Assembly (NCBI GenBank): GCA_951813325.1
Contig: OX638350.1
Span: forward strand, 310,001 to 374,000
Length of the DNA stretch: 64,000 bases
DNA from: an uncultured Acidimicrobiales bacterium
GTDB lineage: Bacteria > Actinomycetota > Acidimicrobiia > Acidimicrobiales > Bin134
Reading direction: 5' to 3'
Shown here: positions 1-64,000 of the stretch, piece by piece
Layout of the letters: every line of letters starts with the position of its first letter
Position numbering within the stretch: the stretch's first letter is position 1
Made by a program: the position numbers and the translations under genes
The notes under the pieces: generated by a model
The model's database searches: none
Told to the model about the DNA's origin: nothing
The model's input: the letters and a program-made list of their open reading frames with translations, nothing else

Positions 1-2
1 TG

Positions 3-233
3 GGCTTGGTGGCCGACGAGTCGATAGCCGCTGTTTTGATCTACACCATCTCGGGGTCGCACCTGGCCATGATCGCCGTCGGCTTGGTGTTCCTGCTCCT
101 CATGGCCTTTCGGGCGCTGGGCGGCCAGTACAGCAGCCGCCAGACCGACGGGTTCGTGGCCGCGTCTGTGTTCTGGTACGCCGTTGTATTCGTCTATGTC
201 GTCATCTGGACGGCGATCTTCGTGCTGAAGTAG
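3..233 (+). CDS. Cytochrome c oxidase subunit III-like protein, C-terminal fragment
   Basis: The reading frame is open to the window edge, so this is the last 76 codons of a longer gene. It shows two hydrophobic segments. The layout matches the C-terminus of heme-copper oxidase subunit III: a histidine in a GSHLAMIA stretch where canonical CtaE has G-x-H-V, then a final helix ending in FVLK. The usual YWHFVD motif of the last helix is replaced by FWYAVVFV. A full canonical ctaE lies at 4554, so this is a second, divergent paralogue. It comes directly before an unknown membrane protein and ctaC in the same direction, so it probably belongs to the same oxidase operon. Family assignment is by pattern only. 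Confidence 0.6.
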   Translation, partial: GLVADESIAAVLIYTISGSHLAMIAVGLVFLLLMAFRALGGQYSSRQTDGFVAASVFWYAVVFVYVVIWTAIFVLK

Positions 234-240
234 GCCGCTC

Positions 241-291
241 GTGTTCGTCGTCGGATCCACGCCCCATCACCCATGCCAGGGAGGGCAATAG
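241..291 (+). other. Candidate bridging micro-ORF (16 codons)
   Basis: A GTG-initiated frame starts 7 nt after the preceding stop and encodes MFVVGSTPHHPCQGGQ. Its TAG stop overlaps the GTG start of the next gene (TAGTG). It contains the AGGGAGGG Shine-Dalgarno of that next gene. It is one of a series of such gap-filling frames in this window. Whether it is translated is unknown. Confidence 0.35.
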
Positions 292-1127
292 TGTTCACCC
301 CTGGCTTTCGCTTGTTCTTCGGCTTCTTCGGCGCCGCAGTGGCCGCGGCCGCCGTCTATGGCGTGGCCAGCGGCAGCGCGGGGGACACCGAGTACTTCGC
401 GGTGCTCAACGTGGAGAGCTGGGTTGGCGTTCTCAGCCTGGGCTACAAGGGCGGCATCGGCGACCATGTCGGCTACGCAGTGCTGATGGGCTTCGCGCTT
501 TTGTCGGCGCTGGTGGCCATATTCCTGGTGGCCTTCCGAGATGCCGACGCCGAGTCGGTGGGCGAGCTGATGGACGACGGCCAGGTACCCGAGACCCAGG
601 CCGACCTGGAGGCCAACTACTGGCCGGCGGTGGCCGCCTTCGGAGTGGGGGCCATGATCGTGGGGCTGGTCACCCACGCCACCATCTTCGTGATCGGGCT
701 GGTGATCGTGGGAACGGCAGTATTCGAGTGGATGCTGACCGCGTGGGCCGACCGGGCCACCGCCGACCCGGTGGCCAACCGCAATCTCCGCAACCGCATC
801 ATGGGTCCGGTCGAGTATCCGGTGACTGCGGCGCTCGGCGTGGCAGTGCTGGTATTGGCCCTTTCTCGTGTGCTGCTGGCCGTCTCCGAGTTCAGCGCGG
901 TGATCGTGGCCGGTGTGGTGGCCACCGTGATCTTCTTCATCGCGGTCACGTTCGCGGTCGCCCCCAAGATCAGCCGGTCGGTGATCGCCGGTACGGTGGC
1001 CCTGATTTGTGTCGGCGTCCTGGTGGCCGGGGTGATCACCGCGGCAATCGGGTCGCGCGACTTCCACCACGAGGCGCCGGCCTCCGAGCACGGCGAGCCG
1101 GTGGACAATCACGGAGAGGCCGAGTGA
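291..1127 (+). CDS. Unknown multi-pass membrane protein in the cytochrome oxidase cluster
   Basis: A 278-residue protein with about seven predicted membrane helices (near residues 5-25, 62-84, 115-135, 138-158, 180-203, 208-230 and 235-258). A short His/Glu-rich tail follows (HHEAPASEHGEP). I do not recognise a family. The GTG at 291 is preferred over the ATG at 273 because AGGGAGGG lies at 278-285, five bases upstream of it. The gene sits between a COX III-like fragment and ctaC on the same strand, so an accessory or assembly role in the oxidase is the simplest inference. There is no catalytic motif to support a specific function. Confidence 0.75.
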   Translation: MFTPGFRLFFGFFGAAVAAAAVYGVASGSAGDTEYFAVLNVESWVGVLSLGYKGGIGDHVGYAVLMGFALLSALVAIFLVAFRDADAESVGELMDDGQVPETQADLEANYWPAVAAFGVGAMIVGLVTHATIFVIGLVIVGTAVFEWMLTAWADRATADPVANRNLRNRIMGPVEYPVTAALGVAVLVLALSRVLLAVSEFSAVIVAGVVATVIFFIAVTFAVAPKISRSVIAGTVALICVGVLVAGVITAAIGSRDFHHEAPASEHGEPVDNHGEAE

Positions 1128-1162
1128 TGGTCGCAATGTCGTCGAGGGGCGGTGCCCGATGA
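1127..1162 (+). other. Candidate bridging micro-ORF (11 codons)
   Basis: The ATG overlaps the stop of the preceding gene (TGATG) and the TGA stop overlaps the ctaC start (ATGA). It encodes MVAMSSRGGAR. The 31-nt gap between the two genes is therefore fully covered by one continuous frame with start/stop overlaps at both ends. Confidence 0.4.
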
Positions 1163-2421
1163 GCAGTCGTCTCAAGGCGCTTGTCTGGCTGTCGAGCCTG
1201 CTGGTGATCGCTGGCACCATTGTCCTGATCGTGGTCAGCATCGTGGTCACCGACGACCACCCGCTCTCCACCTTGTCGCCGGTAGGCCGCCAGGGCCGCG
1301 ACATCGCCCGGCTCATCAACCCCATCTTCATCGTGGCCGGCGTGGTGTTCTTCTTGGTCCAAGGGGCGGTGCTGGCGCTGTGGTGGCGTTACCGGGTGGG
1401 CGGCTCCGACACTGGCGACGGTGAGTACGGCTACTACGAAGACGACGAGTTCCCCGAACAGATCCACGGCAACGACCGCCTCGAGATCGCTTGGACCATC
1501 GTGCCGACCATTCTGCTGGCGGTCATCTCGGTGTTCACCCTGGTGGGTTTGTTCGCCCTCGACGACGTGGAGGCTTCCGGCGAGGAAATGGTGGTCACCG
1601 TGATCGGCCAGCAGTGGTGGTGGGAGTACCAGTACCACCTGGACGGCGACACCACCACCCCTCCCGATTTCGTGACCGCCAACGAGCTGGTCATCCCGGT
1701 CGGGGTGGACATCCCCTTGGAGATCAAGTCACGCGACGTGATCCACTCCTTTTGGGTTCCCAAGCTGAACGGGAAGAAGGACGCCGTGCCCGGCCGTTCC
1801 CACGACTGGGTGATCCAAGCCGATAAGCCCGGCCGCTATCGGGGGCAGTGTACCGAGTTCTGCGGCCTGTCCCACGGTCTCATGAAAACGGTGGCCGTGG
1901 CCCTCACCCCCGCGGAGTTCGCCCAGTGGAAAGACAACCAAATGACGCTGGCGGCTCTTCCCGCTGAGGGCACTGACGCGTCTGAGGGCTGGGAGATCTT
2001 CAACCAGCAGTGCGCAAGCTGCCATGTGGTCAACGGGCTCACCACCGCGGCCACTCGCGGCGGTGACACGGATTCGCCGCCCGACACGTGGGACATCTAC
2101 GGCGAGTTCAACGGCGACAACGCCGGCACCTACACCGACCAGCTTGTGGCCGGGGCTGCCCCCAACCTGACCCACCTGATGACCCGGGGCACGTTCGCGG
2201 GATCGTGGTTCGACCTCTATTTGGATGCGGGCGACCGCATCCCGTATCTGGATCTGTCCACCGCGGGAACGCTCAATCGGGGCGAATTGGAGGCTTGGGT
2301 CATCAACGCCCCCGAGCGCAAGCCGGCCAAGGCCGACGACTTCCGGGGAATGATCGCCTTCACCGGTTTGAGTCCCGACGACGTCGACGATGTCGTCGCC
2401 TTCCTGAGAACCCTCGACTGA
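1159..2421 (+). CDS. ctaC: Cytochrome c oxidase subunit II with fused cytochrome c domain (caa3 type)
   Basis: Accepts electrons from cytochrome c and passes them through the CuA centre to subunit I on the outer face of the membrane. In order: an N-terminal hydrophobic helix (about 7-30), a second helix (about 55-75) and a third (about 112-132), then the cupredoxin domain with GQQWWWEYQY. The CuA ligands are visible: H196, C231, C235, H239 and M242, within CTEFCGLSHGLM. A C-terminal cytochrome c domain carries CASCH at 285-289 and a candidate Met axial ligand near the end. At 420 residues it has the length expected of a caa3-type subunit II. ctaD follows after a short gap filled by a micro-ORF. 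Confidence 0.97.
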   Translation: MSSRLKALVWLSSLLVIAGTIVLIVVSIVVTDDHPLSTLSPVGRQGRDIARLINPIFIVAGVVFFLVQGAVLALWWRYRVGGSDTGDGEYGYYEDDEFPEQIHGNDRLEIAWTIVPTILLAVISVFTLVGLFALDDVEASGEEMVVTVIGQQWWWEYQYHLDGDTTTPPDFVTANELVIPVGVDIPLEIKSRDVIHSFWVPKLNGKKDAVPGRSHDWVIQADKPGRYRGQCTEFCGLSHGLMKTVAVALTPAEFAQWKDNQMTLAALPAEGTDASEGWEIFNQQCASCHVVNGLTTAATRGGDTDSPPDTWDIYGEFNGDNAGTYTDQLVAGAAPNLTHLMTRGTFAGSWFDLYLDAGDRIPYLDLSTAGTLNRGELEAWVINAPERKPAKADDFRGMIAFTGLSPDDVDDVVAFLRTLD

Positions 2422-2423
2422 TT

Positions 2424-2483
2424 GTGACTGTGCCAATGACTGCCACCATCACACCGCTGAGCGCTGATCGGAACAGCCGATGA
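2424..2483 (+). other. Candidate bridging micro-ORF (19 codons)
   Basis: A GTG-initiated frame starts 2 nt after the ctaC stop and encodes MTVPMTATITPLSADRNSR. Its TGA overlaps the ctaD ATG (ATGA). No strong Shine-Dalgarno precedes ctaD, so reinitiation from this frame could feed ctaD translation. Confidence 0.38.
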
Positions 2484-4561
2484 CCGTCACCGACCGCACG
2501 ATCACCGCCCCAGAGGAGGCCTTGGCGCTGCCGGCGGGTCCCACCATCGCCCACCGCCCCCTGGGCGTGTTCACCCGGCCTCAGGGCAGCGAGGGTTGGG
2601 CGAGCTGGCTGTTCACCGTCGACCACAAGCGCATCGGCATCATGTACGGCGCCGCGGCGATGTTCTTCTTCCTGGTGGGCGGGGCCGAAGCCCTGTTCAT
2701 CCGCCTCCAGTTGGCCACTCCCAACGGCTCGGTGATCGGGGCCGGCACCTACAACGGCGTGTTCACCATGCACGGCGTGACCATGGTGTTCCTGGTGATC
2801 ATGCCCATGGCCGCAGCCTTCGCCAACTACCTGCTCCCCCTGCAAGTGGGGGCCCGGGACGTGGCCTTTCCTCGCCTCAACGCCTTCAGCTTCTGGTGCT
2901 TCTTGGCCGGCGGCCTGCTGCTCGTCTCCTCGATCTTCATCGGCGGCTGGTTCCAGAACGCGCCCGACGGCGGCTGGTTCAACTACGCCCCCAACAGCGG
3001 GCTGCCCTTCTCGCCATCCAAGGGAATCGACTTCTACGCCGTCGGCTTGCAGATAACCGGCATCGCGTCGTTGGTCAGCTCAATCAACCTGATCGTCACC
3101 GTGTTGAACATGCGCACCAAGGGCATGAGCTTCTTCCGGATGCCCGTGCTCACCTGGATGCTGCTCATCACCCAGTTCCTGCTGCTGTTCGCCATCCCGG
3201 TCATCACCGTGGCCCTGTTCCTTTTGATGTTCGACCGGCTGTGGGACGCCAACTTCTTCAACGTGGCCGCCGGGGCCGACCCGCTGTTGTGGCAGCACTT
3301 GTTCTGGATCTTCGGCCATCCCGAGGTGTACATCTTGATCCTTCCCGCCTTCGGGATCGTGTCGGAGATCGTCCCCACGTTCTCCCGCAAGCCCTTGTTC
3401 GGCTACCACTTCATGGTCGCCTCCGGCATCGCCATCGGCTTCATGGGCTGGGGGGTGTGGGCCCACCACATGTTCACCTCGGGCATCGGGCCGCTGGCGG
3501 TGGCCGCGTTCTCGGTGTCCACCATGTTCATCGCCGTGCCCACCGGGGTGAAGATCCTCAACTGGCTGGCCACCATGTATCGGGGACGCCTGCGATTTAC
3601 CACCCCCATGCTGTACGCCGTGGGCGTGGTGTCGATGTTCACCATCGGCGGGCTGTCGGGGGTGACCCACGCCATCGCGCCGTCTGACACCCAGCAGACC
3701 GACACCTATTACATCGTGGCCCACTTCCACTACGTGATCTTCGGCGGGGCGCTGTTGGGACTGTTCGGCGGTTTCTACTACTGGTGGCCCAAGGCGTTCG
3801 GCTACAAGCTCAGCGAGGCATGGGGCAAGGCCAGCTTCTGGGTGATGCTCGTCGGTTTCAACTTCACCTTCGGGCCAATGCACATCCTCGGCTTGCAGGG
3901 TATGTCCCGGCGCATTTCCACCTATCGGGCCGACGAGGGGTTCGCGCTGTGGAACATGGTGGCCACCATTGGGTCGTTCGTGATCGCCATCGGGGTGGCC
4001 ATGTTCTTGTGGAACGTGTACGCCAGCACGAGGAAATGGCAGCGGGCCGGCCGCCCCGACGTGGGCCCCGACCCGTGGGACGCCCGCGGCCTGGAATGGA
4101 TGACCGCCTCCCCGGTGCCCGAGCACAACTTCGACTCGGAGATAGAAGTGGAACGCCTCGACGAGTTCTGGCACCGCAAGTACGGGGTCGACGAGAACCA
4201 CCGGGTGGTCAGGACCGCGACCGCCGAGGAGGTTGCCCACGACGGCAGCAACACAAGAGTGCACTTGCCGTCCCCGTCGTACTGGCCCATCGTTTTAGGC
4301 GGGGGCATCCTGCTGGTGGGCTACGGCCTCATCTACAACATGTGGCTGGCCGCCGCCGGGCTCGTGCTGCTGGTGGGAGCCATCTACGGCTGGATCCTGG
4401 AACCGGCCGACGACCCCGACGACGCCGGCCACCACGACGACCATCACGACGACGGCGATGACCACGGCGACCCCGCCGGCAACGGCGGACCGGGCGGCAA
4501 CGGCGAGTCCGCCTCAGCCGAAAAGCCGGCTAAGACTGAGGAGGCGGTGCCCGTTGGCTGA
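2480..4561 (+). CDS. ctaD: Cytochrome c oxidase subunit I
   Basis: The catalytic subunit of the heme-copper oxidase, reducing oxygen to water at the heme a3/CuB site and pumping protons. Heme and copper ligands are visible: H98 (HGVTM), H280 in GHPEVY with the linked tyrosine Y284, H329/H330 (HHMF), and H415/H417 (HFHY). The GHPEVYILILPAFG stretch marks an A1-type enzyme. At 693 residues it is longer than a typical subunit I. About 130 extra C-terminal residues contain two more hydrophobic segments (about 597-637) and a His/Asp-rich tail with DDAGHHDDHHDDGDDHGD. The stop overlaps the probable start of ctaE. Confidence 0.98.
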   Translation: MTVTDRTITAPEEALALPAGPTIAHRPLGVFTRPQGSEGWASWLFTVDHKRIGIMYGAAAMFFFLVGGAEALFIRLQLATPNGSVIGAGTYNGVFTMHGVTMVFLVIMPMAAAFANYLLPLQVGARDVAFPRLNAFSFWCFLAGGLLLVSSIFIGGWFQNAPDGGWFNYAPNSGLPFSPSKGIDFYAVGLQITGIASLVSSINLIVTVLNMRTKGMSFFRMPVLTWMLLITQFLLLFAIPVITVALFLLMFDRLWDANFFNVAAGADPLLWQHLFWIFGHPEVYILILPAFGIVSEIVPTFSRKPLFGYHFMVASGIAIGFMGWGVWAHHMFTSGIGPLAVAAFSVSTMFIAVPTGVKILNWLATMYRGRLRFTTPMLYAVGVVSMFTIGGLSGVTHAIAPSDTQQTDTYYIVAHFHYVIFGGALLGLFGGFYYWWPKAFGYKLSEAWGKASFWVMLVGFNFTFGPMHILGLQGMSRRISTYRADEGFALWNMVATIGSFVIAIGVAMFLWNVYASTRKWQRAGRPDVGPDPWDARGLEWMTASPVPEHNFDSEIEVERLDEFWHRKYGVDENHRVVRTATAEEVAHDGSNTRVHLPSPSYWPIVLGGGILLVGYGLIYNMWLAAAGLVLLVGAIYGWILEPADDPDDAGHHDDHHDDGDDHGDPAGNGGPGGNGESASAEKPAKTEEAVPVG

Positions 4562-5198
4562 CACCATGACTGCCGAAACGACAGCCGCTGAGGCTGCTGC
4601 CCACGCTGAAGGGCACCACGACGAGGGACACCACACCAGCACCGGCATCTCCAACGAGAAGCTGGCCATGTGGGTGTTCCTCGGTTCGGAGTGCCTGCTG
4701 TTCGGTGGGCTGATCTCCACCTACATGTTCAACAAGGGCCGCATCGGCCCCGACGACATCGGCCCCGATGACGTGTTCGACATCCCGTTCACGTCGGTCA
4801 GCTCGTTCGTGCTGCTGATGAGCTCGCTGACCATGGTGTTCGCGGTGTCGTCCATCGCCCGGGGCGATCTCCGGGGCAACCGGATCTGGCTGGCCACCAC
4901 CGCCGCCCTGGGGGCCACCTTCGTGGCCGGGCAGGTGTACGAGTTCACCGCGTTCTACAGCGAGGGTCTCGGGTTCACCACCAACCTGTTCGGCTCCGCC
5001 TTCTATGCGCTCACCGGTTTCCACGGTGCTCACGTCACCATCGGCATCATCATGCTGATGTCGTTGTTCGTGATGTCGATGCGGGGCAACCTCGGGCCCG
5101 AGCGGGCTGAAACAGTGGAGATCATCGGCCTGTACTGGCACTTCGTCGACGTCGTCTGGATCGTGATCTTCACGATCGTGTACCTCTTCCCGCAGTAG
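4554..5198 (+). CDS. ctaE: Cytochrome c oxidase subunit III
   Basis: Integral membrane subunit III, which stabilises the oxidase and its proton uptake. The protein is 214 residues with five hydrophobic helices, typical of actinobacterial CtaE. It carries the signature GFHGAHVTIG and the terminal YWHFVDVVWIVIF. The N-terminus is His-rich (HAEGHHDEGHH). The TTG at 4554 is preferred because GAGGAGG (4539-4545) precedes it at normal spacing. The in-frame ATG at 4566 is the alternative. The 4554 start overlaps the ctaD stop, indicating translational coupling. Confidence 0.94.
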   Translation: MADTMTAETTAAEAAAHAEGHHDEGHHTSTGISNEKLAMWVFLGSECLLFGGLISTYMFNKGRIGPDDIGPDDVFDIPFTSVSSFVLLMSSLTMVFAVSSIARGDLRGNRIWLATTAALGATFVAGQVYEFTAFYSEGLGFTTNLFGSAFYALTGFHGAHVTIGIIMLMSLFVMSMRGNLGPERAETVEIIGLYWHFVDVVWIVIFTIVYLFPQ

Positions 5199-5206
5199 GA
5201 TCCGAC

Positions 5207-5581
5207 ATGGCCATCGTCACCCCTGACTCTCCCGACATGTCCCAGGAGTCTGCTGAACCCGCTCTCGGAATCTCGGGAACCGCCCACGCTCCCGACGAGC
5301 ACGCCCATCCATCCAACTGGCTCTATGTCAAGGTGGCCATCGCCCTCGCGCTGCTCACCGCGTTCGAGGTGTTCACCTATTTCGAAACGGTTCACGGGTG
5401 GGGCGACACCGCCATCATCATCATGCTGGTTTTGATGATGCTGGTGAAGTTCTTCTTGGTGGTGGCCTTCTTCATGCACCTGAAGTTCGACGCTCCGATC
5501 TTCTGGCGACTATTCGTGTTCGGGCTGATTTTGGCCATGGCGGTGTACATGGTCATGCTCACCGCGTTCCGTTTCTGGTAG
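5207..5581 (+). CDS. ctaF: Cytochrome c oxidase subunit IV-like (COX4_pro type)
   Basis: A 124-residue protein with a hydrophilic, His-containing N-terminus and three predicted helices (about 44-62, 70-92 and 100-120). The second helix includes the LVKFFLVVAFFMHLKFD signature shared by prokaryotic subunit IV and CyoD-like proteins. It lies 8 nt after ctaE and just before ctaG, the usual place for this small subunit, which assists CuB binding or assembly in related oxidases. An internal ATG at 5237 could also start translation. The gene symbol is by position and family type. Confidence 0.88.
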   Translation: MAIVTPDSPDMSQESAEPALGISGTAHAPDEHAHPSNWLYVKVAIALALLTAFEVFTYFETVHGWGDTAIIIMLVLMMLVKFFLVVAFFMHLKFDAPIFWRLFVFGLILAMAVYMVMLTAFRFW

Positions 5582-5595
5582 ACGGACTGGCCCTC

Positions 5596-6507
5596 GTGGT
5601 CTTCGCGGCTGAAACCGATATCTGGCGGTACCAGGCCCATGCCGAGGTCTGGATAATCCTGCTGGCTGGGATCGCCATGGCCTGGTACGCGGCCCGGGTC
5701 ATCGCCCCCAAAGCCGCTCCGGGCGGCGAAGCTCCCTTTTCCCGCTTCCACGTCCTGTCCTTTACCGGGGCCATGGTCTTGCTGTGGGTGGCCAGCGACT
5801 GGCCGATGCACGACATCTCTGAGGAGTACCTGTACTCGGTGCACATGATCCAGCACCTGCTCATTACCTTCGTCGTGCCCCCGCTGCTGTTGGCGGCCAT
5901 TCCCGAGTGGCTGGCCCGGCTGGTGCTCAGCGGAGACGGCAGCGTCGGGGTGTGGGTGCGGCGCCTGGCTCGGCCGGTGGTCGCCGGGGTTTCGTTCAAC
6001 TTCATGGTGGCGGTGAGCCACATCCCCTGGGTGGTCAACACCTCGGTGGAAAGCGGCGCCCTGCACTACTTCGTGCACCTGCTGCTGTTCGGCTCCGCCA
6101 TGGTGATGTGGTTGCCGGTGTGCGGCCCGATCCCCGAGCTGCGGATGGGCGCGCCCGGCAAGATGATCTACTTGTTCTTGATGTCGGTTGTGCCCACCGT
6201 GCCCGGTGCATTCTTGACCTTCGCCCAGGGAGCGGTCTACAGCGTCTACGACCACCAAGTCCGTCTGTGGGGCATCGGCGTGCGGGCCGACCAGCAAGCC
6301 GCCGGGCTCATCATGAAGTTGGTAGGCGGCATGTATCTGTGGATGTGGATCGGGGTGCTGTTCTTCCGCTGGGCCGGCGTCCAGCAACGGGCCAATACCC
6401 AGATGCGCGTGGTCACCACGGTCCCATCTAGGCCCATTGCTGCCGATACCCGGGTTCCGGCCACCTCGGGTACACACGGCTCCAGCCCCGCCAACGGCTC
6501 TCGATGA
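5596..6507 (+). CDS. ctaG: Cytochrome c oxidase assembly protein, CtaG (caa3) family
   Basis: A polytopic membrane protein of about 303 residues that in this family assists oxidase assembly, probably copper delivery. Motifs include FTGAMVLLWVASDWPMHDIS, the MIQHLLITFVVPPLLL stretch, a MPLH-like VMWLPVCGPIPELR and a terminal DHQ...QQAAGLIMKLVGG region typical of the caa3_CtaG family. The frame is open upstream into ctaF. GTG at 5596 is chosen because it is the first start after the ctaF stop. It has only a weak Shine-Dalgarno, so the start is uncertain. The stop overlaps the serS start (ATGA). Confidence 0.88.
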   Translation: MVFAAETDIWRYQAHAEVWIILLAGIAMAWYAARVIAPKAAPGGEAPFSRFHVLSFTGAMVLLWVASDWPMHDISEEYLYSVHMIQHLLITFVVPPLLLAAIPEWLARLVLSGDGSVGVWVRRLARPVVAGVSFNFMVAVSHIPWVVNTSVESGALHYFVHLLLFGSAMVMWLPVCGPIPELRMGAPGKMIYLFLMSVVPTVPGAFLTFAQGAVYSVYDHQVRLWGIGVRADQQAAGLIMKLVGGMYLWMWIGVLFFRWAGVQQRANTQMRVVTTVPSRPIAADTRVPATSGTHGSSPANGSR

Positions 6508-7778
6508 TCGACCTGCGCCTCGTGCGCAACGACTGCGAAGCAGTGCGGGCTGCGCTGGCCCGCCGGGGGATCGACTTGTCCGAGCTGGAGCGGGTATTCG
6601 CCCTAGATGAGAGCCACCGCAACCTCACCACCGACCGCGACGCCATCCGCCATCAGGTAAAGGAGCTATCCCAGCAGGTCGGCAAGCTGAAACGCGACGG
6701 TCGCGACGCGGAGGCCGACGTCGCCGCGGCCAAGAGCCGACGGCTGGGAGACCAGGAGAAGGCCCTGGCCGCCGAGGCCGACCAGGTAGCTGCCGAGATC
6801 CACGAGCTGCTGCTCCACATTCCCAACCTGCCCGCGCCCGACGCGCCCGACGGCGCTGACGAGACCGACAATCCGGTTCTACGGGTGGAGAACTTCGACC
6901 TCGATGCCTACGGAGATCACCAGCGGGTGCCCCACTGGGAGTTTGCAGTGGAAGCGGGCTGGCTGGACATGGAGCGGGCCGCCAAGCTGTCGGGGTCGAT
7001 GTTTGCCATGCTCCGGGGCCCGGGGGCTTCCCTGGCCCGGGCCATGGTGCAATTCGGGCTCGACCGCAACGCCGATCGGTATGAGGAGATCCGTCCGCCC
7101 ACCCTGGTTCACAGCCAGGTGATGGTGAGCACCGGTCAGCTCCCCAAGTTCGCCGACGACGCCTATTTCTTGGAGCGGGACGACCTGTGGGCCATTCCCA
7201 CCGCCGAGGTGCCGCTCACCTCGCTGGCCTCCGGCGAGATACTCGACGAGGCCGACCTGCCTATGAGGATGATGGCCCACACCTCCTGCTATCGCCGGGA
7301 GGCGGGGGCCGCCGGGCGAGATACCCGAGGCTTGCTGCGGGTGCACGAGTTCGACAAGGTGGAGATCTTGGCCTACGCAACGCCGGAGCAGGCCCCGGCA
7401 ATTCACGAAGAGATCTTGGAGCGGGCCTCCGCCGCGGTGGCCGAGTTGGGCTTGGCCTACCGGATTGTGGACATCAGCACCGGCGATCTGGGCCAAGCCC
7501 ACCACCGGTCATGGGACGTGGAGGTGTACGCCCCCGGCGCCGACCAGTGGCTGGAGGTGTCGTCGTGCTCGTGGTACTCCGACTACCAGGCCCGCCGGGC
7601 CAATCTGCGCTACCGGCCCACCGGCGAGAAGGGCACCCGCATCCTCCACACCCTCAACGGTTCCGCCCTCGCCGTCCCCCGGGTATGGGCCGCCATAGTC
7701 GAAACCTACCGCCAGCCCGACGGCTCGGTGGTCATACCCGAGGTGCTGCGCCCCTACTTGGGCCGCAGCGTTCTCTGA
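6504..7778 (+). CDS. serS: Serine--tRNA ligase
   Basis: Charges tRNA-Ser with serine in the cytoplasm. The 424-residue protein has the standard layout. An N-terminal antiparallel coiled-coil arm (about 28-110) is followed by the class II core with motif 2 (SCYRREAGAAGRDTRGLLR) and motif 3 (GEKGTRILHTLNGSALAVPR). The ATG overlaps the ctaG stop, so serS is coupled to the oxidase operon. Its stop directly abuts the stop codon of the convergent ATPase gene with no intervening base. Confidence 0.98.
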   Translation: MIDLRLVRNDCEAVRAALARRGIDLSELERVFALDESHRNLTTDRDAIRHQVKELSQQVGKLKRDGRDAEADVAAAKSRRLGDQEKALAAEADQVAAEIHELLLHIPNLPAPDAPDGADETDNPVLRVENFDLDAYGDHQRVPHWEFAVEAGWLDMERAAKLSGSMFAMLRGPGASLARAMVQFGLDRNADRYEEIRPPTLVHSQVMVSTGQLPKFADDAYFLERDDLWAIPTAEVPLTSLASGEILDEADLPMRMMAHTSCYRREAGAAGRDTRGLLRVHEFDKVEILAYATPEQAPAIHEEILERASAAVAELGLAYRIVDISTGDLGQAHHRSWDVEVYAPGADQWLEVSSCSWYSDYQARRANLRYRPTGEKGTRILHTLNGSALAVPRVWAAIVETYRQPDGSVVIPEVLRPYLGRSVL

Positions 7779-8930
7779 CTAGGCAAGTTCGCCCTGCCAG
7801 AGCCGGTGGGCAAAGTCGGTGGCTGGCAAGATGTCGATGTCGTCGTCAGTGCGGCGCGGGCGGGGTTCGAGGCAAACCACCATTTTGTGGACTCCGGGAT
7901 GCTCTTCGGCCAGGGTGCGGAGGCCCTTGAGGTGCTTGCGGGTAACCGTTGAGGTCGCCTTCGCCCCGATGGCCAGGCGCATGTCTCCGACCACGAAGTC
8001 GACCTCTATGCCGCTGGGGAGCCGCCAGTAGGAGAGTTGCTCGTCGAGGTCGCAGTAGGAGATGCAAGAGGAGAGTTCGTGGAATACCCAGTTTTCGAAC
8101 GCCTTCCCATAGCGATCAGAGCCCCGTTCCAGTTCACCTCGGCGGGCCAGGCGGTTCACGACCCCGACGTCTTCGAAATAGATCTTCGGTGCCCCGGCGA
8201 GACGGCGCTTGGCGCGCCGCTGCCAGCGCGGCAGCCATCGGGCGAGCAGCGTATCGGTAAGGATGCCGAAGTAAGCCTTGACTGTTGGGCCCGACACGCC
8301 GCATTCGCGGGCGATATTCGAGTAGTTGACGGGGTCGCCATCGCTTAGCGCGGCAGCGTCCAGGAAATCCGAGAAGGCAGGCAGGTTGCGTACGAGGCCC
8401 TCGGCGGCTACCTCGTCTCGCAAGTAGTCGGCGATATAGGCGTCGAGCAGCTGTCGGGGCCGTGCCGACTCATAGATTCTGGGCAAGTAGCCGTGGTTCA
8501 GAACCCGGTCAAGGTCGAAGGCGTCTCCGATCTCTCCGGCGGTCAGGCCCCGCATCTCATAGCGGACGGCGCGACCGCCGAGCAGGTTTGCTGCGCCTCG
8601 CCGCACCTTTCTCGCGCTCGACCCGCAGAGCGTGAAGTGCAGCCCGCGGTTTTCGATCAACCAGTGCACCTCGTCGAGCAGGGCGGGGACCTTTTGGACT
8701 TCGTCGATCACTATCTGCTTGGACGGGTTGGGGCCCGATGCTTCAAGCTCCTCACGGAGCAGCTCGGGACGCGCGACATATCGACGGAACTCGTCAGCCT
8801 TCAGTAGATCGATCCACACGCCATCGGGGTATAGCTGCTTGAGCAGAGTGCTCTTACCCGCCTGCCGAGGACCCCACAAAAAGAATGTCTCTTTCCCGGA
8901 TTCGGGTAGCGCCAACAGTCTTTTAAACAT
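7779..8930 (-). CDS. AAA-type ATPase with DUF4143 C-terminal domain
   Basis: A 383-residue protein. The N-terminus carries a Walker A motif (WGPRQAGKSTLLK), a Walker B (QIVIDEVQKVP) and a sensor-like CGSSARKVRRG. A winged-helix-like region follows (YSNIARECGVSGPTVKAYF, about 205-225). The C-terminal DUF4143 region is nuclease-fold-like, with GIEVDFVV and AIGAKAT. In most relatives the second motif reads like IEVK; here the acidic residue is Gly, so nuclease activity may be lost. These genes are often accessory and horizontally moved; the cellular role is unclear. The ATG at 8930 is used instead of the TTG one codon upstream. A -10 box embedded in a palindrome sits 7 nt upstream of the ATG. 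Confidence 0.88.
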   Translation of the reverse strand: MFKRLLALPESGKETFFLWGPRQAGKSTLLKQLYPDGVWIDLLKADEFRRYVARPELLREELEASGPNPSKQIVIDEVQKVPALLDEVHWLIENRGLHFTLCGSSARKVRRGAANLLGGRAVRYEMRGLTAGEIGDAFDLDRVLNHGYLPRIYESARPRQLLDAYIADYLRDEVAAEGLVRNLPAFSDFLDAAALSDGDPVNYSNIARECGVSGPTVKAYFGILTDTLLARWLPRWQRRAKRRLAGAPKIYFEDVGVVNRLARRGELERGSDRYGKAFENWVFHELSSCISYCDLDEQLSYWRLPSGIEVDFVVGDMRLAIGAKATSTVTRKHLKGLRTLAEEHPGVHKMVVCLEPRPRRTDDDIDILPATDFAHRLWQGELA

Positions 8931-8934
8931 CAAT

Positions 8935-8958
8935 TTTAGAATATCATGATATTCTAAA
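8935..8958 (-). promoter_or_regulatory. Perfect 24-bp palindrome overlapping a -10 box (operator candidate)
   Basis: The 24 bases are perfectly self-complementary around AATATCATGATATT. On the minus strand TATTCT (complement of 8938-8943) fits a TANNNT -10 element 7 nt before the ATPase ATG, so transcription would start at or very near the start codon. A dyad over the -10 box is a classic repressor position. The AT-rich block contrasts with the surrounding high-GC DNA. Autoregulation by the ATPase itself or control by an unlinked regulator is possible. Confidence 0.6.
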
Positions 8959-8985
8959 GAGTCGCATCAGTTTTCGGCATGGTGG

Positions 8986-9309
8986 TCAGCTTGAGATGGC
9001 TAGGGCGGCGATGGCTGCGGCGAGGCCGAGGGTGAGGCTGATGGTGGCGTAGGCGGCGGCCCGCTTGCGGCCCAAGGTGGTCAGCTCCACGGCAAAGGTG
9101 CTCAGCGTGGTCAGCGATCCCAGGGCGCCCACGCCCACCGCGGTCATCACCGGATTGCCACTGCCAGCCAGCAGGCCCAAAGCGAAGCTGCCGGCTATGT
9201 TCACTCCCAGAGTCCCCCAGGGCCAGGTTGGCGCATTGAACCTCTGAGCAGCCTCAGCCCGAACCAGCGCTCCGGCCACCGCCAGCACCACGAAACCGAG
9301 CGCCGTCAT
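8986..9309 (-). CDS. crcB: CrcB/FluC-type fluoride channel subunit (second copy)
   Basis: A 107-residue, four-helix membrane protein. It carries the FluC signatures GTLGVNIAGSFALGLL and GVGALGSLTTLSTFAVE, where the conserved Asn and the Phe/Ser/Thr track line the fluoride pore. The ATG at 9309 overlaps the stop of the upstream crcB (ATGA), so the two genes are coupled. Paired crcB genes are common in Gram-positive bacteria and can form heterodimeric channels in which the subunits are inserted in opposite orientations. The longer open frame upstream is the shadow of the other crcB. Confidence 0.9.
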   Translation of the reverse strand: MTALGFVVLAVAGALVRAEAAQRFNAPTWPWGTLGVNIAGSFALGLLAGSGNPVMTAVGVGALGSLTTLSTFAVELTTLGRKRAAAYATISLTLGLAAAIAALAISS

Positions 9310-9698
9310 GAAGTCGCCCGCCAACGGGTTGTTCGCAAGGCCGCGCCAACCAACGCCAAGGCCACCCCGCCCGCCACCGAGACGGCCAGATAACCGGCGG
9401 CAAAGCCCCAGTCGCCGTCTCGGGCCATCTCGGCCACGTCCACGGTCAGCGCCGAGAACGTGGTCAGGCTGCCGCAGAAGCCGGTCCCCAGTCCGAGGCT
9501 CACGGGAAGCTGGGCCCGGGCCGACCACGCGGCCGCGGCCACATAGCCGAGCAGCAGGCAGCCAGCCAGATTGACGGCCAGCACTCCCCACGGCCAAGTG
9601 TCGGAGGCGGGCAGCACCTCGACCAGCCCCCAGCGCCCGCCGGCCCCGGCCAGCCCGCCTAGCCCGACAGCAATCGCGGCCCGTGGTGCGAGAGACAA
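9306..9698 (-). CDS. crcB: CrcB/FluC-type fluoride channel subunit (first copy)
   Basis: A 130-residue, four-helix fluoride exporter subunit with GGLAGAGGRWGL, WGVLAVNLAGCLLLGY and GTGFCGSLTTFSALTVD. It is the upstream member of the crcB pair. The probable start is a TTG at 9698, one base after the ccdA stop. The frame offers no ATG or GTG closer to the conserved N-terminus. The start is therefore moderately uncertain while the family call is firm. Tight packing behind ccdA suggests one minus-strand transcript from tlpA through crcB. Confidence 0.9.
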   Translation of the reverse strand: MSLAPRAAIAVGLGGLAGAGGRWGLVEVLPASDTWPWGVLAVNLAGCLLLGYVAAAAWSARAQLPVSLGLGTGFCGSLTTFSALTVDVAEMARDGDWGFAAGYLAVSVAGGVALALVGAALRTTRWRATS

Positions 9699-9699
9699 G

Positions 9700-10827
9700 C
9701 TATGCGCTACCGCTCTCGGCCAAGGGCGGGCCGGGGCCGTTCCGGGGCCGAAGGCGAATCCACAGCACGATGCCCACGATCACCGCCAGCAGCGCCTCCC
9801 AGAAAACCGGCCACCGGCCAGGATCGGTGAACCAATTGCCCACTCGCTCGGGGATGGCCGCAATGGTTCGCACGATGGGCAGTATCAACAGGTCGCCCTG
9901 GTACTTGTCGGCCTCCGCCACCCCATATCCTGCGGCCACCACTGCACTGGCTGAAAGGAGCCAAGGCCGGGGAATGCTGCGGCGGAACGCCCAGAGCAGC
10001 AGGGCCAGCACCACGATGGCGGTGGCCAGGCCGAAGCGGTTACCGCCCACGTCGATGATCCAGTTCTCCAGTCGGTTGGAAACCATGTAGGAGGCTTCGA
10101 CGAATGGATTGGTGGCTTCGAAGTCGTCGCGCAACAGCACTTGGACCTCCCACCAGCCGTAGAACCCGAGCACCACGCCGGCCACCACCAAGAAGCCGCC
10201 TGAAATCTTGTTTATGTGGGGCAACAGGCGGCGCATGTTGGCGGTGACCCCCGAGCGCCCCATGGCCACTGCCAGAGTCAAGAAGGTAATAACCAACCCC
10301 ATGCCCAGGGCGTAGGCCAAGAATCGCAGGGTTCCCTCCCACACCCCATCGGTGCTGAACGAGCCGCTCACGCTGCCGAAGAACACCGGGCTGGCGCATC
10401 CCAGCGACACCACTGCATAAGACACCCCGAACAAGAACATGGAGATCAGGCCCTGGCTGTCGCCTCCCTTGGACAGTCGGGGCACGGAGATCTTGGGCTC
10501 GAAGCCGGCCAGCATGGCGATGCCCAGCACCACCATGAGCCCGCTGATCACCAGCGTGATCCACGGACCTCGGTCGGCAATGGTGGAGGTGGAGATGAGC
10601 GACGAGGTGAGCGCGCCGATGATGCCGAAGAAGGCCACGAATCCAGCAGTAAGGGTGAGCCCGACCAGCAATCCTCGAAGGACGTTTCGCCCGGTGTCCG
10701 CCGCCTGGTCCGCACTGCCGATACCCAGGAAGTAGGCCAGATAGGCCGGAAGCATGGCGAAACCGCACGGGTTGACCGCGGCGACTAGACCGGCCCCGAA
10801 GGGGACTGCCAGATCGAGGTCGAACAC
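9700..10827 (-). CDS. ccdA: Cytochrome c biogenesis protein CcdA (DsbD transmembrane family)
   Basis: Moves reducing equivalents from cytoplasmic thioredoxin across the membrane to extracytoplasmic thioredoxin-like proteins that keep apocytochrome c cysteines reduced. The family signatures NPCGFAMLPAYLAYFLG (about 19-35) and SLGCASPVFFGSV (about 147-159) each supply one of the two redox cysteines. The 375-residue protein has the six-helix core plus about 150 extra C-terminal residues with two or three more hydrophobic stretches. That is longer than a minimal CcdA. It starts with GTG 10 nt after the TlpA-like gene, its likely partner. Confidence 0.93.
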   Translation of the reverse strand: MFDLDLAVPFGAGLVAAVNPCGFAMLPAYLAYFLGIGSADQAADTGRNVLRGLLVGLTLTAGFVAFFGIIGALTSSLISTSTIADRGPWITLVISGLMVVLGIAMLAGFEPKISVPRLSKGGDSQGLISMFLFGVSYAVVSLGCASPVFFGSVSGSFSTDGVWEGTLRFLAYALGMGLVITFLTLAVAMGRSGVTANMRRLLPHINKISGGFLVVAGVVLGFYGWWEVQVLLRDDFEATNPFVEASYMVSNRLENWIIDVGGNRFGLATAIVVLALLLWAFRRSIPRPWLLSASAVVAAGYGVAEADKYQGDLLILPIVRTIAAIPERVGNWFTDPGRWPVFWEALLAVIVGIVLWIRLRPRNGPGPPLAESGSA

Positions 10828-10837
10828 AACTGGAAGG

Positions 10838-11332
10838 TTACGAGGTGAAGTAGGTACTTAGGTGTTGAGCGATCTGGTCGGCGGTCAGGCCGCCGGTGTG
10901 CTGATAGACGACCTCTCCGTCGGTGGCAATAAACAGGGTGGTGGGCATCCCCAAGATCTCATAGGCATTGCCGATGGCAGAGTCCGGGTCCACTCCTGTG
11001 GGATAGGTCACCCCGGTATCGGCCACGATCTCCCGGGCCCTCGTGGGGGTGTCGTTGAAGGCCAGTCCAACGAAGGCGATGTCCGGCCTCTGTTGGTGGA
11101 CGGACTCCAGAGCGGGCATCTCGGCAATGCACGGCGTACACCATGAAGCGAAGAAGTTAAGCACGACAGGACGGCCAATATAGGCGCCCACCGTGGTCGA
11201 GCCTCCGTCGAGCAGCTCGAACTCAATGTCAGCGGCTTGGACGTCGTCGCCGGCCCCTGAACCACAGGAGCCGGCGACGACGGCGATCAGCACGACGGCG
11301 ATCAGAACCAGCGGGCGGTTCCGCCCGGCCAT
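10838..11332 (-). CDS. TlpA/ResA-like thioredoxin lipoprotein
   Basis: A 164-residue exported thioredoxin-fold protein. A short signal sequence leads to a lipobox-like AGSC (Cys about 23). The redox motif WCTPC lies in NFFASWCTPCIAEMP (about 60-75) and the cis-proline is in GMPTTLFI. TlpA/ResA proteins reduce the heme-binding CxxCH cysteines of apocytochrome c. The adjacent ccdA is the expected electron donor, and many c-type cytochromes are encoded in this window. The ATG overlaps the TAA of a 5-codon frame that links it to whiB. Confidence 0.92.
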   Translation of the reverse strand: MAGRNRPLVLIAVVLIAVVAGSCGSGAGDDVQAADIEFELLDGGSTTVGAYIGRPVVLNFFASWCTPCIAEMPALESVHQQRPDIAFVGLAFNDTPTRAREIVADTGVTYPTGVDPDSAIGNAYEILGMPTTLFIATDGEVVYQHTGGLTADQIAQHLSTYFTS

Positions 11333-11349
11333 TAGGCCAAACCGGCCAT
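11332..11349 (-). other. Candidate bridging micro-ORF (5 codons) between whiB and the TlpA-like gene
   Basis: Encodes MAGLA. Its ATG overlaps the whiB stop (TGATG) and its TAA overlaps the ATG of the thioredoxin gene (TAATG). The 16-nt gap is thus bridged exactly, as at several plus-strand junctions. Confidence 0.3.
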
Positions 11350-11687
11350 CAGGCCGAGCGGAGCCGCTCTCGCAAGTGCTCGGGCACCGGCACCTGGAGG
11401 AACTCGTCCTCGGGGCGGGGCACCTTGGCCGGACGACCCCGACGACGCTTGCTGGTCAGCACCTTGCCGTTGCGGAACAGCTGGCCTCCCCATACTCCCC
11501 AAGGCTCGCTGCGGGCGATGGCGCCCTCCAAGCACTGGGCCATCACCGGGCACTGGGCGCAGATGGCCTTGGCCTGGGAGATGTGCTGGAGCTCGTCGGA
11601 GAAGAAGATCTCCCCGAGCGAGGCGTCGTCGGTTCGGCACGCGGCGTCCACACGCCACGGTGCGTTTTCAAAGAGCAGCGCCTCCAT
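11349..11687 (-). CDS. whiB: WhiB-family iron-sulfur transcription regulator
   Basis: A 112-residue regulator that in this family binds a [4Fe-4S] cluster and often partners with the principal sigma factor. The four cluster cysteines are visible: one in DAACRTDD, two in AICAQC, and one in MAQCLEG. The GVWGG turn follows in EPWGVWGGQLF, then a basic C-terminal tail (KRRRGRPAK) for DNA contact. The ATG at 11687 has a strong AAAGGAG Shine-Dalgarno. The longer in-frame extension is leader RNA. The leader holds a 35-codon uORF, a terminator-like hairpin and an alternative pairing segment, suggesting attenuation. Which WhiB subtype it is cannot be decided here. Confidence 0.95.
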   Translation of the reverse strand: MEALLFENAPWRVDAACRTDDASLGEIFFSDELQHISQAKAICAQCPVMAQCLEGAIARSEPWGVWGGQLFRNGKVLTSKRRRGRPAKVPRPEDEFLQVPVPEHLRERLRSA

Positions 11688-11755
11688 GTCTTTCTCCTTT
11701 CGGGGGTCTTCGGTTGGGTGTTTCCCATCGATTGGTTGGTGGTGGGCGGAAACTG

Positions 11756-11783
11756 AAAAGGCCGCCGGATTTTTCCGGCGGCC
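11756..11783 (-). terminator. Terminator-like hairpin in the whiB leader
   Basis: GGCCGCCGG (11760-11768) pairs perfectly with CCGGCGGCC (11775-11783), with one further A-T pair closing a TTTT loop. Read on the minus strand, the stem is followed by TTTTC. It lies about 70 nt upstream of the whiB start and 29 nt after a uORF stop. It could be an intrinsic attenuator or the end of a separate small RNA. Confidence 0.65.
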
Positions 11784-11835
11784 TCGGCAGATATTTGATC
11801 CTTGTAGGTGCTCTACGTGGACCCTCCCCGAGGCC
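11780..11835 (-). promoter_or_regulatory. Candidate antiterminator pairing in the whiB leader
   Basis: On the minus strand GGCCTCGG (complement of 11828-11835, inside the last codons of the uORF) is perfectly complementary to CCGAGGCC (complement of 11780-11787). The second segment contains the first GGCC of the terminator stem, so the two structures exclude each other. Ribosome position on the uORF could therefore choose between them. Confidence 0.5.
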
Positions 11836-11920
11836 TGGTGCCGGCAGTCTTGTGACCGAACACGCATGGTGTCTGGTTGGTGAGCCAATACCCGTGGCGA
11901 ATTCGGGCCATGTCAGCCAT
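11813..11920 (-). other. Candidate 35-codon upstream ORF in the whiB leader
   Basis: An ATG frame on the minus strand begins MADMARIRHGYWLTNQTPC, contains VFGHKTAGTRPRGGST near the end and stops with TAG. It ends 29 nt before the terminator-like hairpin. Its codons 30-32 hold the antiterminator segment. No clear Shine-Dalgarno is visible. Another whiB-family gene (whiB7) is known to be controlled by a leader uORF, which makes the arrangement plausible, but the peptide is not one I recognise. Confidence 0.4.
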
Positions 11921-12045
11921 CGCTACGCGCAAGGCTCGGCTTTGAAAGCCGAATGCGGGATAGCTCCTGCTGGACATGGCCACTACTCAACAGTGTATTG
12001 AGCGCGATGTCAATTTGTTTCCCGAAGAAATCTCACAGACGCCCA
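11921..12045. other. Intergenic region upstream of the whiB leader
   Basis: No gene was identified. The region holds a perfect inverted repeat TCGGCTTTGAAAGCCGA at 11936-11952 and must contain the whiB-leader promoter. A convincing -35/-10 pair could not be singled out. Confidence 0.4.
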
Positions 12046-13122
12046 CTAGAGCCCTGGCTTGATCTCGAACGTCACCAGGCCATCGGGGGTGGCGCCTTGG
12101 TGGGCCTCGTCCATCACCTTGAGGTGCACGAGGTGGGCGAACGTCTCGCTGGCGGCCATATCGCCCCAGGCCCGCTCGCTGAACAGCACCCGCATGAACT
12201 CCTCCACCGTGGCGCAGCCCAGCTTGTCGCTGGCATGTCGCAGTACATTCAGGCGCTCGTGGTGGTGCTCGCAGATGTCGTCGGCCCGGGCCCCGATGTC
12301 GGCGAAGGGATGCCCGTGGGCCGGCAGGGCCACGGTGGCGCCCTCCAAGGTTTTCATTCGATCCAATGAGTCGAAGAACTCGGCCAGCGAGTCTTGGGTA
12401 TCGCTTCGGCCGGCGATGTGGGGGGTGATGGTGGGCAGCACGTGATCGCCGGAGAACACCGCGCCGTGCTCGGGGTCGTACAGGCACAGGTGGTCGCCGG
12501 TGTGGCCGGGGGTGTGGAGCGCCACCCATTCTCGTCGGGCGAGGTGGACCACATCGCTGTCCGCCACGGTCACCGTGGGCTTAGGAGTCTGAAACCAGCG
12601 AGCGTGGAAATTCCCCTTGGCCCGGAACCGTTGGATGTACTCCCGACTCGGCGGTGTTCGCTCGGTGCCCCACGGTGTGAGCTGGCGGAAGCTCTCCTCG
12701 ATCCGCTCGAAGATCTCATCCTCGGAGGCATTGCCCTCGGCATCGTGGGTTTCTGTGGTCTCACGGCGGTCCCAGATCGGGCGGAAGCTGTGATGGGTCA
12801 AGATATCGGCGCCGGACTCCTCTCGCAGGCGCTCCGCGCCACCGAAGTGGTCGAAGTGCGAGTGGGTGATGATGGCGGTGTGGACATCGCCCACCTTGTA
12901 GCCGGCCCGGCCCAGCCGGTCGACCAGCGCATCCCAGGAGTCGGGACCGGGAAGACCGGGGTCCACCACCGCCACGCCCCGCTCGTCTTCCATGACGTAG
13001 CAGTTCACATGACCCAGTCCGGGCAAGTTTACCGGCAACATAGTGCGCAGTACCCCGGGCACTACCTCGGTTATCTCCGTTGTGGCTTCCTCTTGCTCCT
13101 GTTTGCGGGGCCGATCGGTCAT
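12046..13122 (-). CDS. Metallo-beta-lactamase-fold hydrolase
   Basis: A 358-residue hydrolase of unknown substrate. The zinc motif is THSHFDHFGG (about 90-99), with later ligands in HTPGHTGDHLCLYD and FSGDHVLP and a final His in PAHGHPF. This matches the glyoxalase II-like or LACTB2-like branch rather than true beta-lactamases. The N-terminus is hydrophilic with no signal peptide, so it is cytoplasmic. The ATG at 13122 overlaps the stop of orn (ATGA), so the two are co-translated; upstream in-frame sequence is the orn shadow. Confidence 0.92.
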   Translation of the reverse strand: MTDRPRKQEQEEATTEITEVVPGVLRTMLPVNLPGLGHVNCYVMEDERGVAVVDPGLPGPDSWDALVDRLGRAGYKVGDVHTAIITHSHFDHFGGAERLREESGADILTHHSFRPIWDRRETTETHDAEGNASEDEIFERIEESFRQLTPWGTERTPPSREYIQRFRAKGNFHARWFQTPKPTVTVADSDVVHLARREWVALHTPGHTGDHLCLYDPEHGAVFSGDHVLPTITPHIAGRSDTQDSLAEFFDSLDRMKTLEGATVALPAHGHPFADIGARADDICEHHHERLNVLRHASDKLGCATVEEFMRVLFSERAWGDMAASETFAHLVHLKVMDEAHQGATPDGLVTFEIKPGL

Positions 13123-13670
13123 TCGCCGGCCTCCGTTGGGATCGAAAAGAAGCTGTCCCGGTAGTGGCGCAGCTCGTCGAGGCTCTCGCGGATGTCGTCG
13201 AGAGCCCGATGGCCCTTTGCCTTTGGGGGCGCTCCCCGAAAGACGGCGGGATTCCATCGCCGGGCCAACTCTTTGACGGTGGAGACGTCGATGGATCGAT
13301 AGTGCAGAAAGTTCTCCACCTCGGGGAGTTGGGCAGCCAAGAAGCGGCGGTCGACCCCGATGGAGTTGCCGCACAGCGGCACCGAGCGGGGCTTGTCGAT
13401 GTGTTCTTTGAGGAAGGCCAGGGTCATCTCGCCGGCGGCCTCCAAGCTGAGCGTGGCTTTCCTGATCTCGTCCAGCAGTCCGCTTTTGGCGTGCATCTCC
13501 ATCACCACGTCCTGCATCGAGGCCAAGGCCCCCGGGGGGGCCGAAACCACCAGGTCGGGCCCTTCTGCCACCAGCTCCAGGCTGCTATCGGTGATGAGGG
13601 TGGCAATTTCTACAATCACATCGCTGGCTGGGTCGAGCCCTGTCATTTCCAAATCCATCCACGCCAGCAT
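13119..13670 (-). CDS. orn: Oligoribonuclease
   Basis: A DEDDh 3'-5' exoribonuclease that degrades 2-5 nt RNA fragments and pGpG. The 183-residue length fits the family. Visible motifs are WMDLEMTGLDP (ExoI Asp/Glu), GNSIGVDRRFL with its Asp, and the terminal HRALDDIRESLDELRHY (His/Asp). Orn is characteristic of Actinobacteria and Proteobacteria. A TAGGGT -10 box lies 9 nt before the ATG at 13670. The gene leads the two-gene unit with the metallo-hydrolase. Confidence 0.96.
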   Translation of the reverse strand: MLAWMDLEMTGLDPASDVIVEIATLITDSSLELVAEGPDLVVSAPPGALASMQDVVMEMHAKSGLLDEIRKATLSLEAAGEMTLAFLKEHIDKPRSVPLCGNSIGVDRRFLAAQLPEVENFLHYRSIDVSTVKELARRWNPAVFRGAPPKAKGHRALDDIRESLDELRHYRDSFFSIPTEAGE

Positions 13671-13679
13671 GTTGGAGAG

Positions 13680-13685
13680 ACCCTA
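13680..13685 (-). promoter_or_regulatory. -10 box TAGGGT for orn
   Basis: On the minus strand TAGGGT lies 9 nt before the orn ATG, matching the actinobacterial TANNNT consensus and allowing a leaderless or near-leaderless transcript. Confidence 0.45.
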
Positions 13686-13757
13686 GGGCTTTCGGGGAGG
13701 CGAACCTGAGTCGGCGAACTTTTGGGCTTGATCGAACAAGCCATCCCAACGGTCGTA

Positions 13758-13763
13758 TAGGGT
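13758..13763 (+). promoter_or_regulatory. -10 box TAGGGT for dut
   Basis: TAGGGT lies exactly 7 nt before the GTG start of dut, with no Shine-Dalgarno between them. This is the signature of a leaderless actinobacterial transcript and supports the GTG start. Confidence 0.5.
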
Positions 13764-13770
13764 CACCGCC

Positions 13771-14208
13771 GTGTTGGAGATTCCCATCGTTCGCAGCCGA
13801 CCTGACCTGCCGTTTCCCCGCTACGCCAGCGAGGGCGATGCCGGTGCCGACCTCGTCGCCAGCGAGGACGTTGAGTTGGCGCCGGGCGGTGGTCGGGGCC
13901 TTGTGCCCACCGGCACGTTCATAGCCATTCCCGAGGGATATGCGGGGTTTGTGCAGCCCCGCAGCGGGCTGGCGCTGCGTCACGGCGTCACTTGCCTGAA
14001 CACGCCGGGGTTGATCGACTCAGGCTATCGGGGAGAATTGAAGGTGTTGCTCGTGAACACCGACTCGGCCGAGCCCTTCACCGTCCGTCGGGGAGATCGG
14101 ATCGCCCAACTCGTGCTGCAAAGGGTGGAGCAGGCCGAGTTTGTCGAGGTGGAGGAACTACCCTCGTCTTCGCGGGGGTCGGGGGGGTTTGGCTCCACCG
14201 GCCTTTGA
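13771..14208 (+). CDS. dut: dUTP diphosphatase
   Basis: Hydrolyses dUTP to dUMP and pyrophosphate, keeping uracil out of DNA and feeding dTMP synthesis. The 145-residue trimeric-type enzyme shows the five family motifs: SEGDAGADL (1), PRSGLA (2), [14 protein letters not shown] (3), [10 protein letters not shown] (4) and the C-terminal glycine-rich [13 protein letters not shown] (5). It starts with GTG, 7 nt after a TAGGGT box. It is convergent with the anti-sigma-like gene. Confidence 0.97.
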
Positions 14209-14212
14209 GCGG

Positions 14213-14587
14213 CTAGGAACCGTCTTGGGCTGACTTTTGCAGCCACAGTCGATGCTCATCGGGGTCGAGCTTCCACGAGTCCACCAGCGATCCGGCGGTG
14301 GTCTCAAACCGGTCGATTCTGTCATGGGGGATCGGCCGGCTTTCGCATTGCTCGACGTGGGCTTCGACGGTCACGATCCCTGCCTTGCTCTGAAAGTCGA
14401 ACTCCATTGAGCCGTTGGGCTGTTCGGGATCGAGGAGCAGCAGCACTGCCTCTTTGATGGCCTGGCTGAGTTCGGCGATGTCGTCGGGGGGGAAACCTTG
14501 ATAGGTAGCGGCATGGGTGGCGGCGATACCTGCCATGCGGCCGTACTTCGGAGCCGCCGGCACCTTGACTCTCACGTCGCCGCTCAC
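14213..14587 (-). CDS. Anti-sigma factor-like (HATPase) protein
   Basis: A 124-residue protein whose N-terminal half (VKVPAAPKYGRMAGIAATHAA, then DDIAELSQAIKEAVLLLL) resembles RsbW-type anti-sigma regulatory factors, which keep a stress sigma factor inactive by a kinase-like HATPase fold. The N-box Asn and later glycine-rich ATP loops are not recognisable, so catalytic kinase activity is doubtful. The GTG at 14587 is chosen because the domain begins right after it. No sigma or anti-anti-sigma gene is nearby. The call is tentative. Confidence 0.6.
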   Translation of the reverse strand: MSGDVRVKVPAAPKYGRMAGIAATHAATYQGFPPDDIAELSQAIKEAVLLLLDPEQPNGSMEFDFQSKAGIVTVEAHVEQCESRPIPHDRIDRFETTAGSLVDSWKLDPDEHRLWLQKSAQDGS

Positions 14588-14671
14588 GGTTCTCAGCCTG
14601 CCATGTTCGCCCGGCTCATGTCCTGAGGATACCAACGAGGACACCATACGAACGGCGAAAGACATAGCGGA

Positions 14672-14677
14672 TATCCT
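14672..14677 (+). promoter_or_regulatory. -10 box TATCCT for the aspartate dehydrogenase-like gene
   Basis: TATCCT ends 6 nt before the GTG start. The same TATCCTGATC string precedes sodC. A leaderless transcript is likely. Confidence 0.5.
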
Positions 14678-14683
14678 GATCCG

Positions 14684-15463
14684 GTGTTGAGAGTCGGCTT
14701 GATCGGCTGTGGGGCCATCGGTTCGGTGGTGGCCCGTGAGCTGTCGGAAGGGGCAGTCGAGGGCGCCGAGCTGACTGCGGTTTTCGACCTCGTCATCGAC
14801 CATCCCCTCAGAGTGGACAATCGGGAGTCATTGCTGTCGCGATCAGATGTGGTGGTGGAAGCAGCCGGCCACGGAGCGCTTCGCGAGCACGGGATAGCGG
14901 TGAGGGAATCGGGCACCGACCTGTTGGTGGTGAGCATTGGCGCTTTGGCCGACGAAGACCTCGATGCCGCGCTGCGGCGGGCCGAGGGCGGCCGCCTGTA
15001 TCTGTGTACCGGGGCCATTGGCGGGTTCGACATCTTGCGAGCCGCCATGCTGCTTGGTCCGTTGAGCGAAGTGGCCATCACCAGCACCAAACCCGCGGTG
15101 GCGCTGAGCCGCCCGTGGATGGATGAAGCGGTGCTGGATGCACTGGAAAATGGCTCCGAGCCGGTGACGGTTTTCGACGGCGCCGCCCGGCAGGCCTGCG
15201 CCCGCTTCCCGGAGTCGGCCAATGTCACCGCCACCTTGTCGCTGGCCACCGTCGGGTTCGACCGAGTACGGGTGCAGATGGTGGGCGACCCCGCAGCCAC
15301 CCAGGTGCGTCACCTGGTAACTGCCTTTGGGGTGGCGGGTGCCTACGAGCTGTCGTTCGAGAACGCCGCCTCCCCCGACAACCCCCGCACCAGCGCGGTC
15401 ACCGCCTATTCCGTGCTGCGAGCATTGACCGACATTCGCCGCCCCCCCGTTTCTTTCCTTTGA
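14684..15463 (+). CDS. L-aspartate dehydrogenase-like (NadX/DUF108 family)
   Basis: A 259-residue NAD(P)-dependent oxidoreductase. It has an N-terminal Rossmann motif (VGLIGCGAIGSVVA), the family segment VVVEAAGHGALREHG, LVVSIGALADEDL, and a C-terminal SANVTATLSLATVGFDRVRVQMV. Family members oxidise aspartate to iminoaspartate for NAD synthesis or aspartate catabolism. No nadA or nadC is adjacent, so the pathway is open. The start is GTG, 6 nt after TATCCT. The 3' end overlaps the first of two 34-bp direct repeats. Confidence 0.88.
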   Translation: MLRVGLIGCGAIGSVVARELSEGAVEGAELTAVFDLVIDHPLRVDNRESLLSRSDVVVEAAGHGALREHGIAVRESGTDLLVVSIGALADEDLDAALRRAEGGRLYLCTGAIGGFDILRAAMLLGPLSEVAITSTKPAVALSRPWMDEAVLDALENGSEPVTVFDGAARQACARFPESANVTATLSLATVGFDRVRVQMVGDPAATQVRHLVTAFGVAGAYELSFENAASPDNPRTSAVTAYSVLRALTDIRRPPVSFL

Positions 15464-15556
15464 GCTCCACACACCCTTGCCGGTCTTGGCGCCGGTGCGG
15501 CCCACTGGGATGTCGCGGTGCCCCTTTGAGCTCCACACACCCTTGCCGGTCTTGGC
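15457..15556. repeat. Pair of identical 34-bp direct repeats
   Basis: The 34 bases at 15457-15490 recur exactly at 15523-15556, separated by 32 bp. The shared core includes TGAGCTCCACACACCC. The first copy spans the stop codon of the preceding gene. On the minus strand both copies encode GAKTGKGVWSSK in the same frame. There are no cas genes and no further units, so it is probably a local duplication or a dispersed repeat. Confidence 0.85.
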
Positions 15557-15627
15557 ACCTATTTGTAGCTTTGTGACCCAGCAAGCCGTCCGCAAGCAGT
15601 AGGCACGCGGAGCGACAAGGAGACACA

Positions 15628-16899
<1,272 letters not shown>

Positions 16900-16911
16900 C
16901 GGCTCGGCAGG

Positions 16912-17670
16912 TCAGGTGCAGGGTTCGCCGGGGGCTACCGCGGGGAGCCGACCCGCCCGTATAGAGGTCACCGACGTGCCGTCGGTTTCAAAGATCACCC
17001 GGTAGTCGATATCCGACTCGTCAACCGGCACGTACTGGATGGAGTTCCCGCTGCCGTCGGCGTAGGGGGTGACCAGCAGCCGGGCCCCGAACAGCTCGTG
17101 AAGCTGGGCTTCGGTGCTGCCCACGCTGGCCCCCGACCGGGTGGTGATGCTTGGATTGGCGATGTCCACTCGCTCGATGGCGCTGTTGAATACCGTGAAC
17201 ACCACGCCGTTGGGCCCGTTGGCCGGAGCCAGCAGATAGCACTGGGGGGTGCCGTCCTCTTGCCCCCCGGTCCATTGAGTGGAGACCGCTTCGGCTGCCT
17301 GGTCCGGGTCCATGCCGAAGTAGAGCGAGCCGAGCCCCACTGTGCTGAGCTTGTCCGAGCTGTCGAAGGCCGGTTGGCTCAAATCGACGGGCTCGGGCCG
17401 TTCGAGGGGCTCGGTCGTCGAATCGGGGATCGGCGTGGGCTCCTCGTCGGGGGCCGGTGTGGGCTCCTCGACGGGGTCGGGCGTGGGCTCCTGGTCGTCG
17501 GGTTCTTCGACAACGGGGGTATCGTCTACCGGAGCCGGGATGGGTACTGGGGTTGAGTCGTCCACGATGTCGGAGATCTCTGGTGTGGCCACTTCCCCGG
17601 AATCGTCATCGTTCCCACATGCCGCGAAGAACAGAACCAAAATGGCCAACAAAGCAATCGATCGATGCAT
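16912..17670 (-). CDS. Secreted lipoprotein of unknown function
   Basis: A 252-residue protein with a lipoprotein signal (LLAILVLFFAAC, Cys about 18). A long Pro/Glu/Asp/Thr-rich linker follows (about 40-95, with repeats like EEPTPxPD). A globular C-terminal domain holds GLGSLYFGMDPDQAAEAVSTQW and an IEYVPVDESDIDYRV-like end. The GLGxLxFGM...A motif resembles domains seen in other actinobacterial lipoproteins, but I assign no function. TACGCT lies 6 nt before the ATG, suggesting a leaderless transcript. Confidence 0.85.
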   Translation of the reverse strand: MHRSIALLAILVLFFAACGNDDDSGEVATPEISDIVDDSTPVPIPAPVDDTPVVEEPDDQEPTPDPVEEPTPAPDEEPTPIPDSTTEPLERPEPVDLSQPAFDSSDKLSTVGLGSLYFGMDPDQAAEAVSTQWTGGQEDGTPQCYLLAPANGPNGVVFTVFNSAIERVDIANPSITTRSGASVGSTEAQLHELFGARLLVTPYADGSGNSIQYVPVDESDIDYRVIFETDGTSVTSIRAGRLPAVAPGEPCT

Positions 17671-17676
17671 GACCTC

Positions 17677-17682
17677 AGCGTA
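17677..17682 (-). promoter_or_regulatory. -10 box TACGCT for the lipoprotein gene
   Basis: On the minus strand TACGCT ends 6 nt before the ATG at 17670, fitting TANNNT and a leaderless start. Confidence 0.45.
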
Positions 17683-17835
17683 GTAGGCCGAACGCCGTGG
17701 CGTGAGCAGGCCCGGCGAGTCGACAGAATTGCTGATTGATGCGCCGAGGTTCCCCTTTTTTTGTGGAGAGGTGATGTTGACCAGCACCTGTCCCGCCTGA
17801 ACGGCGTCGTCGATGATTCCGGCGAGACCACCGCG

Positions 17836-17908
17836 TAGGCCGCCTGGGACTCGAACCCAGCACCTTGAGATTAAAAGTCTCCTGCTCTACCTGATGAGCT
17901 AGCGGCCC
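17836..17908 (-). tRNA. tRNA-Lys (anticodon TTT)
   Basis: On the minus strand the 73-nt sequence folds as a cloverleaf. The acceptor GGGCCGC pairs with GCGGCCT. A D-arm (GCTCATCAGGTAGAGC), the anticodon loop ACTTTTAAT in its stem and a TTCGAGTCC T-loop are present. The discriminator is A. The CCA end is not encoded. Anticodon TTT reads AAA/AAG lysine codons. Confidence 0.97.
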
Positions 17909-17960
17909 GCCGTCACTGTATCGCCCTGACCCGGTGGTGTGGCCGGTAATATGCCCCGCG

Positions 17961-18134
17961 GTGGAAGCTTGGGAATCCCTGTTGAGCGATGTGGAGAGCG
18001 AGCTGATCGATGTGGAGGCGGTGCTCGCCGAGCTCGACGATCTCGATGCTGTGCGCCTTCGAGTCCAAGCGGCAGTTGCTGACGGCAGCATCGAACAGCG
18101 CTCGGTTCTCCAGCGCTGCGCAGACCTGATCTAG
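17961..18134 (+). CDS. Small acidic helical protein of unknown function
   Basis: A 57-residue, Glu/Asp-rich protein (about VEAWESLLSDVESELID to the C-terminal RSVLQRCADLI) that would form a helical hairpin or coiled coil. A TAATAT box ends 8 nt before the GTG, supporting a real, leaderless gene. The stop overlaps that of the convergent histidine phosphatase by 4 nt. I do not recognise a family. Confidence 0.55.
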   Translation: MEAWESLLSDVESELIDVEAVLAELDDLDAVRLRVQAAVADGSIEQRSVLQRCADLI

Positions 18135-18727
18135 AGAAGATCGGACACGGGCATCTGGATGTCCACGCCGTCGAGCGGGTGTACTCGCTCACCCGCGACC
18201 AGCTGGTCGCGGGCCACCGTCACCCACCGGCCGCTCATGTTGGTGATCCGGCCGGGCTCACAGCCCAGGTGGGCCTCCAATGAGTAGATCACCCCGCCGT
18301 GGGTGACCACCACCGCCGTCCGGTCTCCGACCAAACCGGCCAATCGGTTGAGGCCGGCCAATACCCGGGTCAGCAACGCGTCGTCGTGCTCCCAGCCCGG
18401 CGGTCGTCGTCCGTCTTGTAGAAAACCGGGGAAGCGCTCCTCGATCTGCTCTCGGGTCAACCCGGAGAACTCCCGGACGTCCCGCTCGATCAGCTCGGGA
18501 ACCAGGATCGGCGGAGCGCAGCCCATTGCCTCGGCGATGATCTCCGCGCTGGCTCGGGACCGTTGCAGGGTGGAGGTGGCCACAACATCAACTGGTTCGA
18601 GCCGGGACGCCGCGGCGGCCGCCTGCTGACATCCCAGATGCGACAGGGGTGGATCGGCCTGGCCCTGCCATCGCCGCGCTGCATTCCATTCAGATTGCCC
18701 GTGTCGGATCAGCAGCAGGCGGGTCAC
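18131..18727 (-). CDS. Histidine phosphatase (phosphoglycerate mutase-like) family protein
   Basis: A 198-residue phosphohydrolase with the catalytic LIRHGQSEWN (phosphorylated His about residue 9), the proton donor region ELIERDVREFSGLT and the second His in VVVTHGGVIYSLE. This branch includes cobC-like and broad-specificity phosphatases; the substrate cannot be told. The GTG at 18727 is chosen because the beta strand TRLLLIRHG starts immediately, and a TACCGT box lies 7 nt upstream. It is divergent from moaD. Confidence 0.92.
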   Translation of the reverse strand: MTRLLLIRHGQSEWNAARRWQGQADPPLSHLGCQQAAAAASRLEPVDVVATSTLQRSRASAEIIAEAMGCAPPILVPELIERDVREFSGLTREQIEERFPGFLQDGRRPPGWEHDDALLTRVLAGLNRLAGLVGDRTAVVVTHGGVIYSLEAHLGCEPGRITNMSGRWVTVARDQLVAGERVHPLDGVDIQMPVSDLL

Positions 18728-18734
18728 GGCAAGT

Positions 18735-18740
18735 ACGGTA
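18735..18740 (-). promoter_or_regulatory. -10 box TACCGT for the histidine phosphatase gene
   Basis: On the minus strand TACCGT ends 7 nt before the GTG start. It forms a back-to-back pair with the moaD box at 18785. Confidence 0.42.
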
Positions 18741-18784
18741 ATCCCGACCAGGTTGCCGACCGTGGCAGCAACCAAGGATTCCCG

Positions 18785-18790
18785 TAAGCT
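18785..18790 (+). promoter_or_regulatory. -10 box TAAGCT for moaD
   Basis: TAAGCT ends 7 nt before the ATG at 18798 and fixes that start over the upstream in-frame alternative. A leaderless transcript is likely. Confidence 0.45.
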
Positions 18791-18797
18791 CCTGGTT

Positions 18798-19034
18798 ATG
18801 GCCACGCTGCGCCTGTTCGCGCATGTCCGGGAGGTGGCTGGCACCGGGAGCGACGAGGTGCCCGGCACCACCGTTGATCAAGTGCTGGCTACCGCCGTCG
18901 ACCGTTACGGGGCCGCGTTCGCCGAGCAGCTTCAGATTTGCCGGGTGTGGCTCAACGGCGAGCCGGTCACCGGATCTGAGCCGGTAGCTGACGGTGACGA
19001 GGTAGCTGTGTTGCCCCCGGTCTCCGGGGGGTAG
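18798..19034 (+). CDS. moaD: MoaD/ThiS-family sulfur carrier protein
   Basis: A 78-residue ubiquitin-fold protein ending in PPVSGG. The C-terminal Gly-Gly is the site that is adenylated and thiocarboxylated so that sulfur can be transferred, in MoaD to molybdopterin precursor. Family segments are RLFAHVREVAG, WLNGEPV and LADGDEVAVLPPVSGG-like. No other molybdopterin gene is nearby, so a different sulfur-transfer role cannot be excluded. It is followed by mshA after a micro-ORF. Confidence 0.88.
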   Translation: MATLRLFAHVREVAGTGSDEVPGTTVDQVLATAVDRYGAAFAEQLQICRVWLNGEPVTGSEPVADGDEVAVLPPVSGG

Positions 19035-19046
19035 CCTGCATTGGCG

Positions 19047-19103
19047 ATGCCTTTCATTTGCTTGCCGTGCCACTTCTCCCCGAACCGGAGCACGGGGCTA
19101 TGA
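19047..19103 (+). other. Candidate bridging micro-ORF (18 codons) before mshA
   Basis: An ATG frame starts 12 nt after moaD and encodes MPFICLPCHFSPNRSTGL. Its TGA overlaps the mshA ATG (ATGA). It includes CLPC. It supports the ATG at 19100 as the mshA start. Confidence 0.35.
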
Positions 19104-20314
19104 CCCAGAACGTGGCGATCTTGTCTCTGCACACATCGCCGTTGACCCAGCCCGGTGTGGGCGATAGCGGGGGCATGAACGTCTACGTCAGGGAGATGGC
19201 CGCGGCGCTGGCTCACACGGGGAGCGAGTGCCGGGTGTATGTGCGCCGGGCCCAGGACGGGCTGCCCGAAGAGGTGGCCATCGAACCAGGCGTGACCGTG
19301 GTCCACGTTGATGCCGGGCCTGTCGATCTGGACAAAGACCAGCTCTTCGAGGTGGTGGACGAGTTTGCTGATGGCGTGCTGGCTGATTTTCGGCGATACG
19401 GGCGCCCCGACGTGATCCACGCCAACTACTGGCTGTCCGGGGTCGCCGGTCACCGGGTCAAGCATGCGGTGGAAGTACCGCTGGCCGTGACCTTCCACAC
19501 GCTGGCCCGAGTGAAGTCGGCTACCGGCGACCCCGAATCGGAGCAGCGGGCCCAGGCCGAGACCGAAGTGATCGGTTGCGCCGATGCCGTCATCGCCTCC
19601 TGCGAGCCGGAGGCCCAACAGCTTCGGAACCTCTACGATGCCCCATTCGAGCGGATTGAGCTGGCCCCGCCGGGGGTGGAGCATGCGCTGTTCTCCCCGG
19701 GGGACCGGGATGGCGCCCGCGTCGCCCTTGGACTGGGCCGCGGCCCAGTGCTGTTGTTTGTGGGCCGGATCCAGCCGTTGAAACGGCCTCTCGTCGCGGT
19801 GGAGGCGCTGTCTTGTCTGGCTCGCGCCGATGCGCGCCTTTTGGTGGTCGGCGGACCCAGCGGCGCCGAGGGCGAGGCTGAGTACCGGCAGTTACAAGAC
19901 CGCATCCAGGCCCTGGGCTTAGAAGAACGGGTGACGCTGGTTCCACCCCGTCCTCATCACTGGCTGTCCACGTACTACCGGGCCGCGGATGTCGTATTGG
20001 TTCCCAGCCGCAGCGAGTCCTTCGGGCTGGTCGCCCTTGAAGCTGCGGCCAGCGGCACCCCGGTTGTGGCCGCTCCCGTGGGCGGGTTGCGCTCGATTGT
20101 GGACCACGGTCGAACTGGGTTCCTGGTGGACAATGCCACTCCCGAGGCGTTTGCCGCTCAAGTGGCCACGCTGATCGACAATCCGCTCCTCGCCGCCGAG
20201 ATGGCCTTGGATTCGGCCGAACGAGCCCGATCGTTCTCTTGGGCCGCCATGGCCCGTTCGCTGCGAGCCACCTATCGGAGGGCCCAGACCAGAGTACCCG
20301 TCGATTGCACATGA
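19100..20314 (+). CDS. mshA: D-inositol-3-phosphate glycosyltransferase-like (MshA family, GT4)
   Basis: In the mycothiol pathway MshA joins N-acetylglucosamine from UDP-GlcNAc to inositol 3-phosphate. The 404-residue GT-B protein begins LSLHTSPLTQPGVGDSGGMNVYVREMA, the MshA-type N-terminus with its GGMNVY loop. It carries HANYWLSG, TFHTLARVK, LFVGRIQPLKRP and the EX7E donor site SESFGLVALEAAASGTPVVA. The neighbour encodes a YbjN-domain protein, the same order as in mycobacteria. The in-frame TTG at 19058 would add 14 residues lacking homology. Confidence 0.9.
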   Translation: MTQNVAILSLHTSPLTQPGVGDSGGMNVYVREMAAALAHTGSECRVYVRRAQDGLPEEVAIEPGVTVVHVDAGPVDLDKDQLFEVVDEFADGVLADFRRYGRPDVIHANYWLSGVAGHRVKHAVEVPLAVTFHTLARVKSATGDPESEQRAQAETEVIGCADAVIASCEPEAQQLRNLYDAPFERIELAPPGVEHALFSPGDRDGARVALGLGRGPVLLFVGRIQPLKRPLVAVEALSCLARADARLLVVGGPSGAEGEAEYRQLQDRIQALGLEERVTLVPPRPHHWLSTYYRAADVVLVPSRSESFGLVALEAAASGTPVVAAPVGGLRSIVDHGRTGFLVDNATPEAFAAQVATLIDNPLLAAEMALDSAERARSFSWAAMARSLRATYRRAQTRVPVDCT

Positions 20315-20349
20315 CCCGCCCTGGTTTCGTCGCGGGTGACAGCCCATGA
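20311..20349 (+). other. Candidate bridging micro-ORF (12 codons) between mshA and the ybjN-like gene
   Basis: Encodes MTRPGFVAGDSP. The ATG overlaps the mshA stop (ATGA) and its TGA overlaps the next ATG (ATGA). The gap is exactly bridged. Confidence 0.4.
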
Positions 20350-20834
20350 CCCGGCATCCTCACCGGGACAGTGATGGCGCGCCGTTGTCGGTCGAAGAAC
20401 TCGCTGCCTTGGAGTCCGATATCGATGGCTGGTTGGACGATCAGCTCCAGACCAACCCGACCGTGCTGACTGTAGACCGGGGCGAGCCCGGCCAGCGCCG
20501 CTGGCATGTGCGGATGGTGGGGGAGGAGAAGACGGTATCAACCGTCTGGTTCACCCTCGGCCAGCGGCGATTGCACGGCGAGTGCCATTTCATGCCCGCA
20601 CCCGAGGAAAACGAGGGCCGGCTCTATGAGTATCTGTTGCGCCGCAATCGCGAGCTGACCGGATTGCGTTTCGCCATTGGCGTGGAAGATGCGGTGTTCT
20701 TGGTGGCCGAGATGTCGGCCCGCACGGTCACAGAAGCGGAAATCGACAGGCTCTTGGGCTCGTTCTACTCCTGTTCGGAGCGGTGGTTCCGCCCCTGTAT
20801 GCGCATCGGCTACCAGACACGATTCAACCAATAG
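20346..20834 (+). CDS. YbjN-domain protein
   Basis: A 162-residue cytoplasmic protein of the YbjN/type III secretion chaperone-like fold. A helical N-terminus (LSVEELAALESDIDGWLDDQL) leads to an alternating beta sheet with STVWFTLGQRRLHGECHFMPAPEENEGR and a helical end including VTEAEIDRLLGSFYS. Such proteins sit beside mshA in many actinobacteria; their biochemical role is unknown. The ATG overlaps a micro-ORF stop. An AT-rich stretch and a strong hairpin follow. Confidence 0.85.
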   Translation: MTRHPHRDSDGAPLSVEELAALESDIDGWLDDQLQTNPTVLTVDRGEPGQRRWHVRMVGEEKTVSTVWFTLGQRRLHGECHFMPAPEENEGRLYEYLLRRNRELTGLRFAIGVEDAVFLVAEMSARTVTEAEIDRLLGSFYSCSERWFRPCMRIGYQTRFNQ

Positions 20835-20899
20835 CTATTTTCACTCAATTTAAGTTGATTTCAATAAATATAGAGTATAAGTATTTGATGTGAAACTCG

Positions 20900-20939
20900 T
20901 GGTCGGTGGGAGCGATCGGGGAAGTCCTCCCACCGACCA
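20900..20939 (+). terminator. Strong hairpin between the ybjN-like gene and proC
   Basis: TGGTCGGTGGGAG (20900-20912) pairs perfectly with CTCCCACCGACCA (20927-20939) around a 14-nt loop. It is followed by GGGTTATTT, a poor U-tract. It could be the terminator of the mshA/ybjN unit or the body of a small RNA expressed from the AT-rich segment. Confidence 0.5.
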
Positions 20940-20972
20940 GGGTTATTTCCGGTGAAGCGGCGCCCGGCCTGC

Positions 20973-20978
20973 TATAGC
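20973..20978 (+). promoter_or_regulatory. -10 box TATAGC for proC
   Basis: TATAGC ends 6 nt before the GTG at 20985, just downstream of the hairpin. This supports a leaderless proC transcript. Confidence 0.4.
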
Positions 20979-20984
20979 AGTGTG

Positions 20985-21779
20985 GTGGCGATTGCACTGC
21001 AACTCATCGGCGGGGGTCGCATGGGCGAGGCTCTGCTCGGCGGCCTGCTGGCCGCCGGATGGGCATCGCCTGGCGAATTGGCTGTCGTGGAGAAGATCCC
21101 AGACCGGCGGGCAGAGTTGTCGGGCCGCTTCGACGGGGTGATCATGACCGACGACCCCCTCGATCAGGCCGATGCCGTACTCGCCGTCAAACCCGGCGAT
21201 GTCGCCTCGGCCGGAAACCGTCTTCGTGAGGCTGGGGTTGCCCGGGTGCTGTCTATCGCCGCCGGCGTCACCACCGCGGCCCTTGAGTCTGTTCTTGACG
21301 ACGGTGCCCGGGTGATCCGGGCGATGCCCAACACTCCTGCGCTGGTGGGCTCGGGCGCGGCGGCAATTGCCGCTGGCCGTCATGCCACTGAGGAAGATTT
21401 GGATTGGGCCACTGGCGTTCTCGAAGCAGTGGGTACGGTCGTCGTGTGCGAAGAGCCGATGCTGGACGCAGTCACCGGACTCTCCGGTTCGGGACCTGCC
21501 TATGTGTTCTGGTTGGCGGAGACCTTGATGGCTGCCGGGGCAGGGGTCGGTCTCTCCTCTGAGATGGCCGACGCGCTCGTCCGCCAGACCTTGCTGGGAG
21601 CAGCCCGGCTGTTGGTTGAGTCGGGAGAGCCTCCGGCCGACCTGCGGGCTGCGGTCACGTCTCCTGGGGGCACCACCGCCCGGGGGATCGCTGAGCTGGA
21701 AGCCCGAGGGGCGGCCGCGGCCTTCATCGCCGCGGTGACCGCAGCCACGGAGCGCAGTCGGGAACTGGGTGCAACCTAA
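20985..21779 (+). CDS. proC: Pyrroline-5-carboxylate reductase
   Basis: Last step of proline synthesis, reducing pyrroline-5-carboxylate with NAD(P)H. The 264-residue enzyme shows the dinucleotide motif LIGGGRMGEALL, VLAVKPGDV, the catalytic-domain RAMPNTPALVGSGAAA, GLSGSGPAYVF and the C-terminal signature DLRAAVTSPGGTTARGIAELE. Two adjacent GTG codons (20982, 20985) both fit; the second has better spacing from TATAGC. proC next to an excisionase-like HTH gene matches the order in other actinobacteria. Confidence 0.96.
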   Translation: MAIALQLIGGGRMGEALLGGLLAAGWASPGELAVVEKIPDRRAELSGRFDGVIMTDDPLDQADAVLAVKPGDVASAGNRLREAGVARVLSIAAGVTTAALESVLDDGARVIRAMPNTPALVGSGAAAIAAGRHATEEDLDWATGVLEAVGTVVVCEEPMLDAVTGLSGSGPAYVFWLAETLMAAGAGVGLSSEMADALVRQTLLGAARLLVESGEPPADLRAAVTSPGGTTARGIAELEARGAAAAFIAAVTAATERSRELGAT

Positions 21780-21927
21780 GCGTCTGCAATCGCATGAAGG
21801 CGCATCATGTGGCCGGCTAAGAGCCGCTGAGTTCGGGATTTCGTTGGACTTGCGCAAGCGGGGTGGCACTGGACTGGCAGTGCCGCGTAAGGTGATCGGC
21901 GCACAGCGGAGTGAGGGGTGTGTTGGC

Positions 21928-22122
21928 ATGGCAAAGCCAGAAGGGCGGGAAAGACTCATGACCGTGGCAGAGGTTGCTGCCCTCATGAGAGTGTCTACGA
22001 TGACGGTCTATCGGCTGATAAAGGCCCGAGACCTACCTGCTGTGAGGATCGGCAAGTCGTACCGATTGCGCGAGGGCGACATCGACCGCTATCTGGCCAG
22101 TCGATACACGCAGGCAGGCTGA
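21928..22122 (+). CDS. Excisionase-like / MerR-type helix-turn-helix DNA-binding protein
   Basis: A 64-residue protein made almost entirely of a winged HTH: MTVAEVAALMRVSTMTVYRLIK, then the wing VRIGKSYRLREGDIDRYLAS. Small proteins of this type next to proC are conserved in actinobacteria, where they act as housekeeping regulators rather than phage excisionases. The ATG at 21928 follows GAGGGG at acceptable spacing; the ATG at 21958 is an alternative. A MITE-like element lies 44 bp downstream. Confidence 0.9.
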   Translation: MAKPEGRERLMTVAEVAALMRVSTMTVYRLIKARDLPAVRIGKSYRLREGDIDRYLASRYTQAG

Positions 22123-22166
22123 CGCCGCCTGACGTGATCCGTCGGCGAATTGGTCAGAGCGTCCGA

Positions 22167-22334
22167 CTAGTGGTGTGTCGTGGGTTTATTCGCGCGTGTC
22201 CTGCTAGGCATCGACGCCCCTCGCGGCGTTGCTCCTCCTTGCCGTACGCTGGAAGTATGGCTGCGTCGGTGCGCCTTGCGAGGAACGCCGCTGCCGTCGC
22301 AATCCACGGCGCTAAACCCACGACACACCACTAG
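22167..22334. mobile_element. 168-bp MITE-like element with perfect terminal inverted repeats
   Basis: CTAG followed by TGGTGTGTCGTGGGTTTA at the left end (22167-22188) is repeated exactly, inverted, at the right end (22313-22334). It can be read as an 18-bp terminal repeat bounded by a 4-bp CTAG target duplication. The centre (CCGTAC GCTGGAA GTATGG, 22242-22260) is also a near dyad, so the whole element is an imperfect palindrome. It encodes no transposase. Its right end lies 6 bp from the next start codon. Confidence 0.8.
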
Positions 22335-22340
22335 GCATCC

Positions 22341-23213
22341 ATGACCCGCGCGGCGCTGCGATACGACACCATCTCGTTCCTGTCTGACTACGGGCTTGGA
22401 GATGAGTTCGTCGGGGTGGTCAAGTCGGTGGTCCGCTCAATCGCCCCTGAGGTTGCAGTGATCGACGTCACCCACGACATTGCCCCGCACGATGTCAGGG
22501 CCGGGGGCTTGGCCCTGGCTCGCAGCGCTCAGTACCTGGTACCCGGCGTGGTGCTGGCCGTGGTCGACCCCGGGGTTGGCGGCGCTCGCCGGGCGGTAGC
22601 GGTGGAGGTGGGCGACGGCACGTCGGTACTGGTCGGGCCAGACAACGGTCTTCTAGCTCCGGCTGTGGCCATGGTTGGCGGTGCCTCCCGGGCGGTCGAG
22701 CTCACCGCCGAGCACTATCGCCTCCCTAGCCCCGGCCCTACGTTTGCCGGCCGAGATGTATTCGCCCCCTCGGCCGCACACCTGTGTTTGGGCGCCGACC
22801 TCGCCGATCTGGGAACGCCGATTCCGGTGCATTCCCTCACCCCTGGAATGGTTCCAGTGAGCCGAGTCGACGGAGACCGGATCTATGCCGAGGTGCTGTG
22901 GATAGACCGGTTCGGCAATTTGCAGCTCAACCTGGACCCCGCCGAAGTCGAGCCATTGGGCGATGCGCTTCGGCTCACTGCCGGTGATGTGGGCCGCAAC
23001 GCCCATCGAGCGAGCAGCTTCAGCGAACTGGGAAGTAGCGAATTGGGGGTGCTGGTAGACTCCTATGGCTTGGTGGTGGTCGCCCTCAACCGGGGATCAG
23101 CCGCTTTGGAGTTGAACTGTAGGGAGGGAGACTCCATCACCGTTGAACCGGGTGGACCTGCTCCGGCTACCCCGGTCCATTTGCAACCCAAGAGATCGGA
23201 TGAAACGGCATGA
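22341..23213 (+). CDS. SAM hydroxide adenosyltransferase / SAM hydrolase (DUF62 family)
   Basis: A 290-residue protein of the fluorinase/chlorinase superfamily. Most members use water to cleave S-adenosylmethionine into adenosine and methionine. Signatures are FLSDYGLGDEFVGVVK at the N-terminus, DVTHDIAPHDVRAG, VVDPGVGGARRAVAV, VGPDNGLLAPA and the C-terminal-domain IDRFGNLQLNL. The Asp-Arg-His set typical of the hydroxide enzymes appears present, so halogenation is unlikely. It starts right after the MITE-like element, which may have displaced its native promoter. Its stop overlaps a small membrane-peptide ORF. Confidence 0.93.
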   Translation: MTRAALRYDTISFLSDYGLGDEFVGVVKSVVRSIAPEVAVIDVTHDIAPHDVRAGGLALARSAQYLVPGVVLAVVDPGVGGARRAVAVEVGDGTSVLVGPDNGLLAPAVAMVGGASRAVELTAEHYRLPSPGPTFAGRDVFAPSAAHLCLGADLADLGTPIPVHSLTPGMVPVSRVDGDRIYAEVLWIDRFGNLQLNLDPAEVEPLGDALRLTAGDVGRNAHRASSFSELGSSELGVLVDSYGLVVVALNRGSAALELNCREGDSITVEPGGPAPATPVHLQPKRSDETA

Positions 23214-23299
23214 GGCCTGGAACGATAATCGCCATCGCCGTCTTGTTGCTGGCCATTCTGATTGCCGCAGTCATCCAGCTGTTTGTGCTTGCCCGGTAG
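23210..23299 (+). CDS. Small single-pass membrane peptide (29 residues)
   Basis: Begins MRPGTIIAIAVLLLAIL and ends LFVLAR: a short basic N-terminus, one hydrophobic helix and a final Arg. The ATG overlaps the stop of the SAM hydrolase gene (ATGA). The stop is 6 nt before the siroheme gene start. The composition is membrane-like rather than random, which favours a real gene, but no family is recognised. It could also act only as a translational bridge. Confidence 0.5.
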   Translation: MRPGTIIAIAVLLLAILIAAVIQLFVLAR

Positions 23300-23305
23300 G
23301 CGCCC

Positions 23306-23935
23306 ATGCCCGTCGACGAGAGCCTCTACCCCATAAACCTGCGGATCCGCGGCCACCGCTGCCTGGTGGTGGGGGGAGGGCAGGTCGCCATGAACAAGGC
23401 TGAGGGGTTGCTGGAAGCCGGGGCATCGGTGGATGTGATCGCCCTCGATGTCATTCGCGAGTTGGATGACCATCCCGGCGTCACCGTGCATCGCCGTGCC
23501 TATCGCTCCGGCGACGTTGAGGGTTATCGGCTGGTGGTTGCGGCCACCGGCTGTGGCGAGGTCAACGCCGAGGTATACCGCGACGGCGAGGCCGCCGGGG
23601 TATGGGTGAACAGCGCCGATGATCCCGATCATTGCTCCTTCACGCTGCCGAGCAGACTGCGCCGAGGATCGCTGTTGGTGACTTGCTCCACCGGAGGCCA
23701 CAGTCCGGCCCTGTCACGCTGGATCCGCCGGCGCCTAGGCGACGAGATCGGCCCCGAATACGAGACCCTTTTGTGCCTGCTCAGCGAAGCGCGACAGCGG
23801 ATTCAGGCTGCGGGGGCGCATACCGAGGACCGGGCTTGGCAAGATGTATTGGATTCGGGAATGCTGGAGTTGATCCGCTCCGGCGAAACCGGGCGGGCAA
23901 AAGAGATGATCGACCGCTTGGTCGACAACCCCTGA
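23306..23935 (+). CDS. Precorrin-2 dehydrogenase / sirohydrochlorin ferrochelatase-like
   Basis: A 209-residue homologue of the CysG N-terminal domain, Met8 or SirC. It oxidises precorrin-2 to sirohydrochlorin with NAD and may insert iron to make siroheme. Visible features are YPINLRIRGHRCLVVGGGQVAMNKAEGLLEAGA (Rossmann), VVAATGCGEVN, the NSADDPDHCSFTLPS segment and CSTGGHSPALSRWIR. It lacks the methyltransferase domain, which is supplied by the cobA-hemD fusion downstream. Confidence 0.93.
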   Translation: MPVDESLYPINLRIRGHRCLVVGGGQVAMNKAEGLLEAGASVDVIALDVIRELDDHPGVTVHRRAYRSGDVEGYRLVVAATGCGEVNAEVYRDGEAAGVWVNSADDPDHCSFTLPSRLRRGSLLVTCSTGGHSPALSRWIRRRLGDEIGPEYETLLCLLSEARQRIQAAGAHTEDRAWQDVLDSGMLELIRSGETGRAKEMIDRLVDNP

Positions 23936-23942
23936 TAAACCA

Positions 23943-25193
23943 GTGTCAGTACTCGCGATAGGCCTCAACCACCGAACAGCACCGCTGGGTTTGCTGGAGC
24001 GGATGACCATCGGTGGGTCCAGCCTGCCCAAGGCGCTGACCGATCTCATGGGCCGCGAGCACGTGTCCGAGGCGGTGGTGCTGTCAACCTGCAACCGTAT
24101 CGAGGTCTACGTTTTCGCGGAGACTTTTCACGGGGCATTCCAGAACGCGCGAGATTTTCTGTCCGAGACCGCCCACGTTCCCCCGGAGCAGTTCAGCGAT
24201 GCGCTCTACGCCCACTACGAGACCGATGCCGTGTCGCACCTGTTCTCCGTGGCCTGCGGCCTGGACTCCGCCGTGCTCGGAGAGCACGAAATCCAAGGGC
24301 AGGTGAGGAGCGCGTGGGATACGGCGAGGCTAGAGGGCATGTGCGGAACCACGCTCAACACCCTTTTCCGCCACGCGGTAGAGGTGGGCAAGCGGGCCCG
24401 CTCTGAGACCGGAATCTCCCACCACATCACTTCGGTGTCCCACGCCGCCGTGGCCTTGGCTGCCGAGCGGTTGGCAGGGTTGACCGGTCGTCGATTGATG
24501 GTGCTCGGTGCCGGTGACATGGGCGAGGGCATGGCCTCCAGCCTGGCCAAGAGTGAGGCTGCCGAAGTTGTTGTGGCCAACCGCACCACGGGACGGGCCG
24601 AGGAATTGGCCCAGCGCCTTGGAGGCCGGGCAGTAGGCCTCGACGAGATGGCTGCCGAGTTGGCTGTCGTGGACGTCCTTTTGACTTCCACTGGTGCATC
24701 CTCGCTGATACTCGAGCATTGCGATGTGGCCGAGATCATGGCCCAACGGGGTAATCGCCCACTGTTGATCGTCGACGTGGCCGTGCCTCGCGACGTGGAT
24801 CCCGCGGCCAGTGAGCTGGACGGGGTGACGCTGCTGGACATGGACGATCTGCGGGCTTTCGCCGACCGGGGTCTGCGAGAGCGCCGTGCCGAGTTGGACC
24901 GGGTGCGGAGCATCATCGACGACGAGTTGAACCGCTACCTGGACTACAGCTCGGCTCGTGAGGCGGCCCCGCTGATTACGGCGTTTCGGACTCGGGCAGA
25001 GATTCTGCGCAAAGAAGAGCTGGATCGCCACGCTGGCGGGCTGTCCCCAGCCGAGCGAGAGGCGGTCGAGGCCGCCACTCGAGGGCTGGTGGGCAAGCTC
25101 TTGCACGAGCCCACCGTGAGGTTGAAAGACGCGGCTGGATCACCCCGAGGCGACCGGCTGGCCGAAGCACTCCGGGACCTCTTCGATCTCTAG
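23943..25193 (+). CDS. hemA: Glutamyl-tRNA reductase
   Basis: First committed step of C5 tetrapyrrole synthesis, reducing Glu-tRNA to glutamate-1-semialdehyde. The 416-residue enzyme has the catalytic Cys in VVLSTCNRIEVY, the LFSVACGLDSAVLGEHEIQGQV segment, the NADPH motif MVLGAGDMGEGMA and the C-terminal dimerisation helices. It starts with GTG (MSVLAIGLNHRTAPL) 7 nt after the siroheme gene. Its product partner hemL lies four genes on. Confidence 0.97.
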   Translation: MSVLAIGLNHRTAPLGLLERMTIGGSSLPKALTDLMGREHVSEAVVLSTCNRIEVYVFAETFHGAFQNARDFLSETAHVPPEQFSDALYAHYETDAVSHLFSVACGLDSAVLGEHEIQGQVRSAWDTARLEGMCGTTLNTLFRHAVEVGKRARSETGISHHITSVSHAAVALAAERLAGLTGRRLMVLGAGDMGEGMASSLAKSEAAEVVVANRTTGRAEELAQRLGGRAVGLDEMAAELAVVDVLLTSTGASSLILEHCDVAEIMAQRGNRPLLIVDVAVPRDVDPAASELDGVTLLDMDDLRAFADRGLRERRAELDRVRSIIDDELNRYLDYSSAREAAPLITAFRTRAEILRKEELDRHAGGLSPAEREAVEAATRGLVGKLLHEPTVRLKDAAGSPRGDRLAEALRDLFDL

Positions 25194-25203
25194 GTCGAAT
25201 TCT

Positions 25204-26064
25204 GTGCTGCGCGCCGCCACCCGAGGCAGCGCCTTGGCCCGCTGGCAGACCGCTCACATTGCTGAACTACTGGGCCGCGCCGCTGACGTCCAACCGCTAC
25301 TGGTCACCACGGCGGGCGACCGCTTGGCCGAAGAGCCGATCTCGGCCATGGGCGGCAAGGGGGTGTTCGTCAAGGAGGTGCAGGCCGCCGTGCTCGACGG
25401 TCGAGCCGATTTGGCTGTGCACTCGGCCAAGGACCTGCCCGCATCCACGCCCGACGGTCTGGTGCTGGCCGCCGTGCCCAGCCGAGCCGATCCCCGAGAT
25501 GTGCTGGTGGGCTGCCGATTGTCTGATCTTCCCGAGGGAGCTCTGGTGGCCACCGGTTCGGCCCGCCGTCGGGTGCAACTCCATGAGCTCCGCCCCGATC
25601 TGCGGTTCGCCGAGCTTCGGGGCAATATCGGCACTCGGTTGGCCAAGGCCGCACATTACGATGCAGTGGTGATGGCCAAGGCCGCTCTCGACCGCTTGGG
25701 AGAGCATCCGCCGGTTGTCGACGTGTTGGGTTGCCAGATCATGGTGCCCCAAGTCGGACAAGGTGCTCTGGCGGTTGAGTGCCGGGAAGACGACCAGCGG
25801 GTACGCTCTTTGCTGGCCGCCATCCAAGACCCGCTCACCCGTCGGCTGGTGGATGCCGAGCGGGCATTCCTAGCCACCCTGGGCGGCGACTGCACGCTGC
25901 CCGCCGGGGCCCACGCCCATATTCAAGGTGACACGCTGGTCATGCGGGCTGTGCTGGCTGAAGGCCCCGGCGGCCGCTGCCACACCGTGGTCGGCGAAAG
26001 CGACGATGGAGGTGCCCTGGGACTGGACTTGGCCCGCCAACTGCTGGAAGCGGTGGCCCGATGA
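25204..26064 (+). CDS. hemC: Porphobilinogen deaminase (hydroxymethylbilane synthase)
   Basis: Polymerises four porphobilinogens into hydroxymethylbilane. The 286-residue protein has RAATRGSALARWQT, the KEVQAAVLDGRADLAVHSAKDLP active-site region, ATGSARRRVQL, RGNIGTRL and the dipyrromethane cofactor Cys in GGDCTLPAGAHA. The start is GTG. The stop overlaps the cobA-hemD start (ATGA). Confidence 0.97.
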   Translation: MLRAATRGSALARWQTAHIAELLGRAADVQPLLVTTAGDRLAEEPISAMGGKGVFVKEVQAAVLDGRADLAVHSAKDLPASTPDGLVLAAVPSRADPRDVLVGCRLSDLPEGALVATGSARRRVQLHELRPDLRFAELRGNIGTRLAKAAHYDAVVMAKAALDRLGEHPPVVDVLGCQIMVPQVGQGALAVECREDDQRVRSLLAAIQDPLTRRLVDAERAFLATLGGDCTLPAGAHAHIQGDTLVMRAVLAEGPGGRCHTVVGESDDGGALGLDLARQLLEAVAR

Positions 26065-27509
26065 CCGTCTACCTGGTCGGCGCGGGGCCGGGCGATCCTG
26101 CTCTTTTGACCATGAGGGGCGCCGAGGTGCTGGCCGGTGCCGATGTGGTGGTCTATGACCGGCTGTCGGTGGCCTCTCTGCTCGAATTGGCCCCGGCGGA
26201 GGCCGAGCGCATCTCGGTGGGCAAACAGCCCGGTGGGCCCCGAACCTCCCAAGAGGACATCAACGCCCTGTTGGTGGCCCGAGGCCGGACTGGCAACCAG
26301 GTGGTGCGCCTCAAAGGCGGTGACCCCTTCGTATTCGCCCGGGGCGGCGAGGAGGCTGCCGCGCTGGCTGCGGCCGGTGTCTCATTCGAGATCGTTCCTG
26401 GCATCACCTCCGCAATAGCCGTTCCCGCCTACGCCGGGATCCCCGTGACCATGCGGTACTCGTCTACTTCGTTCACCGTGGTCACCGGCCATGAGGATCC
26501 GGCCAAAGTAGAGGGGTCGGTCAACTGGGAGGCCGTTGCCGCCCTCGGCGGCACGGTGGTGGTGCTCATGGGAGCGGCCCGCTGTCGAACCATCTGCGAC
26601 CGGCTGATCACCGCGGGCCTGGCCCCGGACACACCGGCGGCCGCGGTGCAGTGGGGTACCCGCCCCAACCAGCGAACACTGCGGGCCACCTTGGCCACTC
26701 TGGCTGAATTGGACCCCCAACCGCCGGCCACCATCGTATTCGGCGAGGTGGCGGCCTCCGACCTGGCCTGGTTTGAGAACCGGCCCCTGTTCGGTCGACG
26801 CATCGTGGTTACTCGAGCTCAGCCTCAGGCTTCGGTGTTGGCTGGCGATCTGCGCCGACGGGGTGCCGAGGCGATCGAACTGCCGGTCATCTCCTTTCAA
26901 CCCCCTGAAGATCTCGACCGCCTGATCCGAGCCGCGGCCGAGGCCGGCAGCTACCACTGGGTGGTGCTCACCTCGCCCACCGGGGTGGCCCGGTTCTTCG
27001 AACACCTGCGGGACGCCCGCAGCCTTGGAGGTGTGAAAGTGGCTGCCATCGGGCCGGGCACCGCGGCTGCGCTGGCCGAGCGCAACGTCGTGGCCGACCT
27101 GGTGCCCAAACAGTACGTGGCCGAGTCGCTATTGGAAGCCATGCCTGACGGGCCGGGCCGAGTGCTCATTCCCCGAGCCGAGACCGCCCGCGACGTTCTG
27201 CCCGAGGGACTGGCTGCCGCGGGCTGGGATGTGGACGTTGTACCCGCCTACCGAACCGTGGCCCCAGCCTCCGATCCCGCCGCTGCGGCCCTGCTGGCCG
27301 ATGCCGAGGTCATCACCTTCACCTCGTCGTCCACGGTGACCAACTTCTTAGACTCCTACGGCGCCGACGCGGTGCCCGAGGTGGTGGCCACTATCGGACC
27401 GATTACCACTGCTACCGCCCGCAATCGGGGCTTGCAGGTTGTAGTGGAGGCCACAGAGCACACCGTCGACAGCCTTGTCGCCGCTTTGGAGGATTTCTTC
27501 ACTCGCTGA
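26061..27509 (+). CDS. Uroporphyrinogen-III C-methyltransferase / uroporphyrinogen-III synthase fusion
   Basis: A 482-residue two-domain protein. Residues 1-245 form the SUMT/CobA domain (VYLVGAGPGDPALLTMRG, YDRLS, VRLKGGDPFVFARGGEE, GITSAIAVPAYAGIPVT). It methylates uroporphyrinogen III to precorrin-2 for siroheme or B12. Residues 250-482 form the HemD domain (GRRIVVTRAQPQASVLAGDL...), which closes hydroxymethylbilane into uroporphyrinogen III. The fusion is common in Gram-positive bacteria. Together with the SirC-like gene it supplies siroheme, while the rest feeds heme. Confidence 0.95.
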   Translation: MTVYLVGAGPGDPALLTMRGAEVLAGADVVVYDRLSVASLLELAPAEAERISVGKQPGGPRTSQEDINALLVARGRTGNQVVRLKGGDPFVFARGGEEAAALAAAGVSFEIVPGITSAIAVPAYAGIPVTMRYSSTSFTVVTGHEDPAKVEGSVNWEAVAALGGTVVVLMGAARCRTICDRLITAGLAPDTPAAAVQWGTRPNQRTLRATLATLAELDPQPPATIVFGEVAASDLAWFENRPLFGRRIVVTRAQPQASVLAGDLRRRGAEAIELPVISFQPPEDLDRLIRAAAEAGSYHWVVLTSPTGVARFFEHLRDARSLGGVKVAAIGPGTAAALAERNVVADLVPKQYVAESLLEAMPDGPGRVLIPRAETARDVLPEGLAAAGWDVDVVPAYRTVAPASDPAAAALLADAEVITFTSSSTVTNFLDSYGADAVPEVVATIGPITTATARNRGLQVVVEATEHTVDSLVAALEDFFTR

Positions 27510-27551
27510 GGCCCTCTGTCTCCGCTGACGAGGCAGAAGAATCCGGACTTT

Positions 27552-28817
27552 ATGATCGTTGGCATGGTCACCAACCGAGAGTTGTTCGAGCGGGCGCAGC
27601 GGGTCATTCCCGGCGGGGTGAACTCGCCGGTACGCTCGTTTGGGTCGGTGGGGGGAACACCGTATTTTGTGGCCCGGGCTGAGGGGCCTTACGTGTGGGA
27701 TGTGGAGGGGCGCCGATACATCGACTATGTGCAGAGCTACGGCCCCGGCATCTTGGGCCACGCCCACCCAGCGGTGACGGAGGCGGTAGTTGAAGCGGCG
27801 GCAAACGGCGCCAGTTATGGGGCACCTACCGAGCGCGAGGTGTTGTTGGCCGAGATGCTGTGCGACCGGGTGCCGGGAATGGCCTGGAGCCGGCTCACCT
27901 CTAGCGGTACCGAGGCGGCGATGGCCGCTGTCCGGTTGGCTCGGGGGGCCACCGGCCGCAACAAGGTCATCAAGTTCGCCGGCTGCTACCACGGCCACAG
28001 CGACGCCCTGCTGGCCGCTGGGGGGAGCGGGGTGGCCAACCAGGGGCTGGCCGACTCGGCCGGAGTCACCCCGGGAGCGGTGGCCGACACCGTGGTGGCC
28101 CCTTACAACCAGATCCCTGCGGTGGATGACGGGGTGGCTGCGGTGGTGGTGGAGCCGGTGGCGGCCAACATGGGGGTGGTGGCCCCGGCGCCCGGCTTTC
28201 TGGAGGGGTTGCGAGCGGCCTGCGACCAGGCCGGTGCCCTTTTGGTGTTCGACGAGGTCATCACCGGTTTCCGATTGGCTCCCGGGGGGGCAACCGAGTG
28301 GTTCGGCGTCGCCCCCGACCTGTGGTGCTTCGGCAAGGTGGTGGGCGGAGGGCTGCCCATCGGCGTGTTCGGCGGTCGGGCCGATCTGATGGAGAACCTG
28401 GCCCCGCTGGGCGGGGTGTACCAGGCCGGAACCCTGTCGGGGAACCCGCTGGCCACCGCAGCCGGTTTGGCCACCCTGGAGCGGTTGACTCCCGACGCCT
28501 ATCGAACGCTGGCCGATACCGCCACCCGGCTGGGCGATGGCATGATTGCGGTGGCCGAGGCGGCCGGGACCGCCTGCACCGTGGCCCGGGTGGGTGCGCT
28601 GCTCGGGGTGTTCTTCTGCGATCAGGTGCCTTGCGATTTCGACCAGGCCAAGGTCGCGGCCGAAAACGGCGTGTATCCCCGGGTGTTCCACGCCCTCCTC
28701 GAAGCCGGTGTGGCGTTCGCTCCCGGACCCTACGAGGCCCTGTTCCCCAGCCTGGCCCACACCGACGAACATATCGACTCCACGGTGGAGGCTTTCGCGG
28801 CTGCTTTGGAGAAGTGA
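27552..28817 (+). CDS. hemL: Glutamate-1-semialdehyde 2,1-aminomutase
   Basis: A PLP enzyme that converts glutamate-1-semialdehyde to 5-aminolevulinate. The 421-residue protein has ELFERAQRVIPGGVNSPVRSF, the TSSGTEAAMAAVRLAR segment, CYHGHSDALLA, LVFDEVITGFR and the PLP lysine in DLWCFGKVVGGGLPIG. The ATG at 27552 or the in-frame ATG at 27564 may be used. hemB, which usually sits between hemD and hemL, is absent here. Confidence 0.97.
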   Translation: MIVGMVTNRELFERAQRVIPGGVNSPVRSFGSVGGTPYFVARAEGPYVWDVEGRRYIDYVQSYGPGILGHAHPAVTEAVVEAAANGASYGAPTEREVLLAEMLCDRVPGMAWSRLTSSGTEAAMAAVRLARGATGRNKVIKFAGCYHGHSDALLAAGGSGVANQGLADSAGVTPGAVADTVVAPYNQIPAVDDGVAAVVVEPVAANMGVVAPAPGFLEGLRAACDQAGALLVFDEVITGFRLAPGGATEWFGVAPDLWCFGKVVGGGLPIGVFGGRADLMENLAPLGGVYQAGTLSGNPLATAAGLATLERLTPDAYRTLADTATRLGDGMIAVAEAAGTACTVARVGALLGVFFCDQVPCDFDQAKVAAENGVYPRVFHALLEAGVAFAPGPYEALFPSLAHTDEHIDSTVEAFAAALEK

Positions 28818-28892
28818 TGAGCGGGGTTCGTCCCCACGACGCCGACAGGGAGGCTTTCGCGTCGGCTTCGGAGGGGTAACAGACGGGGATCG

Positions 28893-30137
28893 CTAGTGCA
28901 GCGCCGCCGTTGAGGCCCTGGCGGCCGCCTTGTAGATGTACTCGGCCGGTCCCGGGTCGTCGGGGTCCATGAGATTGGCCATGATCCGCAGGGCCCACTC
29001 CATGGCCGGGCGCGACTGCATGCCGATCCGGGTGAGCTCTCGCAGCAGCGCCGGTTTGCCGATCAGCCGGGCGAACAGCCGGGCCACCCGGAAGTAAGTC
29101 CCGTAGTTCTCCTCCAGCAATGCCGGGTACCGCCAGATAACCCCGCCGTCGCCGGTGGCGATAGCCTCGGCCACCAAATCGGCGGCCATTTTCCCGGTCT
29201 CGTAGGCGTAGTCGATTCCCTCGCCGTTGAACGGGTTGACCGACCCGGCCGCATCCCCTACCACCAGGTGGTTCGGACCCACCTTGGGGTTCACCGATCC
29301 GGCCATGGGCAGGCGCCCTCCCACCGGTGCCATCAGCGGCTGGTCGGGGTCGATCTCCCAGTAGGCGGGCAGCGTGGCCGCGAACTCCCGCATCAAGTGC
29401 GTGGTGTTCACCGAGGTGTGGTCGCGGAACGTGGACAACAGCCCCACGCCCACGTTCACGCACCCGTCGCCCAACGGGAAGATCCAGCCGTACCCGGGCA
29501 GCGAGCTGCCGTTTCGGTCCCGCATGTCCAGCGCGCTCTCGATCCACGGGGTGTCGTGCAGCGGACTCTCGAAATAGGTGCGTATGGCCATGCCCTGGGG
29601 ATAGGCCCGGTCACGGGCTGTTCCCAGAGCCCGGCCGAAACGGGAATTCGCCCCATCGGCCACCGCTACATAGCGGGCCTGGATTTGATCTGTGCGGCCG
29701 GTGGCCTTGTCAACCACCTCGGCCCCGTTGAGCAGCCCGTCTACCAGGATCGGGCGGGTGGCTTCGGTCGCAAGGAGCATCTCGGCCCCGGCGGCCACCG
29801 CGTGGTCGGCCACCAGCTGGTCGAGCTCCCGTCGCCGCACCACATAGCCATAGTCGGGGAATACCGGATGCTGGGGCCAGGCCAGCTCCATCGTGCGCTT
29901 GTGAGCCACCGCCCGCAGGCCGCCGTACCGGTGATAGCGAGTGAGCTCGTCGCCCAAGCCCATATCACACAGCGACTTGACCGCTCGGGGGGTGAGTCCG
30001 TCGCCACAAGTCTTGTCGCGGGGGAACTCCTTGCGCTCCACCACCACGACGTCGAGGCCGTGTTGGGCAGCCCAGTAGGCCGTGGCTGCTCCCGCAGGAC
30101 CGCCACCCACGACCAGCAGGTCGCGGCGAGGGGTCAG
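28893..30137 (-). CDS. Geranylgeranyl reductase-family flavoprotein (menaquinone reductase-like)
   Basis: An FAD-dependent oxidoreductase of about 414 residues that in related actinobacteria (MenJ) saturates one isoprene unit of menaquinone. It has the FAD motif LVVGGGPAGAATAYWAA, FPRDKTCGDGLTPRA, the family YGYVVRRRELDQLV, and GDAAGSVNPFNGEGIDYAYETG. The GTG at 30110 would cut into the first beta strand, so a CTG at 30137 overlapping the stop of the upstream cytochrome (CTGA) is proposed. The start is uncertain. Its place beside the quinol-oxidising and quinone-reducing complexes fits a quinone-tail role. Confidence 0.88.
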   Translation of the reverse strand: MTPRRDLLVVGGGPAGAATAYWAAQHGLDVVVVERKEFPRDKTCGDGLTPRAVKSLCDMGLGDELTRYHRYGGLRAVAHKRTMELAWPQHPVFPDYGYVVRRRELDQLVADHAVAAGAEMLLATEATRPILVDGLLNGAEVVDKATGRTDQIQARYVAVADGANSRFGRALGTARDRAYPQGMAIRTYFESPLHDTPWIESALDMRDRNGSSLPGYGWIFPLGDGCVNVGVGLLSTFRDHTSVNTTHLMREFAATLPAYWEIDPDQPLMAPVGGRLPMAGSVNPKVGPNHLVVGDAAGSVNPFNGEGIDYAYETGKMAADLVAEAIATGDGGVIWRYPALLEENYGTYFRVARLFARLIGKPALLRELTRIGMQSRPAMEWALRIMANLMDPDDPGPAEYIYKAAARASTAALH

Positions 30138-30928
30138 TTCGCTCCTATCCCGGCGTCGGCCAGCAGGCCGCGCAAAGTGCTGGGGAAGGTTTGCCCGATT
30201 TGGAAGTTCAAAGACTCGGGAACGACTTCTTCGGCCTCGAACAACTCTTCGAGGTCATGCAGGTCGGCTTCTTCAGCCTCGCCCAGTTCGACCCGCTCGA
30301 AATAGGTCACGGCCAGAATCTCTCTCGCGCTCAGATCCTCGCCGAAGGCAGGCATGCCGTTGGCCGCTCCCAGCGACACTTCATCGTTGTCGCCGTATAG
30401 GGTTCCCGGTTCGGCTGGTGAGCCGTTGATCACCCAGATCACGTGGTCTTCCCAGTCGTTGAACGTGGCCATTACCTCGCCGCCGCTCAGCGCCGGGCCG
30501 ACCCCGCCACCGCCTTCGGCACCATGGCAGCCGGCGCATCCGCCAACGCCCTCGTAGACCTCCCGTCCCAGGGCAATGATCTCGCTGTCCCGCTCGGGCG
30601 ACTCCAAGGTGCCGGCGAAGATGATGGCCCAGAACGGCAGGAAGATCAGCACCGGCACGGCCCAAGCCGGTATCTTCCTGCGGTTCAGCGCGGCCTGAAC
30701 CCACGGCTTGACCGGCTCCGGTTGGGGCTCGGGCTCTGGCTCCAGCTCGGGAAGCGCGGGCAATGACGGTACCGCCGCGGCCGCAGGGGCCTGGGTCTGG
30801 GCCAGCGCAGGGGCGGCCGAAGTCTCCGATGGCGGAACGTCTGCGGCAGATTCGTCGTCGGTGGCCGCTCCGAGAGCCTGGCGACGATCCCGCGATCGTT
30901 CCAGCAGATGCTCGGGTACTTCGGTCAA
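30134..30928 (-). CDS. Membrane-anchored c-type cytochrome
   Basis: A 264-residue protein. A hydrophilic N-terminus starts MTEVPEHLLERSRDRR, followed by a Pro/Glu-rich linker (ELEPEPEPQPEPVKP). One membrane helix follows (about 92-110), then an extracytoplasmic cytochrome c domain with CAGCH in GVGGCAGCHGAEGG (about 130-134) and a candidate Met ligand in ANGMPAF. It could carry electrons from the Rieske complex to the oxidase. The N-terminal motif is shared with the cytochrome b C-terminal subunit at 33041. It is transcribed divergently from that complex. Confidence 0.88.
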   Translation of the reverse strand: MTEVPEHLLERSRDRRQALGAATDDESAADVPPSETSAAPALAQTQAPAAAAVPSLPALPELEPEPEPQPEPVKPWVQAALNRRKIPAWAVPVLIFLPFWAIIFAGTLESPERDSEIIALGREVYEGVGGCAGCHGAEGGGGVGPALSGGEVMATFNDWEDHVIWVINGSPAEPGTLYGDNDEVSLGAANGMPAFGEDLSAREILAVTYFERVELGEAEEADLHDLEELFEAEEVVPESLNFQIGQTFPSTLRGLLADAGIGAN

Positions 30929-31175
30929 CGCTCCTCCGTTGTGACTCCCGGCCGGCTAGGCGTCCGGCCCCGTGCCACATTAGGCCCACCCGACGCTAGC
31001 GGCCCAACCGTTCAAAGTGGTGGTAACGGTCGGCGCGTTGTCTTGATCCCCGGCCCACGCGACCAGTCGCTTTGAGCCGGAGCGACGAGGCATGGGTAGC
31101 AGCCACTTTGATGTGTAGGAACGCGGGGTGGGGCTACTACTATCTGTCGCGGACCGCACCCACGAGGGGAGGAAC
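30929..31175. promoter_or_regulatory. Divergent promoter region of the respiratory supercluster
   Basis: Lies between the minus-strand cytochrome and the plus-strand bc/nuo genes. TCAAAGTGG (31012-31020) and CCACTTTGA (31103-31111) form a 9-bp perfect inverted repeat about 80 bp apart. ACCGTT and AACGGT form a smaller pair near 31008-31036. No -35/-10 pair could be assigned with confidence. Confidence 0.4.
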
Positions 31176-31760
31176 GTGGCCGCTCAGAGGCCCATAGACA
31201 TCGCCGTCACCAAGTTCTACATGGCCCTCGGGGGAGTCGTCGTCCTCTACCTGGCCTTGTGGGCTTTTATCGCTGTCCACCAGTACGACGAGGGCTTGGG
31301 TGCGCCGTATTTCAATGTGGCCCTCACCGCTTCGTTGGTGGTGGCCGTTCTGGGCATCGTGGCCTTCTTGGAGTACGCCCGTCGCCGTCCGGTGGGCGCC
31401 TACCACACATGGGGCGAGGCTATGTTCGCGGCGGCGTGTGTTTTCTTCCTGCTGTTTTGGATCTATGGCGTCGTCCCCCACCAGTGGCTGGTGTACGCCG
31501 ACAGTGAGCTCGGCTGGCGCAAGGACCGCTTGATCGAGGGCTACTCCGTGGGCAACCAGGGCATCATCTCCTGGGCCCTGTCAATCGACCTGCCCTATCT
31601 GATATTGCGCGATGTGGTCGCAGTGTTGATCTACGGTTTGGCCTTGGCCGGGAACGTGGCCGGTTGGATGGTGTGGCAGAACCGGGGCAAGACAGCTCCC
31701 GTTGAGGTTGAGAAGTCTGAGTATGGAAGACCGATCGTGAGAGAGGGGGCGAGCGTCTGA
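31176..31760 (+). CDS. Unknown membrane protein leading the cytochrome b/Rieske operon
   Basis: A 194-residue protein with about five hydrophobic helices (near 15-35, 48-68, 83-103, 138-158 and a short one after). I recognise no family. GTG at 31176 is chosen because GAGGGGAGG lies just upstream (31164-31172). It is the first gene of an operon that continues with a ferredoxin whose start overlaps its stop (TGATG). A quinone-reactive or anchoring subunit for that ferredoxin is the simplest idea, but no heme or quinone motif proves it. Confidence 0.75.
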   Translation: MAAQRPIDIAVTKFYMALGGVVVLYLALWAFIAVHQYDEGLGAPYFNVALTASLVVAVLGIVAFLEYARRRPVGAYHTWGEAMFAAACVFFLLFWIYGVVPHQWLVYADSELGWRKDRLIEGYSVGNQGIISWALSIDLPYLILRDVVAVLIYGLALAGNVAGWMVWQNRGKTAPVEVEKSEYGRPIVREGASV

Positions 31761-32176
31761 TGGCCGGCGGCGATGCCAATCCCCCCATGCCGGAGTTCCG
31801 CGACGACTACGTGCTGGTAGAGGTGGACAACGGCTACCTCCAGAGCAAGGTGAAGCCCAAGCAGTTCATCCATATCGATCAGTCCGAGTGCATCATGTGC
31901 GAGGGATGTGTGGATATCTGCCCGTGGAAGTGCATCCACATGGTGGCCACCGATGCGGTCGACTTGGCCGTGGGCACAGAGCAGCCCGGAGTCGACCCCA
32001 GCGATCATGTGATCTTCACCATCGATGAGGACGCCTGCACCCGCTGCGCTTTGTGCGTGGACCGGTGCCCTACGGGTGTGATCACCTTGGGCCGACTGGG
32101 CGATCCGGGAGGCGATGGCGACCCGCATCAGCGAATGACCAGCTACGGCTACGGCTACGGCATGCGGTTGGCCTAG
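31760..32176 (+). CDS. 2[4Fe-4S] ferredoxin-like subunit
   Basis: A 138-residue protein with two classical cluster motifs: CIMCEGCVDICP (about 49-60) and CTRCALCVDRCP (about 94-105). A 33-residue insert separates them, longer than in small bacterial ferredoxins and reminiscent of NuoI- or NapF-like modules. The C-terminus is Gly/Tyr-rich (SYGYGYGMRLA). There is no signal peptide, so it is cytoplasmic. It overlaps the preceding membrane-protein gene and precedes cytochrome b. A ferredoxin is not a normal subunit of actinobacterial bc complexes. Confidence 0.92.
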   Translation: MAGGDANPPMPEFRDDYVLVEVDNGYLQSKVKPKQFIHIDQSECIMCEGCVDICPWKCIHMVATDAVDLAVGTEQPGVDPSDHVIFTIDEDACTRCALCVDRCPTGVITLGRLGDPGGDGDPHQRMTSYGYGYGMRLA

Positions 32177-32215
32177 GACTAGGCCCGGAACGGACAAGAG
32201 GACACAGGGAGAAGC

Positions 32216-33001
32216 GTGGCAAAGCAGCCCAAACCACCGGCGAGCGAGCGGGCCAAGCAGGCCATGAGCGGCATGATGGGCGACGTTCAAGGGTCGCAGG
32301 CCTGGGCCTCCATTTTCCGGCCGGGCTCCATCTTCCGCAAGGGCTACAGCGACAGCCCCCGGAATCGCAGCTACGTGATCATGAACAGCGTCCTGTATCA
32401 CCTTCACCCGGTGAAAGTGAAGCGCCATGCGGTGAAGGTCAGCTACACCTTGTGCTTGGGCGGTCTCAGCTTCTTCTTGTTCATCTTGCTCACGGTGACC
32501 GGCATCTTCTTGATGTTCTTCTACCGGCCTACCGCGGCCCAGGCTTGGGACGACATCTACGTCTTGCAAACGTCGGTTACCTTCGGGCTGCTCGTGCGGA
32601 ACATGCACCGATGGGCCGCCCACCTCATGGTCATCACCGTGTTCTTGCACATGGCCCGGGTCTTCTACCACGGGGCCTACAAGCCACCGCGAGAGTTCAA
32701 TTGGGTCATCGGCGTCATTTTGTTGACCCTCACCCTGCTGCTGTCGTTCACCGGGTATCTGCTCCCCTGGGACCAGCTGGCCCTGTGGGCGGTGACGGTG
32801 GGCACCAACATGATGGGTTTCACCCCGGTATTCGGCGATCAAGTGCGATTCGTGCTGCTCGGCGGGGTGGAGATCGGCACCGACACGCTGCTGCGATGGT
32901 ATGTGCTGCACGTGCTGATGCTGCCCTTTGTGATCGTCATATTCATGGCCATCCATTTCTGGCGAGTACGAAAGGACGGAGGTATATCCGGGCCGCTCTA
33001 G
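32216..33001 (+). CDS. qcrB: Cytochrome b, N-terminal (b6-like) subunit
   Basis: A 261-residue protein with the four-helix heme-binding core of cytochrome b. Each pair of bis-His ligands is visible: RNMHRWAAHLMVITVFLHMARVFYHGAYK on helix B and YVLHVLMLPFVIVIFMAIHFWRVRK on helix D. GYLLPWDQ matches the conserved GxLxPWxx turn. It ends after helix D, so the protein corresponds to cytochrome b6 rather than full-length QcrB. A clean AGGGAG precedes the GTG start. Confidence 0.95.
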   Translation: MAKQPKPPASERAKQAMSGMMGDVQGSQAWASIFRPGSIFRKGYSDSPRNRSYVIMNSVLYHLHPVKVKRHAVKVSYTLCLGGLSFFLFILLTVTGIFLMFFYRPTAAQAWDDIYVLQTSVTFGLLVRNMHRWAAHLMVITVFLHMARVFYHGAYKPPREFNWVIGVILLTLTLLLSFTGYLLPWDQLALWAVTVGTNMMGFTPVFGDQVRFVLLGGVEIGTDTLLRWYVLHVLMLPFVIVIFMAIHFWRVRKDGGISGPL

Positions 33002-33040
33002 AAACGTCGCAGCGACGCTTCTGGCCCGATCTGAAAGCCC

Positions 33041-33829
33041 ATGGCTGAAGTACCTGAACACCTCCTGAAGCGAGCCCAAGAGGCTCGCGAGCGCGCCGAG
33101 GCCCAGCAGGGCGGCGGCAGCTCGGCCGCGCCCGAGTCCTCTGGAGCGGAGTCTTCCGAAGCCCCCGCCGAGGGGTCTTCGGGAGGGCCAAAGATCCCCG
33201 ACCACTTGCTGGACCGGTCCAAGTCGGCCCGCGAGCAAGCCGCCGCTGGTGGCGCCGCCCCCGCGGCCGCTGGCGCAGTGGCCACCGCTTCGATGCCCGC
33301 CGGTCCGGCCCAGCCCGAGCCCACCGGTCCGGGTGGGGGCACCCAGCGGCTGCTCACCGTGGTCAAGTCGGGCTCCATCCAAGACGTCAAGGCCACCCCT
33401 ACCGACAAGGTCCACGTCTGGCCCCACCTGCTGGTGGTGGAGTTCGTGGCTGCGCTGATCTTCACCGCCTTCACCTTGGTCTTCTCGATCTTTGTGAACG
33501 CACCGCTGCTGGAACTGGCCAACTTCAACGAGACGCCCAACCCGTCCAAGGCCCCGTGGTACTTCCTCGGCCTCCAGGAGCTGCTGACCATGTTCCACCC
33601 GATGGTGGCCGGGGTGACCATCCCCGGCATCGGCCTGTTCCTGCTGATCCTGGCTCCGTACATCGACCGCAATCCCAGCAAGAAGCCTGAGGATCGCAAG
33701 TTCGCCATCTCGCTTATGACCATCCACCTGATGTTCTGGGCGACGTTGGTTCTCATCGGCTCGTTTTTCCGAGGCCCCGGCTTCAACTTCGTCTTCCCGT
33801 GGGAAGTCGGCCTGTTCTTCGATCTCTAA
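33041..33829 (+). CDS. Cytochrome b C-terminal (subunit IV/PetD-like) with long N-terminal extension
   Basis: A 262-residue protein. Residues 1-115 are hydrophilic, Ala/Ser/Gly-rich and carry two copies of a short motif: AEVPEHLLKRAQEARER (2-18) and KIPDHLLDRSKSAREQ (51-66). Residues 125-262 hold three helices. They include NPSKAPWYFLGLQELL, the counterpart of the quinol-site region with its PEW-like loop (here APWY), and GFNFVFPWEVG at the end. This is the split-b counterpart of PetD. The extension is unusual and shares its motif with the cytochrome c at 30134. Confidence 0.92.
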   Translation: MAEVPEHLLKRAQEARERAEAQQGGGSSAAPESSGAESSEAPAEGSSGGPKIPDHLLDRSKSAREQAAAGGAAPAAAGAVATASMPAGPAQPEPTGPGGGTQRLLTVVKSGSIQDVKATPTDKVHVWPHLLVVEFVAALIFTAFTLVFSIFVNAPLLELANFNETPNPSKAPWYFLGLQELLTMFHPMVAGVTIPGIGLFLLILAPYIDRNPSKKPEDRKFAISLMTIHLMFWATLVLIGSFFRGPGFNFVFPWEVGLFFDL

Positions 33830-33843
33830 GGGTGTGCTGTTAG

Positions 33844-33927
33844 ATGGATCTAGATTTCTTGAATCCCAGCAATCGTCAGCAATCGCGGTGCCACATCGTG
33901 GCAAACCGTGATGTCACCAAGGCTTGA
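33844..33927 (+). other. Candidate micro-ORF (27 codons) before the Rieske gene
   Basis: An ATG frame begins MDLDFLNPSNRQQSRCHIV 14 nt after the cytochrome b gene. Its TGA overlaps a TTG codon (TTGA) and lies 2 nt before the Rieske ATG. It fits the bridging pattern less exactly than the others. Confidence 0.28.
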
Positions 33928-33929
33928 CT

Positions 33930-34802
33930 ATGGGTGTCGCACTCTCTATCGCCATACCGATCATCGTGGTAGCCGCGGTGATCGTGCTGGTAGGCGCGGC
34001 CCGGCGTCGGGAGACGATGGCGGCCGAAGGGCGTCTGACCCGGGAGACCCGACGGCGAGACCGAGGACGGGTGGACATCGAGGGTGTTTCCGGCATGTCC
34101 GACGCTCCCACCGGCCGGGAGGTGGAGCGGGCCGCGGTGCTGGCTCGCCGGAGCGCAGGCACCGAGTTGGTGGAGGCAGCCGATGCGTCGGTGGAAGAGT
34201 GGACCCCCCCCGATCCCGAGGCCGTTGGGGTAAGCCGCCGCCAGTTCTTGAATCGCAGCACAGTGGCCATGATGGGTTTTGGCCTCAGCGGATTCGGCGC
34301 CGCCTGTGTGGCGTTTTTGTGGCCGCCGTTCGTCACCGGCTTCGGCGCTGACGTGAACGCTGGTCTGGTCGACGAGGTGAAGAGCCGAATCAAGGATGAG
34401 AACGGATTTCTGTACCTTCCCGAAGGCCGGGCCTGGGTAACCGAGTACCCGGCAGCGGCCCTGCAAAAGGCCCAGGCCACCTACAGCGCTCCGGAACTGG
34501 CCGGCATGGAGTCGGGGCTCGTTGCCCTGTTCCAGAAGTGTCCTCATCTGGGTTGCCGAGTGCCGTCGTGTCTGACCTCGCAGTGGTTCGAGTGTCCCTG
34601 CCACGGATCCCGCTACAACCAGGTGGGTGAGAAGCGAGGTGGACCCGCACCCCGGGGCATGGACCGGTTCGCCATGACGGTGAATGCCAAAGGGGAGTTC
34701 ATCATCCGCACCGGCACCGTCATCCAGGGCCCGCCCATCGGGGTGAACACCACCGGCCAGGAGCCTGAAGGGCCGAGTTGTTTGGGGGGGGCATCGCACT
34801 GA
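33930..34802 (+). CDS. qcrA: Rieske [2Fe-2S] protein of the cytochrome b complex
   Basis: A 290-residue high-potential iron-sulfur subunit. An N-terminal helix (about 3-24) is followed by a charged segment, then a twin-arginine-like SRRQFLNRS before a second hydrophobic stretch (about 105-130). The cluster-binding motifs are CPHLGC (C204, H206) and CPCHG (C222, H225), with C209/C224 for the usual disulfide. It takes electrons from quinol and passes them to the cytochrome c. The ATG at 33930 is preferred over TTG 33924. Its stop overlaps the next gene (TGATG). Confidence 0.94.
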   Translation: MGVALSIAIPIIVVAAVIVLVGAARRRETMAAEGRLTRETRRRDRGRVDIEGVSGMSDAPTGREVERAAVLARRSAGTELVEAADASVEEWTPPDPEAVGVSRRQFLNRSTVAMMGFGLSGFGAACVAFLWPPFVTGFGADVNAGLVDEVKSRIKDENGFLYLPEGRAWVTEYPAAALQKAQATYSAPELAGMESGLVALFQKCPHLGCRVPSCLTSQWFECPCHGSRYNQVGEKRGGPAPRGMDRFAMTVNAKGEFIIRTGTVIQGPPIGVNTTGQEPEGPSCLGGASH

Positions 34803-36118
34803 TGCACCTGTTTGCCGCCTCAACCCAGCGCAACCTGGGCATGGCTATCGCGGTCGTCGCCATCGTGGGTTTCGCCATCTACCTCATTTACAACGTGTTG
34901 TGGGCGGGCCGCGGGGAGAAGGGCTCAGAGTTGGAGCTGGCTCCCAACCGCAAGCCCTACTTGAGCGACGAGGAGCTGGAAACCTCCAGACTGGATCTCG
35001 CTTTGGTCGGCGGGCTGGCCACCTTGGTCATCATCGGCGTGGCCCTGCCCCTGTACTGGCTGGGCGAGCCCGGCCGCCAGCAGGGCTATGTGGACTACTC
35101 CCGAGATCAGTTCACCAGCCGGGGCGCCGAACAGTTCGAGGAACGATGCGCCAGCTGCCATGGCGGCGGCGGCCTCGGCGGCACCACCGCGACGTCGATT
35201 GCTGACGACGCTGGCAACTTCATCGCCGCCATCGAGTGGGAGGTTCCCGCGCTCACCACCGCTCTCTACCGCTTCTCCGATGAAGAGGTCCGCCACATCC
35301 TCAACTACGGCCGGCCTCCTACCCCCATGCAGGCGTGGGGCGCCCCCGGCGGTGGTCCCCTAACCACCCAGCAGGTGGACGAGCTCATCCAATACATCCA
35401 GAGCATCCAGCTTTCCCCCGAACAGGTTCGAGGCGAAGTGCTAGACAGCCTTATCCTCCAAGTGCGCGACGACGTGTTGGCCGCCAACCCCGAACTGGAC
35501 TCCCGGCTGGAAGATGCTAAAGCCGCGGTTGCTGCTGCGGGGGCCGAAGAAGCTGCCGCAGAAGCTGCCGCTCGCGAGGTGGCCGCGCTGGAACAGGAAC
35601 TCCGCGAGACCAGCGAGCAGTACATACGAAATCTGAACTCGCCCGAGCGGGGCGAGTTGTTGTTCAACAATGGGGTGTACGGCTGCGCCCGCTGCCACAC
35701 ACCGCGGGACTCGTGGCGATTCACCGGGCCGGAAGAAAAGCCCGGCGAAGGGCCGGTGGTCTTGGCTCGGGGCTCTGGGGAAGAGGCGGAGGTGGTCGCC
35801 GGTTTCGGGAGCTTGATTCCCGCGTACATTCCTGGTGGCGGCGCGTTCGGTCCCAACCTCACCAATGGCGCCACCCTTCGGCAGTTCGACACCGCCGGAG
35901 GCCACGCTGGCTTCGTCACCATCGGCTCCCAAGAGGGAGTGGGCTACGGCAACTTCGGCCAGGGCGACGGTGGCGGCCAGATGCCGGCATTTGGGGAGTG
36001 CGTGGGCGATCGGGACGCCAATGAACAAAGCCCGTACTACGGGTTCTGCGACGGCCGGCCGGGGATGCTGACCCCCGGGCAGATCGCCGACATCGTGGCC
36101 TACGAGCGGGGGTTGTGA
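34802..36118 (+). CDS. qcrC: Dihaem c-type cytochrome of the Rieske/cytochrome b complex (QcrC-like)
   Basis: A 438-residue protein with two N-terminal hydrophobic helices (about 10-33 and 72-95). A first cytochrome c domain carries CASCH at 116-120. A long Ala/Glu-rich coiled coil (about 215-275) follows, then a second domain with CARCH at 295-299. The coiled-coil spacer between haems is not typical of QcrC and could hold the two domains apart or bind a partner. It plays the part of cytochrome c1 here. The next gene starts 2 nt after the stop, and a GTG overlaps it. Confidence 0.9.
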   Translation: MHLFAASTQRNLGMAIAVVAIVGFAIYLIYNVLWAGRGEKGSELELAPNRKPYLSDEELETSRLDLALVGGLATLVIIGVALPLYWLGEPGRQQGYVDYSRDQFTSRGAEQFEERCASCHGGGGLGGTTATSIADDAGNFIAAIEWEVPALTTALYRFSDEEVRHILNYGRPPTPMQAWGAPGGGPLTTQQVDELIQYIQSIQLSPEQVRGEVLDSLILQVRDDVLAANPELDSRLEDAKAAVAAAGAEEAAAEAAAREVAALEQELRETSEQYIRNLNSPERGELLFNNGVYGCARCHTPRDSWRFTGPEEKPGEGPVVLARGSGEEAEVVAGFGSLIPAYIPGGGAFGPNLTNGATLRQFDTAGGHAGFVTIGSQEGVGYGNFGQGDGGGQMPAFGECVGDRDANEQSPYYGFCDGRPGMLTPGQIADIVAYERGL

Positions 36119-36120
36119 GC

Positions 36121-37257
36121 ATGAGCTCGGTACTCTCCGCGGTGAGCGCCCTGGCTGCCATCTCGTTCGACAACGAGGTCCGCGGCCTGCTGACAGTGCT
36201 GCTGGGCGCGGCCATCCTCATGGGGTCGGTGTGGTTGATCATTTCCACCAACGCCGGCTTCCGCCTGGGAAGCCTCATCGCCATCTCGGCCATCTTCGGC
36301 TGGACGGCGATGATGGCACTGCTGTGGGCCCTCTACGGCATTGGACTCCAGGGGGCCCGCCCCACTTGGGAAGTTCAGGCCATTCACATCGGCAACCCGT
36401 CGGTGTCGGACAACGAGGCCAATCCACCCCCGGAGATTCTCGACGACCTGCCCAACCCGGTGACCTGCACCACGTTGGGCGACCAAGACTGCCTCCCCAA
36501 GGCCATCCAAGTCGTTCGAGAACTGGGCGACAGCGCCCAGCGGGCCGAATTCGACTCCATCGAAGCCGGTGATATCCGCGACGAGGTGAACGCCTTCCAC
36601 GATGCCCTCGCCGACGGCGATCCCCGCAAGCTCACCGGCGATGACATCGAGGCCGAAGTTCAGAGACTGGCCGGCGAGCAGCGCATCCGCAACGAAGACC
36701 TGACCCTGAGCGAGTTGAAGGGCATCGTCCCCGATCTCACCGACGAGGCCGAGCGCCGAGGCTGGTTGGAGCTGGGCGACTGGAACCTGGAGACCACCCA
36801 GGCTGCTGGAGAGGCCATCACCGCGGCCAGCGACTACCTGATCCAGGCTGACTTGGGTTTCGGCACGACCGATGAGCAGAGCAACACCTTCGTCGTGCTC
36901 GATGCTTTCCAGCAGGGGGGCAAGCCGAAGCGGCTCAACAACGGGGTTTGGGAGCGGGTCAGCAACAAGGTCATCACCAGCACTATGCCCCGCCATCCCA
37001 CCAACTACACGGTGGTGCAGGTCCAGCGTTCGATTTACCACGAACCGAAGGCCGGCCAAGCTCCACCCCCGGCTGAAGTCGACCCCGACGAACCGGTCAT
37101 CTCGGTGTTATTGCGCCGCAACCTGGGCCGGTTCCGCCTGCCCGGTATCCTGGTGACCATCGGCTCCGGACTGTTGTTCTTGGTGTCTTTGCTGATGCTC
37201 CACACCCGCGACCTGGAAGTCCGCCGTCGCCTGGAGGGCGAGGGCGCGGCCCCATGA
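36121..37257 (+). CDS. Unknown membrane protein between the cytochrome b complex and nuoA
   Basis: A 378-residue protein. Two N-terminal helices (about 20-42 and 50-73) precede a large charged, mostly helical domain (about 80-320), and a final helix (about 340-360) precedes a short basic tail. Two cysteines lie close together in NPVTCTTLGDQDCLPKA (about 117-126). There is no cofactor motif. GGGGG lies 8 nt before the ATG at 36121; GTG 36115 is an alternative. The gene lies in one run with bc and nuo genes, so it may be a supercomplex or assembly factor. The family is unknown to me. Confidence 0.8.
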   Translation: MSSVLSAVSALAAISFDNEVRGLLTVLLGAAILMGSVWLIISTNAGFRLGSLIAISAIFGWTAMMALLWALYGIGLQGARPTWEVQAIHIGNPSVSDNEANPPPEILDDLPNPVTCTTLGDQDCLPKAIQVVRELGDSAQRAEFDSIEAGDIRDEVNAFHDALADGDPRKLTGDDIEAEVQRLAGEQRIRNEDLTLSELKGIVPDLTDEAERRGWLELGDWNLETTQAAGEAITAASDYLIQADLGFGTTDEQSNTFVVLDAFQQGGKPKRLNNGVWERVSNKVITSTMPRHPTNYTVVQVQRSIYHEPKAGQAPPPAEVDPDEPVISVLLRRNLGRFRLPGILVTIGSGLLFLVSLLMLHTRDLEVRRRLEGEGAAP

Positions 37258-37277
37258 TCGTTCTGGAGTAGCCCGCG

Positions 37278-37745
37278 ATGACCGGCCAATATCTGCCGAT
37301 CTTCGCCCTCGGAGTCTTGGCCGTGCTGTTCGCAGCCCTGAGCTTCGGCGCCTCCCGACTGCTGGCCCCCCGACGTCAGACCAAGGCCAAGCTAGCCCCC
37401 TACGAGTGCGGAGTCGACGAGAGCAGCAACGCCCCCGAACGGTTCGGGGTTCGGTTCTTCCTCATCGCCATGATCTTCATCGTCTTCGATATCGAGATCA
37501 TCTTCTTGTACCCCTGGGCGGTGTCTTACCGGGGGTTGGGACTGTTTGGCCTGGTGGCCATGGGCGTGTTCGCTCTGGCCGTATTCGAGTCGTTCGTCTA
37601 TCTCATCGGCAACGGTGCTCTCGACTGGGGACCGTCTCGCCCGATGTGGCGGCGTGATCCACAGGTGTCGGCTCGTCGCACCAGCGACACCACCATCCGC
37701 CGAGTGGGATTGGACGGCCGAGGGGCACCGGAGGAGGCGGCATGA
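37278..37745 (+). CDS. nuoA: NADH-quinone oxidoreductase subunit A
   Basis: A three-helix membrane subunit of complex I at the junction with the peripheral arm. The 155-residue protein contains the family segment [43 protein letters not shown], including the ECG loop that lines the quinone cavity. The C-terminus extends about 30 residues past the last helix. GGAG precedes the ATG. It starts the 14-gene nuo operon. Confidence 0.97.
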
Positions 37746-37813
37746 AGTGGTTGTGCCGACATTTTCGGGTCGGGGGTACCCCTTTCCCACGAGGAAAGCG
37801 GGTAACGGCATGA
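37742..37813 (+). other. Candidate bridging micro-ORF (23 codons) between nuoA and nuoB
   Basis: The ATG overlaps the nuoA stop (ATGA) and the TGA overlaps the nuoB start (ATGA). The peptide begins [12 protein letters not shown] and ends PRGKRVTA; it is strongly basic. The 64-nt gap is bridged exactly. Confidence 0.42.
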
Positions 37814-38406
37814 AGCTGCCTTTGCTGGGCGATCCCGAGGCCATCTTTGACCGCGGGCTGGAGGGGGTTGATCACAACTTCGTGACCGGCAGGCTTGAAG
37901 AGCTGGTCAAGTGGTCCCGAGCCCGGAGCTGTTGGCCGGCCACCTTCGGCTTGGCCTGCTGTGCCATTGAGATGATGGCCACTGGGGGGGCCCACTACGA
38001 CTTGGCTCGCTACGGCATGGAGGTGTTCCGGGCCTCACCCCGCCAAGCCGACCTGATGATCGTGGCTGGCCGCGTTTCCCAGAAGATGGCGCCCATCCTG
38101 CGTCGCATCTACGACCAGATGATGGAGCCCAAGTGGGTGATCTCCATGGGAGTGTGCGCTTCCAGCGGCGGCATGTTCAACAACTACGCCATCGTGCAAG
38201 GCGTGGACCAGATCGTGCCGGTGGACGTTTACGCCCCCGGCTGCCCTCCCGGTCCCGAGACCCTCATGCACGCCATCTTGACCCTCCACGACAAGATCAC
38301 CAGCGGGGAGATCACCCGTCGCCGAGACGAGACCGGGGCCGGGGCCAACCTCACCGTGAGCCAGCAAGACGGCCAAACTTCGACTGGCGTGGTCATCCGT
38401 ACATGA
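37810..38406 (+). CDS. nuoB: NADH-quinone oxidoreductase subunit B
   Basis: Carries cluster N2, the last [4Fe-4S] before quinone. The 198-residue protein has [11 protein letters not shown], the [14 protein letters not shown] segment and the fourth Cys in [15 protein letters not shown]. The start is the ATG at 37810; the longer open frame upstream is the nuoA shadow. Its stop overlaps nuoC (ATGA). Confidence 0.97.
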
Positions 38407-38837
38407 GCGACTCGGTACTGCATGTACCCCGTGAACAGCTCATCGAAACGGTGAGCGGCCTGCGAGACGAGGGCTATGTGTCAGCCCTTGATGTGACCGC
38501 GGTGGATTATCTGGAGCACCCCGGCCGCGACGACCTGCCCCCTGAAGTGGTATCCGAGCGCTTCGAGTTGGTGGTGACCCTCATTTCCCACGCCGCGCCG
38601 GGCCGCATCCGGCTGCGGGTCCAAGTTCCGGATGAAGACCCCACCGTTCCCACCCTGTTCGACCTGTTCCCTGGCACCGAGGCCCTCGAGCGGGAGGTGG
38701 CCGACATGTTCGGCATCGTCTTCGAGGACCATCCCGATCCCACCCGCATCCTCATGCCCCCCGACTGGGAAGGCCACCCATTGCGGAAGGACTTTGCGGT
38801 GGGGCGCATCCCGGTTCAATTCAAGGCCACCCGATGA
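38403..38837 (+). CDS. nuoC: NADH-quinone oxidoreductase subunit C
   Basis: A peripheral-arm subunit without cofactor. At 144 residues it is short for the family. It contains the signature [38 protein letters not shown]. The ATG overlaps the nuoB stop and its stop overlaps nuoD. Confidence 0.96.
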
Positions 38838-40123
38838 GCGCCCCCGAGTCCATAGTCGAAGCCGCCACCGACGAGGCCGTCCGCCGCCGGGAGAACAGCG
38901 CGGTGCTCCGCATCGGTGAGGACGACGGTGAGCGCCTGGAGGCCGAAGCCGGCACCAGCGACACCGGCATGATCATGAACATGGGGCCCCAGCACCCCAG
39001 TACCCACGGCGTGCTGCGGCTCATGCTGGAGATGGAGGGGGAGACCGTGATGCGGTCGAAGCCGGTCATTGGCTACCTCCACACCGGCATGGAGAAGACC
39101 GCCGAGACCCTCACCTACCTCCAGGGCCCCACCAACGTCACCCGCATGGACTACGCCTCCCCGCTGTTCAGCGAGCTGGCCTTCTCGATGGCCACCGAGG
39201 CGCTGCTGGGCTTGGAGATCCCTCCTCGGGCCGTCTGGATCAGGATGCTGATGTGCGAGCTGAACCGCATCAGCTCCCATCTGCTGTTCCAGGCCACCAA
39301 CGGCATGGACATCGGGGCAGTGTCGATGATGCTCTACGGCTGGCGGGAGCGCGAAGAGGCCCTCCGGCTGCTGGAGACGATCACCGGGCTGCGGATGAAC
39401 CACAACTACATCCGGCCCGGGGGGGTGGCCGCCGATTTGCCCGACGGCTGGCGCGACGACGTGCTCACCCTGATCGACACGCTCCCCGCCCGGCTCAACG
39501 AGTTCGACACCCTGCTCACCGGCCAGCCCATCTACCGAGAGCGGCTCCAGGGAGTGGGGGTCATCAACACCGCCGAGTGCCTGGCCTTGGGGGTGACTGG
39601 CCCCATCCTGCGCTCCACCGGCTACGTCTGGGACCTGCGCCGGGACATGCCCTATCTGGCGTATGACCAAGTGGACTTCGACGTAGTGGTAGGAACCTAC
39701 GGCGACTGCTTCGACCGCTACGCCATCCGACTGAACGAAATACGGGAGTCCATCCGTATCCTGGCCCAGGTCCTCGACCAGATGCCATCGGGCGACTACC
39801 GGGTGCAGGACAAAAAGGTCACTCCGCCGCCTCGAGCCCGCATCGATGAGTCGATGGAAGCCCTCATCCACCACTTCAAGATCTTCACCGAGGGGTTCAA
39901 GGTGCCCGCCGGCGAGGTTTACGCCGCGGTGGAGTCTCCCCGGGGCGAGTTGGGCTGCTACATGGTGTCGGACGGCTCCGCAGTGCCCTATCGAATGCAC
40001 ATTCGCGGTCCCAGCTTCGTGAACCTGCAAACGCTGCCCCACCTGATGCGGGGAGGCATGGTGGCCGACGCGGTGGCCATTATCTCCTCGGTCGACCCCA
40101 TTATGGGAGAGGTGGACCGCTGA
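38834..40123 (+). CDS. nuoD: NADH-quinone oxidoreductase subunit D
   Basis: The 49-kDa-type subunit that forms the quinone site with NuoB. The 429-residue protein has MGPQHPSTHGVLRL, YLHTGMEKTAE, CELNRISSHL and the terminal LPHLMRGGMVADAVAIISSVDPIMGEVDR. The last residues are echoed in a following micro-ORF (IMGEVDR). The initial 40 residues are a charged extension. Confidence 0.97.
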   Translation: MSAPESIVEAATDEAVRRRENSAVLRIGEDDGERLEAEAGTSDTGMIMNMGPQHPSTHGVLRLMLEMEGETVMRSKPVIGYLHTGMEKTAETLTYLQGPTNVTRMDYASPLFSELAFSMATEALLGLEIPPRAVWIRMLMCELNRISSHLLFQATNGMDIGAVSMMLYGWREREEALRLLETITGLRMNHNYIRPGGVAADLPDGWRDDVLTLIDTLPARLNEFDTLLTGQPIYRERLQGVGVINTAECLALGVTGPILRSTGYVWDLRRDMPYLAYDQVDFDVVVGTYGDCFDRYAIRLNEIRESIRILAQVLDQMPSGDYRVQDKKVTPPPRARIDESMEALIHHFKIFTEGFKVPAGEVYAAVESPRGELGCYMVSDGSAVPYRMHIRGPSFVNLQTLPHLMRGGMVADAVAIISSVDPIMGEVDR

Positions 40124-40166
40124 TGGCCCATGTGAATGCCAGCAGCATCATGGGAGAGGTGGACCG
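40103..40166 (+). repeat. Short direct duplication across the nuoD/nuoE junction
   Basis: ATGGGAGAGGTGGACCG occurs at 40103-40119 (end of nuoD) and again at 40150-40166. Both copies are followed by near-identical CTGATGGCCC / GTAGTGGCCC. The second copy supplies the GGAGAGG ahead of nuoE. Confidence 0.8.
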
Positions 40167-40170
40167 GTAG
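40123..40170 (+). other. Candidate bridging micro-ORF (15 codons) between nuoD and nuoE
   Basis: Encodes MAHVNASSIMGEVDR. Its ATG overlaps the nuoD stop (TGATG) and its TAG overlaps the nuoE GTG (TAGTG). The last seven residues repeat the C-terminus of NuoD, so it arose by local duplication. Confidence 0.4.
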
Positions 40171-40790
40171 TGGCCCGCCTCAGCCCTGCCAACCTCATGG
40201 TCGCCCATGAGATCATCGGCCGGTACCCGGTTCCCCGATCTGCGCTCATTCCGCTGCTGCATTTGGCCCAAGAGCAAGACGGCTACGTTGCCGAGGACTC
40301 CATGGCCCATATCGCCGAGCTCGTGGGCGTCACCCCCGCCGAGGTCATGGGCACGTGCAGCTTCTACGAAATGCTCAAGCGGGCGCCGGTGGGCGACTAC
40401 ATGGTCAACATCTGCCATGGCATCTCCTGTCACTTGCTGGGGGCATCCGAGCTGATTCACCACGCCGAGTCCATCCTGGGAGTGAAGTCCGGCAGGACCA
40501 CCGAGGACGGCAAGATCACCCTGGAAGCCGTGGAGTGCATTGCCGCCTGCACCGAAGCTCCCTGCCTCCAGGTCAATTACCGCTATCGCAATCGGGTCAC
40601 CGCCGAGGACTTCGATCAGTTGGTGGGCGAGTTGCGGGCTGGGTCCGCCGGGGTCGCTCCCCACGGCAATCTGGCCAAGGTCCGCCAGCACGTCAGCGAA
40701 GACCGCTGGGCCGGGGTGTCGCCTCCAGACGGCCAGGGCGAGCCCCCCTGGATGACCCGCAACCCCTCTGACGACGGAGTCGGCTCATGA
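40170..40790 (+). CDS. nuoE: NADH-quinone oxidoreductase subunit E
   Basis: The 24-kDa-type subunit with [2Fe-2S] cluster N1a. The 206-residue protein has CHGISC and, 40 residues later, CIAACTEAPC. Its C-terminus is about 40 residues longer than usual, ending in a charged, Pro-rich tail. GTG start, preceded by GGAGAGG. The stop overlaps nuoF (ATGA). Confidence 0.96.
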   Translation: MARLSPANLMVAHEIIGRYPVPRSALIPLLHLAQEQDGYVAEDSMAHIAELVGVTPAEVMGTCSFYEMLKRAPVGDYMVNICHGISCHLLGASELIHHAESILGVKSGRTTEDGKITLEAVECIAACTEAPCLQVNYRYRNRVTAEDFDQLVGELRAGSAGVAPHGNLAKVRQHVSEDRWAGVSPPDGQGEPPWMTRNPSDDGVGS

Positions 40791-42124
40791 CCGCAGCCGC
40801 TGGCCAAGACCTTCGGATTGTGACCTCCCGCTTCGAGGTGGAAGACGGCCACACAATGGCCGGCTACGAGCGCACTGGTGGTTATGCCGGGTTGCGGCGG
40901 GCGTTGGAGATGGCTCCGGCCGAGGTCCACGGTGAGGTTCGTGCCGCGAGCCTGCTGGGCCGGGGCGGCGCCGGGTTCCCCGCCGGGGTCAAGTGGGGGT
41001 TCTGCCCGCCGGGGGTGTGGCCCCGCTATCTGGTGGTGAACGGCGACGAGTCCGAGCCGGGCACCTACAAAGACCGCCTACTCATGGAGCGCGATCCCCA
41101 CCAGCTGATCGAGGGCTGTCTGATCGCCTGCTATGCCCTCGGCCTCTCTCAGTGCTTCTTGTACGTGCGAGGTGAGATGGCCCACGCCCAAGAGCGGTTG
41201 GCCTCTGCTCTCAACGAGGCTTACGAGGCCGGTTATGTAGGCCGCAACGTGCTCGGCGCCGATGACTTCTCGGTGGACATCACCCTCCACTGGGGCGCCG
41301 GCGCCTACATCGTGGGGGAGGAGACCGCTCTCATTGAGAGCCTGGAGGGCAGTCGGGGCATGCCTCGGCTAAAGCCGCCGTATTTCCCGGCGTCCATCGG
41401 CCTCTACGGCAAGCCCACCATTGTCAACAACGTGGAGACCCTGGCCAACCTGCCGTGGATCGTGTCCAACGGCGGGGCCGCCTTCGCTGCCATGGGGGCT
41501 GAAACCTCTACCGGCACCCGGGTGTTCGCCGTATCCGGACACGTTGTCTCACCTGGTGTGTTCGAAGTGCCCTTCGGCACCACCACATTCCGGGACATCA
41601 TCTTCGATCCCCGCTATGCCGGCGGCCTTCACCCTGGCCGAAACCTCAAGACATTTATCCCCGGCGGGGCGTCAGCCCCCTGGTTCTTCGAAGAACACCT
41701 CGATATTCCCCTGGAGAAGGCCACGGTGGACAAGGCCGGCTCCATGCTGGGTTCGGGAGCCATCGTGGTTATGGACAACACCACCGACGTAGTCAAGGCC
41801 TGCCATAACGTGGTGCGGTTCTTCGCCCGGGAGTCTTGCGGCAAATGCACCCCGTGCCGAGAGGGCACCTCCTGGTTGGAGAAGATCCTCAGCCGCATTC
41901 TGGCTGGCCAGGGCCGCCCCCAAGATCTGGATCTGTTGATGGACGTTTGCGACAACATCAGCCCCGGCATCCATTGGCCGCCCCGCCAGACCACCATCTG
42001 CCCGCTGGGACCGTCGGCCGTTTCACCCATCGCCTCCGCTCTGGAGCGGTTCCGCGGCGAGTTTGAGGCTTACCTCCCCGGCACTGCGGTTTCTGTATCC
42101 ACGAAATCGGAGGTCGCGTCGTGA
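40787..42124 (+). CDS. nuoF: NADH-quinone oxidoreductase subunit F
   Basis: Binds NADH and FMN and carries cluster N3. The 445-residue protein has GRGGAGFPAGVKWGF, the ESEPGTYKDR loop, GAGAYIVGEETALIESLEG and the cluster cysteines C351, C354, C357 and C405 (SCGKCTPC and TTICPLG). The stop overlaps a micro-ORF start (GTGA). Confidence 0.97.
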   Translation: MTAAAGQDLRIVTSRFEVEDGHTMAGYERTGGYAGLRRALEMAPAEVHGEVRAASLLGRGGAGFPAGVKWGFCPPGVWPRYLVVNGDESEPGTYKDRLLMERDPHQLIEGCLIACYALGLSQCFLYVRGEMAHAQERLASALNEAYEAGYVGRNVLGADDFSVDITLHWGAGAYIVGEETALIESLEGSRGMPRLKPPYFPASIGLYGKPTIVNNVETLANLPWIVSNGGAAFAAMGAETSTGTRVFAVSGHVVSPGVFEVPFGTTTFRDIIFDPRYAGGLHPGRNLKTFIPGGASAPWFFEEHLDIPLEKATVDKAGSMLGSGAIVVMDNTTDVVKACHNVVRFFARESCGKCTPCREGTSWLEKILSRILAGQGRPQDLDLLMDVCDNISPGIHWPPRQTTICPLGPSAVSPIASALERFRGEFEAYLPGTAVSVSTKSEVAS

Positions 42125-42174
42125 AGAAGGGGTTTGTGATGTGGCCGACCGCTAGCTCAGGGGGCCAGCAGTGA
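42121..42174 (+). other. Candidate bridging micro-ORF (17 codons) between nuoF and nuoG
   Basis: Encodes MKKGFVMWPTASSGGQQ. Its GTG overlaps the nuoF stop (GTGA) and its TGA overlaps the nuoG GTG (GTGA). The gap is exactly bridged. Confidence 0.42.
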
Positions 42175-44714
42175 GCGAGTCCGAAACCGTGGTCAACATC
42201 ACCGTCAACGGCCAAGCAGTGGAGGCCGTCCCCGGCGAGTGGGTCATCGCCGCCGCTGAGCGGGCCGGGGTCTACATTCCCCACTTCTGCTACCACCCCC
42301 GGATGAACTCGGTGGGCATGTGCCGTATGTGCATCGTGGACATCGACGCCGGACGCGGCCCGGCCCTGCAACCCTCCTGCATGGTGGCGGTCAGCGAGGG
42401 CATGGTGGTGGACACCACCTCCGAGCAAACCCGCAAGGCCCAAGACGGGGTGCTGGAGTTTCTGCTGCTGAACCACCCGCTCGACTGCCCGGTGTGCGAC
42501 AAGGGCGGCGAATGCCCCCTTCAAGACCAGACCATGGCCTATGGTCCGGGGGAGAGCCGGTTCATCGAGGAGAAGCGCCACTTCGAGAAGCCCATCCCCG
42601 TGAACGATCTCGTCTACCTGGATCGGGAGCGCTGCATTCTGTGCGACCGCTGCACCCGGTTCGCCGACGAGGTGGCCGGCGACCCGCTCATCACCTTCCA
42701 GGACCGGGGCGACCAAACCCAGGTGAACACCTTCCCCGATCTGCCCTTCTCCTCTTATTTCAGCGGCAACACCGTGCAGATCTGCCCGGTGGGCGCCCTT
42801 ACCGCGGTGCCCTATCGGTTCAAGGCCCGTCCCTGGGACCTCACCGAGGTTGAGTCCACCTACCCCAACCCGATGGGTGACCGGGTGGTGGTGCAAGCCT
42901 CCCGCGACCAGGTGCTGCGCTATCAGGGGGTGGATAGCGACGCGGTCAACTGGGGGTGGCTCACCGACAAGGATCGATTCTCCTTCGAGGCCAACGCCAG
43001 CGAGCTGCGGCTGCGTTCGCCGCTGGTGCGGGGAACCCCGCTGGGCCGGCCCGATCCCGGCGGCAGCGAGCTGGTTGAGACCTCATGGCGCCAAGCCCTC
43101 ACCCAGGCCGCCCACACCATCCGGGCCGCAGTCGAGGGCAAAGGCCCCCAGTCGGTGGCCGTTTTGGGCGGGGCCCGCCTGACCAACGAGGATCAGTATG
43201 TTTGGGCTCGGCTGGCCAAAGGGGTCATCGGCACCGATCACGTGGACGCCCAGCTGGACGATGGCCTGCCCGCCGATGCGGTGCTCGGATTGCCCCGGGC
43301 CACCATCAATCGGGCCTGCACTCCGGGCGGCACCGTGATTTTGATGGCGCCCGATCCCAAAGAGGAGCAGGGCACCCTGTACCTGAGGCTCCGCCACGCC
43401 GTGGTCAGCGACGGCGTGCAGCTCATCGAGCTCACTCCCCGGGCATCCGCGCTGAGCCATTTGGCCGCCCACCGATTGCACCACCGTCCTGGCGAGGCCG
43501 CCGCCGTTGCCGCTGCCCTGGTGGGCGGCGACATCGACGCCGGCCCGGACGGGGAGATAGGTGGAGTTCCCGCCGAGGCCCTTGCCGCCGCGGCCGCGGC
43601 GCTGGCCGAGCGGGCCGACCAACCGATCACCGTGATCTTGGGCCGCACCTCGCTGGCCGAAGCCGCTGGCCCCACGGTGGAGGCCGCGGCCGAGTTGATG
43701 AAGTTGGCCAAGCTGCTGGCCGCTGGCAGCCGACCGGGCATCGCATTTTTGCCCGCGCTGCACCGGGGCAACGTGCTCGGTGCGCTGGACATGGGCTTGG
43801 CCCCTGGTCTGCTGCCCGGTCGGGTAACCCTGGCCGATGGCGGGTCGGCGTTGGCCGAGTTGTGGGGTTCGGTGCCGGCCGCTTCCGGTGCCGACGCCCG
43901 GGGCATCCTGAAAGCGGCTGCCGATGGCGAAATCGACGTTTTGATCCTGCTGGGCGCCGACCCTCTGGGCGATGTCCCCGATCGCAAAGCGGCCGAGTCC
44001 GCCTTAGACCGCGTGGACACGGTCATCGCCTCCGACCTGTTCCTGCACCAATCCGCGGCCCAAGCGGACATCGTGCTTCCCGCGGCAGGCTTCGGTGAAC
44101 GCCGGGGCACCCATACCAACATGGAAGGCCGGATAACCCGGGAGCGTCAGGTCGTTACGCCGCCGGGCACGGCCCGGGCCGATTGGGCTATTGCTTCTGA
44201 GCTCGCCCGATTGCTCGATGCCGAGTTCGGTTTCGCTAGCCCCGAGGAGGTGTGGGGGGAGATCGTCCGGGCAGCTCCATCGCACCGAAACCTCTCCTTG
44301 GAGGCCATCGACACCGAGACCGACGGTGTGGTGGCGGCTGACAGCTCCATCACGTTCTCTCCGACCGAAGATGTCACTTCGGTGCCCCATTTCGATGCCT
44401 ACAGCCTGCGGCTGGTGTCGTCTCGGCGCATGTACGACCGGGGAACTCTGGTCCAGCACGCCCCCTCGTTGGCCGGGCTGGCCAATGCCGCGGTCCTCGC
44501 GGTAAACCCCTATGACTTCCAGCGGGTTGGGGTTGATCCCGGCACCGAGGTGCAGGTGGTGTCGCACGTAGGCGAGATGTCCGTGCCGGTGGCGGCCGCC
44601 TCCGGAGTGCCCCGAGGCACTGCGGTGCTTGGATTCAACCACCCCGACTTGGATGTGCGTGTGCTCATTGACCCCGACGCCGTGGTCACCGACCTGAGGA
44701 TCCAAACCGGATGA
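42171..44714 (+). CDS. nuoG: NADH-quinone oxidoreductase subunit G
   Basis: The 75-kDa-type subunit, 847 residues. A ferredoxin-like [2Fe-2S] domain (CYHPRMNSVGMCRMC, about 44-58) is followed by the His/Cys cluster region (DCPVCDKGGECPLQDQ), the [4Fe-4S] segment CILCDRC...VQICPVGAL, then a molybdopterin-oxidoreductase-like domain (about 290-740) with no visible cofactor ligand. A C-terminal domain resembles the molydopterin-binding barrel. GTG start. Confidence 0.96.
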   Translation: MSESETVVNITVNGQAVEAVPGEWVIAAAERAGVYIPHFCYHPRMNSVGMCRMCIVDIDAGRGPALQPSCMVAVSEGMVVDTTSEQTRKAQDGVLEFLLLNHPLDCPVCDKGGECPLQDQTMAYGPGESRFIEEKRHFEKPIPVNDLVYLDRERCILCDRCTRFADEVAGDPLITFQDRGDQTQVNTFPDLPFSSYFSGNTVQICPVGALTAVPYRFKARPWDLTEVESTYPNPMGDRVVVQASRDQVLRYQGVDSDAVNWGWLTDKDRFSFEANASELRLRSPLVRGTPLGRPDPGGSELVETSWRQALTQAAHTIRAAVEGKGPQSVAVLGGARLTNEDQYVWARLAKGVIGTDHVDAQLDDGLPADAVLGLPRATINRACTPGGTVILMAPDPKEEQGTLYLRLRHAVVSDGVQLIELTPRASALSHLAAHRLHHRPGEAAAVAAALVGGDIDAGPDGEIGGVPAEALAAAAAALAERADQPITVILGRTSLAEAAGPTVEAAAELMKLAKLLAAGSRPGIAFLPALHRGNVLGALDMGLAPGLLPGRVTLADGGSALAELWGSVPAASGADARGILKAAADGEIDVLILLGADPLGDVPDRKAAESALDRVDTVIASDLFLHQSAAQADIVLPAAGFGERRGTHTNMEGRITRERQVVTPPGTARADWAIASELARLLDAEFGFASPEEVWGEIVRAAPSHRNLSLEAIDTETDGVVAADSSITFSPTEDVTSVPHFDAYSLRLVSSRRMYDRGTLVQHAPSLAGLANAAVLAVNPYDFQRVGVDPGTEVQVVSHVGEMSVPVAAASGVPRGTAVLGFNHPDLDVRVLIDPDAVVTDLRIQTG

Positions 44715-44776
44715 TGTCTATTGAGCCACACGGCCTTGCTTTCTTGGGCGCCAGCCAGAGGACTCATCCCCGGTGA
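44711..44776 (+). other. Candidate bridging micro-ORF (21 codons) between nuoG and nuoH
   Basis: The ATG overlaps the nuoG stop (ATGA) and the TGA overlaps the nuoH start (TGATG). The peptide begins MMSIEPHGLAFLG and ends SQRTHPR. The 61-nt gap is exactly bridged. Confidence 0.42.
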
Positions 44777-45999
44777 TGGCCGGCCTGTCGCTTCCCGGTC
44801 CGACCGTGTTCGGTCTCGACCCGCTGTATACCGGCGGAGTGGGCCTGGCCGAGGTGCTTATCACCCTGCTCAAGGTGGGGGTGGCCTTCGCCCTGCTGAT
44901 GGTGGCCGTCATGTTGATGATCTGGTTCGAGCGCAAGGTGATCAGTGACATGCAGAACCGCATCGGCCCCAACTTGGCCGGGCCGTTCGGCATTCTCCAG
45001 ACGCTGGCCGACGGCATCAAGCTGTTCTTCAAAGAAGACCTGATTCCCGAGCAGTCCGATCGGCTCGTCTTCAAGCTGGCTCCCTACCTGTCGCTAGTGC
45101 CCGCCTTCTTGGTATTCGCCGTGGTCCCCGTAGGGGGCAACTTCAGCGGGGGCGACGGCCAGGTCAGCCTGTTCGGCCACCAGACCTTCCTCCAGGTTTC
45201 CGATCCGCCGGTGGGAATCCTGCTGGTGCTGGCCATGTCTTCGGTGGCGGTCTACGGGGTCATGCTGGCCGGCTGGTCATCGGGCTCCAAGTATCCGCTG
45301 TTGGCGTCGGTGCGGGCCTCGGCCCAGATGGTCTCCTATGAGGCTGCGCTGGGCCTGTCGCTGGCTGCGGTGCTGTTGAAGTCGGGCAGCCTGTCCACCA
45401 ACCAGATCGTGGCTGAGCAGTCGGTGTGGAACTGGAATCTGTGGGTTACCTGGGTGGTGCCCATGGTCATCTTCTTGATCGCGGCCACCGCCGAGCTCAA
45501 CCGGCCCCCGTTCGACCTGGTGGAGGCCGAGCAGGAGCTGGTCGGCGGCTTCCACACCGAGTACAGCTCCATCCGCTTCGCTCTGTTCTACCTGGCCGAG
45601 TTCATGAACATGATCACCATGTCGGCCATCGTGGTGACGCTGTTCTTGGGCGGCCCCAACGGCCCCGACTTCACCTCGGTGGGCTGGCTGTCGGGCGTGC
45701 TGTGGTTCTTCGGCAAGCTGATGCTGTTCCTGTTCTTTTTCGTGTGGCTGCGGGCCACCCTGCCCCGTTTCCGCTACGACCAGCTCATGGACTTGGGCTG
45801 GAAGCTGCTCATCCCGCTGTCGCTGGGGTGGCTGCTGGTGCTGGCCTCCTACGACGTGGCTGGCGACCGGGGCTGGAACCGGGCCGCGGCGGTGATCGTG
45901 GCGCTGGCCATCATGGCCGCCCTGGCCAGTCTGTTGGCCCTGGCCCTGCGGGCCGCCCGCCAACGCCGAGAGCTTGATCCCCAAGGAGAGTTTGTCTAA
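44776..45999 (+). CDS. nuoH: NADH-quinone oxidoreductase subunit H
   Basis: An eight-helix membrane subunit that lines the quinone channel. The 407-residue protein has [59 protein letters not shown] and [18 protein letters not shown]. The ATG at 44776 is chosen; the preceding GTG is an alternative. The stop overlaps nuoI (TAATG). Confidence 0.97.
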
Positions 46000-46673
46000 T
46001 GGGATACCTCCAAGGATTCGCGGTCACGCTCCGCAAGATGTTCAAGGGCACCGAGAGCGGCCGGGTGGTCACCACCCAGTACCCCGACGAGAAGCGCCCC
46101 AAGCCCGAGCGCTTCCACGGTCGCCATGTGCTCAACCGCTACGAGGACGGCATGGAGAAGTGCATCGGATGTGAGCTGTGCGCTGGCGTTTGCCCGGCCC
46201 GCTGCATCTACGTGCGGGGGGCTGACAATCCGCCCGACGATCCGGTGTCGCCCGGCGAGCGCTTCGGCTACGTGTACGAGATCAACTATCTGCGGTGTAT
46301 CCACTGCGATCTGTGCGTGGAGGCCTGCCCCACCGAGGCCATCACCGAGTCGAAGCTGTTTGAGTTCTCGTTCACCAACCGCTCCGACGCCATCTACACC
46401 AAAGACGAGCTGGTGGTGGGAGACGACGGCCGGCCCCAGCAACTCCCCTGGGAGGACTGGAAGCCCGGCGACGACGAGCACACCTCGGCCTGGGTGCGGG
46501 CCACGTCTCCGTCGGGACGGGCCGACTACGAGGGCCAGGTGGCCTGGTCGGGCGAGTTGGGCTACGGCATTCGCTCACCCGAGCGAGGTCAAACGGCCGA
46601 CGGTGAGCCCGACGACGCTCCAGACGACCGCGACCGCGACCACGGTCGCGACGACCGCGGGGGTCACCACTGA
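45999..46673 (+). CDS. nuoI: NADH-quinone oxidoreductase subunit I
   Basis: Carries clusters N6a and N6b. The 224-residue protein has [18 protein letters not shown] and [16 protein letters not shown]. The C-terminus is a charged, Asp/Arg-rich tail ([20 protein letters not shown]), longer than in most homologues and rich in GACCGCGAC-type tandem sequence. The stop overlaps nuoJ (TGATG). Confidence 0.97.
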
Positions 46674-47224
46674 TGGAGACCGCAGTCTTCATTGTGTGCG
46701 CCGTCATCGTGTTGGCCGGGGCGCTGGGGGTGGTGCTGTCGCGCAACCCGGTGCATGCCGCGTTGAGCCTGGTGGGGACCCTGTTTGGCATGGCCGTTCT
46801 GTTCCTCAACCTGGAGGCCCACTTCCTGGCCGCGGTGCAGATCATTGTCTACGCCGGCGCCATCGTGGTGCTGTTCTTGTTCGTGATCATGTTGCTGGGC
46901 GTCGACCGGCTCGAAGACCTGTCGGTAGAGCCCATCACCGGCCAGCGAGCCTTGGCTGCCTTGGTGGGGTTGGGCACATTCGGGCTGGCGGTGGCCTTCT
47001 TGGTGACCGGCGACATCGGCGTGGTTGGCGTAGGTGCTCAGACTGCGGATATCACCGATCAATACTCCAACCTGCGCCAGATCGCCGATGTGTTGTTTAC
47101 CGACTACGTCTACGCCTTTGAGGCCACTGCCGCCTTGCTCACCATCTCAGTAGTGGGTGCGGTGGTCATGTCCCGCCGTATGGGCCGCGACGACGAAGCG
47201 CAGGAAGCCTCAGGGGACGACTGA
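46673..47224 (+). CDS. nuoJ: NADH-quinone oxidoreductase subunit J
   Basis: A five-helix membrane subunit, 183 residues, with [52 protein letters not shown], the pi-bulge helix region of the family. The stop overlaps nuoK (TGATG). Confidence 0.96.
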
Positions 47225-47526
47225 TGGTCACCGCCTCCTGGTATCTGATTCTGGCCGCCGGTCTGTTCACCATCGGCGCGACCGGCCTGCTCGTGCGGCG
47301 CAACCCGCTGATCATGTTCATGTGCGTGGAGCTGATGCTCAACGCCGTCAACCTCACCTTCATCACCTTCGGGCGGGAGCTGAACGACATCGGCGGGCAG
47401 GTGTCGGTGTTCTTCGTGCTGGTGGTGGCGGCCGCCGAGGTGGTGGTGGGTCTGGCCATTGTGGTGGCCATCAACCGCCGCCGCCCCCAAGCCACCGCCG
47501 ACGACCTATCGGCGCTGAGGGGATAG
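47224..47526 (+). CDS. nuoK: NADH-quinone oxidoreductase subunit K
   Basis: A three-helix, 100-residue subunit with the conserved membrane glutamates in [15 protein letters not shown] and [17 protein letters not shown]. Seven nucleotides separate it from nuoL. Confidence 0.97.
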
Positions 47527-47533
47527 CGCCGCC

Positions 47534-49488
<1,955 letters not shown>

Positions 49489-49489
<1 letters not shown>

Positions 49490-51081
49490 TGGGCGGATCC
49501 ACCGTATTGCCGGTCATCATCTTCTTGCCCCTGGTGGGCGCGGCGGCCATCGCGCTGATCGCCCCCTCCCGCTCGATGGTCCTCAAGCCGGTGGCGGTGG
49601 CCACCTCGGCGGCCACCGGGGCGCTCACCCTATGGCTCATGGCCGCCTTCGACAAGAACGACGGCGATTTCCAGTTCACCCAGCTCACCGAGTGGATCGG
49701 CTCGGCGGGCATCTCCTGGCACGTCGGGGTGGATGGCATCTCGCTGTTCTTGGTGGTTCTCACCGGGGTGCTGTTCCCCTTGGCCATCGTGGCCTGCGAC
49801 CCTCCGCATGATGCCAAGGCCTATTACATCTGGCTGCTGGTGCTGGAAACCGGCTGCTTAGGGGTGTTCCTGTCGCTCGACTTGGTGCTGTTCTTCTTGT
49901 TCTTCGAGGTCGTGCTGATCCCCATGTACTTCCTCATCGGCTCGTGGGGCCACGACAACCGCAAGTACGCGGCCACCAAGTTCTTCCTGTTCACCATGCT
50001 GGGCTCGGCCCTCATGCTGGTGGGGATGCTGACCCTGGCGCTATTGGCCAAGGACTACAGCGATACCGGCGAGATCACCTTCAACCTCATCGAGTTGGCC
50101 AACAGTGCGGGCGAGCTGCCCACCATCACCGCCCGCTGGATCTTTCTGTCGTTCGCCCTGGCCTTCGCGGTGAAGGTGCCCATCTTCCCGGTGCATACCT
50201 GGCTGCCCGACGCCCACACCGAGGCCCCCACCGCTGGATCGGTGATCCTGGCCGGGGTCATGCTCAAGCTGGGCACCTACGGGCTGGTTCGCTTCGGCCT
50301 CTATCTGTTCCCCGAGGCATCCCGCTACTTCGCCCCGCTGCTGTTCACCCTGGGGGTGATCGGCATTTTGTACGGCGCGGTGGTGGCCACCATGCAGCGC
50401 GACCTGAAACGCCTGGTGGCCTATTCCTCGGTGGCCCACCTGGGCTTCATCGTGCTGGGCATCTTCTCCATCAACACCGAGGGCATCGAGGGCGGGTTGC
50501 TCCAGATGGTGAACCACGGACTGTCCACCGGGGCGCTGTTCTTGCTGGTGGGGTTCATCTATGAGCGCCGGCACACTCGCCAGATCTCCGAGATGATCGG
50601 GCTTCAAAAGGCCGCCCCGGTGCTGGCCGCGGTGTTCACCGTGGTGATGCTGTCGTCGGTGGGTCTCCCGGGCCTCAACGGCTTTGTGGGTGAGTTCTTG
50701 ATCCTGGCCGGGGCCTTCGTGGCCCACCGCTGGTGGGCGGTGGTGGCCGCCGCCGGGGTCATCCTGGCTGCGCTGTATTTGCTGTGGGCCTACCAGCGGG
50801 TGTTCCACGGCACCCCCGACGACGCCAACCGGTCGATGCCCGACCTCAACTGGCAAGAGAAGCTGGTCATGGTGCCTTTGGTGGGGCTCATCGTGTTTCT
50901 GGGGGTGTACCCCAAGCCGGTGATCGAGCGGATGGAGCCCGCCGTCACCGCCTTGATAGAGCACATGGAACAAGTCGAGGGGTTCGAATCGCCCACCGTG
51001 GACAACCGGCCCACCGGCAGCTTCAACGAGCTCCGCACTCTCACCGATGACTACGGCAGCGACGAGGGGGAGGGCCACTGA
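49489..51081 (+). CDS. nuoM: NADH-quinone oxidoreductase subunit M
   Basis: An antiporter-like subunit, 530 residues, with FFLFFEVVLIPMYFLIGSWG, FAVKVPIFPVHTWLPDAHTEAPTAGSVILAGVMLKLGTYG and VAYSSVAHLGFIVLGIF. The ATG at 49489 overlaps the nuoL stop. The stop overlaps nuoN (TGATG). Confidence 0.98.
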
Positions 51082-52580
51082 TGCTCTCGATCTTCGCCCA
51101 GGCCGACATCCCCGACATCCAGTGGCTGCCGCTCATCCCCCATGTGGTGATGGCGGGGGCCGCGGTGGTGCTGTTGACCATTGTGTCGGTGGCCGGTCGA
51201 TGGCTGCCGAGGTGGTTCCCGGCGGCCTGGACGGTGGCCGCAGGGTTGGCGGTGCTGGCCACCGCCATTCCGGTGTGGATTCGGGCCTGGCAAGAGGGAC
51301 CCCATTCGGTGGTTGCCGGTTCCATCGGGGTGGACGGGTTCTCGGTGTTCATCATCGTGCTGCTGGCCTGCACCGTGGTGCTGACCGCCCTGGTGGTCGA
51401 CGGGTTCTTGCACCGGGAGAGCCTCGACGGTCCCGCGTTTTATGTGCTGTTGATGCTGTCGGCCACCGGCGGCATCACCATGGCTTCGGCCAACAACCTC
51501 ATCGTGCTGTTCTTGGGCCTGGAGATCCTGTCGCTGGCGGTGTACGTGCTGGTGGCCATGCACCTGCGCCGAGCCGAGTCGCAAGAGGCGGGCATCAAAT
51601 ACTTCGTGCTGGGGGCGTTCGCTTCGGCCTTCCTGCTCTACGGCATCGCCCTGGTGTATGGGGCCACCGGATCGCTCAACCTGATCGGCATCGAAGGTGC
51701 ATTGAGAACCAACGACCTGAGCGACAACGGCTTGTTGCTGGCCGGGATGGCCATGCTGCTAGTGGGGTTCGGCTTCAAGGTGGCCGCCGTGCCGTTCCAC
51801 GCCTGGACCCCGGACGTGTACCAGGGGGCCCCCTCGCCGGTGGTGTCGTACATGGCCGCCGGGGTGAAGGCCGCCGGGTTCGCCGCCCTGCTCCGGGTGT
51901 TCTTCGCCGGTTTCGGCGAAGTGGCCGACGAGTGGCAGCCGGTGGTGTTCGGCCTGGCCATCGCCAGCCTGGCGGTGGGGTCGCTGATGGCCATCGTCCA
52001 AACCGACGTCAAGCGCATCCTGGCTTACTCCTCGATTAGCCACGCGGGGTTCATCCTCGTCGGCGTACAGGCCGCCACCCACGACGGCGTGGCCAGCGTG
52101 CTGTTCTATTTGGCCGCCTACGCCGCCATGGCCATCGGCAGCTTCGCGGTGGTCACCGTGGTAAGCGGCCCCGGCGACGAAGGCACCGCCCTCGACAACC
52201 TCCGGGGCCTGGCCTCCCGCCGCCCGCTTTTGGCCGCAGCCTTCACCGTGCTGCTGCTGTCGCAGGCCGGTATTCCGTTCACCGCCGGGTTCTGGGCCAA
52301 GTTCGAGGTGATCACCGCAGCGGTGGATGCCCGGTCCTTCTGGCTGGCGGTGATCGCCATGCTGGCCGCGGTGGTGGCAGCCTTCTTGTACCTGCGGATC
52401 GTGGTGGCCATGTTCCTGGACGCTCCCGACCCCGACGCCCCCCGCCTCACGATCCCCAGGGGCCCAGCGGTGGCCATCACCATCGTGGTGTTGTTCACAC
52501 TTGCCTTCGGCATCTACCCCGAACCCCTGCTCAATCTGGCCGAAGACGCCCTACTTTCAATCAGCCTCACCGCCCACTAG
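51081..52580 (+). CDS. nuoN: NADH-quinone oxidoreductase subunit N
   Basis: An antiporter-like subunit, 499 residues, with FLGLEILSLAVYVLVAMHLRR, GFKVAAVPFHAWTPDVYQGAPSPVVSYMAAGVKAAGFA and ILAYSSISHAGFILVGVQA. It ends the nuo operon and is convergent with the TPP-enzyme gene, 15 nt away. Confidence 0.98.
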   Translation: MLSIFAQADIPDIQWLPLIPHVVMAGAAVVLLTIVSVAGRWLPRWFPAAWTVAAGLAVLATAIPVWIRAWQEGPHSVVAGSIGVDGFSVFIIVLLACTVVLTALVVDGFLHRESLDGPAFYVLLMLSATGGITMASANNLIVLFLGLEILSLAVYVLVAMHLRRAESQEAGIKYFVLGAFASAFLLYGIALVYGATGSLNLIGIEGALRTNDLSDNGLLLAGMAMLLVGFGFKVAAVPFHAWTPDVYQGAPSPVVSYMAAGVKAAGFAALLRVFFAGFGEVADEWQPVVFGLAIASLAVGSLMAIVQTDVKRILAYSSISHAGFILVGVQAATHDGVASVLFYLAAYAAMAIGSFAVVTVVSGPGDEGTALDNLRGLASRRPLLAAAFTVLLLSQAGIPFTAGFWAKFEVITAAVDARSFWLAVIAMLAAVVAAFLYLRIVVAMFLDAPDPDAPRLTIPRGPAVAITIVVLFTLAFGIYPEPLLNLAEDALLSISLTAH

Positions 52581-52595
52581 TCAAGGCGGGATCAA

Positions 52596-54266
52596 TCAGT
52601 CTTGGGGGTGGGCCCAGGGGAGTTGAGGGACGTGTTCTATTTGCTTGGGGCGGGTTAGGGGGATGTGGGCGATGGGGACGTCGATGACTACGGGTGCATG
52701 CTGTTCGAGCGCGGTGGGGATGAGGGTTTCGAGGTCCATGGGGTCGTCGGCCCTCATGCCGATGGCGCCGAACGACTCGGCGAACTTCACAAAATCCGGG
52801 TTGGCCAGGTCGGTCTCGTACGTGCCGGCAAAGAAATCGTCGAGGTCGCGGGCAACGTTGCCGTAGGCGTCATCTCTGAAGATGATGGTGGTGACGTTGA
52901 TTCCGTACTTGAGCGCGGTGGACAGCTCAGATGAGTTGAACATGAAGCTGCCATCCCCAGTGACGCACACTACCGCACGATCCGGTTGGGCCACTTTTGC
53001 TCCCAGCGCAGTCGGGAAGGCGTAGCCCAGATTGAACGAGTACCCCGAGTCGATGTAGGTGTTGGGATGGTTCACCTGCCAGTGAGTACGAGAGTAGAAA
53101 CCGAACTGGGTGACATCCCATACGGTGTATGCGTCGTCGGGGGTGCCCTTTTGCAGCGCTTCCAAAATGGGGTACTGCGGTTCCTTGTCTCTGATGTCAT
53201 AGTAGGAAATCAGCCGGCGGGCGGCCGTGACGGCTTCCGCGGGTGACTGACGATCCCGGCATCCGGCATCAACGAGCAGCGGCAACAAAGCGTTGATGGT
53301 TGCTTTGGCGTCGCCGTGTAGGGGAATCGTGTTGGCTTGAATCCGAGTGAGGTCGAAGTCGTCGACGTTGATGTTCACCAGGGTGGACGATTCCCCGGCC
53401 GGATTGCCCAGGGAAAATCGTGTGCCTATGCCGATAACGAGGTCGGCGGATTTCATGACGTCGAGCAACTGGTTCATCTCGTGGCGTTCACCGCCGGGGC
53501 CGACGCATGAGCCGTAGCACAGTGGATGACGATCGGGGATGGCTCCTTTGCCGCCGCCCGAGGTCACCACCGGGATGTTGGAGGCTTCGACCAGCTCTAG
53601 GAGTGCTTGCTCGGCACCCGACAGCGCCACTCCGCCACCGGCAACGATCAGGGGAAGACGAGATTGCGCAATAGCGGAGGCCGCCCTTTCCAGTTGGTCA
53701 GAGCTGGGCATGATTCGCGAGATAGGGGCGGGAACCCGCAATGCGATCTCATCTCGTTCTACCCCAGCATCGGGGGGGATTTCGATGTACGCCGGGCGAG
53801 GACGACCGGTACGCATTTGCCGGAATGCCTCGGATACGGCCCCTGGGATCGCTTTCGGCGTGAGAGCTTGCTGGCGCCATTTGGTGATGGGTCGCACGAT
53901 GTCGATCTGGTCTTCGATCTCATGCACGCCACCGAGGTTCTTGCCCATCTGGCTTCGGGGTATTTGTCCCGCAATCAGCAGTACCGGGCACGATCGGGCA
54001 TAGGCCGTGGCCAATCCCGCCGCCGCGTTGTATAGGCCCACACCGGGAACGACTAAGGCCACTCCTGGCTGGCCCGACACTCGGGCATACCCGTAGGCCA
54101 TGTAGGTGGCGGCCTGCTCATGGCGGGTGGTGACCATCTGGATGCCGGGCTCGTCTCGCAGCGCGGCGACAATCCCGTACATTTGGATGCCGGGGATTCC
54201 GAAGACGACCTCGACGCCCTCGCGGACCAGCGATTTGACTAGGGCCTCGCCCCCGCTCATTCTCAT
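52596..54266 (-). CDS. Thiamine-pyrophosphate enzyme, acetolactate synthase-like
   Basis: A 556-residue ThDP enzyme of the acetohydroxyacid synthase/benzoylformate decarboxylase superfamily. The activating Glu lies in TTRHEQAATYMAYGYAR (about 46-62), and the ThDP/Mg motif is GDGSFMFNSSELSTA with DDAYGN downstream. The middle domain has IVAGGGVALSGAE and GGKGAIPDRHPL. No ilvN regulatory subunit or branched-chain gene is nearby, so a catabolic 2-oxoacid or lyase role is as likely as acetolactate synthesis. ATG 54266 or 54260 may be used; the divergent Cache gene starts only 6 nt away. Confidence 0.85.
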   Translation of the reverse strand: MRMSGGEALVKSLVREGVEVVFGIPGIQMYGIVAALRDEPGIQMVTTRHEQAATYMAYGYARVSGQPGVALVVPGVGLYNAAAGLATAYARSCPVLLIAGQIPRSQMGKNLGGVHEIEDQIDIVRPITKWRQQALTPKAIPGAVSEAFRQMRTGRPRPAYIEIPPDAGVERDEIALRVPAPISRIMPSSDQLERAASAIAQSRLPLIVAGGGVALSGAEQALLELVEASNIPVVTSGGGKGAIPDRHPLCYGSCVGPGGERHEMNQLLDVMKSADLVIGIGTRFSLGNPAGESSTLVNINVDDFDLTRIQANTIPLHGDAKATINALLPLLVDAGCRDRQSPAEAVTAARRLISYYDIRDKEPQYPILEALQKGTPDDAYTVWDVTQFGFYSRTHWQVNHPNTYIDSGYSFNLGYAFPTALGAKVAQPDRAVVCVTGDGSFMFNSSELSTALKYGINVTTIIFRDDAYGNVARDLDDFFAGTYETDLANPDFVKFAESFGAIGMRADDPMDLETLIPTALEQHAPVVIDVPIAHIPLTRPKQIEHVPQLPWAHPQD

Positions 54267-54272
54267 AGGGAC

Positions 54273-55205
54273 ATGATGGCTCATCAAATGGTCAATCGCT
54301 GGCTCCGGGCAATCATCGCTGCGGTGGCGTTGGTGGTGGTGTTCGGCCTGGTGGCCGCGGCGTGCGGCAATGATGACGATGGCGCGGCAGGACCGCCACC
54401 CCAGACCGAGCGGGACGCGTACACCAAATGGTATGTGCAACAGGCCCTGGACCGGTACGAAGAGACTGGCGGGCAGGCCACCATCGACTACTACAACAAC
54501 GAGGCCGGCTCGGATGACCAGTGGTACTTATTCATCATGGACGCCAACTCCGGCGTTCTCCTAGCCCACGCCACCATCCCCTCCCGGGTGGGCACCAACT
54601 CGGGCGAGCGGGTGGACATCACCGGCCACGTCTATGGCCCACTGCTGAAGGCAGCTCCCGAGTCGGGCCACTGGGTGGACTACGTGTTCTACAACCCGCA
54701 AACCGACACCGGCGGCACCAAGCACACCTGGGCCGTCCGCCGGGGCGATCTGGTATTCGGCTCAGGCTGGTACGAGGACTCTTACCCCATTCCCCGGCCC
54801 ACCAAAGCCGAGCCCGGCTCCTACACCCGCACCTTCGTGGAAGACGCGGTGTGGTTCTACGAGAGCAACGGGCGCGACGCTTTGATCGACCACTTGAATT
54901 CACCCGACAGCACCGACCCCCCCAGCGTCGACGGCCAGTGGTACGGGTTCGCAGTCGACCTCAACGGCGTGGTGCTGGCCCATCCCACGGTTCCGGAGAA
55001 CGTGGGAATGACCCTGCAAGAGATCCTCGGAGGCACCCCGGAGGGCCTCCAAGCCGCCGATGAGATGGTTACCGCCACCGAGACGGGCAAGTGGGTGGAC
55101 TACACCTACCTCAATCCCCAAAGCGGCAACCAGGAGACCAAGCACACCTGGATCTTGAGGCGAGACGACATCTTGATCGCCTCCGGCTGGTACGAATCCG
55201 GCTAG
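54273..55205 (+). CDS. Lipoprotein with two tandem Cache-like domains
   Basis: A 310-residue exported protein with a signal sequence and lipobox (VFGLVAAACGND, Cys about 31). Two homologous halves of about 130 residues follow. Each half has a WYV/AVWFYE helix, QWYLFIMDANSGVLLAHATIP or QWYGFAVDLNGVVLAHPTVP, a GxWVDYxxxNPQ stretch and KHTWxxRRxDxxxxSGWYE. This is the Cache_2-type sensor fold that binds small molecules, here without a signalling domain, so a solute-binding or scavenging role is possible. ATG 54273, 54276 and 54288 are all possible starts. Confidence 0.85.
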   Translation: MMAHQMVNRWLRAIIAAVALVVVFGLVAAACGNDDDGAAGPPPQTERDAYTKWYVQQALDRYEETGGQATIDYYNNEAGSDDQWYLFIMDANSGVLLAHATIPSRVGTNSGERVDITGHVYGPLLKAAPESGHWVDYVFYNPQTDTGGTKHTWAVRRGDLVFGSGWYEDSYPIPRPTKAEPGSYTRTFVEDAVWFYESNGRDALIDHLNSPDSTDPPSVDGQWYGFAVDLNGVVLAHPTVPENVGMTLQEILGGTPEGLQAADEMVTATETGKWVDYTYLNPQSGNQETKHTWILRRDDILIASGWYESG

Positions 55206-55248
55206 GCGTCTTCGCTGGGCCGGGCGGCGGTCGGGCTTGGCCCGGGGT

Positions 55249-56559
55249 TCAAGATGCGGGGTCGAGGCGGTAGACAGTGCCGTCGAAGCTGAGGACGTAG
55301 AGCTCACCGGCCGCGTCCTCGCCGAAGGAGACCAGCGTGCCGCCGGGGACGGAGACGCCGAGCTCCGATCGGGCGGCCACTGCCTGTTCATCAGTGGTGA
55401 GCCCCCAGATTCGGCCGACGCAGAAGTCTCCGAACACGTAGGTTCCCGCCAAGTGGGGGATGGCCGAGCCCCGGTAGACGTAGCCGCCGGTGATCGAGCA
55501 GCCGTCGTCGTGATGGTAGACGTAGAAGGGGAACACCAGCTCATCGGGGGTTTCAGCGCCGGAGAAGCGCTCGCGGCCCTCGAACAGCGGCCATCCCAGG
55601 TTGGCCCCCGGCACCCAGCCGTCGGCGGCCGATAGAACGTGGATCTCCTCCCACTCGTCTTGGCCCACATCAGCGATCCACAGGTCACCGGTGGCCCGGT
55701 CGAACGAGAACCGCCATGGATTGCGGGCCCCGTAGACCCAGATCTCGGGCCGCCCTCCACCGCTGGCGAACGGATTGTCGGCGGGAATGGCGTAGTCGGG
55801 CTCCGATTCGGTTTCAGGGTTGATGCGGAGGATGGTGGCTAGCAGCGAATCCAGATTCTGGCCGTGGTTGAACATGTCATTGGCGCCACCGCCGTCACCC
55901 AGGCCGATCCAGAGGTAGCCGTCAGGTCCAAGGGCGATATGGCCGCCGTTGTGGTTGCAGGCTGGTTGGTCTGCGCTTAGCACCGTCCGACCCTGATCGC
56001 CTCGAACTGATTGTCCGATCATGGGGTATTCCACGATCTGGCTGTCGCCTTGCAGGTCGGTGTAGTGGGCATAGAGCTTCGATCCATCTGGGGAGAAGGC
56101 GATGCCCAGCAGCCCGTTCTCGTAATCGGTGGTAGTCAGGTCGCCGATGTCCAGCACGATTTCAGGAGGCTCGTCATCATCGGCGGTCAACAGCCAGACC
56201 TGCCCACCTCGGACCGCCACATATAGATCGCCGCGTTCGCTGCCGGTGCCCGGTCGTGCAACCAGCGCTATGGGGTCGGGAAGAGAAACCACCGGGGTAA
56301 GCACCAGCGGTGGCTCCTCCGGCTGGTCGTTCACGCTCTGTCCAGGGATAGTGCCTGTTGTCGCCCCAGGAGTAGAACTGGCGCCATCGGGGTTGGCGGT
56401 GGGCTCGGCAGCGCCCGACTCAGGGCTGGGATTTGACGTGGCCATGGCAGTGCTGGCGGCTCCAGAAACGCGCCGTTCATCGTCGTTGTCGCCTCCGCAG
56501 GCGCTGGCCATCAGGCAGACACCGGTGATGAGCGCCAGCACCCGGGGAGGGAACCTCAT
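55249..56559 (-). CDS. PQQ-dependent sugar dehydrogenase-like lipoprotein
   Basis: A 436-residue protein. The signal ends in VCLMASACGG (Cys about 21), then a Ser/Thr/Pro-rich linker (about 25-85) leads to a six-bladed beta-propeller of the soluble glucose/aldose sugar dehydrogenase family. Propeller motifs include NGLLGIAFSPDGSKLYAHYT, NHNGGHIALGPDGYLWIGLGDGGG, ARNPWRFSFDRATGDLWIADVGQDEWEEI and GGYVYRG. In the family it oxidises sugars using bound PQQ and calcium; many actinobacterial members lack proof of activity. The ATG overlaps the tesB stop (ATGA). Confidence 0.9.
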   Translation of the reverse strand: MRFPPRVLALITGVCLMASACGGDNDDERRVSGAASTAMATSNPSPESGAAEPTANPDGASSTPGATTGTIPGQSVNDQPEEPPLVLTPVVSLPDPIALVARPGTGSERGDLYVAVRGGQVWLLTADDDEPPEIVLDIGDLTTTDYENGLLGIAFSPDGSKLYAHYTDLQGDSQIVEYPMIGQSVRGDQGRTVLSADQPACNHNGGHIALGPDGYLWIGLGDGGGANDMFNHGQNLDSLLATILRINPETESEPDYAIPADNPFASGGGRPEIWVYGARNPWRFSFDRATGDLWIADVGQDEWEEIHVLSAADGWVPGANLGWPLFEGRERFSGAETPDELVFPFYVYHHDDGCSITGGYVYRGSAIPHLAGTYVFGDFCVGRIWGLTTDEQAVAARSELGVSVPGGTLVSFGEDAAGELYVLSFDGTVYRLDPAS

Positions 56560-57401
56560 GCTTTCGGGGGCAGGGGGCGCATCAATCCCTCCTGCACCAC
56601 GGAGGCTACCAGCGCGCCGGAGCGGGTCCACGCCGTGCCCCACGCCAAGCCCCGGGCGTTGGACGCCGAGTTGGACACTTGATCCAAGAAGATCCACTCG
56701 TCCATGCGCAGCGGCCGGTGGAACCACATGGCGTGGTCCAGGCTGGCCATCTGAATATCCACGTCGTTGCCCTGCACCGGGTGGGGCTGGGTGGAGGTGT
56801 CCAGTACCGTCATGTCGCTGGCGTAGGTGAACATGCATGTGTGCAGCACCGGGTCGTCGGGCAGCTTGCCGGTGGCCCGCAGCCATACTTGCAGTCGGGG
56901 TTCTCGGCTCTCGCCCCGCCTGATCGGGGAACCGCTCACGTAGCGCAGCTCGATCGGGCGCTTCATTCGGCCTTGGTCGTCCACCGGGAAGCCAGGCAGC
57001 ACATAAGGTTCTATTTCCTCGGGACTAGAAATCCCGGCGGGGAAATCGGTTTGGTGTTCAAAGCCCTCTTCTTGGCGCTGGAAGGAGGCAGACATGGCGA
57101 AGATGGGCTGTCCGTGCTGGATGGTGGTCACCCGGCGGGTGGTGAAGGATCGGCCGTCCCGTACCCGCTCCACCAGATACACCAGGGGAGCCGACACGTC
57201 GCCGGGGCGTATGAAGTAGGCCTGAAGACTGTGGACCGACCGGTCGTCCACCGTGCGGGCGGCAGCAACCAATGCCTGGCCGGCAACTTGGCCGCCGAAT
57301 ACTCGCTGCCGTTCTTCTTGAGGGCTGACTCCCCGGAAGATGTCCTTCTCGATGGGCTCCAGATCCAGCAGCCTGATGAGATCGTCTACCTCCAACTGCA
57401 T
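56556..57401 (-). CDS. tesB: Acyl-CoA thioesterase II
   Basis: A double hot-dog thioesterase hydrolysing acyl-CoA to acid and CoA. The 281-residue protein has RVFGGQVAGQALVAA (N-terminal hot-dog), VHSLQAYFIRPGD, SFTTRRVTTIQHGQPIF, and the C-terminal VDIQMASLDHAMWFHRPLRMDEWIFLDQ with the catalytic Asp region, and GRGLAWG-like NARGLAWGTAWT. A TAGGAT box lies 9 nt before the ATG. Confidence 0.95.
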   Translation of the reverse strand: MQLEVDDLIRLLDLEPIEKDIFRGVSPQEERQRVFGGQVAGQALVAAARTVDDRSVHSLQAYFIRPGDVSAPLVYLVERVRDGRSFTTRRVTTIQHGQPIFAMSASFQRQEEGFEHQTDFPAGISSPEEIEPYVLPGFPVDDQGRMKRPIELRYVSGSPIRRGESREPRLQVWLRATGKLPDDPVLHTCMFTYASDMTVLDTSTQPHPVQGNDVDIQMASLDHAMWFHRPLRMDEWIFLDQVSNSASNARGLAWGTAWTRSGALVASVVQEGLMRPLPPKA

Positions 57402-57410
57402 GACCGGCTG

Positions 57411-57416
57411 ATCCTA
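57411..57416 (-). promoter_or_regulatory. -10 box TAGGAT for tesB
   Basis: On the minus strand TAGGAT ends 9 nt before the tesB ATG. This is close to the actinobacterial consensus and allows a near-leaderless start. Confidence 0.48.
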
Positions 57417-57508
57417 TCGCCCCATTTGAGCCGTTCTTCATGCCAACCTACAGACCGGTTCTGCAATGCTGTTTCAGAATGGCGCTGGGCTACGCTTAAT
57501 CCTCCACC

Positions 57509-58003
57509 ATGTCGCTCTTTGTCTCGGCCCGCGCTCACGTCAAGGACAACTGGCACCGACTGTTGCGCTACAGCGGTACGTCTGCGGTTGGAGTGGTGTT
57601 GGGGCAGACCATATTGCGGGTGTGCTACGACTTGTTGGGCTGGTCGGGGCTGGTTTCCAACCTGGTGGCGTTCCTGATCGCCAACATCCCCGTCTACCAC
57701 CTGAACCGGTTGTGGGTGTGGGACCGTTTCGGTCGCAGCAAGTGGCGCCGCGAGGTGCTGCCCTTCTGGCTGGTCTCATTGGCCGGGCTGGCCCTGTCGT
57801 CTCTCATCGTTGGCCTGGTCGACCGAGTAACCGACAACGGCTGGTTCATCACCGTGGCGTCGGTGGGAGCGTTCGGCATGGTCTGGCTGGTGAAGTACGC
57901 AGTGTGCGATCAGTACCTGTTCGGCTCCCCGGTCCAAGACGACCCCTCTGAGAATAAAGTCGAGAGAGAGGAAGATGGAACCCAGTCGGCAGGCGTTCGC
58001 TGA
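57509..58003 (+). CDS. GtrA-family membrane protein
   Basis: A 164-residue protein with four hydrophobic helices: LLRYSGTSAVGVVLGQTILRV, VSNLVAFLIANIPVYHLNRLWVW, a LPFWLVSLAGLALSSLIVGL helix and VASVGAFGMVWLVKYAV. The NRxWVW and YLFG motifs are typical of GtrA, which helps flip or modify undecaprenyl-linked sugars. A hydrophilic tail follows. Its 3' end overlaps the next gene by 29 nt. Confidence 0.9.
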   Translation: MSLFVSARAHVKDNWHRLLRYSGTSAVGVVLGQTILRVCYDLLGWSGLVSNLVAFLIANIPVYHLNRLWVWDRFGRSKWRREVLPFWLVSLAGLALSSLIVGLVDRVTDNGWFITVASVGAFGMVWLVKYAVCDQYLFGSPVQDDPSENKVEREEDGTQSAGVR

Positions 58004-58604
58004 GGCTGCCCGGGGATTTATGCCCCCCGACGAGGGGTTGGCGCTCCATCGGGCGGCGTGCGAATTGGAGGTCGACGGCCCGCTACTCGAGGTAGGGAGC
58101 TATTGCGGAAAATCGTCGGTGTATCTGGGTGACGCTGCCCAGTCTCAGGGACGGGTGCTGTTCGCGCTAGACCACCACCGGGGATCGGAGGAGAACCAGC
58201 CCGGTTGGGAGTGGCACGAGCCCGATCTGGTGGACCCCGAGGTGGGCCTGATCGACACTTTGCCCCACTTCCGCCGAACCGTCTACCAGGCCGGACTGGA
58301 GCAGTGGGTGGTGGCCTTGGTGGGCGATTCGGTGGCTGTCGCCCAAAACTGGTCCACCTCGCTGGCCCTTTTGTTCATTGACGGCGGCCACGGCACCGAA
58401 CCGGCCCATGCCGACTACGAGAACTGGGTGCCCCATGTGGCCATCGGCGGCCGCTTGGCCATCCACGATGTGTTTCCCAACCCCGCAGACGGCGGCCGCC
58501 CGCCCTATGAGATCTACTGCCGGGCCATGGAGAGCGGCGCATTCACTGAGTGGACCGCCACCGGCTCCCTGCGAGTCCTCACCCGCTGCGCCCCCGGCTT
58601 CTGA
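57975..58604 (+). CDS. Class I SAM-dependent methyltransferase (Methyltransf_24-like)
   Basis: A 209-residue Rossmann methyltransferase with LLEVGSYCGKSSVYLGDAA (motif I), VLFALDHHRGSE and LLFIDGGHGTEPAHADYENWVPHVAIGGRLAIHDVFPN (motifs II-III region). The HD and DGGH pairs resemble metal-assisted O-methyltransferases of sugars. AGAGAGAGGAAG precedes the ATG. It overlaps gtrA, suggesting a shared role in glycan or lipid-sugar modification. Confidence 0.88.
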   Translation: MEPSRQAFAEAARGFMPPDEGLALHRAACELEVDGPLLEVGSYCGKSSVYLGDAAQSQGRVLFALDHHRGSEENQPGWEWHEPDLVDPEVGLIDTLPHFRRTVYQAGLEQWVVALVGDSVAVAQNWSTSLALLFIDGGHGTEPAHADYENWVPHVAIGGRLAIHDVFPNPADGGRPPYEIYCRAMESGAFTEWTATGSLRVLTRCAPGF

Positions 58605-58632
58605 CCTGCCAACCCACCGGACAAGCGTCAAC

Positions 58633-58638
58633 TAGCTT
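58633..58638 (+). promoter_or_regulatory. -10 box TAGCTT for the DUF1214-like gene
   Basis: TAGCTT ends 7 nt before the GTG at 58646 and supports that start. Confidence 0.42.
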
Positions 58639-58645
58639 CATCAGC

Positions 58646-59827
58646 GTGGACAACGAGCAAAGGCTGGTATCTGGCGAAGCGTGGCGGGAGTTCTGCGACC
58701 GCTTGAAGGCATCAGGCGAACGCCTTTTGGGCGATGAGTTCCCCAGTCGGCCCGCCGATCGGGCCGAGGGATACCGGCACCTGGGCCGACTGCTTATGCA
58801 GGGCTTGCTCGAACAGGTGGAGCTTTGCGACCGGGATTTTCCCGTCATGTACCGCCACAACGACGACGTCATGCGCTGGGGCGGGCCCAACGTAGACAAC
58901 ACCTATTGGCGGGCCCACGTAAGCCACGAGCACACCTACCGAGTGTCGGGGTGGCTGCCACCTGGTTCACTGTTCGTGAGCCAAAGCGCTCATGGCGAGA
59001 TGCACCAGAACCAACTGGGCATCACCGCCGAGCGCACCAACGACGATTTCGCCGTTGATCCCGATGGCGGCTTCACCTTCATCGTCAGCGCTACCCCCCA
59101 TGACGGCAACTGGCTGCCCATCGACGAGCACACCGACCACATCTCGGTTCGGGAGTACAACGTCGACTGGATGGTCGAAGAACCAGGCAGCTTCTACATC
59201 GAGCGGTTGGGCAGCGAGGGTCAGCACCCCGCACCCCTCGATCCTGCCGATTTTGCCGACGGGTTGGACCGGGCGATGACCTGGGCCGAGGACGCTTTGG
59301 TGTTCTGGAACCAGTGGATGGAGCGGAGCCGCAAGGCCGCCCCGCCCAACGAGTTCTACGGCCCCCGCTCGGTGCCCGGCGGGGCCGATGCCATCGGCTA
59401 CGGCGGCTGTTCCTACGAGCTGGCTCCCGACGAGGCCATGATCATCACCTGCGATGTGCCCGAAGCCCGGTACTGGTCGTTCATGATCTACAGCTACGCC
59501 TGGTTCGAATCACTGGACTTCGCCAACCGAACCGTCAGCCTGAACAATGCCCAGATTGCCGCCGACCCCAACGGCCGCTTCCGTATTGTGGTAGCCCACA
59601 AAGACCCCGGCGTGCAGAACTGGCTCGACACCGAGGGACGCCCCGAAGCGCTCATCACCTTCCGCTGGGTGCTGAGTACCACCATGCCCACCCCCGAGTC
59701 TCACGTAGTGCACTTCTCTGAGCTTGACCACCACCTGCCCGACTTCATTACCCGTCTCACCCCAGAACAGCGCGCCGCCCAAATCACCACCCGCCGCCAA
59801 TCCCGAGCCCTCCGCTTTCGCCGCTGA
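58646..59827 (+). CDS. DUF1214-domain-like protein
   Basis: A 393-residue protein with no signal peptide. The C-terminal half has the DUF1214-like stretch YWSFMIYSYAWFESLDFANRTVSLNNAQIAADPNGRFRIVVAHKDPG followed by WLDTEGRPEALITFRWVL. The N-terminal half has GPNVDNTYWRAHVS and WLPPGSLFVSQSAHGEMHQNQ. These proteins are frequent in actinobacteria; biochemical function is not established. GTG is supported by a -10 box 7 nt upstream. Confidence 0.82.
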   Translation: MDNEQRLVSGEAWREFCDRLKASGERLLGDEFPSRPADRAEGYRHLGRLLMQGLLEQVELCDRDFPVMYRHNDDVMRWGGPNVDNTYWRAHVSHEHTYRVSGWLPPGSLFVSQSAHGEMHQNQLGITAERTNDDFAVDPDGGFTFIVSATPHDGNWLPIDEHTDHISVREYNVDWMVEEPGSFYIERLGSEGQHPAPLDPADFADGLDRAMTWAEDALVFWNQWMERSRKAAPPNEFYGPRSVPGGADAIGYGGCSYELAPDEAMIITCDVPEARYWSFMIYSYAWFESLDFANRTVSLNNAQIAADPNGRFRIVVAHKDPGVQNWLDTEGRPEALITFRWVLSTTMPTPESHVVHFSELDHHLPDFITRLTPEQRAAQITTRRQSRALRFRR

Positions 59828-59842
59828 GCAAGACTGAGGCTA

Positions 59843-59848
59843 TATCCT
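59843..59848 (+). promoter_or_regulatory. -10 box TATCCT for sodC
   Basis: TATCCT (within TATATCCTGATC) ends 7 nt before the sodC ATG. The same string precedes the gene at 14684. Confidence 0.5.
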
Positions 59849-59855
59849 GATCGCC

Positions 59856-60485
59856 ATGTCCCCTTGGAGGTTCCCGCAGTCGGCTCCACTGCGAATGAGC
59901 CTCCCCCACCTTGCCGCCAAGTCCCTTTGGGGGTTCATCTTGCTCGTCGGCGCGCTCGGCCTGCTTGCCGCGGCCTGCGGGAGCGGAGACGAAGATGGCC
60001 GGGCTTACAGGGCCGACGGGGTCGGTATCTGGGCCAAAGCGGACATCGTCAACCCCGAGGGAGACGTTGTGGGTACCGCCAAATTCGAGCAGGCTCCGAC
60101 CGGAGTGCTGATTACGGTATCGGTGGGCGGTCTCGTCCCCGGTGCGCATGGCATCCACCTTCACGCAGTAGGTGCGTGTACCCCGGATTTCAAAGCGGCG
60201 ACCGGACATATCACCAGCACCGACGAGGCGCTGCACGGGTTGAAGAACCCCGAGCGGACAGCTGACAACGGCGATAATGGCGACCTGCCCAACCTCTACG
60301 CGGCAGCCGACGGCACCGCCCAAGCAGAGTTCTTCACCTCGCTGGTAACCGTTTCCGGCGGCACAATGCCCGCACTGCTCGATACCGACGGATCCACGGT
60401 GATCATCCACGAGAGCCCCGACGATCACATCACCCAGCCCATCGGCGGCGCAGGAGGCCGCGTCGGCTGCGGCATCATCCGCTAA
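59856..60485 (+). CDS. sodC: Cu/Zn superoxide dismutase-like lipoprotein
   Basis: A 209-residue exported protein. A signal with lipobox (LLAAACGSG, Cys about 42) leads to the SodC fold. Copper ligands fit HGIHLHAVGAC (His-x-His) and TVIIHESPDDH. The zinc-loop region is unusual: GHITSTDEALHGLKNPERTADNGDNGDLPNLYAAADG keeps GDLPNL with its Asp. It ends GGAGGRVGCGIIR, with the disulfide Cys. It protects the envelope against superoxide. Its last 44 bp are repeated imperfectly at 62504-62547, marking the vsr/dcm island. Confidence 0.9.
   Translation: MSPWRFPQSAPLRMSLPHLAAKSLWGFILLVGALGLLAAACGSGDEDGRAYRADGVGIWAKADIVNPEGDVVGTAKFEQAPTGVLITVSVGGLVPGAHGIHLHAVGACTPDFKAATGHITSTDEALHGLKNPERTADNGDNGDLPNLYAAADGTAQAEFFTSLVTVSGGTMPALLDTDGSTVIIHESPDDHITQPIGGAGGRVGCGIIR
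60442..60485 (+). repeat. Left boundary repeat of the vsr/dcm island (sodC 3' end)
   Basis: The 44 bp at the sodC 3' end match 62504-62547 with 6 mismatches. The shared core is GGAGGCCGCGTCGGCTG (60453-60469 and 62515-62531). This copy completes the sodC reading frame. Confidence 0.75.
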
Positions 60486-60503
60486 CCCGCGTCACCCGCT
60501 CCA

Positions 60504-60965
60504 TCATCTGTCTTCCACTCGGGCGGGACCAGGCCCTTGGAGGGCGGCACGCACGGATTGCTCAACGGCGTCGGCGACGGTTTCGGGGTTTTCGTGCTCC
60601 CAGAATCGGAGGACCGTCCAGCCGGCCTGTCGGAGGTTGGCGTCGGTGTCTTGGTCGCGGGCGATGTTGCCGGTGATCTTGTTGGACCAGTATTCAGGGT
60701 TGGTGGCCGGCTGGGTGTGGTGCTCGGAGCAGCCGTGCCAATAGCAGCCGTCCACGAACACCGCGATCTTGGCCTTGCGGAACACCAGGTCGGCTGTGCG
60801 CCGCAGCTCCGGCAGTGGACGAGCGGCCACCCGGTAGCGCAGGCCCCGGCGGTGTATCGCCGAGCGAACCGCCAACTCCGGCCTGGTGTCCCGGCTGCGG
60901 TTGCCCTGCATTGACTTCCGAGTCGCCTCCGAAGAAGCCCAAGACCCCTCCGGCAACGCACTCAT
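60504..60965 (-). CDS. vsr: Very short patch repair endonuclease
   Basis: Nicks next to T:G mismatches made by deamination of 5-methylcytosine in Dcm sites. The 153-residue protein has MQGNRSRDTRPELAVRSAIHRRGLRYRV, DLVFRKAKIAVFVDGCYWHGC (catalytic Asp and the zinc-binding region with HxC) and WTVLRFWEHE. It is divergent from a dcm-like gene, its usual companion. TACCAT lies 6 nt before the ATG. Confidence 0.95.
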   Translation of the reverse strand: MSALPEGSWASSEATRKSMQGNRSRDTRPELAVRSAIHRRGLRYRVAARPLPELRRTADLVFRKAKIAVFVDGCYWHGCSEHHTQPATNPEYWSNKITGNIARDQDTDANLRQAGWTVLRFWEHENPETVADAVEQSVRAALQGPGPARVEDR

Positions 60966-61186
60966 GGTCCGATGGTAGCGACGGAGTCTTCGTCAGGGTG
61001 GTCCCCGTAACTGTCATTAGCCACGGCTATGGTCATTTGAAGTGTCTATGTCTGGCGCACAGGGCTGGACCCTCTGATCAGGTCATCGATGCCATGAAGA
61101 GCAACACAAACGGATGCGATGGCAGCACTTTGCGAAGCAAAGGGCAACTGGCATTGGCCGGGACAAACGGTTCAGTCGGTAGTCCT
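60966..61186. other. Intergenic region between vsr and dcm
   Basis: Lower in GC than the surrounding chromosome. TACCAT (complement of 60972-60977) serves vsr. The ATG at 61094 is an alternative dcm start. No gene or repeat was found. Confidence 0.4.
60972..60977 (-). promoter_or_regulatory. -10 box TACCAT for vsr
   Basis: On the minus strand TACCAT ends 6 nt before the vsr ATG at 60965, fitting TANNNT and a leaderless transcript. Confidence 0.42.
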
Positions 61187-62323
61187 ATGACGTTACCGAG
61201 GGACCCTGGACCGATCGCGGCGGAGTTCTTTGCCGGGATTGGCCTGGTGAGGGCAGGTTTGGGGCGGGCGGGCATCGACGTGGTGTGGGCGAATGATATC
61301 GAGCCGGTCAAGCATGCGGTGTATGCGTCCAATTTTGATGATGCGCACTATGTCTTAGGGGACATTCGGGGTGTACAGGGGTGCTCGGTTCCCAAAGTTG
61401 ACATCGCGACGGCCAGCTTCCCCTGTGTGGACCTGTCGCTCGCGGGGAATCGGAAAGGGTTGGACGGCGAGCAGTCGGGGCTGTTCTTTGAATTCTCGCG
61501 AGTCCTGAGAGAGATGGGAGAGCGAATCCCGCCCGTGGTGATGATCGAGAACGTGTCATCGTTCGTGTCCTCCAGGGGAGGGGAAGACCTCCGAGTCTCG
61601 ATAGGAGAACTCAACAAGTCGGGATACTTCTGTGATGTGCTGACCGTGGATGCAAGCTGGTTTGTTCCCCAGTCGAGACCCCGCTTGTTCATCATTGGCA
61701 CTCTCGAACCACTTGGCGGTGAGGCTTCGGGTATGGCTGGACCGCTCCGCTCTGAGTCAGTGGCCGCGTTCGTGAGGGCCAATCAAGATCTGATGCTTCA
61801 AGAGCTTTCGGTGCCGATTCCCTTGCAGGCTGATCGCCGGCTCAATGATGTGGTGGAACGTCTCGACGCCAGCGACGAGCGGTGGTGGGACGGTAAGCGG
61901 TTTGGGAAGTTCATGGGATCGCTTTCTCCCCTCCATCAAGATCGATTAGCTCTACTTGGGCAGGACAGGATCACCCAGTGGCGCACCGCCTACCGTCGGA
62001 CTCGCAATGGGATCCCTGTGTGGGAAATCCGCTCAGACGACATCTCCGGCTGTCTCCGCACAGCGCGAGGTGGCTTTTCTCGACAAGCAGTTGTCGAAAT
62101 CTCCCCAGATGGAGTACGAGCAAGATGGATGACGCCGCGCGAGTACGCCCGGCTTCAGGGGGTTCCAGATGGGTTTGACTATTCCGCAGTCACCGATGCC
62201 CAGGCGCTGTTTGGCTTCGGCGATGCAGTTTGTGTGCCAGTGATCAAATGGCTCGCTGAACATGCGCTGGTGCCAGCTGCTATGGCGATGGGACGTCAAG
62301 AAGCCGAAAAGGCTGCTGTGTGA
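61187..62323 (+). CDS. dcm: DNA (cytosine-5-)-methyltransferase
   Basis: Transfers a methyl group from SAM to C5 of cytosine. The 378-residue enzyme shows motif I (AAEFFAGIGLVRAGL), motif IV with the catalytic Cys (ASFPCVDLSLAG), motif VI (VVMIENV), motif VIII (VPQSRPRLFIIG) and motif X (GFGDAVCVPVIKWLAEH). The target-recognition region (about 200-300) does not tell the recognition site. ATG 61187 gives the standard N-terminus; ATG 61094 is possible. The stop overlaps the following gene (GTGA). Base composition is less GC-rich than in the neighbours, consistent with transfer. Confidence 0.93.
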   Translation: MTLPRDPGPIAAEFFAGIGLVRAGLGRAGIDVVWANDIEPVKHAVYASNFDDAHYVLGDIRGVQGCSVPKVDIATASFPCVDLSLAGNRKGLDGEQSGLFFEFSRVLREMGERIPPVVMIENVSSFVSSRGGEDLRVSIGELNKSGYFCDVLTVDASWFVPQSRPRLFIIGTLEPLGGEASGMAGPLRSESVAAFVRANQDLMLQELSVPIPLQADRRLNDVVERLDASDERWWDGKRFGKFMGSLSPLHQDRLALLGQDRITQWRTAYRRTRNGIPVWEIRSDDISGCLRTARGGFSRQAVVEISPDGVRARWMTPREYARLQGVPDGFDYSAVTDAQALFGFGDAVCVPVIKWLAEHALVPAAMAMGRQEAEKAAV

Positions 62324-62706
62324 ACGCTGAGAGTATTGCCGACGTGCTCGATGCAGACATTGAGCAGTGGTATGAGGCTCAGCGCAACGACGGGACGGTC
62401 AACCGCAACGTGATGGCAGTTGGCCTCATCATGTGTGAGCACATGAGCAGCCACTTCCCTCTTGATGAAGATAAGTGGTTCACCGGTTCTCAAGTGAGCC
62501 TTCTCGGCGGTACCGGAGGCCGCGTCGGCTGGGGCATCTTCCGCTCACTCCAGCAACCAATGCCGGCCCAACATTGTTTGGCCTTATGGCAGCCTCAGCC
62601 GATGGTGATGAGTTCGGGGAGGGTGTGGTGGTTGGAGAAGAGGGTGGAGGCGGGGGAGGCGTCCGACAATGCGTCGGCGGCCAGGATGACGGCGGCGGCG
62701 GTGTAG
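62320..62706 (+). pseudogene. Truncated restriction-associated gene joined to a sodC-tail remnant
   Basis: The GTG overlaps the dcm stop. The first 60 or so residues (IADVLDADIEQWYEAQ, VNRNVMAVGLIMCEHMSSHFPL, KWFTGSQV) look like the N-terminus of a dcm-linked accessory or restriction protein (DUF4928-like, from memory). At about 62504 the frame runs into a copy of the sodC tail (GGTGGRVGWGIFRS, compare GGAGGRVGCGIIR). Beyond this it is unrelated shadow of the minus-strand gene. The gene is therefore most likely broken at the island's right boundary. Confidence 0.6.
62504..62547 (+). repeat. Right boundary repeat of the vsr/dcm island (sodC-tail remnant)
   Basis: Imperfect copy (38 of 44 bases) of the sodC 3' end, in the same orientation, with the disulfide Cys codon changed to Trp (GRVGWGIFR). 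It marks where the island's DNA rejoins the chromosome. Confidence 0.75.
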
Positions 62707-63707
62707 GTGGTGCGCTCGTCGGCGGGGAAGTGGGTTCGCTCAGGGTGGGCCATTCCCGTGAAGTAGGAGCCGTCGTCGGCCCGCAGGTCTTGCACCCATT
62801 GAAACATCTCGGTGGCGATGTCCCGGCGGCCCACGCCCAGGTGGGCGATGATGCACTCACAGGTCTCCGCGGCGGTCACCCAGGGTTTGTCGGACACGCA
62901 GCGCACCCCGAGGCCGTCCATCACGAACCGGTCGAAACGGGAGGCCAGCATGGTTCGGCCTTCTTGGCCGGTAACCACGCCCGACAAAACCGGGTAGTAC
63001 CAGTCCATGGCCCAGCGATGCTTGGGGGCGAAGGCGTCAGGCTGGGTGCGGATCACGTCGGCCAGTCGGGCGGCGCTCAGCTCCCAATCAGGCCGCTCAT
63101 TGCCCAGCTCTTCGCCGGCGGCGATGGCCGCTCGCAGGCTGTGGCAGATGCTGGACGACCCAGTCAACAGCGCGAACGACCACGGCGTGCCGTCGTTGTG
63201 GCGGGCCCAGCGGATCTCTCCCCGGGGGAGTTGCAAGTCGAGCACGAAGCTCACCGCCCGTTCCACCACCGGCCACATCGACTCCAAAAAGCCCCGGTCG
63301 CCGGTGCACATGTAGTGGTGCCACACCCCGGTGGCCACGTAGGCCACGCAGTTGGCGTCAAGCTTGTCCTGCTCCACGCTGTCAGCCAGATAGTACTGGT
63401 GCCAGGCGCCGTCGGGCCTCTGGCGGTCACCCAACCACTGATAGGCCCGCTCGGCTTCGGCCTGCTGCCCCATCACCGTGAGGGCCATGGCCGCTTCCAC
63501 ATGATTCCACGGGTCGGCGTGGCCGCCGGGGAACCAGGGGATCATCCCGTTGGGAAGCTGCCAGGCCGCAATGCTGTCAGCCGTCTGGTCTAGATCAGAA
63601 GCCGACACAACGCCGGCCACGCATGGCCCGGCAAATTTCGTGCCCTTGGGCGTGGGAGTGTCGGCATCGGCAAGCTCGGTCTCCCTGCGATTGTGGGATT
63701 CAGGCAT
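62595..63707 (-). CDS. Alpha/alpha-barrel protein (prenyltransferase/six-hairpin-like)
   Basis: A 370-residue cytoplasmic protein made of repeated helical hairpins, with segments such as QLPNGMIPWFPGGHADPWNHVEAAMAL, WLGDRQRPDGAWHQYYL, VAYVATGVWHHY and GQEGRTMLASRFDRFVMDGLGVRC. The QxPDG repeats resemble terpenoid-cyclase or glycosidase-type alpha/alpha toroids; the catalytic type cannot be decided. The ATG at 63707 overlaps the stop region of the upstream methyltransferase. The first residues (RRETELADAD) repeat that protein's C-terminus. Confidence 0.8.
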   Translation of the reverse strand: MPESHNRRETELADADTPTPKGTKFAGPCVAGVVSASDLDQTADSIAAWQLPNGMIPWFPGGHADPWNHVEAAMALTVMGQQAEAERAYQWLGDRQRPDGAWHQYYLADSVEQDKLDANCVAYVATGVWHHYMCTGDRGFLESMWPVVERAVSFVLDLQLPRGEIRWARHNDGTPWSFALLTGSSSICHSLRAAIAAGEELGNERPDWELSAARLADVIRTQPDAFAPKHRWAMDWYYPVLSGVVTGQEGRTMLASRFDRFVMDGLGVRCVSDKPWVTAAETCECIIAHLGVGRRDIATEMFQWVQDLRADDGSYFTGMAHPERTHFPADERTTYTAAAVILAADALSDASPASTLFSNHHTLPELITIG

Positions 63708-63726
63708 CGGCAAGCTCGGTCTCCCT
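63663..63726. repeat. 24-bp direct duplication at a gene junction
   Basis: GGCATCGGCAAGCTCGGTCT plus four more bases occur at 63663-63686 and 63703-63726, 40 bp apart. The copies encode RETELADA at the end of the methyltransferase and again near the start of the next protein. Confidence 0.85.
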
Positions 63727-64000
63727 TGGAGTTTCTGATCCTGGCTTCCGGCTGTAAAGGACCAGGCTCTTGCCCAGCACTGGACTCAGGACCCGTTCGG
63801 CTATTCGGGTTATCTTCGGTTGGCGAACAATATCCCATTCCAAGAGCTGGCGGTAAGCCGCCACCAGCCGGTGGTCGTCGCGGTTGGGGCCGACCGCGCA
63901 CCGCAACCACCAGTATGGGCTGTGAAGCGCGTGGGCATGGTGACCGGTGTAGGGGGCCAGCCCGGCGCGTCGGATCCGGCGCCGGAGTTCGCTCCGCCGG
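63700..64000 (-). CDS. SAM-dependent methyltransferase, C-terminal fragment
   Basis: The frame is open to the window edge, giving the last 99 codons. It reads RRSELRRRIRRAGLAPYTG, then HAHALHSPYWWLRCAVG, and ends RETELADA. The HSPYWWLRC stretch is the C-terminal signature of a group of actinobacterial class I methyltransferases found beside prenyltransferase-like and glycosyltransferase genes. The SAM-binding domain lies outside the window. The stop overlaps the start of the next gene. Confidence 0.75.
   Translation of the reverse strand, partial: RRSELRRRIRRAGLAPYTGHHAHALHSPYWWLRCAVGPNRDDHRLVAAYRQLLEWDIVRQPKITRIAERVLSPVLGKSLVLYSRKPGSETPRETELADA

Follow-up and report, generated by a model that had tools for sequence, protein, structure and literature searches.

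A very likely whiB7/wblC-type, ribosome-sensing transcription attenuator ahead of whiB7 in a marine acidimicrobial actinobacterium

The leader described here lies on the minus strand of a 64,000-nucleotide stretch of DNA (the window, meaning the whole stretch analysed) from an uncultured Acidimicrobiales bacterium. The gene downstream of the leader (11349-11687, minus strand, ATG at 11687) encodes a 112-aa protein with a four-Cys WhiB domain, an EPWGVWGG motif and an AT hook, RRRGRPAK, and is preceded by a Shine-Dalgarno sequence, AAAGGAG, at 11694-11700. The product was assigned to the Pfam family Whib (6.4e-18), and its top PDB match was M. tuberculosis WhiB7 (2.5e-18), with which the EPWGVWGG motif and the AT hook align; the next family, WhiB1, scored 1.1e-9. 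Six WhiB genes were found in the genome, and this one alone has an AT hook. Because its best solved match is WhiB7 and it is the sole AT-hook WhiB among the six paralogs, the gene is, by its sequence, whiB7 itself, whose product regulates the response to antibiotic stress. Upstream, the minus strand carries in order an AT-rich box, a promoter, an upstream open reading frame (uORF), a hairpin with a U tract and the AAAGGAG; hairpin, TTTT, AAAGGAG and whiB ATG all lie where an earlier note on this DNA had placed them.

A ResA/TlpA-type thioredoxin-like gene begins 16 nt past whiB7 and is followed by a DsbD/CcdA-type membrane protein gene (9700-11332, minus strand), and the three genes look co-transcribed. 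A thioredoxin CxxC motif was also found downstream of whiB7 in L007-L011, L018, L020, L023, L032, L066 and L073, and a link between WhiB7 and thiol redox is possible. Two overlapping small membrane-protein frames at 8986-9698 (minus strand) resemble a CrcB/Fluc fluoride channel pair, as judged from their translations alone.

For comparison, a scan of genome contigs yielded 80 loci, mostly from Acidimicrobiia, the nearest being those of Sva0996 bin134 and Candidatus Poriferisocius. When 41 genomes representing 20 families of the order were searched, 38 had the whiB7 gene, among them those of all genus members but one. Ilumatobacter nonamiensis (L054), a cultured relative, also has the leader.

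The promoter (11985-12013, minus strand) consists of a -35 element, TTGACA (12013-12008), a 17-nt spacer and a -10 element, TTGAGT (11990-11985). In the genus, the promoter can be read at 17 loci, and the -35 and -10 elements are identical in all of them; TTGACN-17-TTnnnT was found in most whiB7 leaders of Acidimicrobiia. A generic sigma-70 scan did not flag the TTGACA/TTGAGT promoter, because of the T at position 2 of the -10 element. The box AAACAAA (12014-12020, minus strand) adjoins the -35 element upstream and is a candidate site for the WhiB7 AT hook; an AT-rich stretch precedes the -35 in most leaders of Acidimicrobiia, and without exception in those genus members whose promoter can be read. 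A genome scan with a strict pattern for further WhiB7-type promoters found none, and a second pattern, WWWTTGAC-N18-TWNNNT, matched once in the 3.59-Mb genome, at the whiB7 leader promoter; the regulon is therefore not outlined by pattern scanning. In two relatives (L018 and L020) an extra inverted repeat, GTCAAAATAATTTATTAATTTGAC, lies ~350-370 nt before whiB7 and overlaps the -35 region of the promoter; it is possibly the operator of another regulator.

The uORF (11813-11977, minus strand; MSSRSYPAFGFQSRALRVAMADMARIRHGYWLTNQTPCVFGHKTAGTRPRGGST) has 54 codons, starting with an ATG at 11977, 7 nt past the -10 box, and ending with a UAG at 11815-11813. The earlier note had reported a uORF of 35 codons at 11920-11813; that open frame is present, and its start was set 19 codons too far downstream. 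We take the uORF to have probably 54 codons rather than 35 because the ATG at 11977 is kept throughout the genus and the internal ATG at 11920 is not, another residue standing there in L092, L095 and L101. Whole-codon insertions and deletions are tolerated in the genus (L093, L101, L104, L106 and L107), and stop codons are absent from the frame. A uORF of at least 48 codons whose end lies 16-48 nt ahead of the hairpin was found in 56 of 57 non-redundant leaders, mostly from Acidimicrobiia, where dinucleotide shuffles led us to expect 6.3. The pN/pS ratio of codons 1-40 among close relatives was 0.5-1.1, with no strong purifying signal, so that the coding claim rests on conservation of the frame and not of the peptide. 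Constraint on the peptide itself appears weak, as would be expected if the position of the ribosome matters rather than the peptide.

At each of the 17 genus loci whose promoter can be read, a gap of exactly 7 nt separates the end of the -10 box from the uORF ATG, and this geometry suggests that the uORF is probably leaderless. Elsewhere the gap was 7-10 nt in several lineages and 37-100 nt in others, some of which have a Shine-Dalgarno sequence. When 53 gene-length ORFs of the window were examined, TAnnnT boxes peaked sharply 6-7 nt ahead of the candidate start codons, so that leaderless mRNAs seem to be frequent in this genome.

Past the uORF lies a predicted intrinsic terminator, GAGGCCGCCGGA-AAAA-UCCGGCGGCCUU followed by U residues (11756-11785, minus strand), identified by a terminator scan. 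Its hairpin (11783-11760) is a perfect GC-rich stem of 10 bp, with TTTT at 11759-11756. The terminator core, (G)AGGCCGCYGGG...CCCGGCGGCCTT, occurs in almost all whiB7 leaders of Acidimicrobiia, and every terminator pair is kept in the genus alignment. The hairpin stands 70 nt from the whiB7 start here and 38 to 322 nt from it in relatives. An Rfam search at the gathering score found no known RNA family (riboswitch, T-box or others) in the window other than a tRNA elsewhere.

The end of the uORF can pair with the 5' arm of this terminator. The 5' strand of the predicted antiterminator, GGCCTCGG (11828-11835, minus strand), occupies uORF codons 48-50 and has an outer extension, CCGGC, at 11844-11840; the 3' strand (11775-11787, minus strand) consists of CCGAGGCC at 11787-11780 and GCCGG at 11779-11775 and overlaps the terminator 5' arm. 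The earlier note had recognised that GGCCTCGG is complementary to CCGAGGCC and had proposed that antiterminator and terminator exclude each other, with the uORF as part of the switch. The complementarity (11835-11828 with 11787-11780) is exact, the proposal is well supported by the comparative evidence, and the covariation check in related genomes that the note had suggested was run, with base changes tracking the antiterminator. In the window the predicted pairing of the uORF end with the terminator arm was 4.2 SD stronger than in shuffles, and of 62 related loci 48 exceeded shuffles at p<0.05. Duplex energies averaged -21.9 kcal/mol, compared with -18.1 when the arms were swapped between loci.

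Position 5 of the terminator 5' arm is U instead of C in 11 non-redundant loci; not all of these count as independent events, since related lineages have in part inherited their arm changes in common. In these loci the partner in the uORF is A in nine and G in two, and the partner in the terminator 3' arm is G in all 11. In eight of the nine cases the A completes a CGA codon, apparently through a synonymous change from CGG to CGA. Since the uORF partner changes and the terminator partner stays G, the covariation follows the antiterminator: a U-G wobble is tolerated in the terminator, and pairing is restored in the antiterminator. In the genus alignment 95.4% of cells were paired, three pairs were changed on both sides, and none of 500 shuffles was as good; the antiterminator 5' strand was paired in 100% of cells, with C-G changed to U-G in five rows. 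One of the three two-sided changes, a compensatory change from G-C to A-U, lies inside GGCCTCGG/CCGAGGCC (L101). When a covariance model built on the genus was run against the other loci, it recovered the element ahead of whiB7 in most of them, and it had no hit at the five WhiB paralog loci searched. Judged by covariation, the predicted antiterminator is real. Comparison of the leaders thus shows the parts, their conservation, their mutually exclusive pairing and its covariation, and it shows, at the level of sequence, an attenuator conserved across the class Acidimicrobiia.

These data bear on the possibility that the uORF encodes a small protein as a gene in its own right, closed by a terminator of its own, with whiB7 driven independently or by leaky read-through. 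A long frame with its own promoter and a strong terminator behind it does have a monocistronic look. However, the constraint on the peptide is weak, yet the pairing of the last codons with the terminator is conserved with covariation, including the apparently synonymous change from CGG to CGA. The 70 nt between hairpin and whiB7, and the minimum of 38 nt in relatives, also leave little room for a second promoter, and a promoter scan found none in the window. We therefore consider a separate gene very improbable.

Nested in the loop of the antiterminator is another predicted hairpin, GGUCC-AC-GUAG-AGCAC-CUAC-AA-GGAUC (11797-11823, minus strand), which encloses the uORF stop codon UAG (11815-11813). 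In the genus 98.6% of the cells of this hairpin were paired, with a G-U/A-U/U-A change at one pair. The fold of the stop region had a mean z of -2.4 and p<0.1 in 49 of 58 leaders. A hairpin enclosing the stop codon was found in nearly all leaders, its sequence differing by lineage (for example GACGTAA..ACGTC, CAGCTGA..CAGCTG or GTAG..CTAC), and also in several non-acidimicrobial leaders (L075, L078, L081 and L084). No description of it was found in those parts of the literature on whiB7/wblC leaders that were accessible, and no novelty is claimed for it. We tentatively raise the possibility that the stop-codon hairpin has a function in whiB7 attenuators generally, so that release from the uORF and not only elongation would be sensed, and that the sensor frame is leaderless in several acidimicrobial lineages, where leaderless initiation would then be part of the signal.

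From this arrangement we infer how a ribosome-sensing attenuator would work, including the leaderless start, termination, induction by stalled ribosomes and autoregulation. Transcription would start at, or a few bases from, the ATG at 11977. A ribosome that has passed through the 54 codons would pause at the stop codon, opening the stop-codon hairpin and covering both it and the antiterminator 5' strand; the GC-rich terminator would then form, and the transcript would end near 11756. If ribosome-targeting antibiotics or amino-acid shortage slow the ribosome or halt it at an earlier codon of the uORF, codons 48-50 would remain free to pair with the emerging terminator 5' arm, the terminator would be pre-empted, and RNA polymerase would read into whiB7. 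WhiB7 would in turn activate its own promoter through the AT-rich box beside the -35 element.

Predicted folding energies are consistent with this order of events. The leader RNA up to the terminator 5' arm folds at -35.8 kcal/mol, compared with -23.0 +/- 3.0 for shuffles. For an RNA polymerase that has only just cleared the 5' arm, the antiterminator fold is predicted at -35.8 kcal/mol without a ribosome and at -14.2 with a ribosome at the stop codon, so that termination would be favoured once translation is finished and read-through when it stalls. Over the whole length of the leader the terminator is the more stable fold at equilibrium (-42.8), even with a ribosome upstream, and the switch would therefore have to be kinetic, the choice being made during transcription.

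The element shares its logic with the ilvB1/ilvBNC leader-peptide attenuators of actinobacteria (PMC13236596), in which the position of a ribosome on a short frame also picks antiterminator or terminator; those attenuators sense branched-chain amino acids by a run of sensor codons, whereas the whiB7 uORF here has no such run. An attenuator of the trp or ilv type, specific for one amino acid and bearing a run of sensor codons in its uORF, would have the same three-part anatomy, and a Trp codon does occur in many uORFs of the relatives. Nevertheless, no run for a single amino acid is present in the window uORF, the peptide composition drifts from lineage to lineage, and the controlled gene is whiB7 and no biosynthetic enzyme. 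Amino-acid sensing was rejected on these grounds, and we regard it as highly improbable. Leader uORFs of erm-type genes act by translation attenuation, masking a Shine-Dalgarno sequence. Such masking at whiB7, with transcription not ended, was likewise rejected and is the least probable of the readings weighed here, because the hairpin has a U tract and stands ~55-60 nt ahead of the Shine-Dalgarno sequence, and because relatives differ widely in how far it is from the whiB7 start (38 to 322 nt).

The element is very likely the whiB7/wblC ribosome-sensing transcription attenuator of an acidimicrobial actinobacterium. A mechanism with the same parts has been published for whiB7/wblC (PMC10727445, PMC9618640, PMC11550727, PMC4128351 and PMC13393426), and the uORF attenuator of Mycobacterium and Streptomyces is credited to Lee, Lee and Roe 2022 in PMC10727445, PMC9618640 and PMC11550727. 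The present leader agrees with the known system in having downstream a WhiB7-type gene (four-Cys domain, WGVWGG and AT hook), a uORF ending just ahead of the terminator, an antiterminator formed from overlapping uORF and terminator sequence, a predicted Rho-independent terminator between uORF and whiB7, and a promoter with an AT-rich stretch beside the TTG of the -35 element, resembling those of WhiB7 targets. The earlier note had called the design analogous to that of whiB7 but different-looking. Since the gene is whiB7 and the layout matches the published attenuator (PMC10727445, PMC9618640 and PMC11550727), the element is very likely a member of the known whiB7/wblC attenuators and not an analogue. 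It differs from the members described there in belonging to the class Acidimicrobiia and in its uORF peptide; its uORF start is also leaderless by geometry, whereas the M. bovis and M. marinum uORF has a Shine-Dalgarno sequence (PMC4128351). No earlier report of a whiB7 leader attenuator in Acidimicrobiia was found in the accessible parts of the literature, where co-mentions of WhiB7 and Acidimicrobiia concern other matters.

This reading would place the whiB7 ribosome-stress attenuator in Acidimicrobiia, a class whose members come from the sea, from sponges and from fresh water and are for the most part uncultured. Should its leader be shared through inheritance, the switch would be older than the divergence of this class from the actinobacteria that produce antibiotics or cause disease. 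The large number of natural variants yields strong covariation data for the antiterminator, from which the bases that matter can be told, and draws attention to the stop-codon hairpin and the leaderless sensor frames as candidate refinements of the model.
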